Source: a virus
Virus record (IMG/VR): IMGVR_UViG_3300046512_000360
Coordinates: 1-53,751 of that record
Reading direction: 5' to 3' (one strand)
DNA: 53,751 bases
Positions 1 through 53,751 of the stretch are shown here, in pieces. The notes under the pieces are model-generated. The model searched no databases. It had not been told where the DNA came from and was given only the letters and a program-made list of their open reading frames with translations. How positions within the stretch are numbered: the first letter of the stretch is position 1; every line of letters begins with the position of its first letter. The position numbers and the translations under genes were made by a program.

Positions 1-1101
1 TTACTCCTCTTGTGGGGCAGGCGCCCGATGCGCCTCCAGTTTTGCGACGGCAGAATCACTCTGCCCGGCCGTCATCGCCTGATAGCGATCGAGCATCTCG
101 TTCACCGTGTTGGGGGTCCATCCGAGCATAGACGCGATCTCCGACGGGGTCGCGCCGGCATCGGCAAGCATGGTGCATGTCGTGCCCCGGATGTCGTGGA
201 AGTGAAGGCCATCAAGGCCGGCCGCCAGCGTGGCCTTGCGCCAGGTATGTTGAAAGAACACCGGCTTCGGCAATACGGTCCATGGCACTCCCTTTGCCGT
301 CGTGAGGATCGTGTCGGCGCGGCGCGGCGCAGCGTCGAGCATCTCGCGCAGCTCGGAAAACACCGGCATGTTCACGAGTCTGTTGCGCTTGCCCTGCCGG
401 AGCTTCAATCGCCCTTCGTCATAGGCGGACCATGGCAGCAACAGAACGTCGGTGAGGCGCTGGCCGGTCCAGAGGGCAAGTGCGAGCGCCATCACCATCT
501 CGTGCGGCGCTGCCTTCCGAAACGCCTCGATATGCTCCGGGAGCCAAAGCTTGTTCGAGCGGTCGGCCTTGTAGACCTTCTTCGGCCGCGTCGCGTGGTT
601 ATGCGAGATGTCGCCGCGATCGCGCGCCCACTCCAGGATGATTCGCAGGACGCCAAGGCAGGCGTCGGCCTGGCGCGGGGAGCGCTTCGCCATCTCGTCC
701 CGCCAGTCCAGCAACAGCGGCCGGATCTTGTGGCTTTCAATCGCCTCAAGCGGAAACGTGGCGAACTCAGGCCCGTTTTTGGTCAATTTGGCGACGGCGA
801 TCTTGTCGAGGTGGCCCAGGTAGTCACTCTTCGTGCGGTCCTTCAGCTTCGTGAAGGAGCTGCTTTTCAGATAACCGTCGATGACTTGCTGCAGCGTGCC
901 AGTGGTGCGCGCGCGGCGCGGTGCATCAATCAGCGATAGGTAGGCGCGCATGAACGCCTCACTGCCCGGATAGAACGGTCCGTCTTCGTCACCCGGCAGC
1001 GGCTTGATCATGCCGACGTCGCGCAGGCGGTAATAGGTCTTGAGAGCCCCGTGCTTCCCCTTCTTATGGAAAGCCTGGATGCCCTTCAGCTTAATGCGCA
1101 T
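1..1101 (-). CDS. int: Tyrosine recombinase (phage integrase)
   Basis: A 366-aa site-specific recombinase that would integrate and excise the phage. The N-terminal half (about residues 65-170) fits the SAM-like core-binding domain. The catalytic half shows Arg215 in TGQRLTDVLLLPW, the H302-x-x-R305 box in FHDIRGT, and the nucleophile Tyr340 in MLDRYQ. Trp328 (LGW) takes the place of the second conserved His, a known variation in this family. It is the last gene of the leftward early operon and starts inside the end of the excisionase-like gene (11-bp overlap). Its stop codon is the first three bases of the window, so an att site would lie outside. Family assignment is secure; the integration target is unknown. 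Confidence 0.96.
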   Translation of the reverse strand: MRIKLKGIQAFHKKGKHGALKTYYRLRDVGMIKPLPGDEDGPFYPGSEAFMRAYLSLIDAPRRARTTGTLQQVIDGYLKSSSFTKLKDRTKSDYLGHLDKIAVAKLTKNGPEFATFPLEAIESHKIRPLLLDWRDEMAKRSPRQADACLGVLRIILEWARDRGDISHNHATRPKKVYKADRSNKLWLPEHIEAFRKAAPHEMVMALALALWTGQRLTDVLLLPWSAYDEGRLKLRQGKRNRLVNMPVFSELREMLDAAPRRADTILTTAKGVPWTVLPKPVFFQHTWRKATLAAGLDGLHFHDIRGTTCTMLADAGATPSEIASMLGWTPNTVNEMLDRYQAMTAGQSDSAVAKLEAHRAPAPQEE

Positions 1102-1333
1102 GGTTGCTCAGGAACTCATCGAGGGGGTCACGGTGCGACTGGTGCCCGCCGGTGGGCCGGGTCAGGCCACTGGCGAGGTCCAGCGCTGCGTCGTGGGCGC
1201 GCACGTCATAGCGATTCGTGCCGCGGACCGGGCCAGGGACCAGTCCCCTCGCCTGCCACTTGTCGTATGTCGCGGCGCTGATGTCGCCCAGGTAGGCGCA
1301 GATCCCTGCTTTATCCTGGAGGCGGGCAGTCAT
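1091..1333 (-). CDS. Small HTH protein, AlpA/excisionase-like
   Basis: An 80-aa protein. Residues 8-45 (ICAYLGDISAATYDKWQARG, then a basic turn with RYDVRAHDAALD) resemble the winged helix of AlpA/excisionase proteins: a short helix, a turn, a helix with W/R, and a small wing. It lies directly upstream of the integrase and overlaps it, the usual place for a recombination directionality factor. The start overlaps the stop of the gene before it (ATGA). The role as excisionase is inferred from position and size; it could also be a transcription regulator. Confidence 0.7.
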   Translation of the reverse strand: MTARLQDKAGICAYLGDISAATYDKWQARGLVPGPVRGTNRYDVRAHDAALDLASGLTRPTGGHQSHRDPLDEFLSNHAH

Positions 1334-1617
1334 GGTTCGCTCCTGTGAAGTCCGGCTTCGATCATGTCGGCGAGGTAGCTGTCGCGGGCGGAATGCCGGT
1401 GCCCGTCGCCATCATTCCGGAGCCAGGTGACGATCGCGGCTTCCGCCTCGGCGCGGGCGGCGATCCGGTGGCTGGCGATGGCCTGCATGCCAGTCGTCTC
1501 GTCCCAGCATCCTTCACGGACCTCGTGAGCATGGGCTTCAGGAAGGGCGTTGAAGGCAAGGTAGGTCTCGCGATCGGCTGACGTCACCTTGACCGGCCCT
1601 TCGGTTTCAACCGACAT
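1330..1617 (-). CDS. Hypothetical early protein (95 aa)
   Basis: No family recognised. The 95-aa product is acidic and rich in Ala/Glu, with a predicted helix around residues 45-70 (MQAIASHRIAARAEAEAAIV). It overlaps the gene before it by 11 bp and the excisionase-like gene by 4 bp (ATGA), so it is very likely translated as part of the early operon. Confidence 0.65.
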   Translation of the reverse strand: MSVETEGPVKVTSADRETYLAFNALPEAHAHEVREGCWDETTGMQAIASHRIAARAEAEAAIVTWLRNDGDGHRHSARDSYLADMIEAGLHRSEP

Positions 1618-1825
1618 CGTCCATCTCCTCGCGCCTGAGATTGAGGACGCACACCACCGACCGCTCGCGCGGTTCGTCGGCGTGATCCAAAGTGTAGGTC
1701 CGTCCGATCACGACATAGGTGACCTTGCGGATGTTGACCTTGTCTCCGCGATCCGGCGCATGACTGCTGTCGGCCCATGCAACGATCCGGTCACCCAGGT
1801 GGAATTCGATGCGGTCGCAGGTCAT
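1607..1825 (-). CDS. Hypothetical early protein (72 aa)
   Basis: The start at 1825 (MTCDRIEFHLGDRIVAW) is chosen because it gives an ATGA overlap with the XF1762 gene; a longer start at 1897 would run deep into that gene. The product is a beta-rich 72-aa protein with the pattern FHLGDRIV...GDKVNIRKVTYVVIGRTYTLD...VCVLNLR, which looks like a small SH3-like barrel. Function unknown. Confidence 0.65.
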   Translation of the reverse strand: MTCDRIEFHLGDRIVAWADSSHAPDRGDKVNIRKVTYVVIGRTYTLDHADEPRERSVVCVLNLRREEMDDVG

Positions 1826-2268
1826 GCCGCGAGCTCCCATCGCCACTTTGGCGTCGTCGGATGCTTGTCGACCCGAGCGCGGCTGGCGCACGACCACGAC
1901 CGACCGCGCACTAGCTCGACGCGGCGCATCCCTGCGGCCCGCAGGCTGGTCCCGTCCTCACTCTCGAGGATATAGGTCACGAGCCGGGTATGCCCCATTG
2001 CAGCAGCTGCGCGCCACGATGCGCGATAGAGCATCGAGCATGCGTTCCGCGCCCCATCGGTGCACAGGCGGGTGACCTCGACGGTAACGCCATCGTCGAG
2101 ACCTCGAGATACCGGCCGGCCGACGATCGCGACGCCACGGATGGCACCGGCTTCATCGGTCACGGCGAGGCAGAACTTGCAGCCTCGGACCATGGCGTGG
2201 TGCCGGTGATACTGCTTCACGAACGCATTCGCCGCCTTCAGGGTCGTTGGGATCAATCGAAGGCTCAC
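1822..2268 (-). CDS. XF1762 family phage protein
   Basis: A 148-aa protein with a GTG start that matches a widespread phage family named after Xylella XF1762. Conserved blocks visible are YHRHH near residue 20, KFCLAVTDEAG, GVAIVGRPVSR, VTRLCTDG.RNACS.LY, and the C-terminal RVDKHP. The layout resembles a minimal GNAT acyltransferase fold, but no substrate is known. It sits in the left early operon between two hypothetical genes and overlaps both. Family membership is confident, function is not. Confidence 0.85.
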   Translation of the reverse strand: MSLRLIPTTLKAANAFVKQYHRHHAMVRGCKFCLAVTDEAGAIRGVAIVGRPVSRGLDDGVTVEVTRLCTDGARNACSMLYRASWRAAAAMGHTRLVTYILESEDGTSLRAAGMRRVELVRGRSWSCASRARVDKHPTTPKWRWELAA

Positions 2269-2735
2269 GCCGCAGCCCTCCTGCGCTCTGCGAGCATATC
2301 GTCAGCCGCAGCGAACAGCTTGCTGACGCTCGATAGATCTCGGGTAAGGCCGGGGATGTCGTCGATCGACTGGCATGCCGCCCAGTCGGTGAAGTGGCCG
2401 TAAACAAGCTCGCTCAGGGCGTCGTAGGCTGCTTCCTCGGCCCATTCCGGTTCATAATAGCCGGACGTCTCACCCACCATGATCGTGCCCTTCATCGGGT
2501 GCGAGGGCGACCTCATCACGATATGGTGGCCTGCCCGCGTCTGACGGACGATCTCGCCGCCGAACGGCTTGTAGGTCGGGTGGCACCGCGACCGTTCCCA
2601 AGTGGTCCGGTCGTTGATCACCATGCCGTGGTAGTTGTCGCCCCTGACGGCTGAGAACTGCTTCCGATTGTCACCCAGCTCAGCGAGGTACGGCGCCGCC
2701 CGCTTCGACAGTTTCTTGAGGATGCGCAGGTTCAT
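2265..2735 (-). CDS. Hypothetical early protein (156 aa)
   Basis: The start at 2735 (MNLRILKKLSKRAAPYL) makes an ATGA overlap with the SLOG gene; the frame stays open further upstream but only as a shadow of that gene. The N-terminus is basic and helical, the centre contains HHIVMRSPSHPMKGT, and the C-terminal half is acidic and helical (YEPEWAEEAAYDALSELVYG). I do not recognise the family. The position among DNA-metabolism genes suggests host takeover or DNA handling, which is inference only. Confidence 0.7.
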   Translation of the reverse strand: MNLRILKKLSKRAAPYLAELGDNRKQFSAVRGDNYHGMVINDRTTWERSRCHPTYKPFGGEIVRQTRAGHHIVMRSPSHPMKGTIMVGETSGYYEPEWAEEAAYDALSELVYGHFTDWAACQSIDDIPGLTRDLSSVSKLFAAADDMLAERRRAAA

Positions 2736-3094
2736 GGCTGCTCTCCGAAGGTATGCACGGGGATGCCAGCCTCGCGGGCCCTGCGCACCATGTCGGCCGT
2801 CCCGCGACCACCGGGGAAGGCGAAAACCATCGTCGGCTGGCCTTCGTCGATCATCTGCTGGTTGCGGATCGGTCCGGCAGCCTTGCCGTGCGCCTTCCAG
2901 TCGGCCGGGTAGTTGTCGTAGCGGCAGCGGCGCGTGACGCACCACATGCGGGCGAGCTCGTCAGCACCCGTCGCGCCACCCTGGATGATAGCATCGATGC
3001 CGCTTTTCTCGCTCTGCATGTCGAGCGCGCCGAACAGCATGGCTTGATCGTCGTAGTTCCGGCCGCCGGTGACGAGGATGCGCATCAAGGTCAT
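2732..3094 (-). CDS. SLOG-family protein (DUF2493/YspA-like)
   Basis: A 120-aa single-domain protein. The start MTLMRILVTGGRNYDD, the motif IIQGGATGADELARMW, and the C-terminal FPGGRGTADMVRRAREAGIPV together are the signature of the YspA/cpYpsA-related SLOG family, a Rossmann-like fold with the glycine-rich GGATGAD loop that binds nucleotide-like ligands in relatives. Phages often carry one; proposed roles include sensing or processing nucleotide signals, but the phage version has no proven function. It overlaps both neighbours by 4 bp. Confidence 0.9.
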   Translation of the reverse strand: MTLMRILVTGGRNYDDQAMLFGALDMQSEKSGIDAIIQGGATGADELARMWCVTRRCRYDNYPADWKAHGKAAGPIRNQQMIDEGQPTMVFAFPGGRGTADMVRRAREAGIPVHTFGEQP

Positions 3095-3543
3095 GCATCA
3101 CCCCCGTTTCGGCGGGTGAGAATCATGCGAAGCCGATACTTCGACGGCGAGACATGGCCAAGGAACTCGGTGGCCGCGTCATCATCGGTGATATCCCGCT
3201 CAAATTCATCCAGGCGATCGAGCAAGAATTCCGCTTCCCGAAGCAACCCGGCCTGATTGGCGCTCACAGCGCGCGTGGCATGCTCTGCGCCGCGGCGGAA
3301 AGCATCGCGTTCAGCCTGTTGCCCCGCGCCGGGGAAAAGGACGCACGCCGCATCAGATGCGGCAAACGCGGCCATTTCAGCCTCTTCCACACTCGCGACG
3401 GGCATGGCATCCCGGATCGCGGCATCCCGCGCCGCAATCCAAGCTGCCCAGGCCTTGCCCTTTGGGCCGCGTTTCCCGCCACGATCGGCCGGCACCGCCT
3501 CGTAAGCGACGTGCAATTTAAGTGCTGCAAGAGCATCGTTCAT
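3091..3543 (-). CDS. Hypothetical early protein (150 aa)
   Basis: The start at 3543 (MNDALAALKLHVAYEA) overlaps the stop of the cysteine-rich gene before it. The product is largely helical: GPKGKAWAAWIAARDAAIRDA, then two helices rich in Ala/Glu, then LREAEFLLDRLDEFERDITDD near residues 105-125, and a basic C-terminus. No known domain. Homologous small helical proteins are common in early operons of alphaproteobacterial phages. Confidence 0.7.
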   Translation of the reverse strand: MNDALAALKLHVAYEAVPADRGGKRGPKGKAWAAWIAARDAAIRDAMPVASVEEAEMAAFAASDAACVLFPGAGQQAERDAFRRGAEHATRAVSANQAGLLREAEFLLDRLDEFERDITDDDAATEFLGHVSPSKYRLRMILTRRNGGDA

Positions 3544-3866
3544 GCGGCTTTCCTTTGCCGTTCCAGCCGAAGCGCTGCCTGTGCCGCGACCATGTGCGGC
3601 GGCCACTCGTCGCGCGGCATGTCCTCGTAGAGTTGGGTGAAGCATGGCGCGCAGTCCCAGCCGGTCATCTGCGCGACCGTCCAGTCGCGGACCTGCACGC
3701 ACTGCACACAGGTGGCGTAGTTGTCCGGCCTGTTGTCCCAGATGCCGCTGACGTAGTTGTAGCGCTCGCCGGATGCGATCCATGCCGCGCATTCGCAGCA
3801 GCGATGAGCCTTGCGGGCGGTGCGCCACCGCTCGCAGAACGCCTGAGGCGCTTCGCAGTCACACAT
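3540..3866 (-). CDS. Cysteine-rich putative zinc-binding protein
   Basis: A 108-aa protein with many paired cysteines: CDCEAP at the start, CCECAAW near residue 24, CVQCVQVRDW near 53, and a DCAPCF pair near 71. Spacing of CxxC pairs suggests two zinc knuckles. Function is not recognisable. The C-terminus is a basic helix (ALRLERQRKAA). It overlaps its upstream neighbour by 8 bp and its downstream neighbour by 4 bp. Confidence 0.7.
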   Translation of the reverse strand: MCDCEAPQAFCERWRTARKAHRCCECAAWIASGERYNYVSGIWDNRPDNYATCVQCVQVRDWTVAQMTGWDCAPCFTQLYEDMPRDEWPPHMVAAQAALRLERQRKAA

Positions 3867-4248
3867 TTTCGGCCACCGGATCGATACGCTCAGGCCCGTG
3901 GACGAAGTCCAGCTGCGCGCCGTCGAGGGTGCAGGTTTCGTTGAACCACTGCGTCAACGCGGCATTGAGGCGACCCACCAGTTCGTCGGTGTCGCCAGCG
4001 CCCTCCCAGCCGTCCTCGCCCCAGACCTCGCTATCCTGCATCTGCGCGACGAGCTGGTCGCCGTCGAACAGATTCATGGCGGCGAGGTCTGGCACCATGC
4101 GCTTGGCCTCAACGATCCAGATCGGCTGGTCACCCATCGCCGCGGCCGCAATGCACTCCTCGCGCGTCTCGCCGCCCTTGCCCCACCACTCCGCATCGAA
4201 CTCGAAGGCGTAGAACCATCGTGTGGGGTTGCTGATCGTGACCATCAT
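3859..4248 (-). CDS. Hypothetical early protein (129 aa)
   Basis: Two adjacent ATG codons open this gene; the first (4248) gives an ATGA overlap with the upstream stop. The product starts MMVTISNPTRWFYAFEFDAEWW, with an aromatic-rich beta segment, followed by an acidic helical part (VPDLAAMNLFDGDQLVAQMQDSEVW...) and LVGRLNAALTQWFNE. Strongly acidic overall. No family recognised. Confidence 0.7.
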   Translation of the reverse strand: MMVTISNPTRWFYAFEFDAEWWGKGGETREECIAAAAMGDQPIWIVEAKRMVPDLAAMNLFDGDQLVAQMQDSEVWGEDGWEGAGDTDELVGRLNAALTQWFNETCTLDGAQLDFVHGPERIDPVAENV

Positions 4249-4958
4249 GCCGCCCGCTCCTGTAGATCGATCTTCGTTGAGACGGCGTAGGCCTCGAAGG
4301 CCTCCCGGTCGCCAGCCGCGCACTCATATCTCGGCTTGTTCGACCTGTGCGGCTGGACACCGCGCCGCCGATACATGCGCTCGTGCTCGTTCTTCCGCCG
4401 CCAGGTGAGCTCGGCTGGCCAGTGCTGCTGGCCTGGGAAGTCGAACGCGACGGTTACCTGTGCAATGACGTGCCTCCCGTCACGAAACGAAGCGTGTGCG
4501 CACTTCAGGACCGGTACGGCGTCAGGGAACCTGCGCTTCACGATCTTGGCGAACCGACGCAGCCAGCGCTTCTGGACGTGCTCGGCTTGCGCCTTCGTCA
4601 ACGCCGCACCCGCCTCGCAGCGAGCATCGCAGTACGCTTCGCTGTGCTCGTGGCCGATTACGTCATCCGGCTCGATCTGCTTTTCGTCGAGCATGTCCTC
4701 GTCGATAAGCCCGCCGCAATGGCCGCATTCGAAGTGCCAGCCATGCAGGATCATCAAGCCGACCGGGATGGGCTTGTCGCAGTAGCCATCCGCCCATGGC
4801 GCGCGGTGGCAGGTGACGTAGGAGAAGTCCCCGTCCGCATACTCGTTGGCGCCAAGGCGGCGCGCAGCGATGGCGGACCGAGCGTAGATCACGCCGCCGG
4901 TGCTCTCGTTTTCTTCGAGGACGGCATACGCCAGCATGGGCTTTTCGATCTTGGTCAT
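4245..4958 (-). CDS. Hypothetical protein with zinc-ribbon-like centre (237 aa)
   Basis: A 237-aa product with a central metal-binding-like segment: HGWHFECGHCGGLIDEDM near residue 73 and CDARCEAG near 110, consistent with a CxxC/CxxxC zinc site. A helical basic region follows (HVQKRWLRRFAKIVKRRFPDA). The N-terminus (LAYAVLEENESTGGVIYARSAIAARRLGA) resembles phage proteins that handle small adaptor-like domains. Function unknown; translation coupled to both neighbours. Confidence 0.7.
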   Translation of the reverse strand: MTKIEKPMLAYAVLEENESTGGVIYARSAIAARRLGANEYADGDFSYVTCHRAPWADGYCDKPIPVGLMILHGWHFECGHCGGLIDEDMLDEKQIEPDDVIGHEHSEAYCDARCEAGAALTKAQAEHVQKRWLRRFAKIVKRRFPDAVPVLKCAHASFRDGRHVIAQVTVAFDFPGQQHWPAELTWRRKNEHERMYRRRGVQPHRSNKPRYECAAGDREAFEAYAVSTKIDLQERAA

Positions 4959-5188
4959 GTTGCTTGCCCCACCGTCCGGATCTCGTGGTTGCGGGTGCGC
5001 AGGAACGGCACGTAGTCGCTGCCCTCGTGCTTCGCCGCCTCGCTGGATCGCGCCTCGATGATCTGGAACGTCTCGCCCGGCTCAAGCTCGCGCTCGGCCG
5101 CCTCGATGACCGCCTCGCGGGTGTCACCGTCGGCGATGTCGTATGAATGTTCGCCGACGTGGCCGGCCCACCAGCTCCAAGGCGTCAT
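4955..5188 (-). CDS. Hypothetical early protein (77 aa)
   Basis: The start at 5188 (MTPWSWWAGHVGEHSYDIADG) overlaps the stop of the UVR-motif gene by 4 bp. The 77-aa product is acidic: a short aromatic N-terminus, then TREAVIEAAERELEPGETFQIIEARSS, a typical layout in phage proteins that begin with a helix and end with a short strand. No assigned function. Confidence 0.65.
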   Translation of the reverse strand: MTPWSWWAGHVGEHSYDIADGDTREAVIEAAERELEPGETFQIIEARSSEAAKHEGSDYVPFLRTRNHEIRTVGQAT

Positions 5189-6072
5189 GCTGCCCTCCGC
5201 AGTGTGTCGCGCAGCACGACCGCGCGCTCGAATTCCTCCGCTTCGACGGCCTTCACCAGCGCCGCCTTCAACCGCTTCTTGCCCTGGGGGTGGATGCGGC
5301 GCGGAACCTCGCGAGGATCGCAGAGGAACAACTCCCAACTGGAAACATGGGTATGATCCCGCAGGCCCGGTCCGAAGATCACCATCCACCGGCCATTGAT
5401 CCCACCGTACACGCGACCGCGCATTAGATGCCCGCGGTAGGTGCGAAAGTAGCGGACTGAGCCGTGCTCGATCTTCACCTTGTCGCGGTCGAGATTGTTG
5501 CCATACGAGCCGATCTCGCTCTCGTCGGGCCATCCGTCAGGGCCCCGGCGAAAGCGGTGCGTTCCGTTGCGCCGCTCGTGCTCCATGTCCCACTTGGAGT
5601 TGAAGTAGGCCATGGGGTCCGGCACCGGGCTATCGATCTTCACGTTCTCCGTGAAACCGCGTTCGAGCAGATGCGCCCGGGCACGGCGGAGTGCGACCTC
5701 GTACGCCTTGCGGATGATGTACGGCATCTTGTCGCACCGATCGAAGTCGAACCGGCCGCCGTAGCGATTCTCGGTGACGACCTCTTGGAAGAACTCGACC
5801 TTCATGCCGGTCGGGTAAACCTTAGCCGCGAGCCAGAGATCGCCCGCGAGTGTAGGCCGGCGGCCTACGCGGTGATACTTGCCCAAGAGGCTGTAGTTCT
5901 TCTCTATGTCTGGGTCAGGCCCGATCGTGAAGCCGCCCTCGGCCAGCGCCGCCAACAGCCGATTGAAGGTCTCGTAGTCCGGGCGATTCCAGTTCATGCG
6001 GTGGTCGCGCACGCCGGTGCTGCAACTGATAATGAGGCTGGTGTCGGTGACGAAGAATGTTCGCTCGCTCAT
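5185..6072 (-). CDS. Phage protein with C-terminal UVR-like motif (295 aa)
   Basis: The start at 6072 (MSERTFFVTDTS) gives the ATGA overlap used across this operon. Most of the 295-aa protein matches no domain I know; the middle (LLGKYHRVGRRPTLAGDLWLAAK, then VEFFQEVV and FDFDRCDKMPY) looks like a mixed alpha/beta enzyme-like fold. The last 30 residues (LKAALVKAVEAEEFERAVVLRDTLRR) fit the UVR helical hairpin of UvrB/UvrC and ClpC/McsA-type proteins, which mediates protein-protein contact. This makes a repair- or protease-related partner possible, but that is inference from a short motif. Confidence 0.75.
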   Translation of the reverse strand: MSERTFFVTDTSLIISCSTGVRDHRMNWNRPDYETFNRLLAALAEGGFTIGPDPDIEKNYSLLGKYHRVGRRPTLAGDLWLAAKVYPTGMKVEFFQEVVTENRYGGRFDFDRCDKMPYIIRKAYEVALRRARAHLLERGFTENVKIDSPVPDPMAYFNSKWDMEHERRNGTHRFRRGPDGWPDESEIGSYGNNLDRDKVKIEHGSVRYFRTYRGHLMRGRVYGGINGRWMVIFGPGLRDHTHVSSWELFLCDPREVPRRIHPQGKKRLKAALVKAVEAEEFERAVVLRDTLRRAA

Positions 6073-6503
6073 GCCGCCTGCTCCCCGCTTTGCGCCTGCA
6101 CAGCGGCTGGATCGATGCACTCGAAGAAGTACCGGACGGGGAATGCATCCTCGTCACGTGCGCGCATGAAATCGCCACCGATGGCGCAGCGGCGGCCATG
6201 GGCATCGACGCAGATGGCTTTCACCTCACCATACTTGCCGTAGGTGCCGGTCAGCCGCTTCGACGCGAAGTTGACCCAGTCGTCGAAGGATCGGAACTCG
6301 CCCGCCCAGAGCGGCACGAGGTCACATGGGGTTGCGGGCCGGGGCCAGCTATTGCTGTAGGACAGCGAGCCGAGGGATGTGTCGTTGGTGAACCCCGCCG
6401 TCTCATCGAACGCGATGCCGCCATCGAACGGCTCACGCGCCCATTTGCGGATATGCTCGCCGCCGTTCGGGCCTGGCGTGAACTGGATGTAGATCGCGCT
6501 CAC
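6069..6503 (-). CDS. Hypothetical early protein (144 aa)
   Basis: A 144-aa protein beginning MSAIYIQFTPGPNGGEHIRKW. It contains a glycine/aromatic-rich centre (SNSWPRPATPCDLVPLWAGEFRSFDDW) and a segment resembling a strand-turn-strand (GEVKAICVDAHGRRCAIGGDFMRA) near residue 95. No family recognised. It lies between the methyltransferase and the UVR-motif gene and overlaps both by 4 bp. Confidence 0.7.
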   Translation of the reverse strand: MSAIYIQFTPGPNGGEHIRKWAREPFDGGIAFDETAGFTNDTSLGSLSYSNSWPRPATPCDLVPLWAGEFRSFDDWVNFASKRLTGTYGKYGEVKAICVDAHGRRCAIGGDFMRARDEDAFPVRYFFECIDPAAVQAQSGEQAA

Positions 6504-7456
6504 GCCGCCGCACTCCCGAACATGTCGTCCATGCGCGCCGCCGCGCCTTCCATGTTCCGCTTTGCCTGGGCGAAGTAAGACGGCTTCAGCTCGATCCCGA
6601 CGCCCTTGCGGCCCATCTGCACCGCCGAATAGACCTCACTGCCGATGCCCAGGAACGGGGTAAGGACGGTGTCGCCCGGGTTGCTCCACAGATCGATGCA
6701 CCGCTCGATCACGTCGAGCTGGAGCGGGCTGATGTGCAGCTCGTCCTTCTCATCGCGGCCGGCGCGGTACTGGAGGGTACGGCTCTGGTTGATGTCGAGC
6801 CACACCGGCGAGGCATAGCGCTGCCACACCTCGATGCTGTACCAGTTCCGCCCATCGGTCGGCGTTGTGTACTTGCTGCGGTCAGGCTCGGTCACGCCGA
6901 CATACCGATCAAAGCAGCCTGACACCGGCTCCGGGTTCTCGCCGGGCTTGCGGAAGCTGACGATGTAGTCGGCCAGGCCCTGCGCGCTGATCGTGCTGTC
7001 CTTCACCACCTGCTTGTGCAGGAGGCGGATGGACTTCGTGCGCTGCTGGGCTACGACGGGGTCTTTCCAGATGCAGACCTCGCTGTGAAAAATCCAGCCC
7101 GCGTCCTCGTAGGCGCGGATCACCTCGCCTCGGAAGTCGCGCATGCCGATGTAGCCATGACGGATCTTGCTCGTCGGCAGCTGCATGACGTGCACCGCAT
7201 GGATGCGGCCGGGCATGGTGACGCGCAGCAGCTCCTGGATCAGGAAGGCGTAGTGCTCCCAGAACGCCGGGCCGTCGTTGTTGCTGATGTCACGGTCGTA
7301 GTTTGAGAACTTGTAGAGCCCCTCAAACGGCGGCGAGTGGATGCCGAAGCCGATGCTCTCGCTGGGGATCGCGCGGATCACCTCGCAGCTGTCGCCCTGA
7401 TAGATGGCGTAGTCAGGCGTGATGACCTGATCGACGCACTTGATCCCTTCGATCAT
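6500..7456 (-). CDS. Site-specific DNA methyltransferase (N4/N6, beta-type)
   Basis: A 318-aa amino-methyltransferase that would methylate adenine-N6 or cytosine-N4 in phage or host DNA. Catalytic motif IV is SPPF at residues 41-44 (HSPPFEGLYKFSNY). The AdoMet-binding motif I comes later, near residue 265 (DTVLTPFLGIGSEVYSA, usually DPFxGxG), which is the beta-class order. Here Asp is replaced by Thr in TPF. It is followed at once by the helicase gene, and no restriction nuclease is present, so an orphan protective methylase is the simplest reading. The recognition sequence cannot be told from here. Confidence 0.9.
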   Translation of the reverse strand: MIEGIKCVDQVITPDYAIYQGDSCEVIRAIPSESIGFGIHSPPFEGLYKFSNYDRDISNNDGPAFWEHYAFLIQELLRVTMPGRIHAVHVMQLPTSKIRHGYIGMRDFRGEVIRAYEDAGWIFHSEVCIWKDPVVAQQRTKSIRLLHKQVVKDSTISAQGLADYIVSFRKPGENPEPVSGCFDRYVGVTEPDRSKYTTPTDGRNWYSIEVWQRYASPVWLDINQSRTLQYRAGRDEKDELHISPLQLDVIERCIDLWSNPGDTVLTPFLGIGSEVYSAVQMGRKGVGIELKPSYFAQAKRNMEGAAARMDDMFGSAAA

Positions 7457-8889
7457 GCGGCGCGCTCCAGAAAAGTGGGGATGACGACCGGCTGGACCGG
7501 GTTGTAGTTCGGGTTGTCGCGCACCGATCCGCGCACGGCGGCGCTGGACAGGTCGGACATGTGGAGCACCATCGCCGCCGCCATGCGGTCGGCATCAGCC
7601 TCCTTGCGCTTGATGTTCGCGACCACCGCCCCTTCGGTCTCGGCCGCGATCATGTGGCAGCTGACCGGCTGGGACTGACCGAAGCGCCAGAAGCGGCGGA
7701 CGGCCTGGTAGAACTGCTCGAAGCTGTCGTTGAGCCCGACGAAGCCGGTATCGGCGCAGTGCTGCCAGTTCATGCCGAAGCCCGCGAGCGTGGCCTTGGT
7801 GACCAGGTGCGTGATTTCGCCCTCGCTGAATGCGATCAGGATGCGCTCCTTCTCGTCATCGTCGAGGCCGCCATGCAGGTTCACCGCGCCGGGGATGGCC
7901 TTGGCGAGCGCCTCGGCCTCGGCATTGAGGTTGCACCACCACACGAACGGCCGATCGGCTGGCGTCAGGGACGCGGCCAGGGCAACGCGCTCATCAACGG
8001 TGTCGCGGCGGGCGGCCAGGCGCTCCGAAAGGGTATGGGCCGGGACCGGGAACATGCCCGTGTCCATGTTCGGGACGTGATCGACCTTCACCGTGTGCTG
8101 GTGAAAGACGAGTTCCGGTAAGTCGTACCCGTCGTTCGCATAGCCCAGGTCGGACGGCTTGCGGAGCATCACTGCCCACGATGCCATCCACCGCCAGAAC
8201 TCGTTCTCGGCATGGCCCTTGAGCCGCCAGTTGCGCGTCGAGCCGCCGTCATGCGCGAAGAAGGTCGCGAGCATGTCGGTGTAGCGCATCACGCCCAGGA
8301 ACTCGGCATGGTTGCCCAGCTCCATGAAGTCGTTGGGCGCCGGGGTGGCAGTTGCCGCGAGGCGGAAGGGTACCGACTGGCAGGCCTCGATCAGCGCGTT
8401 GCGGTACTTGCCGTCGGTGCTCTTGAGGATGCTGCTCTCGTCGAGCACGATGCCGACGAACGCGGCGATGTCGAAGTGCGCCATCTTCTGGAAGTTCGTG
8501 ATGTTGATCCCAGGCCCGCATTCGGCCTGGCACGTCACCAGCCGTGCCGGGATGCCGAACTTCGCGGCCTCGCGGATCATCTGATTGGACACCGCGAGCG
8601 GCGCGAACAGCAGCACCATGCCGCCCGTCGCCTCGCAGACGGCCTGCGCCCATGCCAGCTCCATGAGGCTCTTGCCTAGGCCGGTGCCGGCGAACAGCGC
8701 GGCGCGGCCACGGCGCAACGCCCATGCGACGATGTCGCGCTGATGGGGGAACAGGCAGTCCGGCAGGTCGGGGACCGTATCGAGTCCGGTCATCGGATCG
8801 ACGATCGCCTTCGTGGCGAGGAATGCGCGGTAGTCGATGTCCGACCGGACGATCGCGTCGATGGACGCGCGGGAATGATGGATGCTCAT
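7453..8889 (-). CDS. SNF2/DEAH-type helicase
   Basis: A 478-aa superfamily 2 ATPase. Walker A is AGTGLGKSLMELAW (residues 68-74 for GTGLGKS), the Walker B/DEAH equivalent is IVLDESSILKS, motif III is AATATPAPND, and the C-terminal helicase half holds LVTKATLAGFGMNWQ and QAVRRFWRFGQ (motifs V and VI). The start at 8889 (MSIHHSRASIDAIVRSDIDYRAFL) overlaps the upstream stop. Phage helicases of this kind are regularly paired with a methyltransferase, as here, and may remodel DNA during replication or help in DNA modification or anti-restriction. Direct role not proven. Confidence 0.92.
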   Translation of the reverse strand: MSIHHSRASIDAIVRSDIDYRAFLATKAIVDPMTGLDTVPDLPDCLFPHQRDIVAWALRRGRAALFAGTGLGKSLMELAWAQAVCEATGGMVLLFAPLAVSNQMIREAAKFGIPARLVTCQAECGPGINITNFQKMAHFDIAAFVGIVLDESSILKSTDGKYRNALIEACQSVPFRLAATATPAPNDFMELGNHAEFLGVMRYTDMLATFFAHDGGSTRNWRLKGHAENEFWRWMASWAVMLRKPSDLGYANDGYDLPELVFHQHTVKVDHVPNMDTGMFPVPAHTLSERLAARRDTVDERVALAASLTPADRPFVWWCNLNAEAEALAKAIPGAVNLHGGLDDDEKERILIAFSEGEITHLVTKATLAGFGMNWQHCADTGFVGLNDSFEQFYQAVRRFWRFGQSQPVSCHMIAAETEGAVVANIKRKEADADRMAAAMVLHMSDLSSAAVRGSVRDNPNYNPVQPVVIPTFLERAA

Positions 8890-9569
8890 GCGGCCTCTCC
8901 GAACATGCTGAGCTGATACGGCTCCACGTGGCCCGGCAGGAGCGATCCCCACTGCGAGGCCATTGCCAACGCGATCCCGGGGAAGGTTTCGCTGCGGATC
9001 TTCGCGCGGTCAGGACCGGGCGGCTGGCGGTGGATGCGGCTCCATGCCTTGTGCTCGTCCGTTCCCGGCCGAGGTCGCACGAGCCGATTAGTCGGCTTGA
9101 GCCTCGGCAAGTTGATCAATTCGAAGCCGGTCGCCTTGAAGTAAGGATCGCCGAACCACCAAGGCTGCACGAATTGCACCATTCCGCGCTGCGTGAGATG
9201 TATGGCATGGCGATGCATGACGGGATTTTCGACCGCGCGCATGGGGATCTGCCGCGCATCGCGCAGGGCTCGGTAGAACGCCGCTGCCTGGTCTAGGTCT
9301 GCCCATCGCTGGGGATCTCGCCCGTTGACCTTGCGGCCGCCGATATAGAGCCACTTTGCGCCGGAATTACACAGGACCGTGCAAGGCGGATGCATTACGG
9401 CGAGGAAATCCCAACCATCGTCGAGGTGGTCGAGCACGTTGCCGCGAATATGGCGATTGCTGCCATCGTCAGCCGATTCCAGATCGCAGGACCAGGCATC
9501 ATGCCCGGCTGCGATGAAAGCGCGGCGTGCGACGCCGGACCTTTCGCAGGCGAGGAGGACGCGGCCCAT
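8886..9569 (-). CDS. Short DNA cytosine-5 methyltransferase-like protein
   Basis: A 227-aa protein. The start at 9569 (MGRVLLACERSGVARRAFIAAGHDAWSCDL) resembles the AdoMet-binding motif I region of C5 methylases. HPPCTVLCNSG (Pro-Cys at residues 62-63) corresponds to catalytic motif IV and AVENPVMHRHA to motif VI (ENV). There is no room for a normal target-recognition domain, which matches a compact family seen in many tailed phages. TAATG overlap with the upstream gene. Whether it methylates DNA is not settled for this short family. Confidence 0.85.
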   Translation of the reverse strand: MGRVLLACERSGVARRAFIAAGHDAWSCDLESADDGSNRHIRGNVLDHLDDGWDFLAVMHPPCTVLCNSGAKWLYIGGRKVNGRDPQRWADLDQAAAFYRALRDARQIPMRAVENPVMHRHAIHLTQRGMVQFVQPWWFGDPYFKATGFELINLPRLKPTNRLVRPRPGTDEHKAWSRIHRQPPGPDRAKIRSETFPGIALAMASQWGSLLPGHVEPYQLSMFGEAA

Positions 9570-10090
9570 TACGCCTCCACCAGGCTGCGCGGCTGGCCCA
9601 CGGCCGTCACCGGCGACAGATCGCCCTGCTCGCCGCACCCGCGCCCGACCGCACCCTGGTTCTCGCGGTTGACGAAGTCCTGCCAGTGCACCCAGCCCTG
9701 CCCGCAGTCGAAGCCCCACTCGCGGACCTTGGGTCCGGTGATGAACAGCGAGATTGCGCGCTCGCCGGGGATCACCTCAAGGCGGTGCATCGCGCCGGCC
9801 GGACGCTCGACCACATCACCCGCCTGGCGCACGAAGATGCCCGCCGGGGTATGCTCGATGTAGCTGCCCGAAATCAGGAACGATGTGTTCGCCCATGGGT
9901 GATCGTGCATGGCGCGATCCTCGTCGCTCTTGAGCACGGCGTGGAGGTAGACGTTCAGCTTCTCGTTGCGCGGGATGATCCACCAGCGCAGCAGCTGACG
10001 ATCGCCGATGACGAAGTCCTGCTCGCGCTGCATGATACTTTCGGCCCATGCCTGCATGTCCGGCAGGCTCGCGTATTCGAGGGTGCTCAT
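9569..10090 (-). CDS. Cupin-fold protein
   Basis: A 173-aa protein with a recognisable cupin core: LNVYLHAVLKSDEDRAMHDHPWANTSFLISGSYIEH (HxH metal ligands near residues 62-64), then GDVVERPAGAMHRLEV (second motif with Gly and His). The chemistry could be metal-dependent oxygenation, isomerisation or simple binding. It lies between the cytosine methylase and a CxxC protein in the early operon, so a role in DNA or nucleotide modification is possible but unproven. Confidence 0.8.
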   Translation of the reverse strand: MSTLEYASLPDMQAWAESIMQREQDFVIGDRQLLRWWIIPRNEKLNVYLHAVLKSDEDRAMHDHPWANTSFLISGSYIEHTPAGIFVRQAGDVVERPAGAMHRLEVIPGERAISLFITGPKVREWGFDCGQGWVHWQDFVNRENQGAVGRGCGEQGDLSPVTAVGQPRSLVEA

Positions 10091-10422
10091 GCCGCCGCCT
10101 TTCCGAGAAAACCGAAGCGGCCCTGCTGGACATCCTCGTAGGCTTCGGCGCCCATTTCATCGGCGATGCGATCGATCCATATCTCTGCCTCGGCACGGTC
10201 ACCGCGGCGTATCGCTGCCGAAAGTTCGAGCATGGGGCGCTGGAGGCCGAACAGCTTCAGGGCTTCACGCGCGCCATCCTCATAGCCGTCCACCTTGCCT
10301 TCATTGTAGCCATCGGAGCGCTCATCTCGGATATGCGCCCGGAGGTCAGGAACATCACCCGCAACGAACTCGACGTTGTCACCGCACCCGGCGCACTTCA
10401 CTGTGAACTTGTGGATCATCAC
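10087..10422 (-). CDS. Hypothetical early protein with N-terminal CxxC (111 aa)
   Basis: A 111-aa protein that begins MMIHKFTVKCAGCGDNVEF, where a single CxxC could bind metal with a partner, and continues as acidic helices. A strong ribosome-binding site (AGGAGG, 5 nt before the ATG) supports the start at 10422, one of the few in this operon not dependent on overlap. Seven bases separate it from the clamp gene. Function unknown. Confidence 0.7.
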   Translation of the reverse strand: MMIHKFTVKCAGCGDNVEFVAGDVPDLRAHIRDERSDGYNEGKVDGYEDGAREALKLFGLQRPMLELSAAIRRGDRAEAEIWIDRIADEMGAEAYEDVQQGRFGFLGKAAA

Positions 10423-10429
10423 AACCTCC

Positions 10430-11521
10430 TCAAACCCGCATCGGCATGACGCCGCAGATCATGCCGTCCGGCACCTTGCGGCGAATGAGCGCGATCTCGC
10501 CGGGCGAGCCCTGGTGGATCTCGACGGTGTCCCCGCCGATCGCCTCAAGCGCGCCGTGCAGGTAGCCGGCATTGAACCCGGCCCGGTGCCGAGCCTCGCA
10601 CTCGGCTGGCACGTGCTCGCTGGCCTCGCCGTTGGCTGTGCCGGGCACCTGCAGGTCGAGGCCTCCAGCGATGACGTCGACGGCGATCCCGCGCGTCTTC
10701 TCCATGCCGATGATCTCGATGCGCTTGAGCGCCTTGCGCAGGTTGGCTGGGTCCACGAGGATGGGCCGCTCCTGCTCGGCTGGAATGTAGTTGCGATAGG
10801 CGGGGAACTTGCCCTCGATGACCTTGCCGGTCAGGACGACGTCGCCAGCGGTGAAACGGATCATCCGGCTGTCCCAGGACAGGGACGCCTCGCCCGCCTC
10901 GGCCGCCAGCCGCTCCAGCAGCCGGGTGAACTTCGAGGCGATGATCACCGGTGGCGCGTCGGCGGGCCAGTCGATGTCCGAGATCACGCTGGCGAAGGTG
11001 AATCCGTTCGCGGCGGCGTAGCGCAGCTTATCACCCTCGGGGTCGATGTAGATACCACACATGTAATAGCGCAGCTCGTCGGTACAGATCGACCAGGCGA
11101 GGCGCGAGACGACGGTGGCGAGATCCTTTCCCTCCATCCGGACCATCGGCTGGCCCATATCGAAGGGCAGTTCCGGGAAGTCGGTCGACTTGATCGCAGG
11201 CAGTACCCATCGGCTGCGGCCCGCCTTGGCAACCACGCTGAACCCAGCCGCGTCGTCGAGGCTGATCTGGGCGCCCTCGGTCGCCGCCGCGATCGCCGCG
11301 AGCTTCTGGGCATCGATGGTGGTGTCGAACGCGCCGCCCTGCGCCAGGGGCACATGCTGCCGGTACTCGACGTCCAGATTGGTCGTGATGATCTCCATGC
11401 GGTCGCCGTTGGCGCGCAGGCAGACGTTCGCGAGGATCGGGATCGTGTTCGACCGCTCGATAACCTGCGCGGCGGCGCGCATGGCGCGGGCGAGCACGCC
11501 GCTCTCGATGATAATGGCCAT
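10430..11521 (-). CDS. dnaN: DNA polymerase III beta subunit (sliding clamp)
   Basis: A full-length (363 aa) phage sliding clamp. It starts MAIIIESGVLARAMRAAAQVIERSNTIPILANVCLRANG, the first clamp domain with the conserved SNTIPIL segment. The central domain shows LPAIKSTDFPELP and a later KFTRLLERLAAE; the third ends GMICGVMPMRV, replacing the bacterial VMPMRL/I tail that contacts polymerase. It starts two bases after the stop of the preceding gene. The phage encodes no polymerase in this window, so the clamp probably loads on the host polymerase III to favour phage DNA. Recognition is confident; the benefit is inference. Confidence 0.95.
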   Translation of the reverse strand: MAIIIESGVLARAMRAAAQVIERSNTIPILANVCLRANGDRMEIITTNLDVEYRQHVPLAQGGAFDTTIDAQKLAAIAAATEGAQISLDDAAGFSVVAKAGRSRWVLPAIKSTDFPELPFDMGQPMVRMEGKDLATVVSRLAWSICTDELRYYMCGIYIDPEGDKLRYAAANGFTFASVISDIDWPADAPPVIIASKFTRLLERLAAEAGEASLSWDSRMIRFTAGDVVLTGKVIEGKFPAYRNYIPAEQERPILVDPANLRKALKRIEIIGMEKTRGIAVDVIAGGLDLQVPGTANGEASEHVPAECEARHRAGFNAGYLHGALEAIGGDTVEIHQGSPGEIALIRRKVPDGMICGVMPMRV

Positions 11522-11523
11522 GT

Positions 11524-11814
11524 TCAGAAATCCTTGTCAGGGCGGCTGGCGATCGTCTCGCGCGCCTTGCGCAGCGTGCGTTCGACCAGGACGCGGAGCA
11601 TCTGCGGTGCCGGAGCGGCTGGCAGCCCGGTGATCCCGGACCAGCAGCTATCCAGATCGGCCGCGATGGCGTCCGTCTCGTCGTCGGTCAGATGGAGCGG
11701 GTTCCCCGCGCCGGCACCGGCGACGCGAGGATTGTGCGGTCCGGCCCGCAGGAGGGGGGTGGGGGATAGGCCGGTCGATGCGCGTTGGGAGGAGGTGGAA
11801 CCGGGGGCAGTCAT
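11524..11814 (-). CDS. Hypothetical early protein (96 aa)
   Basis: The start at 11814 (MTAPGSTSSQRASTGLSPTPLLRAG) overlaps the stop of the membrane protein gene (ATGA). The N-terminal 35 residues look disordered; the rest forms acidic helices (LTDDETDAIAADLDSCWSGI, then MLRVLVERTLRKARETIASR). No family recognised. It sits just before the clamp gene. Confidence 0.65.
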   Translation of the reverse strand: MTAPGSTSSQRASTGLSPTPLLRAGPHNPRVAGAGAGNPLHLTDDETDAIAADLDSCWSGITGLPAAPAPQMLRVLVERTLRKARETIASRPDKDF

Positions 11815-12047
11815 TCGCCGCCCTCCGATTCCGGGCGACCCGCAAGGCTCGCGGGGTGGAAAACGATGGCGGCGCCGACGGCCGCGCAGAGCGCGCCCAG
11901 GACCAGCAGCGCGCCGAAGACGGCGGGGCCGAAGCTGTCCGACAACACGAAGGCGCGCACCGCGGGGCTGTCGAGCAGCAGCGGGGTCCAGGCGTGCGCG
12001 GTGAACACGACGAGGCCGATCAGGGCGATGGCGAGGAGGCGCTTCAC
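11811..12047 (-). CDS. Small membrane protein (78 aa)
   Basis: A 78-aa protein with two hydrophobic segments: residues 4-20 (LLAIALIGLVVFTAHAW) and about 42-63 (FGPAVFGALLVLGALCAAVGAAIVF), linked by a short polar loop and followed by an acidic tail. It has the size and layout of a two-helix inner-membrane protein, possibly for superinfection exclusion or as a regulatory membrane protein. Nothing more specific is supported. Overlaps both neighbours by 4 bp. Confidence 0.7.
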   Translation of the reverse strand: MKRLLAIALIGLVVFTAHAWTPLLLDSPAVRAFVLSDSFGPAVFGALLVLGALCAAVGAAIVFHPASLAGRPESEGGE

Positions 12048-12169
12048 AGCTCACCCCGCATGAGCATGCGATCTTCCACCCAGCCGAACAGGTCGACGAA
12101 GTTGTCGAAGATCTTGGTGCGGCCGTTGGCCAGCTTCAGGCGCAGCTTGCGCGGTGCCGGGGTGTTCAT
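12044..12169 (-). CDS. Small hypothetical protein (41 aa)
   Basis: A 41-aa basic protein, MNTPAPRKLRLKLANGRTK followed by IFDNFVDLFGWVEDRMLMRGEL. The start at 12169 makes an ATGA overlap with the gene upstream, and the stop overlaps the membrane-protein gene. The frame stays open upstream but there it is a shadow of the 139-aa gene. Function unknown. Confidence 0.6.
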   Translation of the reverse strand: MNTPAPRKLRLKLANGRTKIFDNFVDLFGWVEDRMLMRGEL

Positions 12170-12585
12170 GCGCCGCGACCTTCCGCGAGAGCGATGGCCG
12201 CATCGAGCGCGCGCCAGGCCGCCGTCTGTGCCGACGGCTCGCCGGGCACGTCTTCGTCTTCCCAGTTGTCGGGACGGGCATCGCTGTGGAGGGCCTTGAG
12301 GGCGGCCAACATGTTCGACGCGGCGTCGATGATCCGCGCGTGAGCCTCTTGCGCATCGCCGCGATCCTGGGCCAACGGCTGTCGCGGCAGACCCCATGCC
12401 GCGAGGCTGTACCCGGCCATGGCCATGGCGAAGCGCATGCCCGCGCCGCACTCGTGGCCCTCCAGTTCGATCGCCGAAAAGAAGTTGCCGATCAGGCTGG
12501 CGGCCAGGCGGGCATCGACGAGCGCGATGCCCTCACTACCGTTGCCGGCCTCTCGGGTAATGGTGATGGGGGATGCGATGTGCAT
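12166..12585 (-). CDS. First gene of the early-left operon, hypothetical (139 aa)
   Basis: The start at 12585 is preferred because it has a clear ribosome-binding site (GGAGGT, 5 nt upstream of the ATG). An alternative upstream GTG at 12633 would start inside the operator of the early-left promoter. The product is acidic, with short helices (LIGNFFSAIELEGHECGAGM, then AGYSLAAWGLPRQP). It resembles helical phage proteins of unknown function. It is the first translated gene of the 12.6-kb early transcript. Confidence 0.75.
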   Translation of the reverse strand: MHIASPITITREAGNGSEGIALVDARLAASLIGNFFSAIELEGHECGAGMRFAMAMAGYSLAAWGLPRQPLAQDRGDAQEAHARIIDAASNMLAALKALHSDARPDNWEDEDVPGEPSAQTAAWRALDAAIALAEGRGA

Positions 12586-12623
12586 CGGGACCTCCAACGC
12601 AGCGGTGTGCTGCTGATGGAGAA

Positions 12624-12652
12624 TTGTTCGCACATCACGAACTATACGTCAA
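12624..12652 (-). promoter_or_regulatory. Early-left promoter (PL-like)
   Basis: On the minus strand a -35 box TTGACG (12652-12647) is followed by 4 nt, a complete 17-bp operator, and then GAACAA in the -10 region (or AACAAT one base on, spacing 18). The -10 element is weak against TATAAT. The geometry is identical to that of the early-right promoter, which is the main support. It would drive the operon from 12585 down to the integrase. Confidence 0.65.
12626..12642. promoter_or_regulatory. Operator OL1 (GTTCG-N7-CGAAC)
   Basis: A 17-bp inverted repeat; on the minus strand it reads GTTCGTGATGTGCGAAC. It differs from the OR1 site at 14632-14648 at only one position. It lies between the -35 and -10 boxes of the early-left promoter, so repressor bound here would block transcription. 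Confidence 0.85.
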
Positions 12653-12659
12653 CTCACTT

Positions 12660-12676
12660 GTTCGCTTTTAACGAAC
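12660..12676. promoter_or_regulatory. Operator OL2 (GTTCG-N7-CGAAC)
   Basis: On the minus strand GTTCGTTAAAAGCGAAC, with the same perfect 5-bp arms and 7-bp spacer as OL1. The centres of OL1 and OL2 are 34 bp apart, the same as the spacing in the OR region. It lies just upstream of the -35 box of the early-left promoter. Confidence 0.8.
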
Positions 12677-12690
12677 TTTTCTAGCTGCGC

Positions 12691-12760
12691 ATACCACTTC
12701 GCGAATCATCACCCCGCCCGATGGCACGGGGTTTGGATGTAGGAAAATGGAAAGTGGTAT
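12691..12760. repeat. Nested inverted repeats between the operators and the terminator
   Basis: Two inverted repeats are nested: outer arms ATACCACTT (12691-12699) and AAGTGGTAT (12752-12760), inner arms ACCCCG (12711-12716) and CGGGGT (12727-12732). The outer arms are 52 bp apart. The palindrome TTCGCGAA at 12698-12705 overlaps the left outer arm and lies about 34 bp from OL2, so part of this may be a third, weaker operator. Otherwise this gene-free stretch (12677-12772) shows no coding signal. Confidence 0.5.
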
Positions 12761-12772
12761 ACGCCAGGCATG

Positions 12773-12798
12773 AAAAAGCCCCGCTGGTGGGCGGGGCT
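12773..12798 (-). terminator. Rho-independent terminator of the immunity operon
   Basis: Perfect 8-bp stem AGCCCCGC / GCGGGGCT with a 6-nt loop (12777-12798), directly followed on the minus strand by a run of T (12777-12773). It lies 22 bp beyond the stop of the small gene at 12820 and separates the immunity operon from the early-left promoter. Confidence 0.9.
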
Positions 12799-12819
12799 GA
12801 TTGAGGATGGCTTGGGGAA

Positions 12820-12996
12820 TCAGGCGGGAAGAAAATCTTCGCTCTTCACTGGCCGTCCGCGATGATCAAGAGAACGCTTGAAGATTTCTTCATACGTTTT
12901 CGGCAGCGGCGTCCCCGCCAGCATCCCCAGTTCCGGGGCCATCTGCATCGGCGTGAGGCTCGCCTGGCGCCTGCCCTTCATTCGCATTTTGTCCAT
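12820..12996 (-). CDS. Small partner gene of the SDH protease (58 aa)
   Basis: The start at 12996 (MDKMRMKGRRQASLT) has a good ribosome-binding site (AAGGTGG, 7 nt upstream) that lies inside the end of the protease gene; the two genes overlap by 107 bp in different frames. The product is basic at the N-terminus, then MAPELGMLAGTPLPKTYEEIFKRSLDHRG. No family recognised. Tight overlap suggests it is made together with the protease, perhaps as a partner or substrate. The terminator follows 22 bp later. Confidence 0.65.
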   Translation of the reverse strand: MDKMRMKGRRQASLTPMQMAPELGMLAGTPLPKTYEEIFKRSLDHRGRPVKSEDFLPA

Positions 12997-13888
12997 TTTC
13001 GCCACCTTCCAGATAAAGCACAATGGGCTTTGGGCTTGGCGTTTCAGCCAACTTACCCAAGCCCTTTACCGTAGCATCTAGGTATCCTTCAAGGGATTTA
13101 ACATTGGTAAAAAGCCGCTTCGCTTCGGCGCTATCAATGACAAATCCATGAGACGGATAACCGTTCAAGAGCATATTCAACGCCTCAGAGCCTTTCAGGT
13201 TCTGCGCTTTGACGTTCAGGCGGGTCGCATAGTCGCGACCGATATTCATCAGCCTCTGGTCGGTGCCCATCCGTAGGGGGTCAATTTTCTCAAAGACCGG
13301 AGACATCAAGCCAATCATCATCTGAGACGCCAAATCTGCAGCGGTCCTAGTCGTTATAATACCGCCCGAATCTTGTATGATGCTCAAAAGAAATTTCTCG
13401 AACACCTTATAAGAGGCATCTGTCAAAGCATCGAAGGCGGCATCCACAATTAGGCCTGAATCTCTATTCTCCGCCAACTCATCTTTAACAATGACTTGAA
13501 CGTCGAGCGGTCCCATTTCGCCAGTGCAAGAAAATATCAGATCGTTACCGCCGATAGCCATAAGCGTCCCGGCGCTTTTACACCATCCCGGCACACAGAA
13601 ACTGACATCTTCGTAGCATGACTGAATGTAGGCCGAGGCGCGGTATGCCGAGTCCGCAAGCCCTCCGGCTGTGATCAAGATAACAACAATTTTTGATCGC
13701 TTTGACGGTCGATCGTCGAGCGCTTCGCGAATAAGGCCAACCAAAGCATCGTTCATTGGGGCGTTAACAAGGAGAATGTCTGCTGCCAACTCTGTAGCAG
13801 CTTCAACAGCATTATCTAAAATCGCTGCGTTATCAGGCTTGATCGGAGCCTTTCTGCGCACAGGCGCACGCTTGGGCTTAGTTGCCAT
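12890..13888 (-). CDS. SDH-family Clp-fold serine protease
   Basis: A 332-aa protein of the ClpP/crotonase fold. IVVILITAGGLADSAYRASAYIQ carries the TAGG oxyanion loop, GWCKSAGTLMAIGG near residue 105 holds the candidate nucleophile Ser in a KSAGT box, and GEMGPLDVQV is the third conserved block; this order fits the SDH/SppA-like serine dehydrogenase proteinase family. A disordered Gly/Asp/Glu-rich tail of 40 residues follows. ATGATG at 13891; the second ATG fits the AGGGGG ribosome site better. The gene is visibly lower in G+C than its neighbours. It lies between repressor and terminator, where lambda has rexAB, so it is probably expressed in the lysogen. A defence role is inference. Confidence 0.85.
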   Translation of the reverse strand: MATKPKRAPVRRKAPIKPDNAAILDNAVEAATELAADILLVNAPMNDALVGLIREALDDRPSKRSKIVVILITAGGLADSAYRASAYIQSCYEDVSFCVPGWCKSAGTLMAIGGNDLIFSCTGEMGPLDVQVIVKDELAENRDSGLIVDAAFDALTDASYKVFEKFLLSIIQDSGGIITTRTAADLASQMMIGLMSPVFEKIDPLRMGTDQRLMNIGRDYATRLNVKAQNLKGSEALNMLLNGYPSHGFVIDSAEAKRLFTNVKSLEGYLDATVKGLGKLAETPSPKPIVLYLEGGENGQNANEGQAPGEPHADADGPGTGDAGGDAAAENV

Positions 13889-13957
13889 CATTTCCCCCTA
13901 TTTTTAAAGCGTATATTGCTATTCAAGAGTCTGTTTCCGTGCCCGAGATAATAAGCC

Positions 13958-14191
13958 TCACCCCTCATAAGCCACCTTCCAATCCGCCACGACGATCACC
14001 TCGGGCGCGGCATCCGAACTCACCGGCACCGCGAGGAACTCAGCGTGCCGCACGGTCGCGTAATGCACCCTGCCGTCTGGCCCGGTCGCCTGCACCAGAT
14101 CGCCCGGCGATGGCACGGCGGCGAACTTATGCAGGCCCCAGTTGACCTTCCGCCCGCCGCCGCCTTGGACGAAGAGTTGGGCGAGGATCAT
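13958..14191 (-). CDS. Hypothetical protein downstream of the repressor (77 aa)
   Basis: A 77-aa protein, MILAQLFVQGGGGRKVNWGLH then a beta-rich part (AAVPSPGDLVQATGPDGRVHYATVRHAEFLAVPV and VIVVADWKVAYEG). It lies 11 bp after the repressor stop on the same strand and 66 bp before the protease gene. It looks like a small SH3-like or Tudor-like barrel (GDLVQA...). Function unknown. Confidence 0.65.
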   Translation of the reverse strand: MILAQLFVQGGGGRKVNWGLHKFAAVPSPGDLVQATGPDGRVHYATVRHAEFLAVPVSSDAAPEVIVVADWKVAYEG

Positions 14192-14202
14192 GGATCAGCC
14201 GA

Positions 14203-14562
14203 TCAGCCGTCAGTGCCAGTGCGGGGCTTGCCAGGGAAAGGAAGTATGTCCGTTTGGACGGCAGCATCGTGCGCTAGCGATACAACCTGCTCTGCGCTGG
14301 CCTGCAGCTTGCGGATAGCCATAGCGCGCTCGGGGGGCATCAACAGTTCCCACGGCTCGACACTCAGCGCCGCCGCCGCCTCATTGACCACTTTAGGCGA
14401 ATAATCCTGGGTTCCGTTAAACAACTGGCTCATAGTGGCCTTCGACCAACCCGTCAGCGCCATCATTTTGGTTTGAGCGCCACGCCCCTCTAGGCCGCGA
14501 GAAGCCATCCACTCCTGCAGATACCAGTTGATCGGTCCCTTGGGCACGCCGCGCCTAGCCAT
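14203..14562 (-). CDS. CI-like repressor (XRE-type HTH, no protease domain)
   Basis: A 119-aa protein. After MARRGVPKGPINWYLQEWMASRGLEGRGAQTK comes a clear HTH of the lambda-repressor type: MMALTGWSKATMSQLFNG near residues 34-50, then YSPKVVNEAAAALSVEPWELL. There is no S24 LexA-like cleavage domain, so induction must work differently from lambda. The start at 14562 follows a predicted -10 box by only 6 nt, so the mRNA may be leaderless; a longer start upstream would run through the operators. Its position and operators make it the lysogeny repressor with good support. Confidence 0.85.
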   Translation of the reverse strand: MARRGVPKGPINWYLQEWMASRGLEGRGAQTKMMALTGWSKATMSQLFNGTQDYSPKVVNEAAAALSVEPWELLMPPERAMAIRKLQASAEQVVSLAHDAAVQTDILPFPGKPRTGTDG

Positions 14563-14563
14563 G

Positions 14564-14613
14564 TTTCGATTGTGCGAAATTTCTTCACATATGTCGGCGG
14601 GCAATGTGCGAAC
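14564..14613. promoter_or_regulatory. Operators OR3 (14564-14579) and OR2 (14597-14613)
   Basis: OR2 reads GCGGGCAATGTGCGAAC: the right half is identical to the consensus and the left arm is degenerate. OR3 reads TTTCGATTGTGCGAAA (5-bp arms, 6-bp spacer). The centres of OR3, OR2 and OR1 are about 34 and 35 bp apart, matching the OL1-OL2 distance. Weaker sites than OR1. Confidence 0.6.
14569..14597 (-). promoter_or_regulatory. Repressor maintenance promoter (PRM-like)
   Basis: On the minus strand CCGACA (14597-14592), 17 nt, CACAAT (14574-14569), then 6 nt and the repressor ATG, which suggests a leaderless transcript like lambda cI from PRM. OR2 lies just upstream of the -35 box and OR3 covers the -10 box, so activation by OR2 and repression by OR3 are possible. 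Boxes match only 4 of 6 each. Confidence 0.45.
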
Positions 14614-14621
14614 ATAGGACC

Positions 14622-14650
14622 TTGCCTCGAAGTTCGTTATGTGCGAACAA
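14622..14650 (+). promoter_or_regulatory. Early-right promoter (PR-like)
   Basis: TTGCCT (14622-14627), 17 nt containing OR1, then GAACAA (14645-14650) and 6 nt to the ATG at 14657. The -10 box is weak, but the layout is the same as that of the early-left promoter base for base in spacing. It would drive the cro-like gene and the replication operon. Confidence 0.6.
14632..14648. promoter_or_regulatory. Operator OR1 (GTTCG-N7-CGAAC)
   Basis: GTTCGTTATGTGCGAAC, 16 of 17 positions identical to OL1. It lies between the -35 and -10 regions of the early-right promoter, 4 nt after the -35 box as in the left promoter. Confidence 0.85.
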
Positions 14651-14656
14651 ACTGGC

Positions 14657-14881
14657 ATGCAGAAGCCATCGTTCACCACGCTCGTAGAAGCCGCAGGGAT
14701 AAGCCGGGGTTACGCTTCCGACATTTTGAACGGAAAGCAAAGCCCCTCGCGACCACTCGCCATCCACATTTTCCGTCAGACGGGATGGAAACACGGCCTG
14801 ATCGCCGATCTGACTGATGCGCAGATCGAGGTGCTGGAAAGCGTCGAGCCGTGGGTGCCGCGCCAGGACGCCGCAGCATGA
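14657..14881 (+). CDS. Cro-like HTH regulator
   Basis: A 74-aa protein with a lambda-repressor-type HTH: LVEAAGISRGYASDILNGKQSPSRPLAIHIFRQTG at residues 7-41. The start at 14657 is preferred, since the upstream in-frame ATG at 14639 lies inside operator OR1. No ribosome site is visible, and the start may be leaderless like that of the repressor. First gene rightward from the operator region, the usual place and size for Cro. Confidence 0.8.
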   Translation: MQKPSFTTLVEAAGISRGYASDILNGKQSPSRPLAIHIFRQTGWKHGLIADLTDAQIEVLESVEPWVPRQDAAA

Positions 14882-15117
14882 GGTCGCGCACCCAGGACCG
14901 CAGCGACGAAGGTGTCGTGCACATGCTGACCCGCAGCGGCACATGCCCGTCGAACGACGAAATCGCCGCCAACATCGGCGCGCGCGGCGCGGCGGCTGGT
15001 GCCGCCGCCCTCGCCCGCCTCGATCGCGCTGGGCGCATCCGCATCGAGCGCGAGTTCGGCTGGCGGAAAGTTACGTTGCTGGACAACGGCATCACACGAG
15101 AGGGCCCCGACGCATGA
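14878..15117 (+). CDS. Small LexA-like winged-helix protein
   Basis: A 79-aa protein. The segment CPSNDEIAANIGARGAAAGAAALARLDRAGRI followed by IEREFGWRKVTLLDNG has the layout of a winged HTH like the LexA DNA-binding domain (PSxxEIA..G......L..L...G.I..). It is a paralog of the gene at 16466-16702 with most of the recognition helix conserved. ATGA overlap with the cro-like gene upstream. Probably a DNA-binding regulator; target unknown. Confidence 0.75.
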   Translation: MRSRTQDRSDEGVVHMLTRSGTCPSNDEIAANIGARGAAAGAAALARLDRAGRIRIEREFGWRKVTLLDNGITREGPDA

Positions 15118-15557
15118 AGCTGCCCATCACGCCGCGCCGCACAGGCGTCGAGAAGTTCGTAGAGCGCCGCGCCGACCGGCGCGATGACCTGTTCGCCCAA
15201 GCCGCGGCCGACTTCAGTCGGTATTGGCAATCCGCTGCTGGATTGAAGCCAGGCTTTGCGAAAGTAATTCCTTGCTCTCTTGCTGCTGGATCACTGCCTG
15301 ATGCGCAGCGTCCAACTCCGAAAGAGCAGCTCGGATCAACTCCGATGGCGCGCCCATCGATGTCGCTATTTCGGCAAGAACTGCGGTCAAATTCGAGACC
15401 GCATGCAGCGCGGCGACGGCCGTGTCTAAAGCCACTTTTGCGGATACTTCGGGCGATCCCTTCGGCATTTCTTTCCTTTCGCGCGTATGTAGGAACCCGC
15501 ACGATGACCGAACTGCCGGGCGCGGACAACTGCGCCCGGCACGGTGGCGCCGCATGA
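15114..15557 (+). CDS. Hypothetical ORF, possibly truncated by an antisense gene
   Basis: The start at 15114 (MKLPITPRRTGVEKFVERRADRR) has an ATGA overlap with the winged-helix gene, and the first 38 residues look like real coding sequence. From 15214 on it runs antisense to a well-formed minus-strand gene (15214-15468) and the translation looks like a shadow, before it ends in a 17-aa piece (MTELPGADNCARHGGAA from 15504). Either the frame is fused by insertion of the antisense gene or only its two ends are functional. Treat the middle as doubtful. Confidence 0.4.
   Translation: MKLPITPRRTGVEKFVERRADRRDDLFAQAAADFSRYWQSAAGLKPGFAKVIPCSLAAGSLPDAQRPTPKEQLGSTPMARPSMSLFRQELRSNSRPHAARRRPCLKPLLRILRAIPSAFLSFRAYVGTRTMTELPGADNCARHGGAA
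15214..15468 (-). CDS. Antisense small helical protein (84 aa)
   Basis: A convincing minus-strand gene inside the rightward early operon: AAAGGAAAGAA before the ATG gives a good ribosome site, and the product MPKGSPEVSAKVALDTAVAALHA and onward is all helical with heptad-like spacing (LSELDAAHQAVIQQQESKELL). G+C is visibly lower than in its neighbours. Its upstream region shares 15 bp and a similar layout with that of the antisense gene at 15916-16083. No family recognised; it looks like an acquired cassette (moron). Confidence 0.7.
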   Translation of the reverse strand: MPKGSPEVSAKVALDTAVAALHAVSNLTAVLAEIATSMGAPSELIRAALSELDAAHQAVIQQQESKELLSQSLASIQQRIANTD

Positions 15558-15742
15558 GCGCACCGGTGTTCGTAGGCGTCGACCTGTCCAACCGCGAGGA
15601 TGTGTGCGGTGTCATCTGGATGCGGGACAAGACGATCGTTCCGCGTGAGGCCGTCGCGCGGTGCGCCGTGTGTGGCAATGCCCAGTGCGATCATAGCGAC
15701 CTCGCGTTTGCCGGCATCGTGCCGCCGGCGGTGCTGTCATGA
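15554..15742 (+). CDS. Small CxxC protein (62 aa)
   Basis: A 62-aa protein, MSAPVFVGVDLSNREDVCGV then IWMRDKTIVPREAVARCAVCGNAQCDHSDLAFAG. CAVCGNAQCDH could form a small zinc knuckle. ATGA overlaps link it to the frames on both sides. Function unknown. Confidence 0.6.
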   Translation: MSAPVFVGVDLSNREDVCGVIWMRDKTIVPREAVARCAVCGNAQCDHSDLAFAGIVPPAVLS

Positions 15743-15770
15743 GCGATCAACCTCAACATGGAGAGTTCCA

Positions 15771-15938
15771 ATGCGTAACCCCAACGATCAGCAGATTGCT
15801 CTCGAATGCCTTCGCCTCACCGGCGGGGATATCCGCCGTGCCGAGATCGCCTTCGATTTCGTCAAGGGCGAGAGTGCCGCGCCGAGCAACGAGAAGCCCG
15901 GCGCGGATAATGCCGTCAGCCGCCTGCCGAGCCAGTAA
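15771..15938 (+). CDS. Small phage protein (55 aa)
   Basis: MRNPNDQQIALECLRLTGGD starts a 55-aa protein with the layout of short phage proteins that have a helical N-terminus. A ribosome site (GGAGAG, 5-6 nt before the ATG at 15771) supports it over the overlapping frame that begins at 15739 (MSDQPQHGEFQ). Its 3' end overlaps the antisense gene at 15916 by 23 bp. Confidence 0.6.
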   Translation: MRNPNDQQIALECLRLTGGDIRRAEIAFDFVKGESAAPSNEKPGADNAVSRLPSQ

Positions 15939-16083
15939 AGACGGCCTTCCTGCAGCGAACAAACAGCTCGAGTTCATCGTCGACAGTGCTTGCGGCGTGA
16001 TGTCGCAGATCGCTCCACACCTTGTACGCGACCAAATATTTGCCGGTTTCGAGATTGTCGACGGTAACGGTCTTGTCGGCCAT
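15916..16083 (-). CDS. Antisense small protein (55 aa)
   Basis: Too short for most gene finders. The product starts MADKTVTVDNLETGKYLVAY, continues KVWSDLRHHAASTVDDELEL and ends FVRCRKAVFTGSAGG. The ribosome site AAGGGAA lies 5 nt before the ATG at 16083. It runs against the early-right operon and overlaps the end of the gene at 15771. Its 5' region resembles that of the antisense gene at 15214 (15 identical bp, same distance of 14-15 codons to the shared motif). Likely a second acquired cassette. Confidence 0.6.
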   Translation of the reverse strand: MADKTVTVDNLETGKYLVAYKVWSDLRHHAASTVDDELELFVRCRKAVFTGSAGG

Positions 16084-16169
16084 TGTGATTCCCTTCGTGC
16101 CGGTTGTGGCGATCGCACGATGACCGAAGCGGCTGGGGCGTCAAGCTCCAGCCGTGGAGGGCGTTCCGC

Positions 16170-16469
16170 ATGACCGCCCCCTGCCCCCACTGCGGCGGCT
16201 GCCTCGAAGCGGGCACGCCGATCCGGCGCGGCTTGTGGCTGCTCGGCCCAACCGCCGCGTACCACGACAGCGACAAGCTCCCCCTGACCCGCGCGCAGTG
16301 CCGCGTGCTCTACGCGATCGCGCTCGCGAACGGTCGCCCGGTGTCGCACCACGATGTGCCGGGCTGCGGCGAAGGCACATTCGCCCATCACTTGCGCGCA
16401 ATCCGCAACGTCACGCTCGACCGCTTCCCGATCCGGGGTGGCCGCACCGCCGTCAGGTGGGCGCCATGA
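16170..16469 (+). CDS. Zinc-ribbon and HTH-like protein (99 aa)
   Basis: MTAPCPHCGGCLEAG opens a 99-aa protein; CPHCGGC is a zinc-ribbon half. The rest, LTRAQCRVLYAIALANGRPVSHHDV and FAHHLRAIRNV, has the spacing of a winged helix (two-component OmpR-like C-terminal domain with IRNVxLDRFPIRGGRTAVRW). A DNA-binding regulator is likely. Coupled by ATGA overlaps to the frame before and the winged-helix gene after. Confidence 0.65.
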   Translation: MTAPCPHCGGCLEAGTPIRRGLWLLGPTAAYHDSDKLPLTRAQCRVLYAIALANGRPVSHHDVPGCGEGTFAHHLRAIRNVTLDRFPIRGGRTAVRWAP

Positions 16470-16702
16470 GGCGCGATCAGGACGCCACCGACGACGCGGC
16501 CTTGCGCGCGATCACGATCGCCGCCGCCAAGCGCCGGCCGTGCCCGTCCAACGACCAACTGGCCCAAGCCATCGGCGCGCGCACCGCTGCCGCCGGTGCC
16601 GCCGCCCTGGAGCGGCTGGAACGCGCCGGACAGATCACGATCGCGCGCAGCCCCGGCTGGCGCACTGTCACCATCACCTCGAGCGGGCTGCGCACCCAGT
16701 AG
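16466..16702 (+). CDS. LexA-like winged-helix protein, paralog of 14878
   Basis: A 78-aa protein whose centre, CPSNDQLAQAIGARTAAAGAAALERLERAGQI, is almost the same as that of the gene at 14878 (CPSNDEIAANIGARGAAAGAAALARLDRAGRI). The N-terminus differs, which points to a duplication and divergence within the same operon. Same predicted winged-HTH fold. Confidence 0.7.
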   Translation: MRRDQDATDDAALRAITIAAAKRRPCPSNDQLAQAIGARTAAAGAAALERLERAGQITIARSPGWRTVTITSSGLRTQ

Positions 16703-16758
16703 CCTGTTTCGTTCTTCCCTCATGCTGCAGCGCAATAGCTGCCCAGGAGCCGATGATC

Positions 16759-17169
16759 ATGGATCGGAAATCGCAAATTCTCGACCGGCAGCAGCGGATG
16801 TTCCGCATTGCCCAGGACCCTACCCGCTTCGGCTTGACGCTCAAGATGATCGCCGCCGACGCCGACCTGGGCGCCGACAGCGTGCGCAACTACGCCGCCG
16901 GTGAAACGGTGATGCCGATGACCGCCCTCGTCGCGCTGATCGGTGTGCTGCCGGACGAACTGCTGTCGCTGTTGCTGCCCGCCGGTCACGCCATCGTGCG
17001 CATCCCAGAAGGCATCGACCACGACCAGCTCGAAACCTGCGCCCGCGAGTTCCTCGCGGCGAAAGGCGCGGCCCACCATCCCGACAGCCCCGGCGGCCGC
17101 GAGATCGCCGAGTGCGAGCGCCAGGTCCTAGACCGGAAGGCCGCGCATCTGACGGTCGTCGCAGCATGA
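16759..17169 (+). CDS. HTH-like early protein (136 aa)
   Basis: Two close ATG codons are possible; 16759 gives the better distance (9 nt) to the AGGAG ribosome site. The segment FGLTLKMIAADADLGADSVRNYAAGETVMPMTALVALIGVLPDELLSLLLP has the layout of a phage XRE-like helix-turn-helix. The C-terminal part is helical. Probably a regulator of replication or of late functions. Confidence 0.7.
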   Translation: MDRKSQILDRQQRMFRIAQDPTRFGLTLKMIAADADLGADSVRNYAAGETVMPMTALVALIGVLPDELLSLLLPAGHAIVRIPEGIDHDQLETCAREFLAAKGAAHHPDSPGGREIAECERQVLDRKAAHLTVVAA

Positions 17170-17933
17170 CGAAATGCGCGCAATGCGGCTGCAAGATCCG
17201 CGCCGACAGCCAGACCGGGCTTTGCCTGCAGCACCACAACGACAAGCGGGCGCTGGATCGCATTGCGCTCGACGACCGTATCGAGGCGGCTGGACGCACA
17301 GGCATGCGCCAAGTCGATATCGCACGTGCCATGAAGGTGTCGGGTGCGCGCGTCAGCCTCGTGCTGTCATCGAAGGTATACGTCATGCCGACGCACCGGA
17401 TGGCGAACCTGCTCACACTTGCCGCCGCCCATGCAGGCCTGACGGTCGAGGACATCAGAGGCAAGAGCCGCGAGCGCCACATCATCCATGCACGCCAGGC
17501 GGTCTGCCTGCTCGGCACAGAGGCTGGGCATTCCTCGACGTTCGTTTCGAAGGTGCTGGATCGGGATCACTCAACCATCCTGCATGGCCGGGACGCGGCG
17601 CGCGAGCGTGCCAAGCGATCACCTGACTACGCCGTATACCTGGACCTCGTTCGCTCGGGTGAAATGCCGGCCGAAGACCTGGGACCGCTCGAATCGACGG
17701 ACCCAATGCTTGATGAAGCGCCGCCGCCCTCAAAACTATCGCCCGCCCCCGTGCCGCTCCCAGCCGCCCTTGTGGCGCGCTTCGTCCGTGCGCCTCGTGC
17801 TGCGACGACCAAGCGCCGGAACAACTTCGACGACGTCTGCGAGGACGAACGCGAAAGCGAACTCATCCGCAACGACATGATCGCCGGTTCCCGCGCGCTC
17901 GCAGACGCCATCAACGCGATGCGAGCAGCATGA
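17166..17933 (+). CDS. Zinc-finger protein with DnaA domain IV (replication initiator-like)
   Basis: A 255-aa protein. Residues 4-24 hold C4, C7, C9, C20 and two His, a zinc-finger-like site. Residues 45-70 (MRQVDIARAMKVSGARVSLVL) form a second HTH. Residues 90-150 match the C-terminal DNA-binding domain of DnaA: LTVEDIRGKSRERHIIHARQ then LDRDHSTILHGRDAAR, where the last part equals the DnaA signature RDHTTVLH. There is no AAA+ domain. It likely binds a specific DNA site in the origin, close to the iterons two genes downstream. Starts with an ATGA overlap. Confidence 0.8.
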   Translation: MTKCAQCGCKIRADSQTGLCLQHHNDKRALDRIALDDRIEAAGRTGMRQVDIARAMKVSGARVSLVLSSKVYVMPTHRMANLLTLAAAHAGLTVEDIRGKSRERHIIHARQAVCLLGTEAGHSSTFVSKVLDRDHSTILHGRDAARERAKRSPDYAVYLDLVRSGEMPAEDLGPLESTDPMLDEAPPPSKLSPAPVPLPAALVARFVRAPRAATTKRRNNFDDVCEDERESELIRNDMIAGSRALADAINAMRAA

Positions 17934-18163
17934 GTGTCGCAGAAGCTGCCCGGCTGATTGGGAAACTCACAACGGCGCCACCCACCCTCGCCCAGCACGA
18001 CGAGCTGGTGCGGCTGGCGATGGTGCGCGACCGCAAGGCGGACAAGCGCGTCGAGGCCGCCCGCCGCGAGAAGGCTGATGCGGCCGCTGGCATCGCTCGC
18101 GCCGAGGCCGACCGCCTCGCCTTCATCGAGGCCAACCCCGATCCGCAGATGGTGATGCTGTGA
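17930..18163 (+). CDS. Small helical early protein (77 aa)
   Basis: A 77-aa protein, MSVAEAARLIGKLTTAPPTL then a long charged helix (MVRDRKADKRVEAARREKADAAAGIARAEADRLAFIEANP). ATGA-type overlaps with both neighbours in a replication cluster. Function unknown; possibly a coiled-coil partner of the replication proteins. Confidence 0.6.
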   Translation: MSVAEAARLIGKLTTAPPTLAQHDELVRLAMVRDRKADKRVEAARREKADAAAGIARAEADRLAFIEANPDPQMVML

Positions 18164-18534
18164 GCGCCGCAATCAATCCGTTCGCTCCGCGCAAGGCGGC
18201 TGGCAACAAGTACGGCGCGGTGAAATCCACTTGCGGCGCCGGGCATGAGCACGACAGCAAGGCCGAGGCCAAGCGGTGCAACGAACTGCACCTGCTCCAG
18301 CGCGCCGGGGTGATAGCGGGGCTCGAACAGCAGCCGGTTTTCCGGTTCACGGTCGATGGCCGCCCGGTCATGCTCGACAACGGGCAGCAGGCGCGCCTGA
18401 AGGCCGACTTTTCGTACATCGAGAACGGCAAGAAGGTGGTCGAGGACCGCAAGGGCGTGATCGTGCGCGACTTCCCCTTGCGCTGGGCTCTCGCGCGCAC
18501 GCTGTGGCCCGAGATCGACTGGAGGGTCGTGTGA
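18160..18534 (+). CDS. DUF1064 family protein (PD-(D/E)XK nuclease-like)
   Basis: A 124-aa protein of the phage DUF1064 family, whose relatives are predicted to have a nuclease fold. Conserved pieces: NKYGAVK, DSKAEAKRCNELHLLQRAGVI near residue 30, LEQQPVFRFTVDG, and KADFSYIENGKKVVEDRKG (the catalytic-like D...E-D-x-K). Commonly found next to replication genes in lambda-like phages. A DNA repair or replication-associated nuclease is plausible. Confidence 0.85.
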   Translation: MSAAINPFAPRKAAGNKYGAVKSTCGAGHEHDSKAEAKRCNELHLLQRAGVIAGLEQQPVFRFTVDGRPVMLDNGQQARLKADFSYIENGKKVVEDRKGVIVRDFPLRWALARTLWPEIDWRVV

Positions 18535-19271
18535 ACCTCGACACCCTCCGCCTGCTTGTCGCCAAGGGCCTATCTGCAGAAGACATCCTCGAAGTGGCCG
18601 AGACGATGGGCGAGTCTGCGACTGCCGAACGTTCGTCGTCGGCGGAGCGCCAGGCGCGGTACCGTCTGCGCAAGGCCCAGGCTGCTGCGGCATGTGACGC
18701 AACGGGTGACGTAACAGGTGACGTAACGCGTTACGCAACGGGTGACGGTAACGGTGGTGACGCCACCTCCCTTTCCCTCCCCCCCAATGAGATTAACTCT
18801 AACCCCCCCACCCATACCCACCCGGGAGGGACTACGGGCGCGAGCGAGCCGGCCGATCTGGATGGCTTGCCGGTCCCTGCCTCCGATGATCTGCCGAAGC
18901 CCGCCAAGCCGCCCAAGGCGAAGCGTGCCGTCGCCGATGCCGTGCCGATGCCGGAAGGGTGGGAGCCCCGCCTGACGCCAGCCGCTCAGAAGATCGTCGA
19001 TGGATGGCCTCCCGGCATGTTCGAGCGGGAGCGGATGGCCTTCGAGGCGCATGCCGCATCGACCGACCGAGTGACCAAGGATTGGCAGGCAGCATTCCGG
19101 ACGTGGATCGCCAAAGCCGAGCAATACAGGACAGAACGAAATGGGGATCGAAGCGCGGGCACTGGGCGAGGTTTTGCCGGCGGTCACCAGCCTGACAGGC
19201 GAGATGGGTTCACTCGATCGCTCGACGACACCATCAAACGCGGCCGAGGCGGCACCGCGCCTCTCCAATGA
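18531..19271 (+). CDS. Phage replication protein
   Basis: A 246-aa protein with a GTG start, overlapping the DUF1064 gene by 4 bp; GGAGGG lies 4 nt upstream. The N-terminus (MNLDTLRLLVAKGLSAEDILEVAE) is an HTH-like helix, residues 50-75 contain the repeats TGDVTGDVT encoded by DNA iterons, then a proline-rich linker, and the C-terminal part (DRVTKDWQAAFRTWIAKAEQY) resembles the DnaT/primosome-like end of phage replication proteins. The layout is like lambda O: origin inside the gene of its initiator. The exact partner is unknown. Confidence 0.7.
   Translation: MNLDTLRLLVAKGLSAEDILEVAETMGESATAERSSSAERQARYRLRKAQAAAACDATGDVTGDVTRYATGDGNGGDATSLSLPPNEINSNPPTHTHPGGTTGASEPADLDGLPVPASDDLPKPAKPPKAKRAVADAVPMPEGWEPRLTPAAQKIVDGWPPGMFERERMAFEAHAASTDRVTKDWQAAFRTWIAKAEQYRTERNGDRSAGTGRGFAGGHQPDRRDGFTRSLDDTIKRGRGGTAPLQ
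18694..18768. repeat. 12-bp iterons, candidate replication origin
   Basis: Four directly repeated 12-bp units, GTGACGCAACGG, GTGACGTAACAG, GTGACGTAACGC, GTTACGCAACGG (18694-18741), then two partial ones (GTGACGGTAAC at 18742 and GTGACGCC at 18758). The centre is a perfect palindrome CGTAACGCGTTACG at 18722-18735. Lies inside the replication gene. The protein segment TGDVTGDVTRYATGDG shows the 4-codon period. A pyrimidine-rich and A/T-richer stretch follows (to about 18800). Confidence 0.7.
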
Positions 19272-19809
19272 TCAGCTGGCCGCCGCCATGGTCGTTGCGG
19301 CCGCGCCCCTCCCAGCGCTGGAGAAGGCAGACGAACTATTCATCGCCCAGATCCTGCGCATGATGGACGTGCTGCCGCGCCGGCCAGACGATGATGTCGG
19401 CGGCAAGCTTCGCCACCGTGCCTACGAACTGGCGATCGGGCAGTACCCGCGCCAAGCGCTGGAGTTCCTCGTGACCGAGGCGCTGCGCGATTCGAAGTTT
19501 TTCCCGAGCACGTCGGAGTGCGTCGCGATCATGGGGCGCTGGCGTCGCGACGATGCGGCGATCCGCTCGAAGCTCGCTGCCGGCGTGGCGGCGCGGCACG
19601 AGCGCCAGGCCCGCTTCGATGATGCGCTTGGCCGCCTGGCCGCCGGTGAATGCGACCAGGTCGAGATCGACGCGATGGACGATTGGACCAAGCAGGTCGC
19701 GGAGACGCGCGGCCATCTCCGCCGCGAGGAAGACGGCACTTACACCTCACGCATCCGCGGGCCCGAAAGATGCCCGTGCAATGAACAACCCGCATCGGAG
19801 GAAGTATGA
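19141..19809 (+). CDS. Replication-associated protein (222 aa)
   Basis: The start at 19141 lies inside the end of the replication gene (131-bp overlap in another frame); AGGA sits 9 nt upstream. The 222-aa product has an Ala-rich N-terminus, then KADELFIAQILRMMDVLPRRPDD, ALEFLVTEALRDSKFFPSTSECVAIMGRWRRDD and a basic C-terminus with CPCNEQ. I recognise no domain. The position behind an O-like protein would suit a helicase loader (P-like), but there is no AAA+ motif. Confidence 0.6.
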   Translation: MGIEARALGEVLPAVTSLTGEMGSLDRSTTPSNAAEAAPRLSNDQLAAAMVVAAAPLPALEKADELFIAQILRMMDVLPRRPDDDVGGKLRHRAYELAIGQYPRQALEFLVTEALRDSKFFPSTSECVAIMGRWRRDDAAIRSKLAAGVAARHERQARFDDALGRLAAGECDQVEIDAMDDWTKQVAETRGHLRREEDGTYTSRIRGPERCPCNEQPASEEV

Positions 19810-21050
19810 GCAAGGCAATCCGCTGGTCGCACAACGACCGCTATTTCGGCCCGTTCACTTACGCCTATGAGCCGCGCGGCCGAAAGATCGCGCTCATGCT
19901 CGGCTCTGGCGATGGCGCCGACTATCCCGGCTGCCGTCTGCGTGTCGCGGTCGGTGCGCACACGCTGATCGTCGCTCTGCCCGCCGTCATCAAACCCTGG
20001 CGCCGGTGGCATGAAATCACGACCGAGCCGACCCGGACGCAGATGCTCCAATCGGGCCGGCAGCCCGGTTACTGGGATCAGCACGAGCGGGAGTTCGGGT
20101 TCAGTGTGTCCGAGGGATCGGTGCACTTCCACTACGGCCCGCAAACGCACGATAGCGAGACATCCAAGTCAAAGGTCTGGTTCATCCCATGGAAGTCGGT
20201 GCGTCTCGTCCGGACCAGCCACTACGACCTTGCCGGCGAACACTTCGTCACGATCCCGCCGCGCGGAAGCCGCACCAAGTTCGGCCAGGCCGCGTGGCAG
20301 AACCACTGGACGGTGAAGCAGGCGCTGCAAGGCGCGTGCCCGACCGCATCATTCCTGTTCGCCGACTTCGACGGGGAGCAGATCACCGCGACCACGCGCA
20401 TCGACGAAGCCGAATGGGCCAAGGGTGAAGGCAAATTCAAATGGCTGTCGCTGTTCTGCCGGAACAAGGTGGCCCGCACCCTCGACATTCGGTTCGCGGC
20501 CGAGGTCGGACGCGAGAAGGGATCATGGAAGGGCGGTACGATCGGCAGCGGCATCGACATGCTGCCGGGCGAACTGCACGAGGGCGCATTCAAGCGGTAC
20601 TGCGGAAAGAATGGCCTGACGTTCATCGGCGCAGCTGAGCAGCCTGCCGAAGAGGCCAACCCAGAGCTTCCCCCGCAGCCCCCCGTTGCCCAGGGCGGTG
20701 ACGACGAGCTCGATCGACTGCGTCTCGATATGCGAATGATCGTCTCGCATGCAACCGGCGGCGTGTCTGCGGACGTCGACCGGAGCGTCAATGACATCTG
20801 CGTCGACATCAGCCGCAACCGGAACCTCGTTTTCGCGCATGGCAAGGAGGTCGGCGGCAAGGAGGCGATCCAGCCATCCGATGGGAACGTCGAGCGCTTC
20901 GGTCTGGCGATTGGCGCCGCGATCTATGGCGAAGGATTCGATCCGCATCTGAACCCTGAAGCATTCGACTTCGGTTGCAACGCCGGCCGCGTCGCTCTGA
21001 CGGCCCTATCGACCGCGGCGGCGCAGGCTGAGAACGGGAGCGCATCCTGA
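19806..21050 (+). CDS. Hypothetical phage protein (414 aa)
   Basis: A 414-aa protein that starts MSKAIRWSHNDRYFGPFTYAYEPRGRKIALMLGSG. It has W/H-rich segments (WFIPWKSVRLVRTSHYDLAGEH) and a C-terminal part with a helix bundle (DVDRSVNDICVDISRNRNLVFAHGKEV). Family known only as a conserved phage protein in my experience; no catalytic motif seen. Overlaps the previous gene by 4 bp. It may act in DNA metabolism given its position. Confidence 0.65.
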   Translation: MSKAIRWSHNDRYFGPFTYAYEPRGRKIALMLGSGDGADYPGCRLRVAVGAHTLIVALPAVIKPWRRWHEITTEPTRTQMLQSGRQPGYWDQHEREFGFSVSEGSVHFHYGPQTHDSETSKSKVWFIPWKSVRLVRTSHYDLAGEHFVTIPPRGSRTKFGQAAWQNHWTVKQALQGACPTASFLFADFDGEQITATTRIDEAEWAKGEGKFKWLSLFCRNKVARTLDIRFAAEVGREKGSWKGGTIGSGIDMLPGELHEGAFKRYCGKNGLTFIGAAEQPAEEANPELPPQPPVAQGGDDELDRLRLDMRMIVSHATGGVSADVDRSVNDICVDISRNRNLVFAHGKEVGGKEAIQPSDGNVERFGLAIGAAIYGEGFDPHLNPEAFDFGCNAGRVALTALSTAAAQAENGSAS

Positions 21051-21349
21051 TGGACCATGACGAAGACATCGAGGTTACCACGGTAAGGCCAACGGTGGCT
21101 ATCGTTGGCGGCTCGCGCAACGGCATCGGGCAGTTGCTCGCTATCGCGGCAATGTCGGCCGGGTTTGACTTCGCCCGCTCCGGCCCCCGCTCATACGGGC
21201 CTATCGACGTGCTTGCGCCCACGCCACGCCGGGAAGCGAGGCGCGATCGCGTGATCCAGATCGGGCACAATCCCCAGAAGACCTACTTCGAGAGTGAGGT
21301 GCCGATGACGAAGCGGCAGCGCCGCCGAATCCGGGGGAAGCGCGCATGA
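21050..21349 (+). CDS. Hypothetical early protein (99 aa)
   Basis: A 99-aa protein, MDHDEDIEVTTVRPTVAIVG then GSRNGIGQLLAIAAMSAGFDFARSG and a basic C-terminus (MTKRQRRRIRGKRA). The GG..GIG turn resembles a nucleotide-binding loop but is too short to assign. TGATG overlap with the gene before and ATGA with the phosphatase after. Confidence 0.6.
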   Translation: MDHDEDIEVTTVRPTVAIVGGSRNGIGQLLAIAAMSAGFDFARSGPRSYGPIDVLAPTPRREARRDRVIQIGHNPQKTYFESEVPMTKRQRRRIRGKRA

Positions 21350-22080
21350 GCAGGACCTACGCAATCGCAGACCTGCATGGCCGCTTCGACCTGCTCGAGC
21401 GGGCAATCGATCTGATAGAGGCTGATGCTGGTGACGCCGGCGGCACATTTATCGTGCTCGGTGACTTTGTAGACCGCGGCCCCCAGAGCCGAAACATCAT
21501 CGACCTCCTGATGGTAGGCCCGCAGCGGCCGAATTGGCAATGGATCGTCCTTCAGGGCAACCACGAGGCCATGATGATCGAGGTGCTGTCGGCGCCGAAC
21601 CCCGACCTCATGCGCTGGTGGATGGGCAATGGCGGTGGGCAGACCCTGCAGTCGTATGGCTACGCGTCCGGTGACCTCGTGCACCCACTCAAGGTCCCAG
21701 CTGATCACCTGGCGTGGCTGGCGGGCCTGCCGGTCTACCATGAGGATGAGCATCGCATCTTCGTGCATGCCGGCGTCCCGCCGCACCAGCCGCTATTCGA
21801 GGCCAAGCGCGAGACGCTGCAATGGATGCTCTATCCCAGTGACGAGACGTATCCAGACGCCGAGGTCCACGCCGATAGCCAGCACTGCAGCGGCAAGCAC
21901 ATCGTCCATGGGCATCACCAGTCGGCGTCGCACCCACTGCTGAAGCCGCACCGCACAAACCTCGACAGCTTCGCCTGGCACACCGGCAGGCTCGCGATCG
22001 GCGTGTTCGATAACGACTACGCCACGCCGGTGGCGATCATGGCCGCGCAGGCGGCTGGCACAGAAAGGAACCCGACGTGA
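21346..22080 (+). CDS. Metallophosphoesterase (PPP-type Ser/Thr phosphatase)
   Basis: A 244-aa calcineurin-like phosphoesterase. Motifs in order: ADLHGRF at residues 8-14, VLGDFVDRGPQS near 39, LQGNHEAMM near 68, IFVHAGVPPHQP near 143 and HGHHQS near 182, the full metal-binding set. Closest in layout to lambda PP (NinI/orf221). It probably removes phosphate from host or phage proteins; target unknown. In the lambda genome its equivalent lies in the nin region just before the late regulator, the same as here. Confidence 0.92.
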   Translation: MSRTYAIADLHGRFDLLERAIDLIEADAGDAGGTFIVLGDFVDRGPQSRNIIDLLMVGPQRPNWQWIVLQGNHEAMMIEVLSAPNPDLMRWWMGNGGGQTLQSYGYASGDLVHPLKVPADHLAWLAGLPVYHEDEHRIFVHAGVPPHQPLFEAKRETLQWMLYPSDETYPDAEVHADSQHCSGKHIVHGHHQSASHPLLKPHRTNLDSFAWHTGRLAIGVFDNDYATPVAIMAAQAAGTERNPT

Positions 22081-23063
22081 AAACCTTCTTTCTCGCGCTT
22101 TGCGCGCTGCTAGCCTGCGCCTTGCCCGTTGGCACCGCCTTTGCCGACCCTGCATTCCCCGATCGCGGCCGCGCCGCGGTGGTAGACGCAGCTGGCGTCA
22201 TCCCCGATGCCGAAGAGGTTGCCCTCAACTCCCGCATCGTCGGCTGGGTCCACAATACCGGGCACCAGCTTGCTGTCGTGACGGTGCCCAGCCTGCAGGG
22301 CTACGATATCAAGGAATACGGCTATCAGCTGGGCCGCGCCTGGGGCCTTGGCAGCAAAGACCGAAACGACGGTGCCATCCTGCTCCTCGCGCCGACAGAG
22401 CGAAAGGTGCGCATCGAGGTCGGGTACGGGCTTGAGCCGGTGCTCACCGACGGGCTGACCTCGGAGATCATCCGTGGCGTTGTCGTACCGAGACTCAAGG
22501 CGGGAGAGACGTCCGCCGCGTTGAGCGACGGCGCGGTGGCGATCATGGCCGCTTCAACGCCTACGCCAGCCGCTGCCGCGCCGCCGCGCCCAGCCGGCGG
22601 CCGCGGTCCGATGTGGCCATGGCTACTTGGCGGCTTCGTCATCGTGCTGGCTGCAGCAATCTTCGCTTGGGTGCGCAGTATCAACGTGGAGCGGCGCCGC
22701 GCTATCCAGCGCATGGAGGAACAGCGCGAGCGGTTGAGCGCGCACCGGGCATTTTGCCCACCGCCGCCCCCGCGCGACTGGCCGTCACTGCCGCCTTCGC
22801 GTTCGATCGCCGCTCCATCGCCACCCCCCAGCCGAGCCGGTTCGGGCCAGCCTCCCAAGCGCGAGCCGGAGCGACGACGCGACGACGACACCTTCGCATC
22901 CCCGGGTGCATCATTCGGCGCTGGCTTCGGCCTCGGATCATCTTCGTCCAGTTCTTCCGGCAGCGGATCTAGCTGGGGAAGCTCGGATAGCTCTTCATCG
23001 TCCAGCGGTTTCGACGGCGGCGGCGGATCGTTCGGCGGTGGCGGCTCGGACAGTAGCTACTGA
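22077..23063 (+). CDS. Secreted TPM-domain membrane protein
   Basis: A 328-aa protein of the TPM (YgcG-like) family. Residues 1-23 are a signal peptide (KTFFLALCALLACALPVGTAFA), 25-165 form the TPM domain (FPDRGRAAVVDAAGVIPDAEE... with LGSKDRNDGAILLLAP and VGYGLEPVLTD), about 178-200 a membrane helix, and the tail is Pro- then Ser/Gly-rich. Bacterial homologs act in the envelope; phage copies are rare. Lies between the phosphatase and the late regulator, 4-bp overlap. Likely an acquired gene that may be used in envelope change or exclusion. Confidence 0.8.
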   Translation: MKTFFLALCALLACALPVGTAFADPAFPDRGRAAVVDAAGVIPDAEEVALNSRIVGWVHNTGHQLAVVTVPSLQGYDIKEYGYQLGRAWGLGSKDRNDGAILLLAPTERKVRIEVGYGLEPVLTDGLTSEIIRGVVVPRLKAGETSAALSDGAVAIMAASTPTPAAAAPPRPAGGRGPMWPWLLGGFVIVLAAAIFAWVRSINVERRRAIQRMEEQRERLSAHRAFCPPPPPRDWPSLPPSRSIAAPSPPPSRAGSGQPPKREPERRRDDDTFASPGASFGAGFGLGSSSSSSSGSGSSWGSSDSSSSSSGFDGGGGSFGGGGSDSSY

Positions 23064-23065
23064 CG

Positions 23066-23266
23066 ATGATGGACAGCAACGAGATCATCGAGGCCCTTGA
23101 GAGCACCTCGGGAAACCGCAGGGACCGTGGCGGAATTTCCGATCCCCGGATGCCCGACGCCGCGGACATTCGACTTTGGCGCGATCGCCTCTTGAGGTTC
23201 TTCGAGGACCTGGATGCGGAGGTGACCGTCAGTGAAATCGTTGAAGCGCTAGAGGATTATACATGA
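23066..23266 (+). CDS. Small hypothetical protein (66 aa)
   Basis: A 66-aa acidic protein (ATG at 23066 or 23069), MMDSNEIIEALESTSGNRRD then RLWRDRLLRFFEDLDAEVTVSEIVEAL, mostly helical. It overlaps the NusG-like gene start by 4 bp, which suggests joint translation and perhaps a common function in late control. Confidence 0.6.
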   Translation: MMDSNEIIEALESTSGNRRDRGGISDPRMPDAADIRLWRDRLLRFFEDLDAEVTVSEIVEALEDYT

Positions 23267-23781
23267 CGAACTGGTGCATCCTCCGCACTGCTCCCAGCCG
23301 GACGCTGCTGCTCGCGGCGGCGCTGACCGAAGCGGGTTATACGGCATGGACGCCGGAGGAGGCTATTGTTCGGCGGGCGCCGCGTGGCGGTACGAAGAAG
23401 GTGACCGTCGCTTTGACGCCGACAATCGTCTTCGCGGACTATGAGCGACTGCCTGAATTTGTCGCGATCTCGCGCCTTCCACCGAGCCTGTCACATGGAC
23501 TGCCGCCCTTCAGCGTATTTCGGTACCTCGACGGCTATCCGCGCATAGCCGATCGGGCGCTTGATGCGCTGCGCCTCGCGGAGCAACGTGGCCGCCCGCG
23601 TAAACAGGTTCGTGCATTCCATCGGGATGACCTGGTTAAGTGTCCGGGTGGAGGGTTCGAGGGGTTGGTTGGCAGGGTTGAAGGAACGAAGGGAAAGTTC
23701 ACCATCGTCGTCTTTCCGAGCGCCAATTTCCCTGTGGAGATTATGGCACAAGATTTGTTGCCGGCATCGGCGGCAGCTTGA
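23263..23781 (+). CDS. NusG-family paralog (transcription antitermination)
   Basis: A 172-aa protein with the NusG/RfaH layout. The N-terminal NGN-like domain begins MTNWCILRTAPSRTLLLAAALTEAGYTAWTPEEA, with VALTPTIVFADYERL as its central strands; residues about 120-155 form a KOW domain (DDLVKCPGGGFEGLVGRVEGTKGKFTIVV). It lies at the very end of the early-right operon, in front of a late promoter candidate and a hairpin, which is where lambda has Q. This makes it a good candidate for the late-gene antiterminator acting on RNA polymerase. Fold assignment is good; antitermination is inference. Confidence 0.75.
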   Translation: MTNWCILRTAPSRTLLLAAALTEAGYTAWTPEEAIVRRAPRGGTKKVTVALTPTIVFADYERLPEFVAISRLPPSLSHGLPPFSVFRYLDGYPRIADRALDALRLAEQRGRPRKQVRAFHRDDLVKCPGGGFEGLVGRVEGTKGKFTIVVFPSANFPVEIMAQDLLPASAAA

Positions 23782-23807
23782 CGCGTGCGGCGATGTTCCT
23801 GTATTGA
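23778..23807 (+). promoter_or_regulatory. Late promoter candidate (PR'-like)
   Basis: TTGACG at 23778-23783, 18 nt, TATTGA at 23802-23807. It overlaps the stop of the NusG-like gene and would start a transcript just before the hairpin at 23835. The -10 box matches poorly, so support comes mainly from position. Confidence 0.4.
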
Positions 23808-23834
23808 TCCACTTACCCGCTGCCAGGAGCAGCA

Positions 23835-23883
23835 TGGCAAGCTAATTGGCCTGACGCCCGAAAGGGAGGGTTAGCCCTTGCCA
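23835..23883 (+). promoter_or_regulatory. Structured RNA element with GNRA loop
   Basis: A 49-nt imperfect hairpin: TGGCAA (23835-23840) pairs with TTGCCA (23878-23883), GCTAA with TTAGC (2-nt CC bulge between), CCT with AGG (4-nt GACG bulge), and CCC with GGG around a GAAA tetraloop (23860-23863). No U-run follows, so it is not a simple terminator. It lies directly after the NusG paralog gene and the late promoter candidate. It also contains the three-codon frame ATG GCA AGC TAA behind CAGGAG. Confidence 0.55.
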
Positions 23884-23943
23884 CTACCCAACGGACGCGC
23901 CCTCGCTTTCGGTGACCGCGCGAAGCGCACCGATACAAACCCT

Positions 23944-24150
23944 TCATCGTTTACGCGATAGGAACTCGTCGACGCCGAGGTTCTTCCTCGCTCGTTCCAT
24001 CGCATCCACTTCCATTGATGCGCGCCACTCTTCGGCGGAGAACAGGCGAGTATGGCACCGCGCGCATGTCACCCATCCCGGCTCATGGCCCAACGCAGGG
24101 TCTGCATGACCGCACTGGAAGCAGGCGGGACTTAGTTCGATCTTATCCAT
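23944..24150 (-). CDS. Antisense zinc-ribbon protein (68 aa)
   Basis: A minus-strand gene inside the late-gene leader: start at 24150 with a GAGG ribosome site, product MDKIELSPACFQCGHADPAL then HEPGWVTCARCHTRLFSAEEW. Two CxxC pairs (CFQC and CARC) fit a small zinc ribbon. The rest is an acidic to basic helix. It runs against the late transcript, like three other small genes in this phage. Function unknown. Confidence 0.65.
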   Translation of the reverse strand: MDKIELSPACFQCGHADPALGHEPGWVTCARCHTRLFSAEEWRASMEVDAMERARKNLGVDEFLSRKR

Positions 24151-24164
24151 CGCATCCTCATATC

Positions 24165-24503
24165 ATGAAGATCGTGCCGATGCCCAGCAAGCCACCTCAG
24201 TTCAGCACTAAGCGCAAACCATCCAAGCCCAAGGCCTGGGTGACCAGCCGCAAGAGCCGTCAGGCGCGCGGATACGGGCGCGAACACGAAATCATGCGAG
24301 CCATCGTGCTGCGCGAGGAGCCGCTCTGTCGGGTCTGTCAGGCCGAGGGCCGCGTCACCGCCGCAACGATCGCCGACCACATTAAGCCATTGGCCGAAGG
24401 TGGCACCGGCGAGCGCGACAACTACCAGGGCATTTGCCGGCCCTGCCACCACTTCAAGACCGCTGCGGAGAGCAAGCGGGCTAGGGACAGGAGACGTCGA
24501 TGA
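24165..24503 (+). CDS. HNH endonuclease
   Basis: A 112-aa phage HNH nuclease. CRVCQAEGRVTAATIADHIKPLAEGGTGERDNYQGICRPCHHFKT holds the zinc CxxC pairs, the catalytic DH, the central N and the last H. The basic N-terminus (FSTKRKPSKPKAWVTSRKSRQARGYGREHE) matches relatives next to terminase genes, where the nuclease supports DNA packaging. The start at 24165 (alternative 24180). Confidence 0.9.
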   Translation: MKIVPMPSKPPQFSTKRKPSKPKAWVTSRKSRQARGYGREHEIMRAIVLREEPLCRVCQAEGRVTAATIADHIKPLAEGGTGERDNYQGICRPCHHFKTAAESKRARDRRRR

Positions 24504-24739
24504 CCACCACCATCACCATCACCACGCACAGCTGGCCCGTCGAGGTCACCACGACCGACGACTACGACAGCGCAGGCGCACACGTCTACACCGCCACCAC
24601 CCACACGCTGCCCGCCAACAGCGCTGGCACGTTCCACCTCTCCAGTACCAGGTCGATGTCATTCCGCGAGCTGCCCATCCCGCACGAGGACGCCGGCGCG
24701 GTCGACGAGCCCCTGTCGGCCGCCTCCGAGTCCGCCTGA
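24500..24739 (+). CDS. Hypothetical late protein (79 aa)
   Basis: A 79-aa protein rich in Thr and Ser, MTTTITITTHSWPVEVTTTDDYDS then FHLSSTRSMSFRELPIPHED, probably beta-structured. ATGA overlap with the HNH gene. Similar short Thr-rich proteins occur in front of terminase genes, sometimes as head decoration; nothing more can be said. Confidence 0.6.
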   Translation: MTTTITITTHSWPVEVTTTDDYDSAGAHVYTATTHTLPANSAGTFHLSSTRSMSFRELPIPHEDAGAVDEPLSAASESA

Positions 24740-24875
24740 CCCGGGGGGGGGGTGGTTCGAAAATTCAGGGCCACCGCGCCCAGGACCGCCTGCAGACCAC
24801 TTTTTTTGCGCACACGATTTAAACTCTTGGGACCAATTAGATTTTTGGGACCGAATTAAATTTCGGAGACGCCCC
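24740..24875. other. Candidate packaging site (cos/pac) upstream of terminase
   Basis: A 136-bp gene-free segment unlike its surroundings: a run of nine G after the stop of the previous gene, then an A/T-rich part with two direct repeats, TTGGGACCAATTAGATTT (24827-24844) and TTGGGACCGAATTAAATTT (24845-24863). Location directly before terS is the usual place of the packaging site. Which bases are cut cannot be told. Confidence 0.5.
24827..24863. repeat. Two direct repeats (TTGGGACC-A/T-rich) before terS
   Basis: Two adjacent 18-19-bp units that share TTGGGACC and then an AATTA-containing tail, ending 13 nt before the terS start codon. The spacing of 18 bp is suitable for repeated binding of a small terminase subunit. 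Confidence 0.7.
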
Positions 24876-25298
24876 ATGCAGCGAGGCCGTAAGCCAGATC
24901 CCCCTGCCGTGAAGGCAGCCCGCCTGGGCAAGCTTCCCGGCACCGAGACTTTCGGCCGCGCCGAACTGCTCGTCCCCGGCTCGCCGCCCGCGATGCCGGA
25001 TTATTTGAAACCCGAGGCAATCGATGTCTGGCAGGAAGAGATCGGTCGCGTCATGGCGGCCGGTGTCGTCGAAATCGATAGCTCCCTTTTCGCGCGGTAC
25101 TGTTCGCTGGAAGCGCTCGTTCGTCAGGCTTTCAACGCCGGCGACGAGCCTCCCCCGATGGCTGCCCTGACTGTCCTTCGGCAGTACGGCGAGCTGCTCG
25201 GGATAGCTGGCCGCAAGAGCCGTGTTGGCAAGGTGGCGGATGACCCGACGAAAACCGGCAACCCCTTCGCTCGAAACGGCAGCCGGCCACGCCCGTGA
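24876..25298 (+). CDS. Terminase small subunit (P27 family)
   Basis: A 140-aa protein of the phage P27 terminase small-subunit family: MQRGRKPDPPAVKAARLGKLPG at the start (the typical RGRKP), PGSPPAMPDYLKPEAIDVWQEEIGR, and a short helix-turn region before LRQYGELLGIAGRKSR and the DDPTKTGNPFARNG tail. It would recognise the packaging site and regulate the large subunit. The large subunit gene starts within it (59-bp overlap). Confidence 0.92.
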   Translation: MQRGRKPDPPAVKAARLGKLPGTETFGRAELLVPGSPPAMPDYLKPEAIDVWQEEIGRVMAAGVVEIDSSLFARYCSLEALVRQAFNAGDEPPPMAALTVLRQYGELLGIAGRKSRVGKVADDPTKTGNPFARNGSRPRP

Positions 25299-27039
25299 CT
25301 ATGCCGCCATCGCCCTGGCATATGCCAAGGCGGCTGTGGCGGACAAAAAGCAGAAGCGGCATTGCAAGTTCGTGCGCCAGGCGGCGCAGCGACACCTCGA
25401 TGACCTGAAGCGCGCCCGCAAGCGCGACTTCCCGTACCGTTACGACGAGTGGCACGCGAACGACATCTGCGACTTTATCGAGAAATTGCCACACGTCGAA
25501 GGCCAGTGGGAGACGCCTAACCTCCGCCTCGAGCCTGTGCAGATATTTATCCTCGCCACCGTGTTCGGCTGGCGTGACAAGGGCACTGGCCTACGTCGGT
25601 TCACCGATGTCTACATCGAGATGGCCCGCAAGGGCGCCAAGTCCACGCTGACGGCCGGTGTCGTCCTCTATTGCGCATGCTGCGAGGACGAACCTGGACC
25701 ACTTATCCTGATCGGGGCCACCACCGGCGCTCAGGCACTCAAGGTCTTCAAGCCGGCGCGCATCATGGCGCTGCGCTCGCCTGCCCTCCAGGAGGCCTTC
25801 GGGCTCCAGGTCTGGGCGAAGTCCATCACCATCGCCGACAACGCCGGCGAGATTCAGACCATCAATTCCAAGGGCTCGACGCAGGACGGGCACAACCCGC
25901 ACGTCGCGGTGCTCGATGAGCTGCATGCGCACAGGGACCGCGCGCTGTTCGACGTCATCCACTCCGCCGACGGATCGCGCCGCAACCCTCTGTACTGGAA
26001 GATCACCACCGCCGGCTTCGATCTGCACGGCGTCTGCTACGAGCAGCGGACCTACGCGGCGAAGGTTCTGGCCAAGGCCATTGCCGCCGAGCACTTCTTC
26101 GCCATCATCTTCACCCTCGACGATGCCAAGGATTTTACGCCCGAGCGAAAGGTCGGGGACGACCCCTACGACGAAGCGAACTGGATCAAGGCCAACCCGC
26201 TGATGCCGGTGACGCCGAGCCTCGCGGCCATGCGTCGCCAGGCCACGGGCGCGAAGGGTGCGCCGGGGTCCGAGGGCGAATTTTTCACGAAGCGGCTTAA
26301 CAAATGGATGGGCGCCGCCAGTGCTTGGCTCAACGTCACGCAGTGGATCGCTTGCTCCGACCCGACGCTGACGCTCGACGACTTCCGCGGGCTAGACTGC
26401 TACATCGGCGCTGACCTTTCGAACGTGGACGACCTTTCCGCGATCGTGCTCGCAGCCATGGACGACGGCGGGCGCCTGCTGGTGAAATGTTGGTTCTATT
26501 GCCCGAAGGCGCGGCTGCAGCGGGAGGATGCGACCACGAAGCAGGCCACCGAGATGTATCGGCAGTGGGTGAAGGACGGCCATCTGGTTGCGACCGAGGG
26601 CGACTTCATCGACCACCGCGCCATCGAAGCCCAGATCCGTGAGCTCAAAGAACTGCTGGCGGTCCACAAAGCGACGTTTGACCAATGGAATAGCGGACTG
26701 GCCATGGCCTCCCGCCTCAACGAAGACTTCGACGACGGCGGCGAAGCCTTCGCCGCGCAATTGTCGAAGAACGCCAACAACCACACCGATCCGGCCAAGG
26801 ACGTGGAGGCGCGCGTAAAGGCAGGCGCGCACCAACTGCGGCACGACGGCAACCCGGTGATGACGTGGATGATCGGCAACGCTGTCGTCGATCGACGCAC
26901 CGATGGCAGCATCCTTCCCAAGAAGGAGACGCCGAACAGTCCCAATAAGATCGACGGCGTGGATGCCCTGATGAACGCAACCAAGCCGATGGTCCAACCC
27001 GAAGAGACCGCCCCAGAATACGAGATGCTCGTCGTCTAG
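25240..27039 (+). CDS. Terminase large subunit
   Basis: A 599-aa packaging motor and nuclease. The start at 25240 has an AGGTGG ribosome site; an upstream GTG at 25222 is possible. The ATPase half has the adenine-binding LRLEPVQIFILATVFGW (about residue 95), the Walker-A-like ARKGAKST (about 129-136) and Walker B VAVLDELHAH (about 222-230). The nuclease half has YIGADLSNVDDLSAIV with its metal-binding Asp and a late DGVDALMNA. Same general type as HK97 and other P27-linked terminases. Confidence 0.95.
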   Translation: MTRRKPATPSLETAAGHARDYAAIALAYAKAAVADKKQKRHCKFVRQAAQRHLDDLKRARKRDFPYRYDEWHANDICDFIEKLPHVEGQWETPNLRLEPVQIFILATVFGWRDKGTGLRRFTDVYIEMARKGAKSTLTAGVVLYCACCEDEPGPLILIGATTGAQALKVFKPARIMALRSPALQEAFGLQVWAKSITIADNAGEIQTINSKGSTQDGHNPHVAVLDELHAHRDRALFDVIHSADGSRRNPLYWKITTAGFDLHGVCYEQRTYAAKVLAKAIAAEHFFAIIFTLDDAKDFTPERKVGDDPYDEANWIKANPLMPVTPSLAAMRRQATGAKGAPGSEGEFFTKRLNKWMGAASAWLNVTQWIACSDPTLTLDDFRGLDCYIGADLSNVDDLSAIVLAAMDDGGRLLVKCWFYCPKARLQREDATTKQATEMYRQWVKDGHLVATEGDFIDHRAIEAQIRELKELLAVHKATFDQWNSGLAMASRLNEDFDDGGEAFAAQLSKNANNHTDPAKDVEARVKAGAHQLRHDGNPVMTWMIGNAVVDRRTDGSILPKKETPNSPNKIDGVDALMNATKPMVQPEETAPEYEMLVV

Positions 27040-27065
27040 GGGGTTACCGCATTCAGGAGTTGCCC

Positions 27066-27683
27066 ATGCAGAACCGGGCCTATTCGTTCATCCAGATCAA
27101 GGCATTGGACGAAGAAACACGCATTATCGAAGGCATCGCAAGCTCGCCCAGCCCCGACCGCGTTGGCGACATCGTCCAACCCATGGGCGCGAAGTTCAAA
27201 CTGCCGCTGCCCTTCCTTTGGCAGCACGACCACGACGCGCCGATCGGCCATGTGATCGAGGCCTCGCTTTCGCCCCAGGGGATCTCGTTCAAGGCGCAGA
27301 TCGCGAAGACCGACGAGCCGGGCCGCCTCAAGGACCTGCTCGATTTCGCGTGGCAGTGCATCAAGATGAAGCTGGTGGCGGCCGTTTCGATCGGCTTCCG
27401 GCCGATCAAGTACGCCTTCATCAGCGACGGCGGTATCGAGTTCGAGGAGTGGGACTGGTTCGAGCTGAGCGCCGTCACCATCCCGGCCCAGGCGGATGCC
27501 ACGATCAACGCCGTCAAATCGATCGACGCTGGCCTGCGCAAATCCGCAGGCGTGGCCGATCCCGAAGTTCCCCAGCGAGATACGCCTGCCGCGACCGGCA
27601 AGGGGCGCGTCGTGAAGCTGGATGAGCCCGCCCGCGATGGGGCGAAACCCTTCGTCATCCGCGAGATCAAGCGGAAGGCATAA
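27066..27683 (+). CDS. Prohead protease (HK97 family, S78)
   Basis: A 205-aa head maturation protease that would cut the capsid scaffold. It starts at 27066 (AGGAG upstream; a TTG at 27060 is also possible) with MQNRAYSFIQIKALDEETRIIEGIASSPSPDRVGDIV. FLWQHDHDAPIGHVIE contains the catalytic His and VAAVSIGFRPI the nucleophile Ser; DWFELSAVTIPA is the third conserved block. Fits the family, followed by capsid. Confidence 0.95.
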   Translation: MQNRAYSFIQIKALDEETRIIEGIASSPSPDRVGDIVQPMGAKFKLPLPFLWQHDHDAPIGHVIEASLSPQGISFKAQIAKTDEPGRLKDLLDFAWQCIKMKLVAAVSIGFRPIKYAFISDGGIEFEEWDWFELSAVTIPAQADATINAVKSIDAGLRKSAGVADPEVPQRDTPAATGKGRVVKLDEPARDGAKPFVIREIKRKA

Positions 27684-27707
27684 CCCCACCAATACGGGAC
27701 TACCATC

Positions 27708-29084
27708 ATGGCAACCATCGCCGAACAGATCGCTGCATTCGAGCAGAAGCGTGCTTCGCTCGTTTCCGCCAACGAGACCATCATGACCAAGGCCGCCGAT
27801 GCGGGCGCCACGCTCGATGCTGAACAGGAAGAACTGTTCGACGGCAACCAGGCCGACGTCGACGCCATCGACAAGCACCTCGTGCGCCTGCGCGCTATGG
27901 AAAAGACCATGCTCGCCAAGGCCGCGCCGGTCGCGGGCAAGACCAGTGTCGAAGGTTCGCAGTCGCGCGGCGGCCCGGCGATCATCATCAAGTCGGGCGA
28001 CGCCGAGGAGAAATTCCCCGGCCAGAACTATACCCGCATGGTGATCGCCAAGACCCTCGCTCGTCTCGACGGCATCTCGGCCGAAGGTATCGCCAACCAG
28101 CGCTGGGGCAAGAGCAATCCGCTCCTCGTCGGCGTCATCAAGGCGGCCGTCGCAGGCGGTGGCACCGAAACCGGCGAATGGGGTGCCGAACTTGCTCAGG
28201 CGGACACCCGCTACACCGGCGACTTCATCGACTTCCTCTACGCGCAGACCGTGTTCGACCGCCTCCCGCTTCGCGAAGTCCCCGCAAACGTGCACATCAA
28301 GGGCCAGGACGGCGCCGCGACCGCCTACTGGGTCGGTCAGTCGAAGTCGATCCCGGTGACGAAGGCGGACTTCTCTGATGTCCAGCTTTCCGCCCTCAAG
28401 GTCGCCGCGATCGCGGTCATCTCCAAGGAGCTGCTGCGCGATTCGTCGCCGTCGGCCGAGCTGCTGGTGCGCGACGCCCTCGTACAGGCGTCGGCGCAGC
28501 GAGTGGACCAGACGTTCCTGTCGAACGCCGCCGCGGTCCCCAATGTCTCGCCGGCAGGCATCCTCAACGGCGTGACGGCAGGTACCAGCTCGGGCAACGA
28601 TGTCGCCGACGTCATCACGGACGTGAAGGCGCTCTACGCGGGCTTCATCGCGGCGAACAACGCCGACGGGCTCCAGTTCGTCACGACGCAGTCGCTCGCG
28701 AAGTCGCTGGGCCTCATCCAGAACGTCATGGGCAACTGGGCATTCCCGGGCCTCGGCGCCAACGGCGGCACCCTCCTGGGTGACACCGTCGTTGCTGGCG
28801 GCAACGTGGGTACGGGCGACCTGATCCTGCTCAAGCCGTCCGACATCTACAAGATCGGCGATCGTGGCGTCGAGGTCTCCCTGTCCACCGAAGCCGCGAT
28901 CCAGATGGACGACGCCCCGAATGGCGCAAGCGACACGCCGACCGCTCACACCGGCGTCGTGTCGATGTTCCAGACGGAATCGGTGGCCATCAAGGTCGTC
29001 CGCCCGCTGAACTTCGCCAAGCGCCGCGCTTCGGCCGTCGCCTACATCGGCGACGCCGACTACGGCACGCCCGAAGCGCCGTAA
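27708..29084 (+). CDS. Major capsid protein (HK97 fold)
   Basis: A 458-aa coat protein. The first 100 residues (MATIAEQIAAFEQKRASLVSANETIMTKAADAG...VDAIDKHLVRLRAMEKTMLAKAAP) form the coiled-coil delta/scaffold part normally removed by the protease. The rest has the HK97-type core, with a repeated AALKVAAIAVISKELLRDSSPSAELLVRDALVQA segment and LQFVTTQSLAKSLGLIQ. A strong stem-loop follows the stop. Confidence 0.93.
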   Translation: MATIAEQIAAFEQKRASLVSANETIMTKAADAGATLDAEQEELFDGNQADVDAIDKHLVRLRAMEKTMLAKAAPVAGKTSVEGSQSRGGPAIIIKSGDAEEKFPGQNYTRMVIAKTLARLDGISAEGIANQRWGKSNPLLVGVIKAAVAGGGTETGEWGAELAQADTRYTGDFIDFLYAQTVFDRLPLREVPANVHIKGQDGAATAYWVGQSKSIPVTKADFSDVQLSALKVAAIAVISKELLRDSSPSAELLVRDALVQASAQRVDQTFLSNAAAVPNVSPAGILNGVTAGTSSGNDVADVITDVKALYAGFIAANNADGLQFVTTQSLAKSLGLIQNVMGNWAFPGLGANGGTLLGDTVVAGGNVGTGDLILLKPSDIYKIGDRGVEVSLSTEAAIQMDDAPNGASDTPTAHTGVVSMFQTESVAIKVVRPLNFAKRRASAVAYIGDADYGTPEAP

Positions 29085-29092
29085 AAACCATT

Positions 29093-29130
29093 GGCGGGCG
29101 GCATCACGCCGCCCGCCATCCCTCTATTTT
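29093..29130 (+). terminator. Hairpin after the capsid gene
   Basis: Perfect 10-bp stem GGCGGGCGGC / GCCGCCCGCC (29093-29102 and 29108-29117) with the loop ATCAC, followed by a short T-rich tail (CTCTATTTT). It lies 9 bp after the capsid stop and could end part of the transcripts or protect the 3' end of the abundant capsid mRNA. Confidence 0.75.
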
Positions 29131-29142
29131 CCGGAGGACAGC

Positions 29143-29415
29143 ATGCGCGAACTCATGGCCACGAAGTCGTTTCCTTACGGCACCCGCCGCCTGAAATCGG
29201 GCGACCTGTTCACGGCACGCACGACTGCCGATGCCCGTGCCCTGATCGCCCTGCGCAAGGCCGCGCCGGCCGTGCCGGCCACAGAAGACGAGCCAGCCAA
29301 GACAAGCGTCGAGCAACTGCGCGACGACTATATAAAAGCGTTCGGCAAGAAGCCCTACATGGGATGGGATGCCGCCGCTCTCGCGGCCAAGATCGCGGAA
29401 ACCAAGGCAGGCTGA
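29143..29415 (+). CDS. Small head-region protein (90 aa)
   Basis: A 90-aa protein with a GGAGG ribosome site. MATKSFPYGTRRLKSGDLFTARTTADARALIAL at the start, then a linker, then a SAP/HeH-like C-terminus (SVEQLRDDYIKAFGKKPYMGWDAAALAAKI). Resembles the phage protein layout of an N-terminal strand motif with a Rho-N/HeH-like helix pair, found between capsid and portal. Role unknown. Shares a similar N-terminus with the 63-aa protein at 33719. Confidence 0.65.
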   Translation: MRELMATKSFPYGTRRLKSGDLFTARTTADARALIALRKAAPAVPATEDEPAKTSVEQLRDDYIKAFGKKPYMGWDAAALAAKIAETKAG

Positions 29416-30773
29416 TGCGCCTGTTCGGGTTCGATATCTCGCGCTCCGGCCGATCCCTATCCGCGCCGGCTCAAGGTGGCGGCTGGATGCGCATCCTCGA
29501 GTCCTCCACGGGCGCCTGGCAGCAGAACGTCGAGGTCAATCAGACTGCCGTGCTCGCCTACCATGCGGTGTTCGCCTGCATGACGTTGATCGCCAGCGAC
29601 GTCGCCAAGCTGCGCGTGAAGCTCGTCGAGCTTTCGGACGGTGTGTGGGTGGAAACCGCCAACGCGGCCTATTCGCCCGTGTTGCGCAAGCCGAACCGTT
29701 TTCAGACGCGGAACCAGTTCTGGGAGAACTGGGTCCTTTCCAAGTTGTCGAACGGCAACACATACGCCTTGAAGGAGCGGGATGGCCGCGGCGTCGTCAA
29801 AGCCCTCTACATTCTGGACCCTTCGCGAGTGGAGCCGCTCGTTTCCGAGGACGGGCAGGTCTATTATCGGCTGTCCACCGACCACCTTTCCGGCATTGCC
29901 GAGGCCGACATAACAGTCCCAGCGAGCGAGATCATTCACGATCGCTTCAATTGCCTATTCCACCCCCTTGTGGGTCTGTCGCCAATCTACGCCAGCGGGC
30001 TTGCGGCGACGCAGGGTCTGCAAATCCAGAATACCAGCACCAAGTTCTTCGGCAACGGTTCGAAGCCAGGCGGCCTGCTGGTCGCTCCCGGCAAGATCGA
30101 TCAGGGAAATGCCGATCGTCTGAAGGAATACTGGGACAAGAATTTCAGCGGCGAGAACACCGGTAAGGTCGCCGTCCTGGGCGATGGACTGAAGTACGAA
30201 GCCATGGCGGTCAACGCCAACGACGCCCAGCTGATCGAGCAACTTAAATGGACGTCCGAGGTAGTGTGCTCAACGTTTCACGTTCCGCCCTACAAGATCG
30301 GCGTCGGCGCCCTGCCCAGCTACAACAACGTGCAGGCTCTCAACGTTGAATATTATAGCCAGTGCCTGCAATCTCTCATCGAGGCGATCGAGACGTGCTT
30401 GGATGAAGGTCTGGGTACTGGCGAGAAGTTGGGCACCGAGTTCGACATCGACAACCTCCTGCGCATGGACGGCGTGACGCAGATGCAGGTCCTGAAGGAG
30501 GCGGCCGGCATCCTCAAGGTCGACGAAATGCGCGCCAAGCTGGACAAAAAGCCCACCGAGGGCGGCGATGCGGTCTATCTCCAGCAACAGAATTACAGCC
30601 TTGCGGCGCTCGCCAAACGCGATGCGCAGCCCGACCCATTCGGCCAGGCGGCTAGTGAGCCACAGGCCGACCCTACGCCGCCGGCGAATGACAATCAGGC
30701 GCAGGTCGAGGCGCTCGCTTTGAGCGCCGAGATTCGCAGAGCGCTGCGCGATAAAAGGGCTGCTGATGCTTGA
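29415..30773 (+). CDS. Portal protein
   Basis: A 452-aa HK97-type portal protein. It starts at 29415 (TGATG overlap). Features: VNQTAVLAYHAVFACMTLIASDVAKL near residue 40, the wing FQTRNQFWENWVLSKLSNGNTYAL, IHDRFNCLFHPLVGLSPIYASGLAA, then the FHVPPYKIGVG segment and NNVQALNVEYYSQCLQSLIEAIE near 310-330. It forms the twelve-subunit entry ring of the head. In this phage it follows the capsid gene instead of preceding it. Confidence 0.95.
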   Translation: MRLFGFDISRSGRSLSAPAQGGGWMRILESSTGAWQQNVEVNQTAVLAYHAVFACMTLIASDVAKLRVKLVELSDGVWVETANAAYSPVLRKPNRFQTRNQFWENWVLSKLSNGNTYALKERDGRGVVKALYILDPSRVEPLVSEDGQVYYRLSTDHLSGIAEADITVPASEIIHDRFNCLFHPLVGLSPIYASGLAATQGLQIQNTSTKFFGNGSKPGGLLVAPGKIDQGNADRLKEYWDKNFSGENTGKVAVLGDGLKYEAMAVNANDAQLIEQLKWTSEVVCSTFHVPPYKIGVGALPSYNNVQALNVEYYSQCLQSLIEAIETCLDEGLGTGEKLGTEFDIDNLLRMDGVTQMQVLKEAAGILKVDEMRAKLDKKPTEGGDAVYLQQQNYSLAALAKRDAQPDPFGQAASEPQADPTPPANDNQAQVEALALSAEIRRALRDKRAADA

Positions 30774-31908
30774 TATGGCGGTGTTGGCGGGAGAGATCGC
30801 CGCGATCGTATCCGAAGAGGTCGAGCGGGCCGTTTCGCCGTTGCTTGCCCGGATTGCAACGCTCGAAGGGCTTGACCCCATGGAGCGGGCCATGCCTGCG
30901 CTGACATCGCTGGTGAAGGAACAGGTTGCCAATATGGCGCCTCGTTTCGATGCCGCGCAGGCGAAGCAGCTGGTGGATGACGCAGTTGCCGCCCTGCCGC
31001 CTGCGAAGGATGGCGAAAGCGTCGATCCGGAGCAGGTCCGGGCCATGGTCGACGACGCGGTTGCCGCCCTGCCCGTCCCCAAGGACGGCGAGAGCGTCGA
31101 TCCGGAGGCAGTGCGAGCCATGGTCGAAGAGGCCGTCGCCGCCTTGCCCCCTGCGCAGGATGGCGAGAGCATCGACCCTGAGGCTGTCCGGTCGATGGTC
31201 GCCGAGCACGTAGATGTGGCTGTCGCCGCCCTGCCCGTCCCCAAGGACGGCGAGAGCGTCGATCCCGAGCAGGTCCGCGCCATGGTCGACGATGCGGTTG
31301 CCGCCCTGCCCGCCCCCAAGGATGGCGAGAGCGTCGACATTGAGCAGGTCCGATCCATGGTCACAGACCAAGTCGAGCGCGCCGTGGCTGCCCTGCCCGC
31401 GCCCAAGGACGGGGAGAATGCCGACATGGATGCGGCATTCGTCCGTATCGGTGAGGAGGTCGCTCGGGCGGTCGCCGCTCTACCTGTTGCCAAGGACGGG
31501 AATGACGGCGCCGGCATTGCCGACCTCCTCATCGATCGTGATGGCGCGTTGATTGCGACCTTCACGGATGGGCGGACCAAGAACCTTGGCCCCGTCGTCG
31601 GAACAGACGGCAAGCCCGGGGAGACGTTCGAACTCGACGACTTCGACATCGTGCCGCTCGACGATGGTCGCACGTTCAAGTTCTGCTTCACCCGCGGCGC
31701 GGCCATGCACTCGTTCGAATTCGCCTTCCCCGTCATTCTCGACCGCGGCGTCTATGTCGCCGAACGACAGTACGTGGAGGGCGACGCCGTGACCTGGGGT
31801 GGCTCCATCTGGATTGCCCAGCGCGCTACCGACACCAAGCCGGATAGCCCCGAGAGCGGCTGGCGCCTGGCGGTAAAGCGCGGCCGCGACGGGAAGGATG
31901 CTCGATGA
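30766..31908 (+). CDS. Repeat-rich putative head-fibre protein with CBM-like domain
   Basis: A 380-aa protein. After a 65-residue helical N-terminus come seven tandem repeats of 25-29 residues with the core AVAALPxPKDGESVDPEQVR (about residues 70-250). Then a beta-rich part with TDGRTKNLGPVVGTDGKPG, and a C-terminal carbohydrate-binding-like module VYVAERQYVEGDAVTWGGSIWIAQRATDTKPDSPESGW (chitin-binding CBM5/12 layout). It lies between portal and head-tail connector, so a fibre or decoration on the head is a likely role; it might bind host glycans. Confidence 0.7.
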   Translation: MLDMAVLAGEIAAIVSEEVERAVSPLLARIATLEGLDPMERAMPALTSLVKEQVANMAPRFDAAQAKQLVDDAVAALPPAKDGESVDPEQVRAMVDDAVAALPVPKDGESVDPEAVRAMVEEAVAALPPAQDGESIDPEAVRSMVAEHVDVAVAALPVPKDGESVDPEQVRAMVDDAVAALPAPKDGESVDIEQVRSMVTDQVERAVAALPAPKDGENADMDAAFVRIGEEVARAVAALPVAKDGNDGAGIADLLIDRDGALIATFTDGRTKNLGPVVGTDGKPGETFELDDFDIVPLDDGRTFKFCFTRGAAMHSFEFAFPVILDRGVYVAERQYVEGDAVTWGGSIWIAQRATDTKPDSPESGWRLAVKRGRDGKDAR

Positions 31909-32396
31909 GCGTCGACGTCGACCAGGTGCGCGCATTCCTGCGCTACGATGGAGCGGACAACGACGAAGCCCTCACCATCATGCTTGGCGCGGCCGTAAGT
32001 TGGGTGGAGCGCCACACCGGCATCCTTATGACGGCGCGGGAAGTCTTTCAGGAGAATGCTCTCGGCCCGCCCTCCAGTCTCAGGTGGGGGCCATACCATG
32101 CGGGTACGCTCAGCATCGAATACCTCGACGCGAGCCTTTCCCCCGTCACGTTCACCGGCTTCGTTGCCCTGCCTTCCGGGAGGGTCTTTCCCACTGCTTC
32201 GTGGCCGCGCTCCCTCGCTATCACCCTGACCTACACCGCTGGAGTCATAGATCCCGCGGACGTTCCCGAATCGATGATCCACGCCGTTTGCGTTTACTGC
32301 TCCCTTGGAGACCAGACCCGCGGCGAAATCTCCGAAGCCGGGTGGACGACGCTTCGCAACGTGCTTGGCGATCTCTGGCGCCCGGTGGTCTCCTGA
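31905..32396 (+). CDS. Head-tail connector protein (gp6-like)
   Basis: A 163-aa protein of the phage gp6-like head-tail connector family: MSVDVDQVRAFLRYDGADNDEALTIMLGAAVSWVERHTG is typical, and ITLTYTAGVIDPADVPESMIHAVCVYCS is its second conserved part. It forms a ring under the portal. Overlaps the repeat protein by 4 bp. Confidence 0.9.
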   Translation: MSVDVDQVRAFLRYDGADNDEALTIMLGAAVSWVERHTGILMTAREVFQENALGPPSSLRWGPYHAGTLSIEYLDASLSPVTFTGFVALPSGRVFPTASWPRSLAITLTYTAGVIDPADVPESMIHAVCVYCSLGDQTRGEISEAGWTTLRNVLGDLWRPVVS

Positions 32397-32752
32397 TGGC
32401 GAGCTTGATCACCCCCGGAAAGCTGGATCGAAGGATCACCGTCGAGCGACGAACCGCAACCAAGGACCCGATTTACGGCACGTCTCAGGCAGCATGGGAG
32501 CCGGTGGCAACGGTGTGGGCTCAGGTGACCGATGTGCTGCCAAGCAAAGCCGAAGGCGTCGAAGGAGAAATCGCCCTTCAGCGCCGCCCGGCCCGCATCC
32601 GAACCCGGTATCGCGACGACCTGACGGCGGACATGCGCATCATCTACCAGGGCCGGACGATGGAAATCGTAGGTGGTCCGGCCGAGCTGGGACGCAAAGA
32701 AGGACTTGAATTCGTCGTCGAGGAAATCTCAACCCAGGGGGATGCACCATGA
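32396..32752 (+). CDS. Head closure / head-tail adaptor protein
   Basis: A 118-aa protein of the phage head closure family: PGKLDRRITVERRTATKDPIYG, then AAWEPVATVWAQVTDVLPSKAEGVEGEIALQRRPARIRTRYR, and the late MEIVGGPAELGRKEGLEFVVEEI. Start at 32396, stop/start overlap with both neighbours. It would act as a plug/adaptor between connector and tail. Confidence 0.9.
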   Translation: MASLITPGKLDRRITVERRTATKDPIYGTSQAAWEPVATVWAQVTDVLPSKAEGVEGEIALQRRPARIRTRYRDDLTADMRIIYQGRTMEIVGGPAELGRKEGLEFVVEEISTQGDAP

Positions 32753-33315
32753 GCCGAAATTTCCCTGTTACCGGCGGCAAGCAGATCGCCGCGACCCTCA
32801 CTGCACTGGGTAAGCGGATCGAAACCCAGGCGATCCGGTCGGGACTGGTCGCTGCTGCCAATCCTCCGCTCGAGGAAGCGCGCCGCGGCGCCGCCGATTG
32901 GTCCGCGCGCGTGGCCGCCGCGATCACGAAAGGATCATCGCGCAAGAACGAGGATGGCACCTATTCGATCCGGATCTACGTCGATGAGCGCAAGCCCGAT
33001 GGGTATCTGGGCTACTTCGGCGAATACGGCGTCGCGCCCCACCTCATCGCGCGAACCGGCGCGGGTGAAGGCCGTGTCGCCGTTCGCAAGGCCAGTGAGG
33101 GCAAGGGCAAGATCACGTCCCGCCCGATGAAGATTGGCGACCGGTTCGTGTCGGGCATCGTCCATCACCCTGGGCACGCGGCACATCCGTTCATGCGGGT
33201 GGCGCTCGATGTCCGGGCCGAAGATGCAATCAAGGCCTTTCGCGACAAGATCGTGGCGGTGGTCGAGGGCAAGACCGGCTACAATCTCGACGCCGGCATG
33301 GACGACGCGGCCTGA
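32749..33315 (+). CDS. Neck/tail protein (HK97 gp10-like)
   Basis: A 188-aa protein of the HK97-gp10 family. The N-terminus (VTGGKQIAATLTALGKRIETQAIRSGLVAAANPPLEEARRGAA) and the conserved FGEYGVAPHLIARTGAGEG and HPGHAAHPFMRVALD fit; it takes part in head-tail joining or tail completion. Overlaps both neighbours. Confidence 0.88.
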   Translation: MSRNFPVTGGKQIAATLTALGKRIETQAIRSGLVAAANPPLEEARRGAADWSARVAAAITKGSSRKNEDGTYSIRIYVDERKPDGYLGYFGEYGVAPHLIARTGAGEGRVAVRKASEGKGKITSRPMKIGDRFVSGIVHHPGHAAHPFMRVALDVRAEDAIKAFRDKIVAVVEGKTGYNLDAGMDDAA

Positions 33316-33722
33316 TGGACGGTGTAGCGGCCGTCCGCGCGGCTTTGCTCGATCACCCGGATATGATCGATGCGGTGCCGGGGGATCGCATCGTCGCCGG
33401 CGACCTGCCCGAGGGCACGACGCTAAACGCGATCTCACTCGAAAGCGTGTCCAAGGTCGATCGCAACATCGCGGCGCCAGGCGGGATGCGGCACGTGCGT
33501 GAGCGCGTGCAACTGACCGTTCATGCCCGCAACTACGTCGAGCAAAAAGCCGTCATGCGTGCCGTCCGGCGCGCGGCGCCAGACCAGATCGATATTGAGG
33601 TCCCAGGCATCGAAGCCGTGACCATCCACACGCAGCCGAGTGGACCGGATTTCCGCATCCCAGGAGCTTCGATCTGGTGCGGCGTGCAGGACTTCCTCGT
33701 CACCTATCTGGAGCCACGATGA
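33315..33722 (+). CDS. Tail terminator-like protein (DUF3168-like)
   Basis: A 135-aa protein with the layout of the tail terminator/gp17-like family: MDGVAAVRAALLDHPDMIDAVPGDRIVAGDLPEG at the start, ERVQLTVHARNYVEQKAVMRAVRRA in the middle, and a final TYLEPR strand (usually DY). It would end the tail tube. Assignment rests on context and layout. Confidence 0.75.
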   Translation: MDGVAAVRAALLDHPDMIDAVPGDRIVAGDLPEGTTLNAISLESVSKVDRNIAAPGGMRHVRERVQLTVHARNYVEQKAVMRAVRRAAPDQIDIEVPGIEAVTIHTQPSGPDFRIPGASIWCGVQDFLVTYLEPR

Positions 33723-33910
33723 TGATCGACACGATCGCCAAGCGCCGCACGACGCTGAACGGCAAGACCTACGAGAAGGGCGACACGGCGACGATGCCGC
33801 TGGCGCAGTTCGAGTCCCTCGAGCCGATCGCCCGCTTCGCACGCAAACGCGCGCCCAAGCCAACGCCGATCGTCCCTGCTGACACCAAGCCGGCCGATAC
33901 GGCCGACTGA
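33719..33910 (+). CDS. Small tail-region protein (63 aa)
   Basis: MMIDTIAKRRTTLNGKTYEKGDTATMPLAQFESL followed by a basic, proline-rich tail. A short KGD strand motif and the start overlap (ATGATG with TGA) support translation. N-terminus similar in kind to the 90-aa head protein at 29143 (GDLFTA / GDTATM). Function unknown. Confidence 0.6.
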   Translation: MMIDTIAKRRTTLNGKTYEKGDTATMPLAQFESLEPIARFARKRAPKPTPIVPADTKPADTAD

Positions 33911-33942
33911 TCCCCAGATTGCCGTCCCCGGCGATACCCACC

Positions 33943-33963
33943 CCCGGCGCTGGCCGGGCTTTT
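33943..33963 (+). terminator. Hairpin before the tail tube gene
   Basis: Stem CCCGGC / GCCGGG (33943-33948, 33953-33958) with the loop GCTG, followed by CTTTT. It lies 18 bp before the tail-tube start and would lower transcription into or mark the start of the tail tube unit. Confidence 0.7.
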
Positions 33964-33980
33964 CCTGATGGAGAATTCAG

Positions 33981-34454
33981 ATGACGGTCTTTACTTCGGC
34001 CGGGACGAAGCTGCTTATCGTGAAGGCAGCCCCGGCAACCTATGACGATGCCGGCTATACCACGCTCAAGGCCACCGCCACCGCGATCGGCGAAGTCAGC
34101 GACTTGGGCGACATCCCGGCTCGTGTCTACGACATCGTCAGTTGGCGCAACATCGCCAGTCGCGGCGAAAGCAAGGCCAAGGGAGGCTACACGCTGGGCA
34201 CCCAGACGATCACCGTGGGCATCGATCCCGACGACGCGGGCCAGCTGCTGGTCGACACCGCGACGCTCGACGACGATCCCTGGTCGGTCATCATCGCCCA
34301 CCCGCGCCTGGGCGACATTTGCGCCCGAGCGCTCGTGATGGGCGGCACCCGTAGCTACGGCGACGTGAACACCGTCGCCACCCGCCAGATCACCCTCGAA
34401 TACACCATCGTCTCCGACGAGGAGGACGGCCTGGTGGTGATCGCGCCGGACTGA
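33981..34454 (+). CDS. Tail tube protein (major tail protein)
   Basis: A 157-aa protein that fits phage tail tube subunits: a beta-rich core MTVFTSAGTKLLIVKAAPATYDDAGY, IGEVSDLGDIPARVYDIVSWRNI, SKAKGGYTLGTQTITVGIDPDDAGQLL and a final YTIVSDEEDGLVVIAP. It is followed by a terminator-like hairpin and the tail chaperones, the standard order. Confidence 0.85.
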   Translation: MTVFTSAGTKLLIVKAAPATYDDAGYTTLKATATAIGEVSDLGDIPARVYDIVSWRNIASRGESKAKGGYTLGTQTITVGIDPDDAGQLLVDTATLDDDPWSVIIAHPRLGDICARALVMGGTRSYGDVNTVATRQITLEYTIVSDEEDGLVVIAPD

Positions 34455-34482
34455 TCCGGCCGCCACGGTCCCTGAGCTTCAA

Positions 34483-34502
34483 CCCGCTCCGGCGGGATTT
34501 TT
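34483..34502 (+). terminator. Terminator after the tail tube gene
   Basis: Stem CCCGC / GCGGG (34483-34487, 34492-34496), loop TCCG, followed by ATTTTT (34497-34502). Strong rho-independent shape. With the hairpin at 33943 it brackets the tail tube gene. Confidence 0.8.
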
Positions 34503-34561
34503 CATGTCCCCGTCCCGCGTCAGGGCGCGGGCGGGGCACCCCTTCCCTGAAAGGCATCAAG

Positions 34562-35011
34562 ATGGCCCTCAAGATCACCAATTATCGCGTTGCCGACGTG
34601 AGCGACCTGCCCGTGAAGAATGCGGACGGCTCGCCGTTGCGCGATCCCGACACCGGCGTCGTCATCACCGCGACCGTGTTCGGCCCCGGCACCAAAATCT
34701 GGCAGGTTGCCGACGCGACCAAGCGCCGGAAGGCGATCAAGCGGTCGCGCGAGGCGAACGGCAAGTTCGAGGCAGCGCTGGACAACGAGGACGAGGACAC
34801 CGTCGAATTCCTCTGTGCCATCACGAAACGGTTCAACGGGTTGGAGTACCCGGGCGTGGAGGGCGAGCGCGAAATCGTGCGGGCGGTCTACAACGATCCG
34901 CTCCTCGGCTTCATCCGTGCCAACATGGATACGGATACCCATAACTGGGAAAATTTTATGAAGGCATCGCAGTCGCTCTCGACCTCTGGGTCCGACAGCT
35001 CGCCTGGCTGA
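34562..35011 (+). CDS. Tail assembly chaperone (G-type)
   Basis: A 149-aa chaperone that binds the tape measure protein, the first of the two overlapping chaperone frames in lambda-like phages. Core: KNADGSPLRDPDTGVVITATVFGPGTKIWQ, then EFLCAITKRFNGLEYPGVEGEREIVRAVYNDPLLGFI. It carries a slippery heptamer (AAATTTT at 34951-34957), where part of the ribosomes change frame. Confidence 0.85.
   Translation: MALKITNYRVADVSDLPVKNADGSPLRDPDTGVVITATVFGPGTKIWQVADATKRRKAIKRSREANGKFEAALDNEDEDTVEFLCAITKRFNGLEYPGVEGEREIVRAVYNDPLLGFIRANMDTDTHNWENFMKASQSLSTSGSDSSPG
34951..34957 (+). other. -1 programmed frameshift site AAATTTT
   Basis: In the zero frame it reads A AAT TTT, the X XXY YYZ pattern for a -1 slip. 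The new frame then reads TAT GAA GGC (YEGIAVALDLWVRQLAWL), a typical start of the T part. A TAA in the -1 frame just upstream (34942) explains why the second frame cannot be read alone. Confidence 0.85.
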
Positions 35012-35415
35012 ACACCGCGCCCGATGTCGAGCACACCGGCAAGGTCAAGCGACCCGATCCGGTGACACGCCTCGAGGCGATGAAGGCGAAGAAGGAGGAG
35101 CCGGTGTTGCCAGTCAACCCGGCTCCCTACCTCACAGACTGGCTATTCGAGATCGGCCCCAGCGCGCCGGCCGGCATGTCGGATGCTCCGATCGATTTTC
35201 GGCACATGGCGGCGTGGACGGGCCTGATGGGCGTGGACCTTACGCCTTGGGAAGCACGAACGCTGCGCCGGCTATCTCGGGCCTATGTCAATCAGCGTGA
35301 TGATGCGCGAAAGCTCGCATGCATCGAACCTAGAATGAAGGTCGATCAAGAATTGGCCCAGAGGCGGGTCGACGATCAGTTTGCCAATATGGTTAGAGCA
35401 CTGAAGAAGACTTAA
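34957..35415 (+). CDS. Tail assembly chaperone, T extension (via -1 frameshift)
   Basis: The 152-aa extension fused to the first 132 residues of the chaperone at 34562, giving a GT protein of about 284 aa. It begins YEGIAVALDLWVRQLAWLNT, has a loop with VKRPDPVTRLEAMKAKKEEPVLPVNPA and ends WEARTLRRLSRAYVNQRDDARKL. The first possible in-frame start codon (GTG at 35062) would lose the conserved front, so it needs the frameshift. Confidence 0.85.
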   Translation, partial: YEGIAVALDLWVRQLAWLNTAPDVEHTGKVKRPDPVTRLEAMKAKKEEPVLPVNPAPYLTDWLFEIGPSAPAGMSDAPIDFRHMAAWTGLMGVDLTPWEARTLRRLSRAYVNQRDDARKLACIEPRMKVDQELAQRRVDDQFANMVRALKKT

Positions 35416-35426
35416 GCTGGCACAGT

Positions 35427-35723
35427 TCAGCTCTCGTCCTTTTCATCCCTAAAGCGCTTCATCAAACGTCGGCGTTCTTCGTCCTGATGATCTCGAACCA
35501 TACCCGGAATTAAAAACAGGTCGATAATGAGCCACACGAAACCCACGACGATCAGATATGATAGGATTTGCAAGATCGCCGTGATCGGACGCCCCAAGTA
35601 CAATCGATGAGCGCTGATTATTCCACCAAACAACCAAAATACATAAGCTAACCCGGCGCTCTTGCCGGCATTGGTAACCTTCTGCTCGATCAGAAGTAAT
35701 TCACTAGTCGTCAGTTGTACCAT
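35427..35723 (-). CDS. Antisense TM2-domain membrane protein
   Basis: A 98-aa minus-strand gene between the chaperones and the tape measure. The start at 35723 has AAGGGG 6-8 nt upstream; a TTG at 35774 is also open. The protein has the TM2 pattern: GLAYVFWLFGGIISAHRLYLGR, then TAILQILSYLIVVGFVWLIIDLFLIPGMV, with two membrane helices and a charged C-terminus (DHQDEERRRLMKRFRDEKDES). G+C is clearly lower than its neighbours. Likely an acquired gene expressed from its own promoter; a superinfection exclusion role is possible, but only inferred. Confidence 0.8.
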   Translation of the reverse strand: MVQLTTSELLLIEQKVTNAGKSAGLAYVFWLFGGIISAHRLYLGRPITAILQILSYLIVVGFVWLIIDLFLIPGMVRDHQDEERRRLMKRFRDEKDES

Positions 35724-35800
35724 CACCAGCCCCCTTGGACTGCGTGAGGTACAAGGACTCGCTGATCTTTTCAACGGCGCATTATGTGAGGTGAAGGACT

Positions 35801-38800
35801 ATGTCAGGAGGCACACCTGCAGGCCGCCTTTCCATTGAGATCGTCGCGGAAATCGCGCGGCTGCAAGCGGATATGGACCGATGCAAGCGCCTCGTGGCCG
35901 CCGCGTCTGGCGATATCGCGCGTTCAGCGAAGGCGGCCAACGACAATCTGGCCGGCATGGGCCGGGGCGCCAGCGCAGGCCTCAAGCAGGTTGGCCAGGA
36001 GGCGCAGCGAACGAACGAATTCCTGCGCGACCTTGCCAGGTCATCTACCGATGTAGCGACCCGCATCAATGCGATGACGGGGGTTAGCGGGGGGATGCGA
36101 CGATCGGCCGAGGATATCGCTGCTTACGGCAGGGAACTGGACCGTCTGCGGGCGATATACAATCCGCTGTTCGCCGTGACGCAGCAGTACCGCGCTTCAC
36201 TGGAAGGCATCCGCAAGGCACACGCGGTTGGCGCGATCTCGGCCGAGGAGATGGCAGAGGCGATCAGTCGGGAGCGTCAGGCAACGCTCGGTTCGATCGC
36301 CGAGATCAAGGGGCGCACAGCGGCCGCCAAAGCTGCTGCCGATGCCGAAGCAGATTACGTCAAGTCGATCGAAGATCTCCAGAAGCAGGCTAACCCGGCC
36401 GGGGCCGCGCAAGCGCATCTGAACGCCCAAATGGCGCTGGCCGAAAAGGCGTTCCGGGAAGGCCGGTTGGCCGCCGATGACTATGCGCAGATCATCCACA
36501 ATCTGCAGACCCGCATGAACCTTCTAAACACCGACGGCTTCGGCCCGCTGGGAGCGGGCGGCCGGGTTGCTGGGCACCACATGCTCAACCTCAGTTTCCA
36601 GATGCAGGACCTGGGCATTCAAATGTTGGGCGCAGCACAGAGCAGCGCGCCATTGAAGCTGGCGTTCACGGCACTGGCCCAGCAGGGGTCGCAGATCTAT
36701 GGCGTGATCCAGCAGTCCGGTCTCGGCATCAAAGCCTTCGCCGTCGAGGCGTTGGTGGCAGCGAAAATCATTAAGGTGTCGGGAGACGAGGCACTCATCG
36801 CGGCCGCGCGGCAAGCGGCTGCTCATGAGGCTGTCGTCGCATCGCTCGCCGAACGGGCGCTCGCCAACGTCGCAACGGCGGAGGCGGAAGTCGCACTCGC
36901 CCGCGCGCAGGTCGGCAACGCTTCTACCGCGACAGAAGCGGCCGCTGCGCATTCCCGCCTCGCTCGCGCAGAGAGCGCGTCAGGGGCCGCAGCGGCTGAA
37001 TCCGCGACCGCCCAGGCAGCGCTCGCCCGAGCGCAAGCAGCCTCCGCAGCGGCCACCGGTGCGGCCGCTGCATCGCAGACGACTATGCTCACTGCGGCCA
37101 GCGCGGCGGCAGCTGGCGTTTTCACCGTACTAGGAGTCGCTGCTGGCGGCGCGCTCGTGGCGATGAAGAATTTCAAGAAAGAGGTGGAAGATTCCGGCGA
37201 GTTGAATCGCTACCGAGCCAGCCTCGGGCTCACTCACAAAGAAATGCTTCAACTCAGCGATGGGGTTGATAAGGTCGGCGGCAAGATCAAAAAGCTGAGC
37301 GACATTACGGTCACCAACGGCGATATCATGGCCGGTCTTTGGAAGACGATATCCGATGGCGCTGACGTTTCAGGCCCCTGGATTAGCCTCAAAAATGGCG
37401 CGTCTTCCGCTTTCAGCGCAATTCTGGATGCGTGGCTCGTTACCTCGGCTGGAATAACCGCCAGCATCTATGGCACGTTCAACATCGTCAAAACGGTATG
37501 GACGAGCTTTCCCGCAGTCTTCGGCGACTTGTTCGTGCAGGGCGTCAACGCTGCGATCGGTGCGCTCAATAAATTGGTGAAGGCCGGGGTGGACCAACTT
37601 AACGGTTTCATCGCGGCTGCAAACAAGTTGCCGTTCACCAATCTCAGCGAAGTCAGCGCTCCGCAAATAGATCTACTTACGAACGCAAACGCCGGCGCTG
37701 CCGTCAAGGCGGGGCAGGAAATTGCTGGGGCCTATTCCAAAGCCTACGCTCAGGCGCGCAAGGATGACGCAGTTTTCTGGAAGCAAGTACGGGCCAACGC
37801 GAAGCAGAGTGCAAAAGACAGGATGGCGGGGGAGGCTGCGGCGCTGAAGGCAAATCGTACGCCAAAGACCGACAAGGCGGGCGAAAGCCTGGCCCGCGAG
37901 CTTGAGGCCACGGAAGCTTTGATCGCTGGCCTATATCGGTCCGCAGCCGCCTATGATGTCAGTACAGCTGCTGGCCAGCGCGCCCGGGTTGAGGCTGAGG
38001 CGATCGCCAAGGGCATCAAGAAGCAGGCCGACGTGCAGAGCTATGCCACCTTGCAGTTGCGGAAGTACGTTGCCGAGCAGGTCAACGGCGCGGCTGAGCA
38101 AGTGGCGGCGATGCGCGATCAGACCCGTGCGCAGGAATTTGTGAATCAGGCGATCCGCAACGGAACGCTGGAAGCGGACAAGGCATCTGATGCGCTTGCC
38201 GACATGGCGGAACAGCAAAAGTTGATGACCGCCATGAGCATCGCATCGATGAACGGCGATAAGCTGGGGTATGACAAGGCAAAGGCGGCGCTTGCCGGCC
38301 TTACAAAAGCGCAGTTGGACAACAAGAAGGCTCGGCTGGATACAGCTGATCTGCAGCTTGCCGCCCAGATCGACAAGTCGATCAAGGACACCGAGCTCGA
38401 AACCAGACTGACGAAAGACCTCGGCGCCGCCCGTCTCGCCGCGTTGCGCGGCCTGTCAGGTGACGCTCTTGAAGACGAGCTGGCACGCATCGCCGCACAG
38501 CACGAGAAGATCGCGATCCAGATGCACGCAGAAGCGGACGCCGCCCGTGAAGTGGCGCTCGGCCATACCGAGGCCGCAGCCGCCGTAATGCGCAAGGCCG
38601 AGGCCGACAAAACGCAGGTCGACGCCCGCTTCGAGATCGAAAAGCAGACGGTAGCGATCGACCGCTACAACGATCATCTGCGCGATACGATCAGCCTGCT
38701 GGGCAAGATGGGCAAGGTCGGCAAAGGATTCAGCGCCTTGCTTGGTATCGTCACCGGCAACACCAAGCAGATCGGCGGTTCGATCGGTAATCTGCTCAAT

Positions 38801-40372
38801 ATTGGCATTGGTTTCAAAACCGACGACACTGGGGAACAGATTGCTCAGACAATCGGTGACAAACTCACCGAAGTGTTCAGCAGGTCCGGGGCGATTGGGC
38901 GAACGTTGGGCAGCTTGGCCGAGGGCGCTGGCCCCTTCGCTGCCGCGGTTGAAATAAACAAAATGATCGGCAGCGTATTCGGCTTCAAAGGCGGTCCGCT
39001 TGGCATTTTCCAGGGGTTGTTCGACAGCCTGATCGGTAAGGTGAAGTGGGGCCGCGTTGACCTATCGGCAGCCGGCGTTTCCGGCACGTCGGGCAACAGC
39101 GGCTCTTCGGAAAAGGCGGCGCTCGCAGCCGGCAACAGCATCTTCGGCAGCCTGACCGACCTGGCCTCGCAGTTCGGCGGGGCGATCGGCAACTTCGGCA
39201 ACATCAGCGTGGGCGTTCGCCACGGTGACTATCGCGTCAACGCGGGCGGCACCTCGCTGAAGGTCAAGAAGGGCGCGGTCGACTTCAACGACGATGCCGA
39301 GGCGGCCGTCGCCTACGCCATGAAGCTCGCGATCGAGCGCGGGGCGATCACCGGAATTCGCGCGTCGACCAACAACCTGCTCAAGGCCGGCGACGACCTT
39401 TCCGCCCAGATCACCAAGGCGGTGAGCTTCGAAGGCGTGTTCTCCGACCTGAAGGGCTATCTCGATCCCGTGGGTGCGGAGCTGGACACGATCGACAAGG
39501 AATTCGCCAACCTGCGCACCATCTTCGCGGAAGCCGGCGCCAGCGCGGCGGAGTACGCCCAGTTGGAGCAGCTGCTGTCGATCAAGCGGCAGGAGGCCAT
39601 GGACAAGGAACAGGACGCGCTGGACGACATCCGATCGCGCATCGCAGAGGCCCAGGGCGACGACGCCACCGTGACGGCCATCGCGCGCGCCAAGGAGCTG
39701 AAGGATGCGACCAGCGACGCCCAGCGGGCGCTGCTGCAGCAGTTGTACGCGATCGAGGATGCCACCGCCGCACAGGACAAGCTGACCGAAGCGCAGGACG
39801 CGGCCACGGCCGCCGCCGACCAGCTGCGCCAGGCTTGGGCATCGATCGGCACCGACCTGATGGATGAGGTCAACCGCATTCGCGGGCTGACGGGCGGGAG
39901 CGACGCCATCAGCTTCGCCGCTCTGCAGGGCCAGTTCAACGCCGCAGTCACCGCCGCGCGCGGCGGGGACCAGGCTGCCGCTGGTAAGCTGGCCGAACTG
40001 AGCCAGTCGCTGCTGGACGTGGCGGGCAACACCGCGACGAGCCGGCAGGAACTGGAGCGCATCAAGGCACAGACTGCCGCCACGCTGGAGGGCGTCTACA
40101 ACGCGATCCAGAAGATGGACGTATCGGCCACGTCGACCGCGACCGCTGCGGAAGCCACGGCCGCGACCAGTTCATCGACATCGTCTGCCGAGGCGACGGC
40201 AACGAACGATCTCGCCGCCGAGGTGCGCAGCCTGCGCACCGAAATGGCGCAGATGCGCGCGGATATGAATTCCGGCAACGCCACCATCGCGGGGAACACC
40301 GGGCGCATGGCGAAGAAACTCGACGACGTCACGCCGACCGGCAACGCCATCGCGGTGACCGGCACGAAATGA
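35801..40372 (+). CDS. Tape measure protein
   Basis: A 1523-aa protein that sets tail length. The N-terminus ([31 protein letters not shown]) is a coiled coil, followed by long Ala-rich helices (about 330-430) and two hydrophobic stretches near 425-450 and 540-560, the membrane-active part. The C-terminal third is again helical and Ala/Glu rich. Length, position after the chaperones and composition all agree. The 3' end overlaps the next gene by 4 bp. Confidence 0.92.
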
Positions 40373-43317
40373 AGGTCATCCAGGCCGGCGGCGAGATCAT
40401 CGATCTCGGCGTAACGGAAGCGACGCCCACCGTCGGCATCGTCGATTATAGCCGGCGGGAGACCGACGACTATGGCGTGACGACGGTGGTGGAGCGCGGG
40501 TTCGCGCGGCGCATGTCGGTGCGCCTGATCGCACCGTTCGCCGGTGTGGACGCGCTCCAGCGCAATCTCGCGAATTTGCGCGCGAAGTCGGCCCGGTGGG
40601 TTGCCGACGAGCGGTACGATTGGCTCAATTTCCGGGGCTTCTACAAGGACTTCGAGATTGACCTGGCGCTGCCGCCGGTCAGCTACTGCACGCTGTCGAT
40701 CGAGGGGCTGACCGCATCGGAGCCGTTCGTCGATCCTGGCGGCGATCCGGCGCCGGGCGGCGCGGCATCGTCGCTGCAGCTGCTGCAGCCGGTGCCCGTG
40801 GTCGGTGCCGCCCTGGTAGCGAGTTCGGTGGCCGAGGCCGACTATTCCGAATGGTCGGCTGAAATCACCTATCCGCTAGGCGCGCGGGTCATCAAGGCCG
40901 CGACGCATCGGATCTACGAAAGTGCCGCGCTCGCCAACCTCGGCGACGACCCTGAAGCGGCATCGGGCAAGTGGGCGGACATTGGCCCGACGAACCGGTG
41001 GGCCATGTTCGACCAGGCCTTGGGGTCGATAACCTCGGCCGAAGGCCAGGTCTCGGTGACGATCGCCGCCGGCATGATCGACGCAGTGGCGTTGCTCGAC
41101 GTGCGCGGCGCCACCGTGCGCGTACAGGCGGGCGTGTACGATCGCACCGCGAGCCCGAACGAAAGCGGCACGGCCACCTTCCTCGACCTGCCGCTGGCAG
41201 CCGGCCAGGTCGCCGTGACGATCACGGGTCCCGGTACGGTCGAGGTCGGCACGCTGCTGGTTGGCAACCTGGTCGCGCTCGGGCTCACCACCGATTCGCC
41301 GAAGGCGGCGATCGACGACTACAGCCGCAAGGAAGCCGACGAATTCGGCGACGTGATTGTCGTCGAGCGGGCCTGGGCGAAGCGGATGACGGCCCGCGCC
41401 ATGATCCGCACCGACGCGCTCGATGTCGTCGCCGGGCGTATCGCGGCGGTGCGCGCGAGGCCGGCGCTGTGGATCGGCAAGGACGGGCTGGAAAGCCTCA
41501 CGATCTACGGTTTCTTCAAAGAGTTCTCGATCGAGGTCGACAGCACGGTTTCCAGGCTCAACCTGTCGGTCGAGGGGCTGAGCACGGCGGGCAAGGTGGA
41601 ACCGCTGGGCGCGTCGATCGACTGGCCCGACATCGCCGACCCTGTCGGAACGAAGCCCGAGGACAACGCGACGGTTGGCGCGCCGCCGGGAACGCCGGTT
41701 GCGGATGGCACCGCGCAGGATGTGATGGCGGCGCTCAAGGCGCTGGCATCGACCACCACGGCTGCGGACATCGTAGCCGGCGCACAATCGCTGATCGCCC
41801 AGCACCGCAACAACCTGCTCGCGGTCTATAGCGCCCAGTTGCTCGGCGAGGAGCGCAAGGCGCGTTGGGAGCGGCTGACCCACTTCGACGGGATCGAGAT
41901 CGCCACCCGAGTGCGGCAAGAGATTACCGAGCGGATCGAGCAGGGTGAAGCGTTCGTCCAGCTCGTGACCGAGATCGAGGCGACCGCGACGGACGGCATC
42001 AACGCCGCCATGGCCGCGATCGAGACGGAGCAGACGGTGCGCGCCTCGGCCGATGCCGCCGAAACCACCGCGCGCGAACTGGCGCTGTCGCTGTTCCGAT
42101 CCGACGTGGACGGTCATGTGGCCGACCTGCAGGCGGCGATCAGCAGCGAAGCGACTACGCGCGCCGCTGTGGACGGTGCCGAAACCGCCGAGCGCACGCT
42201 GGCGATCTCGACGTTGCAAGGTGCCGTCAATGGGCAGGTCGCGGACCTGCAGGCCGCGATCACCAGCGAGGCGACCACGCGCGCGAACGCAGACGGTGCG
42301 GAGACGGCCGAGCGCACGCTGGCGATCTCGACCCTGCAGGGCGTCCTCGATGGCCATGTCGCCAACCTGTCGGCCGCGATCGCCAGCGAGGCGACGACCC
42401 GGGCTGATGCCGATGGCGCCGAGGCGCAGGCGAGGCAGGCATTGTCCGCCGCGCTGGACGGCGCCGTGAGCGACCTCAATGCCGCGATAGTGATCGAGCA
42501 GGGCGCGCGCGTCACCGCCGACCAGGCCGAGGCGACGGCGCGCGCGGCGCTGGCGGCGACGCTGGGCGGCGACATCGCCACCGTAAGTGCCCTGGTCCTG
42601 GCCGAAGAGACCGCGCGCGTAAGCGAGGATGCCGCGCTTGCCAGCAGCGTGTCGACCGTGTCGGCCGGGCTCGATGGGGCCAATGCCAGCATCCAGACGA
42701 TCGCCGCTGCGCAGGTCACCGGCGACCAGGCGCTGGCGCTGCTCTCGACCACCGTGGAGGCGCGCACCGCCTCCCGGATCGAACTGGTGGCGATCGGTGG
42801 CGACAACCGCGCCGAACTGCGGCTTTTCGCCGATGCGAACGGCGGTGCCGGCGTGCGGCTGGTCGGCGACCTGGAGGTCGATGGCAACGTGCTGGTCGCA
42901 GGATCGATCAGCACAGGGAAAGTCGCCCCCGGGTCCATGACGGGCAGCGCGGCGGTGCGCTCTGACGGCTCTTTCGAAACGGCTTGGGTCACCGTGGCGG
43001 AGATCTACTACGATGTGCGCGCGGGGGAGTCCGGCGTCGAGGTTACCGCGTCATGCCTGATCGACCTGGCCCCCGCGCCGACGGTCAACAGAGGCTATGT
43101 CCGACTGCTGCGAGACAACACCTACCTCGACATCCCGGAACTGGAAGTTGCGCGCACCGGGTCACCGACGCCCTTCAGCTTTCCCGCGCTGCTCAGCGGT
43201 CTCGCGGGCGTGTGCAACTGGAAGCTGCAGGCCAGGGCGCTGCACCCGCCCGCCGATGGCGTCGAAAACCACGGGGCCATCCTGACGCAAATATCGGTAA
43301 AGGAATTTAAAAAGTGA
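40369..43317 (+). CDS. Large baseplate/tail-fibre protein with internal duplications
   Basis: A 982-aa tail-tip protein. Residues 10-120 and 305-415 are two copies of one domain (VGIVDYSRRETDDYGVTTVVERGFARRM against IDDYSRKEADEFGDVIVVERAWAKRM, both ending in SIEGL/SVEGL). Between them lies a carbohydrate-binding-like module (ITYPLGARVIKAATHRIYESAALANLGDDPEAASG). From about 560 it is a coiled coil with 40-residue repeats (LQAAISSEATTRAAVDGAETAERTLAIS), then a beta-rich tip. It probably anchors a fibre or contacts the host. Confidence 0.75.
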   Translation: MKVIQAGGEIIDLGVTEATPTVGIVDYSRRETDDYGVTTVVERGFARRMSVRLIAPFAGVDALQRNLANLRAKSARWVADERYDWLNFRGFYKDFEIDLALPPVSYCTLSIEGLTASEPFVDPGGDPAPGGAASSLQLLQPVPVVGAALVASSVAEADYSEWSAEITYPLGARVIKAATHRIYESAALANLGDDPEAASGKWADIGPTNRWAMFDQALGSITSAEGQVSVTIAAGMIDAVALLDVRGATVRVQAGVYDRTASPNESGTATFLDLPLAAGQVAVTITGPGTVEVGTLLVGNLVALGLTTDSPKAAIDDYSRKEADEFGDVIVVERAWAKRMTARAMIRTDALDVVAGRIAAVRARPALWIGKDGLESLTIYGFFKEFSIEVDSTVSRLNLSVEGLSTAGKVEPLGASIDWPDIADPVGTKPEDNATVGAPPGTPVADGTAQDVMAALKALASTTTAADIVAGAQSLIAQHRNNLLAVYSAQLLGEERKARWERLTHFDGIEIATRVRQEITERIEQGEAFVQLVTEIEATATDGINAAMAAIETEQTVRASADAAETTARELALSLFRSDVDGHVADLQAAISSEATTRAAVDGAETAERTLAISTLQGAVNGQVADLQAAITSEATTRANADGAETAERTLAISTLQGVLDGHVANLSAAIASEATTRADADGAEAQARQALSAALDGAVSDLNAAIVIEQGARVTADQAEATARAALAATLGGDIATVSALVLAEETARVSEDAALASSVSTVSAGLDGANASIQTIAAAQVTGDQALALLSTTVEARTASRIELVAIGGDNRAELRLFADANGGAGVRLVGDLEVDGNVLVAGSISTGKVAPGSMTGSAAVRSDGSFETAWVTVAEIYYDVRAGESGVEVTASCLIDLAPAPTVNRGYVRLLRDNTYLDIPELEVARTGSPTPFSFPALLSGLAGVCNWKLQARALHPPADGVENHGAILTQISVKEFKK

Positions 43318-43829
43318 GCGATTACTGGGTCATCTACAACAGCGAGACCGGCGCAGAACTCAGCCGTGGTATGGGGCCGGATGGCTGCGCGGCGATTCAG
43401 GTGCCGCCACCAGGAACGGGGCTTATGGCCATCCCGAAGGCGGCGTGGGATACGGTCCCGCTCGACCTGGCAATCGTGAAATCAGCCACAGCCGCCGCGA
43501 TCGATGCGGATGCGGAGAAGGTCCGCAGCCTGTTCGTGATGGCGGCGCCGGGGCAACTCTCGACCTATCTCGAAAAAGAGGCGGAGGCTCGGCGCATCCT
43601 TGCCGGCGACACCGACAATCTCGCCTTCTTGCCGATCGAAGCGGCGTCGATCGGCGTCGCGCTGGTCGATCTGGCCGCCGAGGTCGTTGCGCAGTCAGAC
43701 CGCTGGCGGTCGATCGCTGCTCGCGTCGAGGCCGTGCGGCGCAAAGCCAAGCTCAACATCCTGGCGGCCGCGCACCTTGCTGATATCGCGGCCGCCGTTC
43801 GGTTCGACTGGCTGACGGCGATCGCCTGA
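43314..43829 (+). CDS. Tail-tip protein, hypothetical (171 aa)
   Basis: MSDYWVIYNSETGAELSRGMGPDGCAAIQVPPPG opens a 171-aa protein; the N-terminal part looks like a small beta domain seen in tail fibre assembly proteins, and the rest is helical (VRSLFVMAAPGQLSTYLEKEAEARRIL). It overlaps the large fibre gene by 4 bp. Tail fibre assembly or tip role by context. Confidence 0.6.
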   Translation: MSDYWVIYNSETGAELSRGMGPDGCAAIQVPPPGTGLMAIPKAAWDTVPLDLAIVKSATAAAIDADAEKVRSLFVMAAPGQLSTYLEKEAEARRILAGDTDNLAFLPIEAASIGVALVDLAAEVVAQSDRWRSIAARVEAVRRKAKLNILAAAHLADIAAAVRFDWLTAIA

Positions 43830-43881
43830 AAGCGGCTTCCTCGCGTCGGCCAGTGGGCGCGGAAATCTATCTCAAGGAAAC

Positions 43882-44163
43882 ATGACTATGAGCGACAACG
43901 GCAAAGCCAGTCTCGAAGACCTGCGCGCGCAGCGCGATGCCCTGGAGCGCCAGCTGGCCCAGGCGACGATCGAGCCGACCGAGGCCTACGTCGCGCTGCT
44001 GGGCGGCGAGGATGTTTCCGCGCTGCTCGATCGGCTTACGGCCGCCGCCGCGTCGCTGGACGACGCCACGCGCCTTCGCCTCGACCAGTGGATCAAGGCG
44101 CACAAGGCCATGGTCACGCTGAGCGGGCTGGAACTGGCCCGCCTGCGCAAGCTGATCGACTGA
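43882..44163 (+). CDS. Small helical tail-region protein (93 aa)
   Basis: A 93-aa protein, MTMSDNGKASLEDLRAQRDALERQLAQATIEPTEAY, almost entirely helical. AAGGA precedes the two close ATG codons (43882 and 43888). It may be a chaperone or fibre adaptor for the following gene. Confidence 0.6.
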   Translation: MTMSDNGKASLEDLRAQRDALERQLAQATIEPTEAYVALLGGEDVSALLDRLTAAAASLDDATRLRLDQWIKAHKAMVTLSGLELARLRKLID

Positions 44164-44179
44164 GCAGGGGCGGATCGCC

Positions 44180-45964
44180 ATGACCAACGAAGAGATGCTG
44201 GCGCAGCTCCTGGAGCGCAACAGCGAGTTGTTCACGACCTACGGGACATGGGCGACCGCGCAGATCAAGCTGCTCGCCGGGACCATCGACGACCCGGACA
44301 GCTTCAATGCGGATGGGGGGAAGACCGGTGCCCTCGGGTACTACCCGGTCGAGAACGTCAGCGGACAGACGATCTACGTGCCCTCGTTGGCACGGTTGCA
44401 GACGATGGCAGCTGGCGGCGGTGACCTGAGCGCGATCGAGGCGGTGTTGTCAGCTACGGTCCAGGCCAAGGATGGTGCGGTTGGGGCGAAAGAGGAAGCG
44501 GCAGCGTTGGCCCAGGGCCTTGCAGGCAGCACGGCACTGATAGGCACCGCCCTCCAGCCTGGCGCGCCAACATCGAAACTCACGGAATCCCCCGGCGCCT
44601 TGCTCATGAAAGACGCCGAGCGCACCGAGCTGGCGCGGACCGCTGACGTATTGCCTGCCGGCAAATTCTATTACGCATCCAAGCAAGTTTTCTCGGCTAC
44701 GGCCGATTCTCAGCTTCGCCCCACCCAAGTCACCTACATCGATGGCACCTTTCAGGACATCGCGAAGCCGGCCGGCGCCACTTACGCCGAGCAGCTCAGA
44801 CTGAAGGAATGGGATTTCGCCGCCGGGGAGCGCTATTACCTAGCCTACCGGCAGGTCGATTACGCCATTGCCAGCCAGAACCTGCAGCCGTCTCAGGCGG
44901 GGTTTCCAGACGGCTCGCAGTACAAGCCACCGGCAGGCGCCGACTACGACCAGGCGTCCGTTTCCGAGCGGCTTTACGTGGGTTATGGCGAGATCGGATT
45001 TGGCATTGTCGACGCTTCCAATCAGGTCGCGAGCGCCGTCTTTCGGGACGGCTCAGAATATGACCCGGTTGCTGGGGGCGCTACGGTTGTTGGCACGCCG
45101 ATCGTCTGCATGGGCGACAGCCTCACCGCCATGGGCTACGGCAACACGCTGGCGGCGCTGACCGGCCGGGAAGTATTTACCCTTGCCATTGGCGGGCAGA
45201 CGAGCCGCCATATCGTCGGACGCGCCTCGGCGACCGCTTACAAGTTTACGCTCTCGGGCAACCAGATCGTTGCCGGTGCGAACACCGTCACAGCCATCAA
45301 CGGCAACCCCATCCAGGGTTACACGTCGCTGACCAATACCAATGTCCAGTTCCTCAGCACGCCGCAGAACAGCAGCCCCATTACCGCGACGGGGTGGCTG
45401 GGGGCGGTTCACGGCACCCTCACGCGCACTGCATCTGGCGGTATTCCGTCGACAGCGGAAGCTTACTCGTTCGTGCCCGATGCGGGCTATACACTGCCCA
45501 TCGCCCTCGCGCCCAACACACCGTTCATCGTCGATTTCGACATGGACGAGCGCATCGTGATCTACTGGGCGGGCTCCAACAACAAGAGCGATGTTGCGCA
45601 GGTTCTGGCCGATGCAGATGCCGTCTATCGTCGCTTCGGACCCGATCGACTGATCATCGCTGGGCCGTTGGGGAGCAGTTCGGACACGCTCGGATCGGCG
45701 GGTAACGGTTATCTCCGCAGCATCGAAAACGCGCTTGCGGAGAGGTACCCGCGCAACTTCTGGCCGATCCGTCGCCAGCTGATCGACGTTGCTATCTACG
45801 CCCTCGGGATCACCCCGACATCGCAGGACCTCGCCGACATCGCCAATGACGTGACGCCCACGTCATTGCGCCTGCCGAACGACGCGATCCACCCCAACAA
45901 AATCACTTTTGACAACTTCGTCGCGCCTCAGGCGCAGTCCCAGCTCGCCAAGAGGAAGCTTTGA
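44180..45964 (+). CDS. Tail protein with SGNH/GDSL hydrolase domain
   Basis: A 594-aa protein. The N-terminal part has a YYPVENVSGQTIYVPSLARLQ strand region and a coiled segment; residues 160-300 hold three beta repeats of about 45 residues (YYASKQVF..., YYLAYRQVDYAI..., LYVGYGEIGFGI..., each ending in a D-G turn). Residues 305-590 are an SGNH esterase: block I VCMGDSLTAMGYGN (Ser314), block II AIGGQTSR, block III YWAGSNNK, block V DAIHPNK. It likely removes acyl groups from a surface glycan used as the receptor. Confidence 0.85.
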   Translation: MTNEEMLAQLLERNSELFTTYGTWATAQIKLLAGTIDDPDSFNADGGKTGALGYYPVENVSGQTIYVPSLARLQTMAAGGGDLSAIEAVLSATVQAKDGAVGAKEEAAALAQGLAGSTALIGTALQPGAPTSKLTESPGALLMKDAERTELARTADVLPAGKFYYASKQVFSATADSQLRPTQVTYIDGTFQDIAKPAGATYAEQLRLKEWDFAAGERYYLAYRQVDYAIASQNLQPSQAGFPDGSQYKPPAGADYDQASVSERLYVGYGEIGFGIVDASNQVASAVFRDGSEYDPVAGGATVVGTPIVCMGDSLTAMGYGNTLAALTGREVFTLAIGGQTSRHIVGRASATAYKFTLSGNQIVAGANTVTAINGNPIQGYTSLTNTNVQFLSTPQNSSPITATGWLGAVHGTLTRTASGGIPSTAEAYSFVPDAGYTLPIALAPNTPFIVDFDMDERIVIYWAGSNNKSDVAQVLADADAVYRRFGPDRLIIAGPLGSSSDTLGSAGNGYLRSIENALAERYPRNFWPIRRQLIDVAIYALGITPTSQDLADIANDVTPTSLRLPNDAIHPNKITFDNFVAPQAQSQLAKRKL

Positions 45965-46827
45965 TGTCCAACTCGCTCCTGTTCAAGTCGCCCTCGGTAT
46001 TCACGGCTGACCGCCCCGTCCTCGTCCGCGATCCGATGATCCGACCCGGTGCCAAGTTCACGCTCGACTTCACGGACGAGCGTTGCCATCCGGGCCGCGC
46101 TATCAAGCCGGGGGCGGTGCCCGCAGGTGCGGCATTCGCCTCGCTCGAAGCCACTCCGGTCGCGGCGTCGCTGGGCGGCGCCAATCCCGGCATAACGATC
46201 GGTGCCAGCGGCGAAATCGTGTTCGATGGCACGGGCGGTTCGGGCCAGTATCTGCAGATCGGCAGTGTCGCACAGTTCGATGCGAGCGGCGCGCCATATG
46301 AATACGCCCTCATCGCCCACATCAAACTCCCCGCCACCGGCTACACCGCGACCGACAGTTGGGTGATGATGCGCAGTGGCGGCAGCGCCAATGACAGTCA
46401 GTTCTATCTGCAGATGGGTGCTGGTGGACTGGTGCCGCGCTTTTCGGTGGGCAGCGGTTCGGGCTCCCAAGGCGGATCCCCAACACTGGGCAATATCACG
46501 CCGGGTCAGGTCATCCAGCTTGGGGTCCGTTTCGATCCGGGAGCTTATGTCGGCAATTTCCGTGACGGCTCGGCCGTCGGCACACCGACGACCTCTGGCG
46601 TTACCAGCACGCTCGCGGCGAACCCGTCATACGGGATCAACTTCCTCAACAACGGGAAGTTTTCGCTTTACCGGGTCGAACTGGTCAACATCGACGCAAG
46701 CCTTGCAAAAGAGGCAACGTGGGGGATCGCGAGCGCCGATCAGTTGAGCGCCGCCCAGCACATCCAGCGCGACTTTCAGTTCTGCAAGAACCTGCTGCCG
46801 GCGGCGCCCAAGACACCGTTCGCCTGA
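45964..46827 (+). CDS. Putative receptor-binding or lectin-like tail protein
   Basis: A 287-aa protein, TGATG start overlap. The middle (ITIGASGEIVFDGTGGSGQYLQIG, then YEYALIAHIKLPATGY) and the later GVRFDPGAYVGNFRDGSAVGTPTTSGV have the spacing of a concanavalin/LamG-like jelly roll. It lies at the end of the tail module, after the esterase, so a receptor-binding tip is likely but not shown by a sure motif. Confidence 0.6.
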   Translation: MSNSLLFKSPSVFTADRPVLVRDPMIRPGAKFTLDFTDERCHPGRAIKPGAVPAGAAFASLEATPVAASLGGANPGITIGASGEIVFDGTGGSGQYLQIGSVAQFDASGAPYEYALIAHIKLPATGYTATDSWVMMRSGGSANDSQFYLQMGAGGLVPRFSVGSGSGSQGGSPTLGNITPGQVIQLGVRFDPGAYVGNFRDGSAVGTPTTSGVTSTLAANPSYGINFLNNGKFSLYRVELVNIDASLAKEATWGIASADQLSAAQHIQRDFQFCKNLLPAAPKTPFA

Positions 46828-46854
46828 TCCAGCCGGCAATCTGAGGAGCAACCC

Positions 46855-47409
46855 ATGATCCTGCTCGCCACCCTGGGCGCGGCTGGCAGCCTAGTCGCCA
46901 AGTCGATCGAGGCCAGCGCGCCCAGCGCCATGCCGCCCAGCTTTAACGACGCGACCTCGCTCTACCTGTTCAATCTGTTCGTAATGACGGCCTCGACCTT
47001 CTTGGGGCTAATGATGACGGGCAAGCAGGCGCGGCGCATCTGGATTCAGCGGCGCTACGACCATCCGAAAGACCCGGTCTCGATCTACCGGATGATCCTG
47101 CTGTTCGCGGCCGCCGGCCTAACGTTGAGGTGCGCCGCCGCCGCAATGGAGCTCTGGGGCTGGAACCCCGACGACCCGGCGACCATCGCCCGCGTCCTGA
47201 TGGCCAAGCGGTGGATCGACCCGATCGCCGTTGCTCTCGCCATGCTGTGGATGGGGCTCGCCATCCTGGGGGAGCCGGGCGTGGAGCATCAGCTGCGCAA
47301 GGCCCCGCTGCCGGTCGACATGTGGAGCCGGTGGCCCGCCCTCGCGCGCGCCGGTGCGGTGGTGATCCTGAGCTTCGTAGCTGCGCTGGCAGCCGTATGT
47401 CTGCGTTGA
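46855..47409 (+). CDS. Membrane protein (184 aa), possible lysis helper
   Basis: A 184-aa protein with about four hydrophobic helices (residues 37-55 LYLFNLFVMTASTFLGLMM, 80-98, 120-140, 160-183) and a basic loop (GKQARRIWIQRRYDHP). It has a good GAGGAG ribosome site. The gene overlaps the next one by 13 bp. Position in front of the holin and lysin points to lysis or to a membrane anchor; no family recognised. Confidence 0.6.
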   Translation: MILLATLGAAGSLVAKSIEASAPSAMPPSFNDATSLYLFNLFVMTASTFLGLMMTGKQARRIWIQRRYDHPKDPVSIYRMILLFAAAGLTLRCAAAAMELWGWNPDDPATIARVLMAKRWIDPIAVALAMLWMGLAILGEPGVEHQLRKAPLPVDMWSRWPALARAGAVVILSFVAALAAVCLR

Positions 47410-47789
47410 GAATTTTCGCGGTGCTGGGGGCCGCAGCTATGGGCTCGATCGTATCGCGCGAACCGGTGGTCTGGTGGATCGTCGGCTATCCGTTTCCCGC
47501 AGGCCCGATGGTGGTCTGCATCCTTGCCGTCATCATCACCCGCGTCGTCATCGGCCTGCAGGCGCAGGGCCGCGCCCAGTGGGCGCTCGATGCCGCGATT
47601 ACCGCGCTGTGCCTGCTGGTCACCGTCCTGTGGGTGCAATCGCACCAGCTCGAGCTGCTGCCGGCCGGCATCACCGGCATCGGCATCGGCTCTGCCGGCG
47701 CCGGCCTGATCGGCTTTGCCAAGAGCGCTGTCATGGGCCGCGCCAAGGCGGCTCTGGACGCATTCCTGGGCACCGCGCCCAAACCCTGA
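47397..47789 (+). CDS. Holin-like membrane protein
   Basis: A 130-aa protein with three hydrophobic helices (about residues 8-45, 50-75 and 87-105), and a charged end (KSAVMGRAKAALDAFLG). The size, membrane pattern and the lysin gene directly downstream are typical of holins that open the inner membrane. Starts inside the end of the preceding gene. Confidence 0.7.
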   Translation: MSALRIFAVLGAAAMGSIVSREPVVWWIVGYPFPAGPMVVCILAVIITRVVIGLQAQGRAQWALDAAITALCLLVTVLWVQSHQLELLPAGITGIGIGSAGAGLIGFAKSAVMGRAKAALDAFLGTAPKP

Positions 47790-47818
47790 AGGCCGCTTCA
47801 CGCGGCAGTGGAGAACCT

Positions 47819-48517
47819 ATGAGCACTGCAATCCAAGATCAGTCGTGGCTCAACGGCCACGGCGCGAAGCTGCTGGTCGACGGCAAGCGCGGGCCGGCCA
47901 CACGCGCCGCCATAATCGAAACCTTCCGGCACCGGAGTGCGCCCTTGGCCACCGATGCGGAAATCGCCGCGATCGCGGGCGCTGCCGGCCTCAACCTCCG
48001 CGCGATGAAAGCTCTGGCGCGGGTGGAAAGCGGCGGCGCGGGCTGGGACGCCTCGGGCTTGCTCGCCTGCCTGTACGAACGGCACTACCTGTTCCGGCGG
48101 ATCGGGCTGGCCTGGGGAATGTATTCGAGCGCGACGCCGGGCGGCTACACCGTGGATGCGGACGGCGACGGCATCAACGACAGCTGGGAAAAGCTGGCGG
48201 ACGCCTCGTGCCGGTATGGCATGGAAACGGTGTTCGAGTGCGCCAGCTTCGGCCGTTTCCAGATCATGGGCGCCCACTGGCGGGCGCTGGGCTACGCGAG
48301 CGCACCGGAGTTCGTCTGGGCGCTCTCTCGCGCCGAGGCGGCGCATTACGATGCCTTCGCCGGGTTCATCCGCGCCAACGGGCTGACCTCCGCCCTCAAC
48401 CGGGTGGACGGCAATCCGGAAAACTGCCGCGCCATCGCAGCTGGCTACAACGGCAAGGGCTACGCCGCACAGGCCTACCACCAGAAGATCGCGGACGCCT
48501 GGAAGGTGGTCGGATGA
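47819..48517 (+). CDS. Endolysin (N-acetylmuramidase)
   Basis: A 232-aa lysin. Residues 5-40 (QSWLNGHGAKLLVDGKRGPATRAAIIETF) are a short peptidoglycan-binding-like domain; the rest is the DUF3380/N-acetylmuramidase domain with the catalytic Glu70 in ALARVESGGAGWDASG, the conserved YERHYLFRR, SCRYGMETVFECASFGRFQIMGAHWRALGY and YNGKGYAAQAYHQKIADAW. It cuts glycan strands once the holin opens the membrane. GGAGA lies in front of the start at 47819. Confidence 0.93.
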   Translation: MSTAIQDQSWLNGHGAKLLVDGKRGPATRAAIIETFRHRSAPLATDAEIAAIAGAAGLNLRAMKALARVESGGAGWDASGLLACLYERHYLFRRIGLAWGMYSSATPGGYTVDADGDGINDSWEKLADASCRYGMETVFECASFGRFQIMGAHWRALGYASAPEFVWALSRAEAAHYDAFAGFIRANGLTSALNRVDGNPENCRAIAAGYNGKGYAAQAYHQKIADAWKVVG

Positions 48518-48585
48518 ACCCGATCCCCATCGGCTGGTGCCTCGCCGGCGCCGGCGCGGCCGCGCTGCTCGGCGCTAAGCCATGA
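48514..48585 (+). CDS. Tiny hydrophobic peptide (23 aa)
   Basis: ATGA-linked on both sides (lysin stop and next start): MNPIPIGWCLAGAGAAALL plus GAKP. A short hydrophobic peptide of this size in a lysis cassette could insert in the membrane, but it may be only a coupling frame. Confidence 0.35.
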   Translation: MNPIPIGWCLAGAGAAALLGAKP

Positions 48586-48896
48586 AGCCGGCGAACTTTG
48601 CGCCATGGTACGCGGCCCTCTACCCGCAGTTTGCGGAGGTCGCGCGCAAGCATGGATATGCGTTGGCGGTGCATGGATCGATGGCGCGCGACTTCGATGT
48701 TGTCGCCATCCCCTGGGCAGACGAGGTTTCGACGCCCCGCGCGGTGATCGACGATATCCTCTCGCAATTCGCCGTGGACGAGATCGGCGAGCCGACTCCC
48801 AAGAACCATGGACGCATGGCCTACACGCTCAGCATCGGATTCGGCGAGTGCTTCGCTGATCTGTCCTTCATGCCCGCACGGGAGACTGCACCATGA
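48582..48896 (+). CDS. Nucleotidyltransferase-like small protein (104 aa)
   Basis: A 104-aa protein, MKPANFAPWYAALYPQFAEVARKHGYALAVHGSMARDFDVVAIPW. The GSMARDFDVVA piece resembles the GS..RDFD active site of minimal nucleotidyltransferases. Widespread in lysis regions of phages in this form; function there unknown. ATGA overlap on both sides. Confidence 0.65.
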   Translation: MKPANFAPWYAALYPQFAEVARKHGYALAVHGSMARDFDVVAIPWADEVSTPRAVIDDILSQFAVDEIGEPTPKNHGRMAYTLSIGFGECFADLSFMPARETAP

Positions 48897-49288
48897 TCAT
48901 GCCAGCATGGGCCTACGTCGCCGGTGGCGCCGCCCTACTCGCTGCAGGCGCCTGGGGCGGCTGGACCGTTCGCGACTGGCAGCGCGACAGCGAGGTGCTG
49001 GCGGGCCTCGAAACCGCAACCAAGGAAGCCAAGGCCAGCGCGACGTGGATGCGCACCCAAGGCGACGCCTACGAAAAGGACCGACAGGATGACCAGACCC
49101 AGTCCACGGTGCGCGAGAGCGCCATCAACACGATATATCGTGATCACGACGTGCCTGCTGATTGCGCCGTTCCTGCTGCTGCTGGCAGCGTGCTCGACGA
49201 CGCCATCGCTGCCGCTAACGCCCGAGCTGCAGGCCAACCTGGTAGCGGACTGCCCGCCGGTGCAAGCACGCCCGTTCCCGTTCCTTGA
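48893..49288 (+). CDS. Rz: Inner-membrane spanin (Rz)
   Basis: A 131-aa protein with one N-terminal membrane helix (AWAYVAGGAALLAAGAWGGWTVRDW, residues 5-28), then a periplasmic coiled coil (LETATKEAKASATWMRTQGDAYEKDRQ) and a proline/alanine-rich end. The outer-membrane partner gene is embedded in another frame, the classic Rz/Rz1 arrangement. The two span the periplasm and fuse the membranes in the last step of lysis. Confidence 0.85.
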   Translation: MIMPAWAYVAGGAALLAAGAWGGWTVRDWQRDSEVLAGLETATKEAKASATWMRTQGDAYEKDRQDDQTQSTVRESAINTIYRDHDVPADCAVPAAAGSVLDDAIAAANARAAGQPGSGLPAGASTPVPVP

Positions 49289-49388
49289 TCCCGCGCGGCT
49301 GGTCTGGGAGGCGCGCCTGGTCGCGCAGTATGGGGACTGCGCGAATCGGCATCATCGATCGGTCGCGGCGCGGTCGGTGCCGGATTAA
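49089..49388 (+). CDS. Rz1: Outer-membrane spanin lipoprotein (Rz1)
   Basis: Starts inside Rz in the other frame and ends 100 bp after it. 99 aa: a basic front, the hydrophobic stretch IVITTCLLIAPFLLLLAACS, where LAAC is the lipobox (Cys35), and a proline-rich, short mature part (TPSLPLTPELQANLVADCPPVQARPFPF). Lipobox, proline content and position strongly support Rz1. Exact start uncertain; 49089 is the closest ATG. Confidence 0.85.
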   Translation: MTRPSPRCARAPSTRYIVITTCLLIAPFLLLLAACSTTPSLPLTPELQANLVADCPPVQARPFPFLDPARLVWEARLVAQYGDCANRHHRSVAARSVPD

Positions 49389-49615
49389 GGCGACGATGCC
49401 GCAGACAGCGGGTTGAGCAGGCCGGCGAGCGCTTCCTGGCGCTCCTGCACGACCTCGCGGACCGCTTGCCAAATGGATGGCGGCGGCTCATGCGATCCCG
49501 CCGCCCAGCGCTGCACCGTCCGAACATTGCAGTTCAGGTCGCGCGCGAGCTGGGACTGCCATTGAGGCCCATAAAGCGCCTCCCCGGTCAGCTTGAGCAG
49601 GTTGCTGGTCGTCAC
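49385..49615 (-). CDS. HTH regulator of the right-end operon (76 aa)
   Basis: A 76-aa minus-strand protein with a HTH in LARDLNCNVRTVQRWAAGSHEPPPSIWQAVREVV (residues 23-57). It is the last gene of a two-gene unit behind a palindromic operator (50038-50055) and is therefore likely to control it. ATGA overlap with the gene upstream; its stop overlaps the Rz1 stop from the other strand. Confidence 0.75.
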   Translation of the reverse strand: MTTSNLLKLTGEALYGPQWQSQLARDLNCNVRTVQRWAAGSHEPPPSIWQAVREVVQERQEALAGLLNPLSAASSP

Positions 49616-49989
49616 GCCATGTCCCCGGCTTCGTTCATGTAGCGGTTCACGCTGGCGTCGACTGCCGCTCGGTCAGGCATCGGCCACTTGATATTCGAGG
49701 CGTCATCCCGCGCGCGATTTGCATCCATGCGCACGATGGCAGTCTCGGCCGCTTCGCGCGTCACGTAGAGCTGGATGGCTCGGTGGTGGGTGTCATCCGC
49801 CAAGCCGACGCTCCAGCCTACCATACCGCGCTGGATCACCTGAGCGTCGCGGCCGCTTTCCGCCCAATACGTATCGCGGATCGCATTTGCGCGTTCCAGG
49901 AGATCGTCGCCGTCCGGAATGTATTCCGAGGTTGCGTTACCTCCGGCATAGACTTCGGCGAAGGGGCCTTCGATCAGAATGAGGTGCAT
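49612..49989 (-). CDS. Hypothetical protein (125 aa)
   Basis: The start at 49989 (MHLILIEGPFAEVYAGGNATSEYI) is favoured by a GGAGG ribosome site 8 nt upstream; an upstream ATG at 50004 is possible but contains that site. Mixed alpha/beta protein with AIQLYVTREAAETAIVRMDANRA. Unknown family. Transcribed leftward from the operator region. Confidence 0.6.
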   Translation of the reverse strand: MHLILIEGPFAEVYAGGNATSEYIPDGDDLLERANAIRDTYWAESGRDAQVIQRGMVGWSVGLADDTHHRAIQLYVTREAAETAIVRMDANRARDDASNIKWPMPDRAAVDASVNRYMNEAGDMA

Positions 49990-50037
49990 TTTGTCGGCCT
50001 CCATGCCGAGTTCGGACCGGTCTAAATGCCGTGTCTA

Positions 50038-50055
50038 TGTCGTAGTTTTACGACA
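50038..50055. promoter_or_regulatory. Palindromic operator TGTCGTA-GTTT-TACGACA
   Basis: A perfect 7-bp inverted repeat with a 4-bp spacer (50038-50044 and 50049-50055) in the 98-bp gap upstream of the minus-strand pair. Its place suits an operator of the HTH protein at 49385; no other copy was noticed nearby. Confidence 0.65.
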
Positions 50056-50087
50056 CTAAAGGAGGGCGGTCAAGGACCACCGATCAC

Positions 50088-50300
50088 CTACGTCGCGAAC
50101 CCGCCGAAGGGAATCACAACCCACCGGCCGTCAGGCATCTGCGCCCGCGCTCTGCACCCCCGCCAGTCACTCCATCTATGATCGCCGTCATGCCCTGCGC
50201 TGCGGAGGCAGATCGTCCGGCGGTCTGGTCCAGGCTTCCGGCACATCTCGGGCCGGATGATGAAGCCCTCTCTCGGGAAGGCAAGGACATCAGCGCTCAC
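50088..50300 (-). CDS. Hypothetical protein with Cys/His cluster (70 aa)
   Basis: A 70-aa protein: MSADVLAFPREGFIIRPEMC then RKPGPDRRTICLRSAGHDGDHRW and RGCRARAQMPDGRWVVIPFGG. Cys and His residues (C20, C31, H37, H41) could bind zinc. Last gene of a leftward cluster (50088-51276). ATGA overlap with the gene before. Confidence 0.6.
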   Translation of the reverse strand: MSADVLAFPREGFIIRPEMCRKPGPDRRTICLRSAGHDGDHRWSDWRGCRARAQMPDGRWVVIPFGGFAT

Positions 50301-50668
50301 AGGGCCGCCCAGTCCAGCTCTGCGTCGTCGAGTGCTTCGAACATGTCGCCCTCAGCCATGCAGGCGCGCAACCTGGCCCGCGCTGCCTCGGGATCTCCGT
50401 CGAGCGGGAACTGGCGATCGGCTCGCACCGCCCTCACCAGGGCAGCGCGGAAACCCTCCTCCGGCTGGCTCACTAGCCATCGACCGAATGGCCCGCGCTC
50501 GGCCGGCGTCGCCGTTCGCCCCTCGACCTTCAGCCGCGCATCCTTTGGCGCTGGTTCGAACGCCCGGTAGTCCGTCGGCCTCGTGAGATCTTGCCATGCA
50601 CCGCCGCCTGCTGCGATGCGCCCGACCTCGCGCCGCAGATCGTCCAGCACCTTGCTCTTGTCCGTCAT
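50297..50668 (-). CDS. YozE SAM-like domain protein
   Basis: The start at 50668 (MTDKSKVLDDLRREVGRIAAGG) has GGAGG 5 nt upstream, better than more distal ATG codons. The C-terminal half, PFGRWLVSQPEEGFRAALVRAVRADRQFPLDGDPEAARARLRACMAEGDMF, matches the YozE SAM-like pattern (FxxWL...DR.FP..). Function of the family is unknown; it is common in phages and near SOS genes. Confidence 0.75.
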   Translation of the reverse strand: MTDKSKVLDDLRREVGRIAAGGGAWQDLTRPTDYRAFEPAPKDARLKVEGRTATPAERGPFGRWLVSQPEEGFRAALVRAVRADRQFPLDGDPEAARARLRACMAEGDMFEALDDAELDWAAL

Positions 50669-50679
50669 GATCTCCTCCA

Positions 50680-51003
50680 TCATCGCAACCGCCTGCATGC
50701 CTCTTTCCATTCCCGCTCATCCGGCGGCCCCAGCTCGAAATCGCCTTCCATCCTGCGCACAGGCTCAACCTTCTCGGGCCGCACGATCTTGCGCCACCGC
50801 GACCGGCAGCGCCGGCACCAGAAGCGCGCGCCAGCGGCCGAGAACCGATCGTCCCACCGCCGCTGCTTGAAGTGCCACCACAGGCAATGCGCCTGGAAGC
50901 GCCCGACGTTGCCGCACTTGCAGACAACGAGCACGGATCGGCCCAGCGTTGCCGCCTCCAAGATGCTGGTGGGCTCCATCCAGCCACCCTCGACCCAGCG
51001 CAT
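50680..51003 (-). CDS. Zinc-ribbon phage protein (107 aa)
   Basis: A 107-aa protein with LVVCKCGNVGRFQAHCLWWHFKQRRWDDR near residue 25 and ARFWCRRCRSRW near 60; C-x-C, C and CxxC make a zinc ribbon. A later start at 50979 (MEPTSILEAATLGRS, GAGGG in front) is also possible. Helicase/terminase-like partner unknown. Confidence 0.65.
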   Translation of the reverse strand: MRWVEGGWMEPTSILEAATLGRSVLVVCKCGNVGRFQAHCLWWHFKQRRWDDRFSAAGARFWCRRCRSRWRKIVRPEKVEPVRRMEGDFELGPPDEREWKEACRRLR

Positions 51004-51015
51004 GCATGCCCCCGA

Positions 51016-51276
51016 TTACTCGGGCCGCGGCAGCGCGAGTTCGATCTGCTCGTCCGCGCCGCCCACGATCTCGGCGCCGCAGAACCTGAGGTCGAGCACC
51101 GGCACTTCGACCAGATCGCGGGCGACCTCAACCTTCTCGCGGAGCCGGTGCAGCAGCGCCGGCACGAAGTCGCGCAGCGCCGACTGGTCGCGGTCTGTCG
51201 CGTCATCGCGGTCGGCCATTCGGAGGTACTGGAGCCCAAGCGAGAGCATCGCCTCGTCGGATAGAGGGGTGGTCAT
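51016..51276 (-). CDS. Hypothetical protein (86 aa)
   Basis: The start at 51276 (MTTPLSDEAMLSLGLQYLRMADRD) with AAGG in front; a start at 51303 is also open. Acidic helical protein (DFVPALLHRLREKVEVARDLVEVP) with a beta end (LRFCGAEIVGGADEQIEL). First gene of the leftward cluster and close to the LexA box of the divergent unit. Function unknown. Confidence 0.55.
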   Translation of the reverse strand: MTTPLSDEAMLSLGLQYLRMADRDDATDRDQSALRDFVPALLHRLREKVEVARDLVEVPVLDLRFCGAEIVGGADEQIELALPRPE

Positions 51277-51319
51277 GGGGGAGGACCTTTCGCGAATCAT
51301 CATCGCGCCCTAATAGCAC

Positions 51320-51334
51320 GTTCTATATTTGTTC
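51320..51334. promoter_or_regulatory. LexA (SOS) box GTTC-N7-GTTC
   Basis: GTTCTATATTTGTTC at 51320-51334 is a perfect match to the alphaproteobacterial LexA box, with the spacer A/T-rich as expected. It lies 21 bp before the start codon at 51356 and in the gap between divergent genes, so it may control both. Confidence 0.85.
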
Positions 51335-51355
51335 TCATATCCCGAGGTACGAAAA

Positions 51356-51661
51356 ATGGTCCGTCGCTCAACTCCTCAGCGCACCGTCGACGATCGGGCG
51401 TTCCCGATCCGCATCAAGGTTGCTCCGGTCGATCGGGGCTTTGGCCCGTTGGCGAGCGACACCGTGATGTGGCTGCAGGACAACTTACCGCGCAGTGATT
51501 GGGCGAACCACTCGGTGGGCCACCATATGCTTTCCGCAGCGACCTGTTTCTACTTCCGCCACATGGAAGATGCCCAGCGCTTCCTCGAGCAGTTCCCCAA
51601 ACTGCGCCTGGCCGACTGTTCGCCGGCGGCTGACGAGGCGCGCCACCGTGCGTTGACATAG
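51356..51661 (+). CDS. SOS-linked hypothetical protein (101 aa)
   Basis: MVRRSTPQRTVDDRAFPIRIKVAPVDRGFGPLASD at the start of a 101-aa protein with a GAGGT ribosome site, and a later WANHSVGHHMLSAATCFYFRHMEDAQRFLEQFPKLRLAD. The latter part looks like a small ferredoxin-like or helical domain. Behind the LexA box and 25 bp before the SOS peptidase gene, so probably DNA-damage induced. Unknown function. Confidence 0.65.
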   Translation: MVRRSTPQRTVDDRAFPIRIKVAPVDRGFGPLASDTVMWLQDNLPRSDWANHSVGHHMLSAATCFYFRHMEDAQRFLEQFPKLRLADCSPAADEARHRALT

Positions 51662-51686
51662 GCTGGATCGCCGCCATCATCGCAGC

Positions 51687-52313
51687 ATGTGCAATCTGTA
51701 TCGCATGACCAGCAGCACGGCCGAGATCGCGAACCTCTTCGGGCGCCCTGCCGACGCAGGTGCGAACTTCGCGGCCGAGGTTTACCCCGGCTATCCCGGC
51801 CTTGTCGTCGAGGGCGGCAGCGTGCGCGCGATGTCTTGGGGTTTCCCGCTGGTGCTCAAGAGCAAGAGGACCGGCGCGCCGCTGAAGCCCAAGCCCGTCA
51901 ACAACACCCGCGAGGACAAGCTGCACACGGCATTCTGGCGCGACAGCTTCGCTAAGCGCCGCTGCCTGATCCCGGTCACCGCCTGGGCCGAGGCGGAAGG
52001 CGCTAAGGGCAGCATGACGCGCACCTGGTACTCGCTGCCCGATCAAGAGGTGTTCGCGGTCACGGGCGTGTGGCGGCCTACCGCCGAATGGGGCGACGCC
52101 TATTCGATGGTCATGGTCGACGGCTGCGAGCAGATGGCCGACGTGCACGACCGGATGCCGACCATTCTGGCGCGCGAGGACTGGTCCCGCTGGACCGACG
52201 GCGCGCCGGAGGATGCGTTCGCTCTGTGCCGGGTATGGCAAGCCCCGCTGAAAATCGATCGGACCGTTGAGCCGTGGTTCAATCCTCGGTCGGCGGCAGG
52301 ACTACTGCTCTAG
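51687..52313 (+). CDS. SOS response-associated peptidase (YedK/HMCES)
   Basis: A 208-aa SRAP-domain protein that forms a stable crosslink with abasic sites in single-stranded DNA. The catalytic Cys2 follows the start Met (MCNLYRM), the substrate-binding NNTRED is at residues 72-77, AWAEAEG takes the place of the FYEW Glu block, and DVHDRMP holds His154. Its position behind the LexA box matches its role. Phage and prophage copies are common; it would protect damaged replication DNA. Confidence 0.92.
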   Translation: MCNLYRMTSSTAEIANLFGRPADAGANFAAEVYPGYPGLVVEGGSVRAMSWGFPLVLKSKRTGAPLKPKPVNNTREDKLHTAFWRDSFAKRRCLIPVTAWAEAEGAKGSMTRTWYSLPDQEVFAVTGVWRPTAEWGDAYSMVMVDGCEQMADVHDRMPTILAREDWSRWTDGAPEDAFALCRVWQAPLKIDRTVEPWFNPRSAAGLLL

Positions 52314-52494
52314 CGCGCAGGCCCGGCCACATTACACCGTCTCCGGCCTCCTGCCCCAGCATCGTATCGAGCATCAAATTGAAGAACTCCAGCAAGCCAG
52401 CCTCGTCCTCAGGCCAGGCTCCGAAGGAAGCCCCCTCTAGCGCGGCGATGACGTCGTCTTCGGTGGCGGCGCGGAGGGTTTCGACGTCAGTCAT
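52279..52494 (-). CDS. Hypothetical protein (71 aa)
   Basis: The start at 52494 (MTDVETLRAATEDDVIAALEG) has GGGAGC 6 nt upstream. Acidic helical protein (FGAWPEDEAGLLEFFNLMLDTMLGQEAGD). It ends inside the SRAP gene on the other strand (35-bp overlap). Function unknown. Confidence 0.6.
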   Translation of the reverse strand: MTDVETLRAATEDDVIAALEGASFGAWPEDEAGLLEFFNLMLDTMLGQEAGDGVMWPGLRARAVVLPPTED

Positions 52495-52805
52495 GGCAAG
52501 CTCCCTGTGGACGCCCACCATCTGAGCGATTGACCCTGAGCGCCAGTTACAATCGCTTCAAACCCTTGGGCCCAATCCTCGCTCTTGGTGCTGCGGTTGA
52601 GGTCGGCGCATCAATGCCGTGAACGCACCGGTGGCGACGCACGTGGCCAGCCAAATTGTGCCGGTGAAAAATTATGCCGGTTAGCAAACTTTCCACTTGT
52701 CGCCGCCGCGCCACGGCATTACTTTGCCGGTCAGCAAACAAACCGGCTTTTGGGGCATTGGGCAAAAAGCCGGGGGTTTGTCGGTTCATATACTAGGAGA
52801 AAGCC
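52495..52805. promoter_or_regulatory. 311-bp control region before the XRE/ImmA pair
   Basis: No convincing gene. It has three related repeats: TGTGCCGGTGAAAAA (52657), TATGCCGGTTAGCAAAC (52673-52689) and TTTGCCGGTCAGCAAAC (52723-52739), the last also an inverted repeat TTTGC-N6-GCAAA. Next is CCGGCTTTT (52743-52751) facing AAAAGCCGG (52765-52773), a stem of 9 bp. Then AGGAG and the start at 52806. An operator array for the XRE regulator is the simplest reading. Confidence 0.6.
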
Positions 52806-53168
52806 ATGGACCAGTTCGGAACGATGCTTCGGAGAGAACGTAAAGAGCGGAAACTAACTCTGAGCGATCTCGCAAAGAAGCTTGGCATGAGTGTCCCCTA
52901 TCTCAGCCAAATCGAGACTGGATCGAAGCCTGCACAAGAGCCTTTGACGGAAAAAATCATCCGAGAGTTCGGTCTTCTCGGGAACGAAGCCAATTCTCTT
53001 CGCCGCGCCGCTGCGCAGGCGGTGAGCATGTACAATATCCGGCTTGGTCAGGACGCCGACCCGGAAGATCGCGTTCTCGCAGCATCACTCGCATCGGGTT
53101 TTGCCCGACTTCCCGCGGAGAAAAAGGAACAGCTCCGACGCATCATGGAGGATGTAAATCGTGGATAA
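52806..53168 (+). CDS. XRE-family transcription regulator
   Basis: A 120-aa protein: FGTMLRRERKERKLTLSDLAKKLGMSVPYLSQIETGSKPAQEPLTEKIIREFG is a full XRE HTH in the first 55 residues. The C-terminal half is helical (VSMYNIRLGQDADPEDRVLAASLASGFARLP). It is encoded right before an ImmA-type protease (8-bp overlap), like ImmR/ImmA pairs and other XRE-COG2856 modules. AGGAG precedes the ATG. Confidence 0.9.
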   Translation: MDQFGTMLRRERKERKLTLSDLAKKLGMSVPYLSQIETGSKPAQEPLTEKIIREFGLLGNEANSLRRAAAQAVSMYNIRLGQDADPEDRVLAASLASGFARLPAEKKEQLRRIMEDVNRG

Positions 53169-53751
53169 TGGTCGCATCGTGAAGTCCAGAAGTAGACGTC
53201 AAGTCGAGGCTCTCGCCGCTAAAGCGCGGCGGGACCTCCAGCTCTCCGAAGATGGCCGCGTGTCGATGCTCGGGATCTTGGACGAAGCGTTGTACGAATC
53301 AACCGAAGGTTACCGCTTCGAGGTGCGTGCGGATCGCGAGATGGGCCTTATGGAAGGTCTGACGGACGACCAGAAGCCTATCATCTATCTCAAGGAGAGC
53401 GTTAACCGTGCGCTTGAGCGCGGCGAAGGCCGCGCCCGTATGACAGCGGCGCATGAGTTCGGGCATCTCTACATGCACAGCGGAGCGCCAACATTCCGCG
53501 CGTTCTCCACCGGATATGATCCGTTAAGTGATCCTGAGCGACAAGCTGACATATTCGCTGCAGCGTTCTTGATGCCAGAAACTGGCTTCAGGCGATGCAA
53601 AACGATCAACGAGGCGATGAACACCTTTGGCGTCAGCCGTGAGGCTGCAACCTGTAGAGCTCGAAAACTTAATCACCGTTTCGTCGAAGAACGCCGTCAC
53701 GTTCTCACGGTGAAAAAGAAAAAGGGGACCCGCAAAAGCAAGTCCCCTTAG
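53161..53751 (+). CDS. ImmA/IrrE-type metalloprotease
   Basis: A 196-aa protein with a GTG start (GGAGG 9 nt upstream). AAHEFGHLYMHS is the zinc-binding HExxH (His98, Glu99, His102) and DPERQADIFAAAFLMP supplies the third ligand region (Glu126). Such proteases cut their partner XRE regulator, often on a signal. The end (LTVKKKKGTRKSKSP) is basic. Its stop codon is the end of the window. It could be a switch for a mobile element, an anti-repressor, or the toxin part of a TA-like module. Confidence 0.9.
   Translation: MDNGRIVKSRSRRQVEALAAKARRDLQLSEDGRVSMLGILDEALYESTEGYRFEVRADREMGLMEGLTDDQKPIIYLKESVNRALERGEGRARMTAAHEFGHLYMHSGAPTFRAFSTGYDPLSDPERQADIFAAAFLMPETGFRRCKTINEAMNTFGVSREAATCRARKLNHRFVEERRHVLTVKKKKGTRKSKSP

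Follow-up and report, generated by a model that had tools for sequence, protein, structure and literature searches.

Results

A NusG paralog heads the packaging operon

The analysis covers a 53.7-kb virus record in IMG/VR, which is called the window throughout. An open reading frame on its plus strand (23263–23781) encodes a 172-residue protein that we place in the NusG superfamily from the profiles of its relatives and an AlphaFold2 model. The gene is followed on the same strand by a promoter, a leader RNA (23819–23931) and the packaging module, which begins with an HNH endonuclease gene (24168–24503) and continues with genes for the terminase small subunit (24876–25298) and the terminase large subunit (25222–27039, given as the longest reading frame; the true start may be further in). 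An earlier, sequence-only reading of this DNA had put the gene in the position of lambda Q, and the arrangement bears this out: gene and leader head the packaging/head operon, with the terminase genes downstream, and the gene directly precedes the late promoter and its operon, as the Q genes of lambda and phage 21 do at pR'. Across related loci the leader is likewise followed, on the same strand, by HNH, terminase and portal genes. The terminases are of different types, some only distantly related to that of the window, and both the type of the first gene downstream of the leader and the distance to it vary.

Several neighbouring features were recorded. An anti-defence gene, encoding an Acb3-type CBASS inhibitor (19806–21050, plus strand; Pfam Acb3, E = 4.5e-77), lies a few genes ahead of the one for the NusG paralog, and, also on the plus strand, there are a calcineurin-like phosphoesterase (21346–22080; Pfam Metallophos, E = 5.8e-12) and a protein with a DnaA C-terminal DNA-binding domain (17112–17933, E = 1.5e-10), a possible phage replication initiator. 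The gene just upstream of the NusG-like gene (22077–23063, plus strand) encodes a protein that combines a TPM domain (E = 7.8e-35) with a membrane-like segment and a long tail rich in Gly and Ser, which is unusual for a phage. A small zinc-ribbon-like reading frame on the minus strand (23944–24150) separates the leader from the HNH gene in the window and is absent in the related locus L001. Within the late operon, two GC-rich hairpins followed by T-runs (33943–33958 and 34483–34496, plus strand) are candidate terminators, which a late switch would have to overcome; the late strand of the window has only these two, and the number on both strands together was not above chance.

Searched alone against Pfam, the window protein gave no match. 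PHROG 6386 matched it (E = 1.4e-21), and was rejected as a phage-specific marker because it also matched in 261 of 289 genomes of Alphaproteobacteria and in 10 of the 14 genomes taken as controls, mostly through housekeeping NusG. When the window protein was taken together with 22 relatives, the Pfam NusG model matched 10 of the 23 members (best 1.1e-5), RfaH was matched by 10, and the UpxY NusG-paralog model matched all 23 (best 5e-14) and was the best curated match for each. The window protein scored 30.5 bits against this UpxY model (NF033644), below its curated cut-off of 100, and is not assigned to that family; UpxY antiterminators act on Bacteroides capsule operons. NusG and Spt5 structures in the PDB were also matched in a profile search with the paralog.

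AlphaFold2 (mean pLDDT 91) models an NGN domain (residues ~1–110), a basic RGRPRK linker and a KOW domain (~118–168) predicted to be a β-barrel, a prediction that does not settle fold switching. The modelled NGN domain was closest to that of polymerase-bound RfaH (Z = 9.9), and the KOW domain matched Spt5/NusG. NGN followed by KOW is the arrangement of the NusG superfamily, and the model thus indicates a specialised paralog; NGN and KOW-like domains had already been suspected in this 172-residue protein, whose reading frame is there and whose fold is now predicted by the model and backed by the profiles of relatives. In window-type members, residues ~109–115 (RGRPRKQ) form an AT-hook-like basic linker between NGN and KOW, which is not kept in Sphingomonas-type members.

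Relatives occur in Sphingomonadales

Relatives were collected from IMG/VR, genome contigs and whole genomes, giving 89 loci, 73 of them distinct. The paralog subfamily was present in 43 of 295 genomes of Sphingomonas (the genus of locus L013), 9 of 94 of Sphingobium (that of L012) and 4 of 196 of Novosphingobium (that of L010), and in none of the 288 further genomes sampled from the same class. As far as sampled, it is confined to Sphingomonadales. Comparison by tblastn of four different members with named phages, and of one member with named plasmids, gave no match. The carriers, described before as lambda-like phages, are better termed (pro)phages of Sphingomonadales.

A promoter and a multi-helix leader follow the gene

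The −35 element of the promoter (TTGACG, 23778–23783) overlaps the TGA that ends the NusG-like gene and is followed, after a spacer of exactly 18 nt, by the −10 element (TATTGA, 23802–23807), with transcription predicted to start at about A23815, all on the plus strand. TTGAC overlaps the stop codon in 15 loci, and in 14 of these TA lies exactly 18 nt on (other spacings occurred in 0–3 of 15), so that the TTGACG-N18-TATTGA element noted earlier is both present (23778–23807) and recurrent in its spacing. Six loci (L012, L023, L024, L082, L083 and L087) keep the promoter and then have a hairpin of different sequence. Sphingomonas-type loci, read by eye, have a different promoter-like sequence within the 3′ end of the gene and an extra hairpin, P0, ahead of P1.

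The leader, delimited by three covariance models (R1, R2 and R3), comprises four putative helices on the plus strand. P1 (23819–23833, GCTGCCAGGAGCAGC, predicted +5 to +19), lying between the promoter and P2, is a 5-bp stem with a 5-nt loop (GCUGC-CAGGA-GCAGC). P2 (23836–23882) has an outer stem GGCAAG/CUUGCC, an asymmetric internal loop carrying the conserved motif GCUAAUUGG, and an inner stem-loop. P3 (23892–23911) is imperfect in the window, with two non-standard pairs, and strong in relatives as GGAAGC..GCUUCC; P4 (23918–23931) is a small hairpin of the GCGCGAAGCGC / CCGAAGG / UGCGACGCA type. The order P1, longer P2, P3 and small P4 was found in 57 distinct loci. P1 was better conserved than P2, and its tetraloops in the alignment all end in A, as do its CAGGA-type pentaloops. 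The geometry of P1 in the window, a 5-bp stem and 5-nt loop, is presumably that of lambda nut boxB, a resemblance in geometry only; lambda N is a disordered peptide and not a NusG paralog.

The sequence-only reading had singled out a 49-nt hairpin with a GAAA loop as the key element. This hairpin does exist, with GAAA in its loop and without a U-tract, but it is only helix P2 (23836–23882) of a larger leader; the element that matters is a three- to four-helix leader, which starts with the overlooked 15-nt P1 and includes P3 and P4, also missed. P2 is modestly more stable than shuffled sequences (z = −2.16 for the hairpin alone and 0.03 within a wider 96-nt piece), so energy alone would not have revealed it and a comparative route was taken. 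Comparison of the window with L001 showed that the promoter and the 15-nt P1 hairpin are conserved just ahead of P2. A first conclusion from this comparison, that P2 is not conserved, was wrong: its sequence changes and the helix is kept.

The leader is a conserved structured RNA

Alignment of all leaders by MAFFT followed by RNAalifold was unsuccessful because helix lengths vary, and covariance models were used in its place. R1 was built from 16 Sphingomonas-type leaders and R3 from 47 leaders, in both cases with the window left out; the window is itself a member of R2, which gives no independent test of it. The best match of R1 in the window was 23819–23931 (20.4 bits, E = 0.0058; next 0.36), and the top match of R3 was exactly the same interval (38.9 bits, E = 1.1e-4; next 0.18). 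Across 53 aligned leaders, 88.4% of cells pair, two-sided changes occur at 22 of 25 base pairs, and covariation was 0.446, compared to 0.151 ± 0.010 for shuffled alignments (0 of 500 as high) and ≤0.101 for slid ones; this alignment was fitted to the model, which favours pairing scores, and P1 can be read without any model. Read in this way, the P1 stems were GCTGC/GCAGC (25), GCCGC/GCGGC (18), GCGGC/GCCGC (2) and GCTGA/TCAGC (1). On the tree of NusG proteins, at least 11 changes fall on the third pair of P1, which appears as TA, CG or GC (and once as TG). In a sign test on independent pairs, P1 gave 3 of 3 concordant, the supported branches being too few for significance. Compensatory changes, whose absence in relatives the sequence-only reading had named as grounds for giving it up, are thus abundant.

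In many loci P1 and the stop codon share nucleotides, and a coding artefact was considered as the origin of P1. We rejected this, as the position of P1 varies between −18 and +75 nt from the stop (~+810 in L003 and L020), which codon use does not explain; P1 is not a by-product of the codons of the gene. No Rfam 15 covariance model matched the window at gathering scores, and none matched 14 related loci up to E = 0.5. From the comparison of these leaders we conclude that they are a conserved structured RNA, a new family without a match in Rfam.

Is the conserved element read as RNA or as DNA? On the plus strand, G–T combinations (89, expected 119.5) were tolerated more than A–C combinations (30, expected 86.5), which points to a rightward RNA and not to a DNA palindrome, and all leader matches at NusG-like genes were on the sense strand. 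These data bear on the explanation that the paralog is recruited by the non-template DNA strand, as RfaH is at ops, or by the promoter, as Q is, with the RNA serving translation, mRNA stability or RNase processing. Like the window protein, RfaH is a specialised NusG paralog, and it is the best match of the modelled NGN domain; the element also sits at the promoter, where Q-type proteins act, and mRNAs can be stabilised by 5′-terminal hairpins. However, the tolerated G–U pairs and the co-varying helices over more than 100 nt favour RNA, and mRNA stability alone would leave the tie to the NusG-like gene, described below, unexplained. RfaH loads from a hairpin in non-template DNA and has an α-helical, autoinhibited KOW domain, whereas the KOW domain here is predicted to be a β-barrel and the element has RNA-type covariation. 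Matches to the ops element (GGCGGTAGCGTGC) at the leader all had at least three mismatches, and their number in the window was close to chance. We therefore consider recruitment through DNA unlikely.

The leader and the NusG-like gene occur together

In 389 whole genomes of Sphingomonas and Sphingobium there were 34 matches to the RNA models, 33 of them behind a NusG-like gene. With R2, the 295 Sphingomonas genomes gave 30 matches, 29 of them starting no more than ~26 nt from where a NusG-like reading frame ends; with R3, all four matches in the 94 Sphingobium genomes lay behind NusG-like genes, one of them ~310 nt away. The single orphan leader (L099, 1501–1599) is in an apparently decayed stretch of Sphingomonas prophage, with no NusG-like gene in the 3.1 kb covered. 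Some of these genome matches are themselves members of the alignment, and the weight of the test lies in the absence of matches elsewhere in ~1.6 Gb. Conversely, a leader was recognised at E ≤ 0.05 in 53 of the 73 NusG-like loci, and about a quarter (L025, L028, L030, L042, L061, L066 and others) had no leader recognised by the models. A DNA-only pattern of promoter plus P1, with the loop left free, found six loci in IMG/VR, each with a NusG-like gene; a control pattern with a GCCGC/GCGGC stem found two, about the number expected by chance, neither with a NusG-like gene. In DNA as rich in GC as this, weak matches to the models of up to ~22 bits arise by chance. A long exact pattern of P1 plus P2 gave no match.

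Adjacency of leader and gene could partly be mere linkage. In L003, L020 and L086 other DNA lies between the gene and an intact leader, and in L003/L008 a foreign gene separates the NusG-like gene from the promoter–P1 element. The inserts between gene and promoter/leader (L003, 5525–6330; L020, 5561–6370; L086, ~300 nt behind the gene) mark a possible site for cargo genes. Overall, many temperate phages of Sphingomonas-type bacteria have a NusG-like gene and a folded leader ahead of their virion genes.

The same data bear on a second explanation, in which the leader alone acts on RNA polymerase, as the put RNA of phage HK022 does, and the paralog is a separate booster or a mere neighbour. HK022 putL consists of two stem-loops within ~70 nt just downstream of PL (PMC9378689), and P1 plus P2, two stem-loops of ~70 nt at predicted +5 to +68, match it in size and place, a likeness of anatomy that does not imply kinship in sequence. 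In contrast to the leader described here, which heads a late operon, is linked to a NusG paralog and continues with P3 and P4, put sites serve early operons without a dedicated protein (PMC9378689). As 33 of 34 leader matches adjoin a NusG-like gene, and the known leaders and the paralog share one bacterial order, this genetic linkage argues against put-like action, and we regard it as improbable.

A proposed RNA-guided late switch

Considering the features computed here (a predicted NusG fold, a promoter, a structured leader co-inherited with the gene, and their place before the late genes), we think it probable that gene and leader form a self-contained antitermination unit for the late operon, in the position of lambda Q, with the NusG paralog loaded via the leader RNA. 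Binding of the leader, retention on polymerase and antitermination are inferred from LoaP, RfaH and put RNA. The paralog would be made from an early or middle transcript. The late transcript would start from the sigma-70-type promoter at the very end of the gene, and its first ~115 nt would fold as P1–P2–P3–P4. The paralog would bind this leader as it emerges from RNA polymerase, most likely at P1 and the internal loop of P2; its NGN domain would dock on the polymerase, displacing host NusG, and the paralog would stay attached. Polymerase could then pass Rho-dependent and intrinsic stops through the packaging, head and tail genes. Weighing against this reading are the quarter of NusG-like loci in which the models recognise no leader, the scarcity of terminator-like hairpins on the late strand, and the imperfect P3 of the window. 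These results support the earlier proposal of a late switch operated by a NusG-type protein that reads an RNA in cis.

The closest precedent in logic is LoaP, which requires a leader hairpin and binds it, and which in vitro needs no factors beyond polymerase and NusA (PMC12691694). LoaP and the UNCG hairpins of dfn and mln in Bacillus velezensis are likewise an operon-specific NusG paralog with a small leader hairpin (PMC12691694). The hairpin, host and operon differ: LoaP uses a UNCG-type hairpin in polyketide operons of Bacillota, whereas the present system is found in phage late operons of Alphaproteobacteria, with an NNNA tetraloop or a CAGGA-type pentaloop in P1, GAAA in the P2 loop of the window, no UNCG loop, and a longer, multi-helix leader. 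GafZ of the Caulobacter gene transfer agent is also a phage-derived, late-type antitermination factor in an alphaproteobacterium; the DNA element from which it works lies between −10 and −35, and its structure, as predicted, does not resemble those of known antiterminators (PMC11150451). With lambda Q the likeness is one of position. The window protein has a modelled NusG fold, and Q, which is not NusG-fold, loads from DNA between −10 and −35.

A further explanation makes the leader an operator or feedback element, through which the paralog or another phage protein represses or times translation of the late genes, with no antitermination. RNA-binding regulators often bind leaders, and this one lies just upstream of the HNH and terminase genes. 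However, the first gene past the leader differs from locus to locus in distance and type, and those NusG-family proteins whose function is known work on elongating polymerase (PMC7819879, PMC12691694). We consider feedback of this kind highly improbable, and retain loading of the paralog via the leader as our preferred reading.

Discussion

On balance, we lean towards a wider conclusion: that in a group of Sphingomonadales phages a NusG paralog replaces Q, in a late switch guided by RNA through a co-inherited, multi-helix 5′ leader that constitutes a new structured RNA family. The protein superfamily is known; the RNA family and the proposed use are new. Prophage-borne rfaH-like genes have been mentioned in the literature (PMC7593976). 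Among open-access papers (subscription papers and preprints lay outside this scope), we found neither such a leader RNA nor a NusG-type late switch in phages.

The leader is a new conserved structured RNA with a protein partner indicated by genetics, and the more than 50 matched protein–RNA pairs provide a natural series in which to study how NusG paralogs find their targets. If the proposed mechanism is true, it would be a new form of late-gene control in phages, with a NusG paralog where lambda has Q, and would join LoaP-type hairpins, put RNA and the Q position in one compact unit. The unit would then also serve Sphingomonas genetics as a compact antitermination cassette. Sphingomonad prophage genes annotated merely as NusG or antiterminator gain a new reading.
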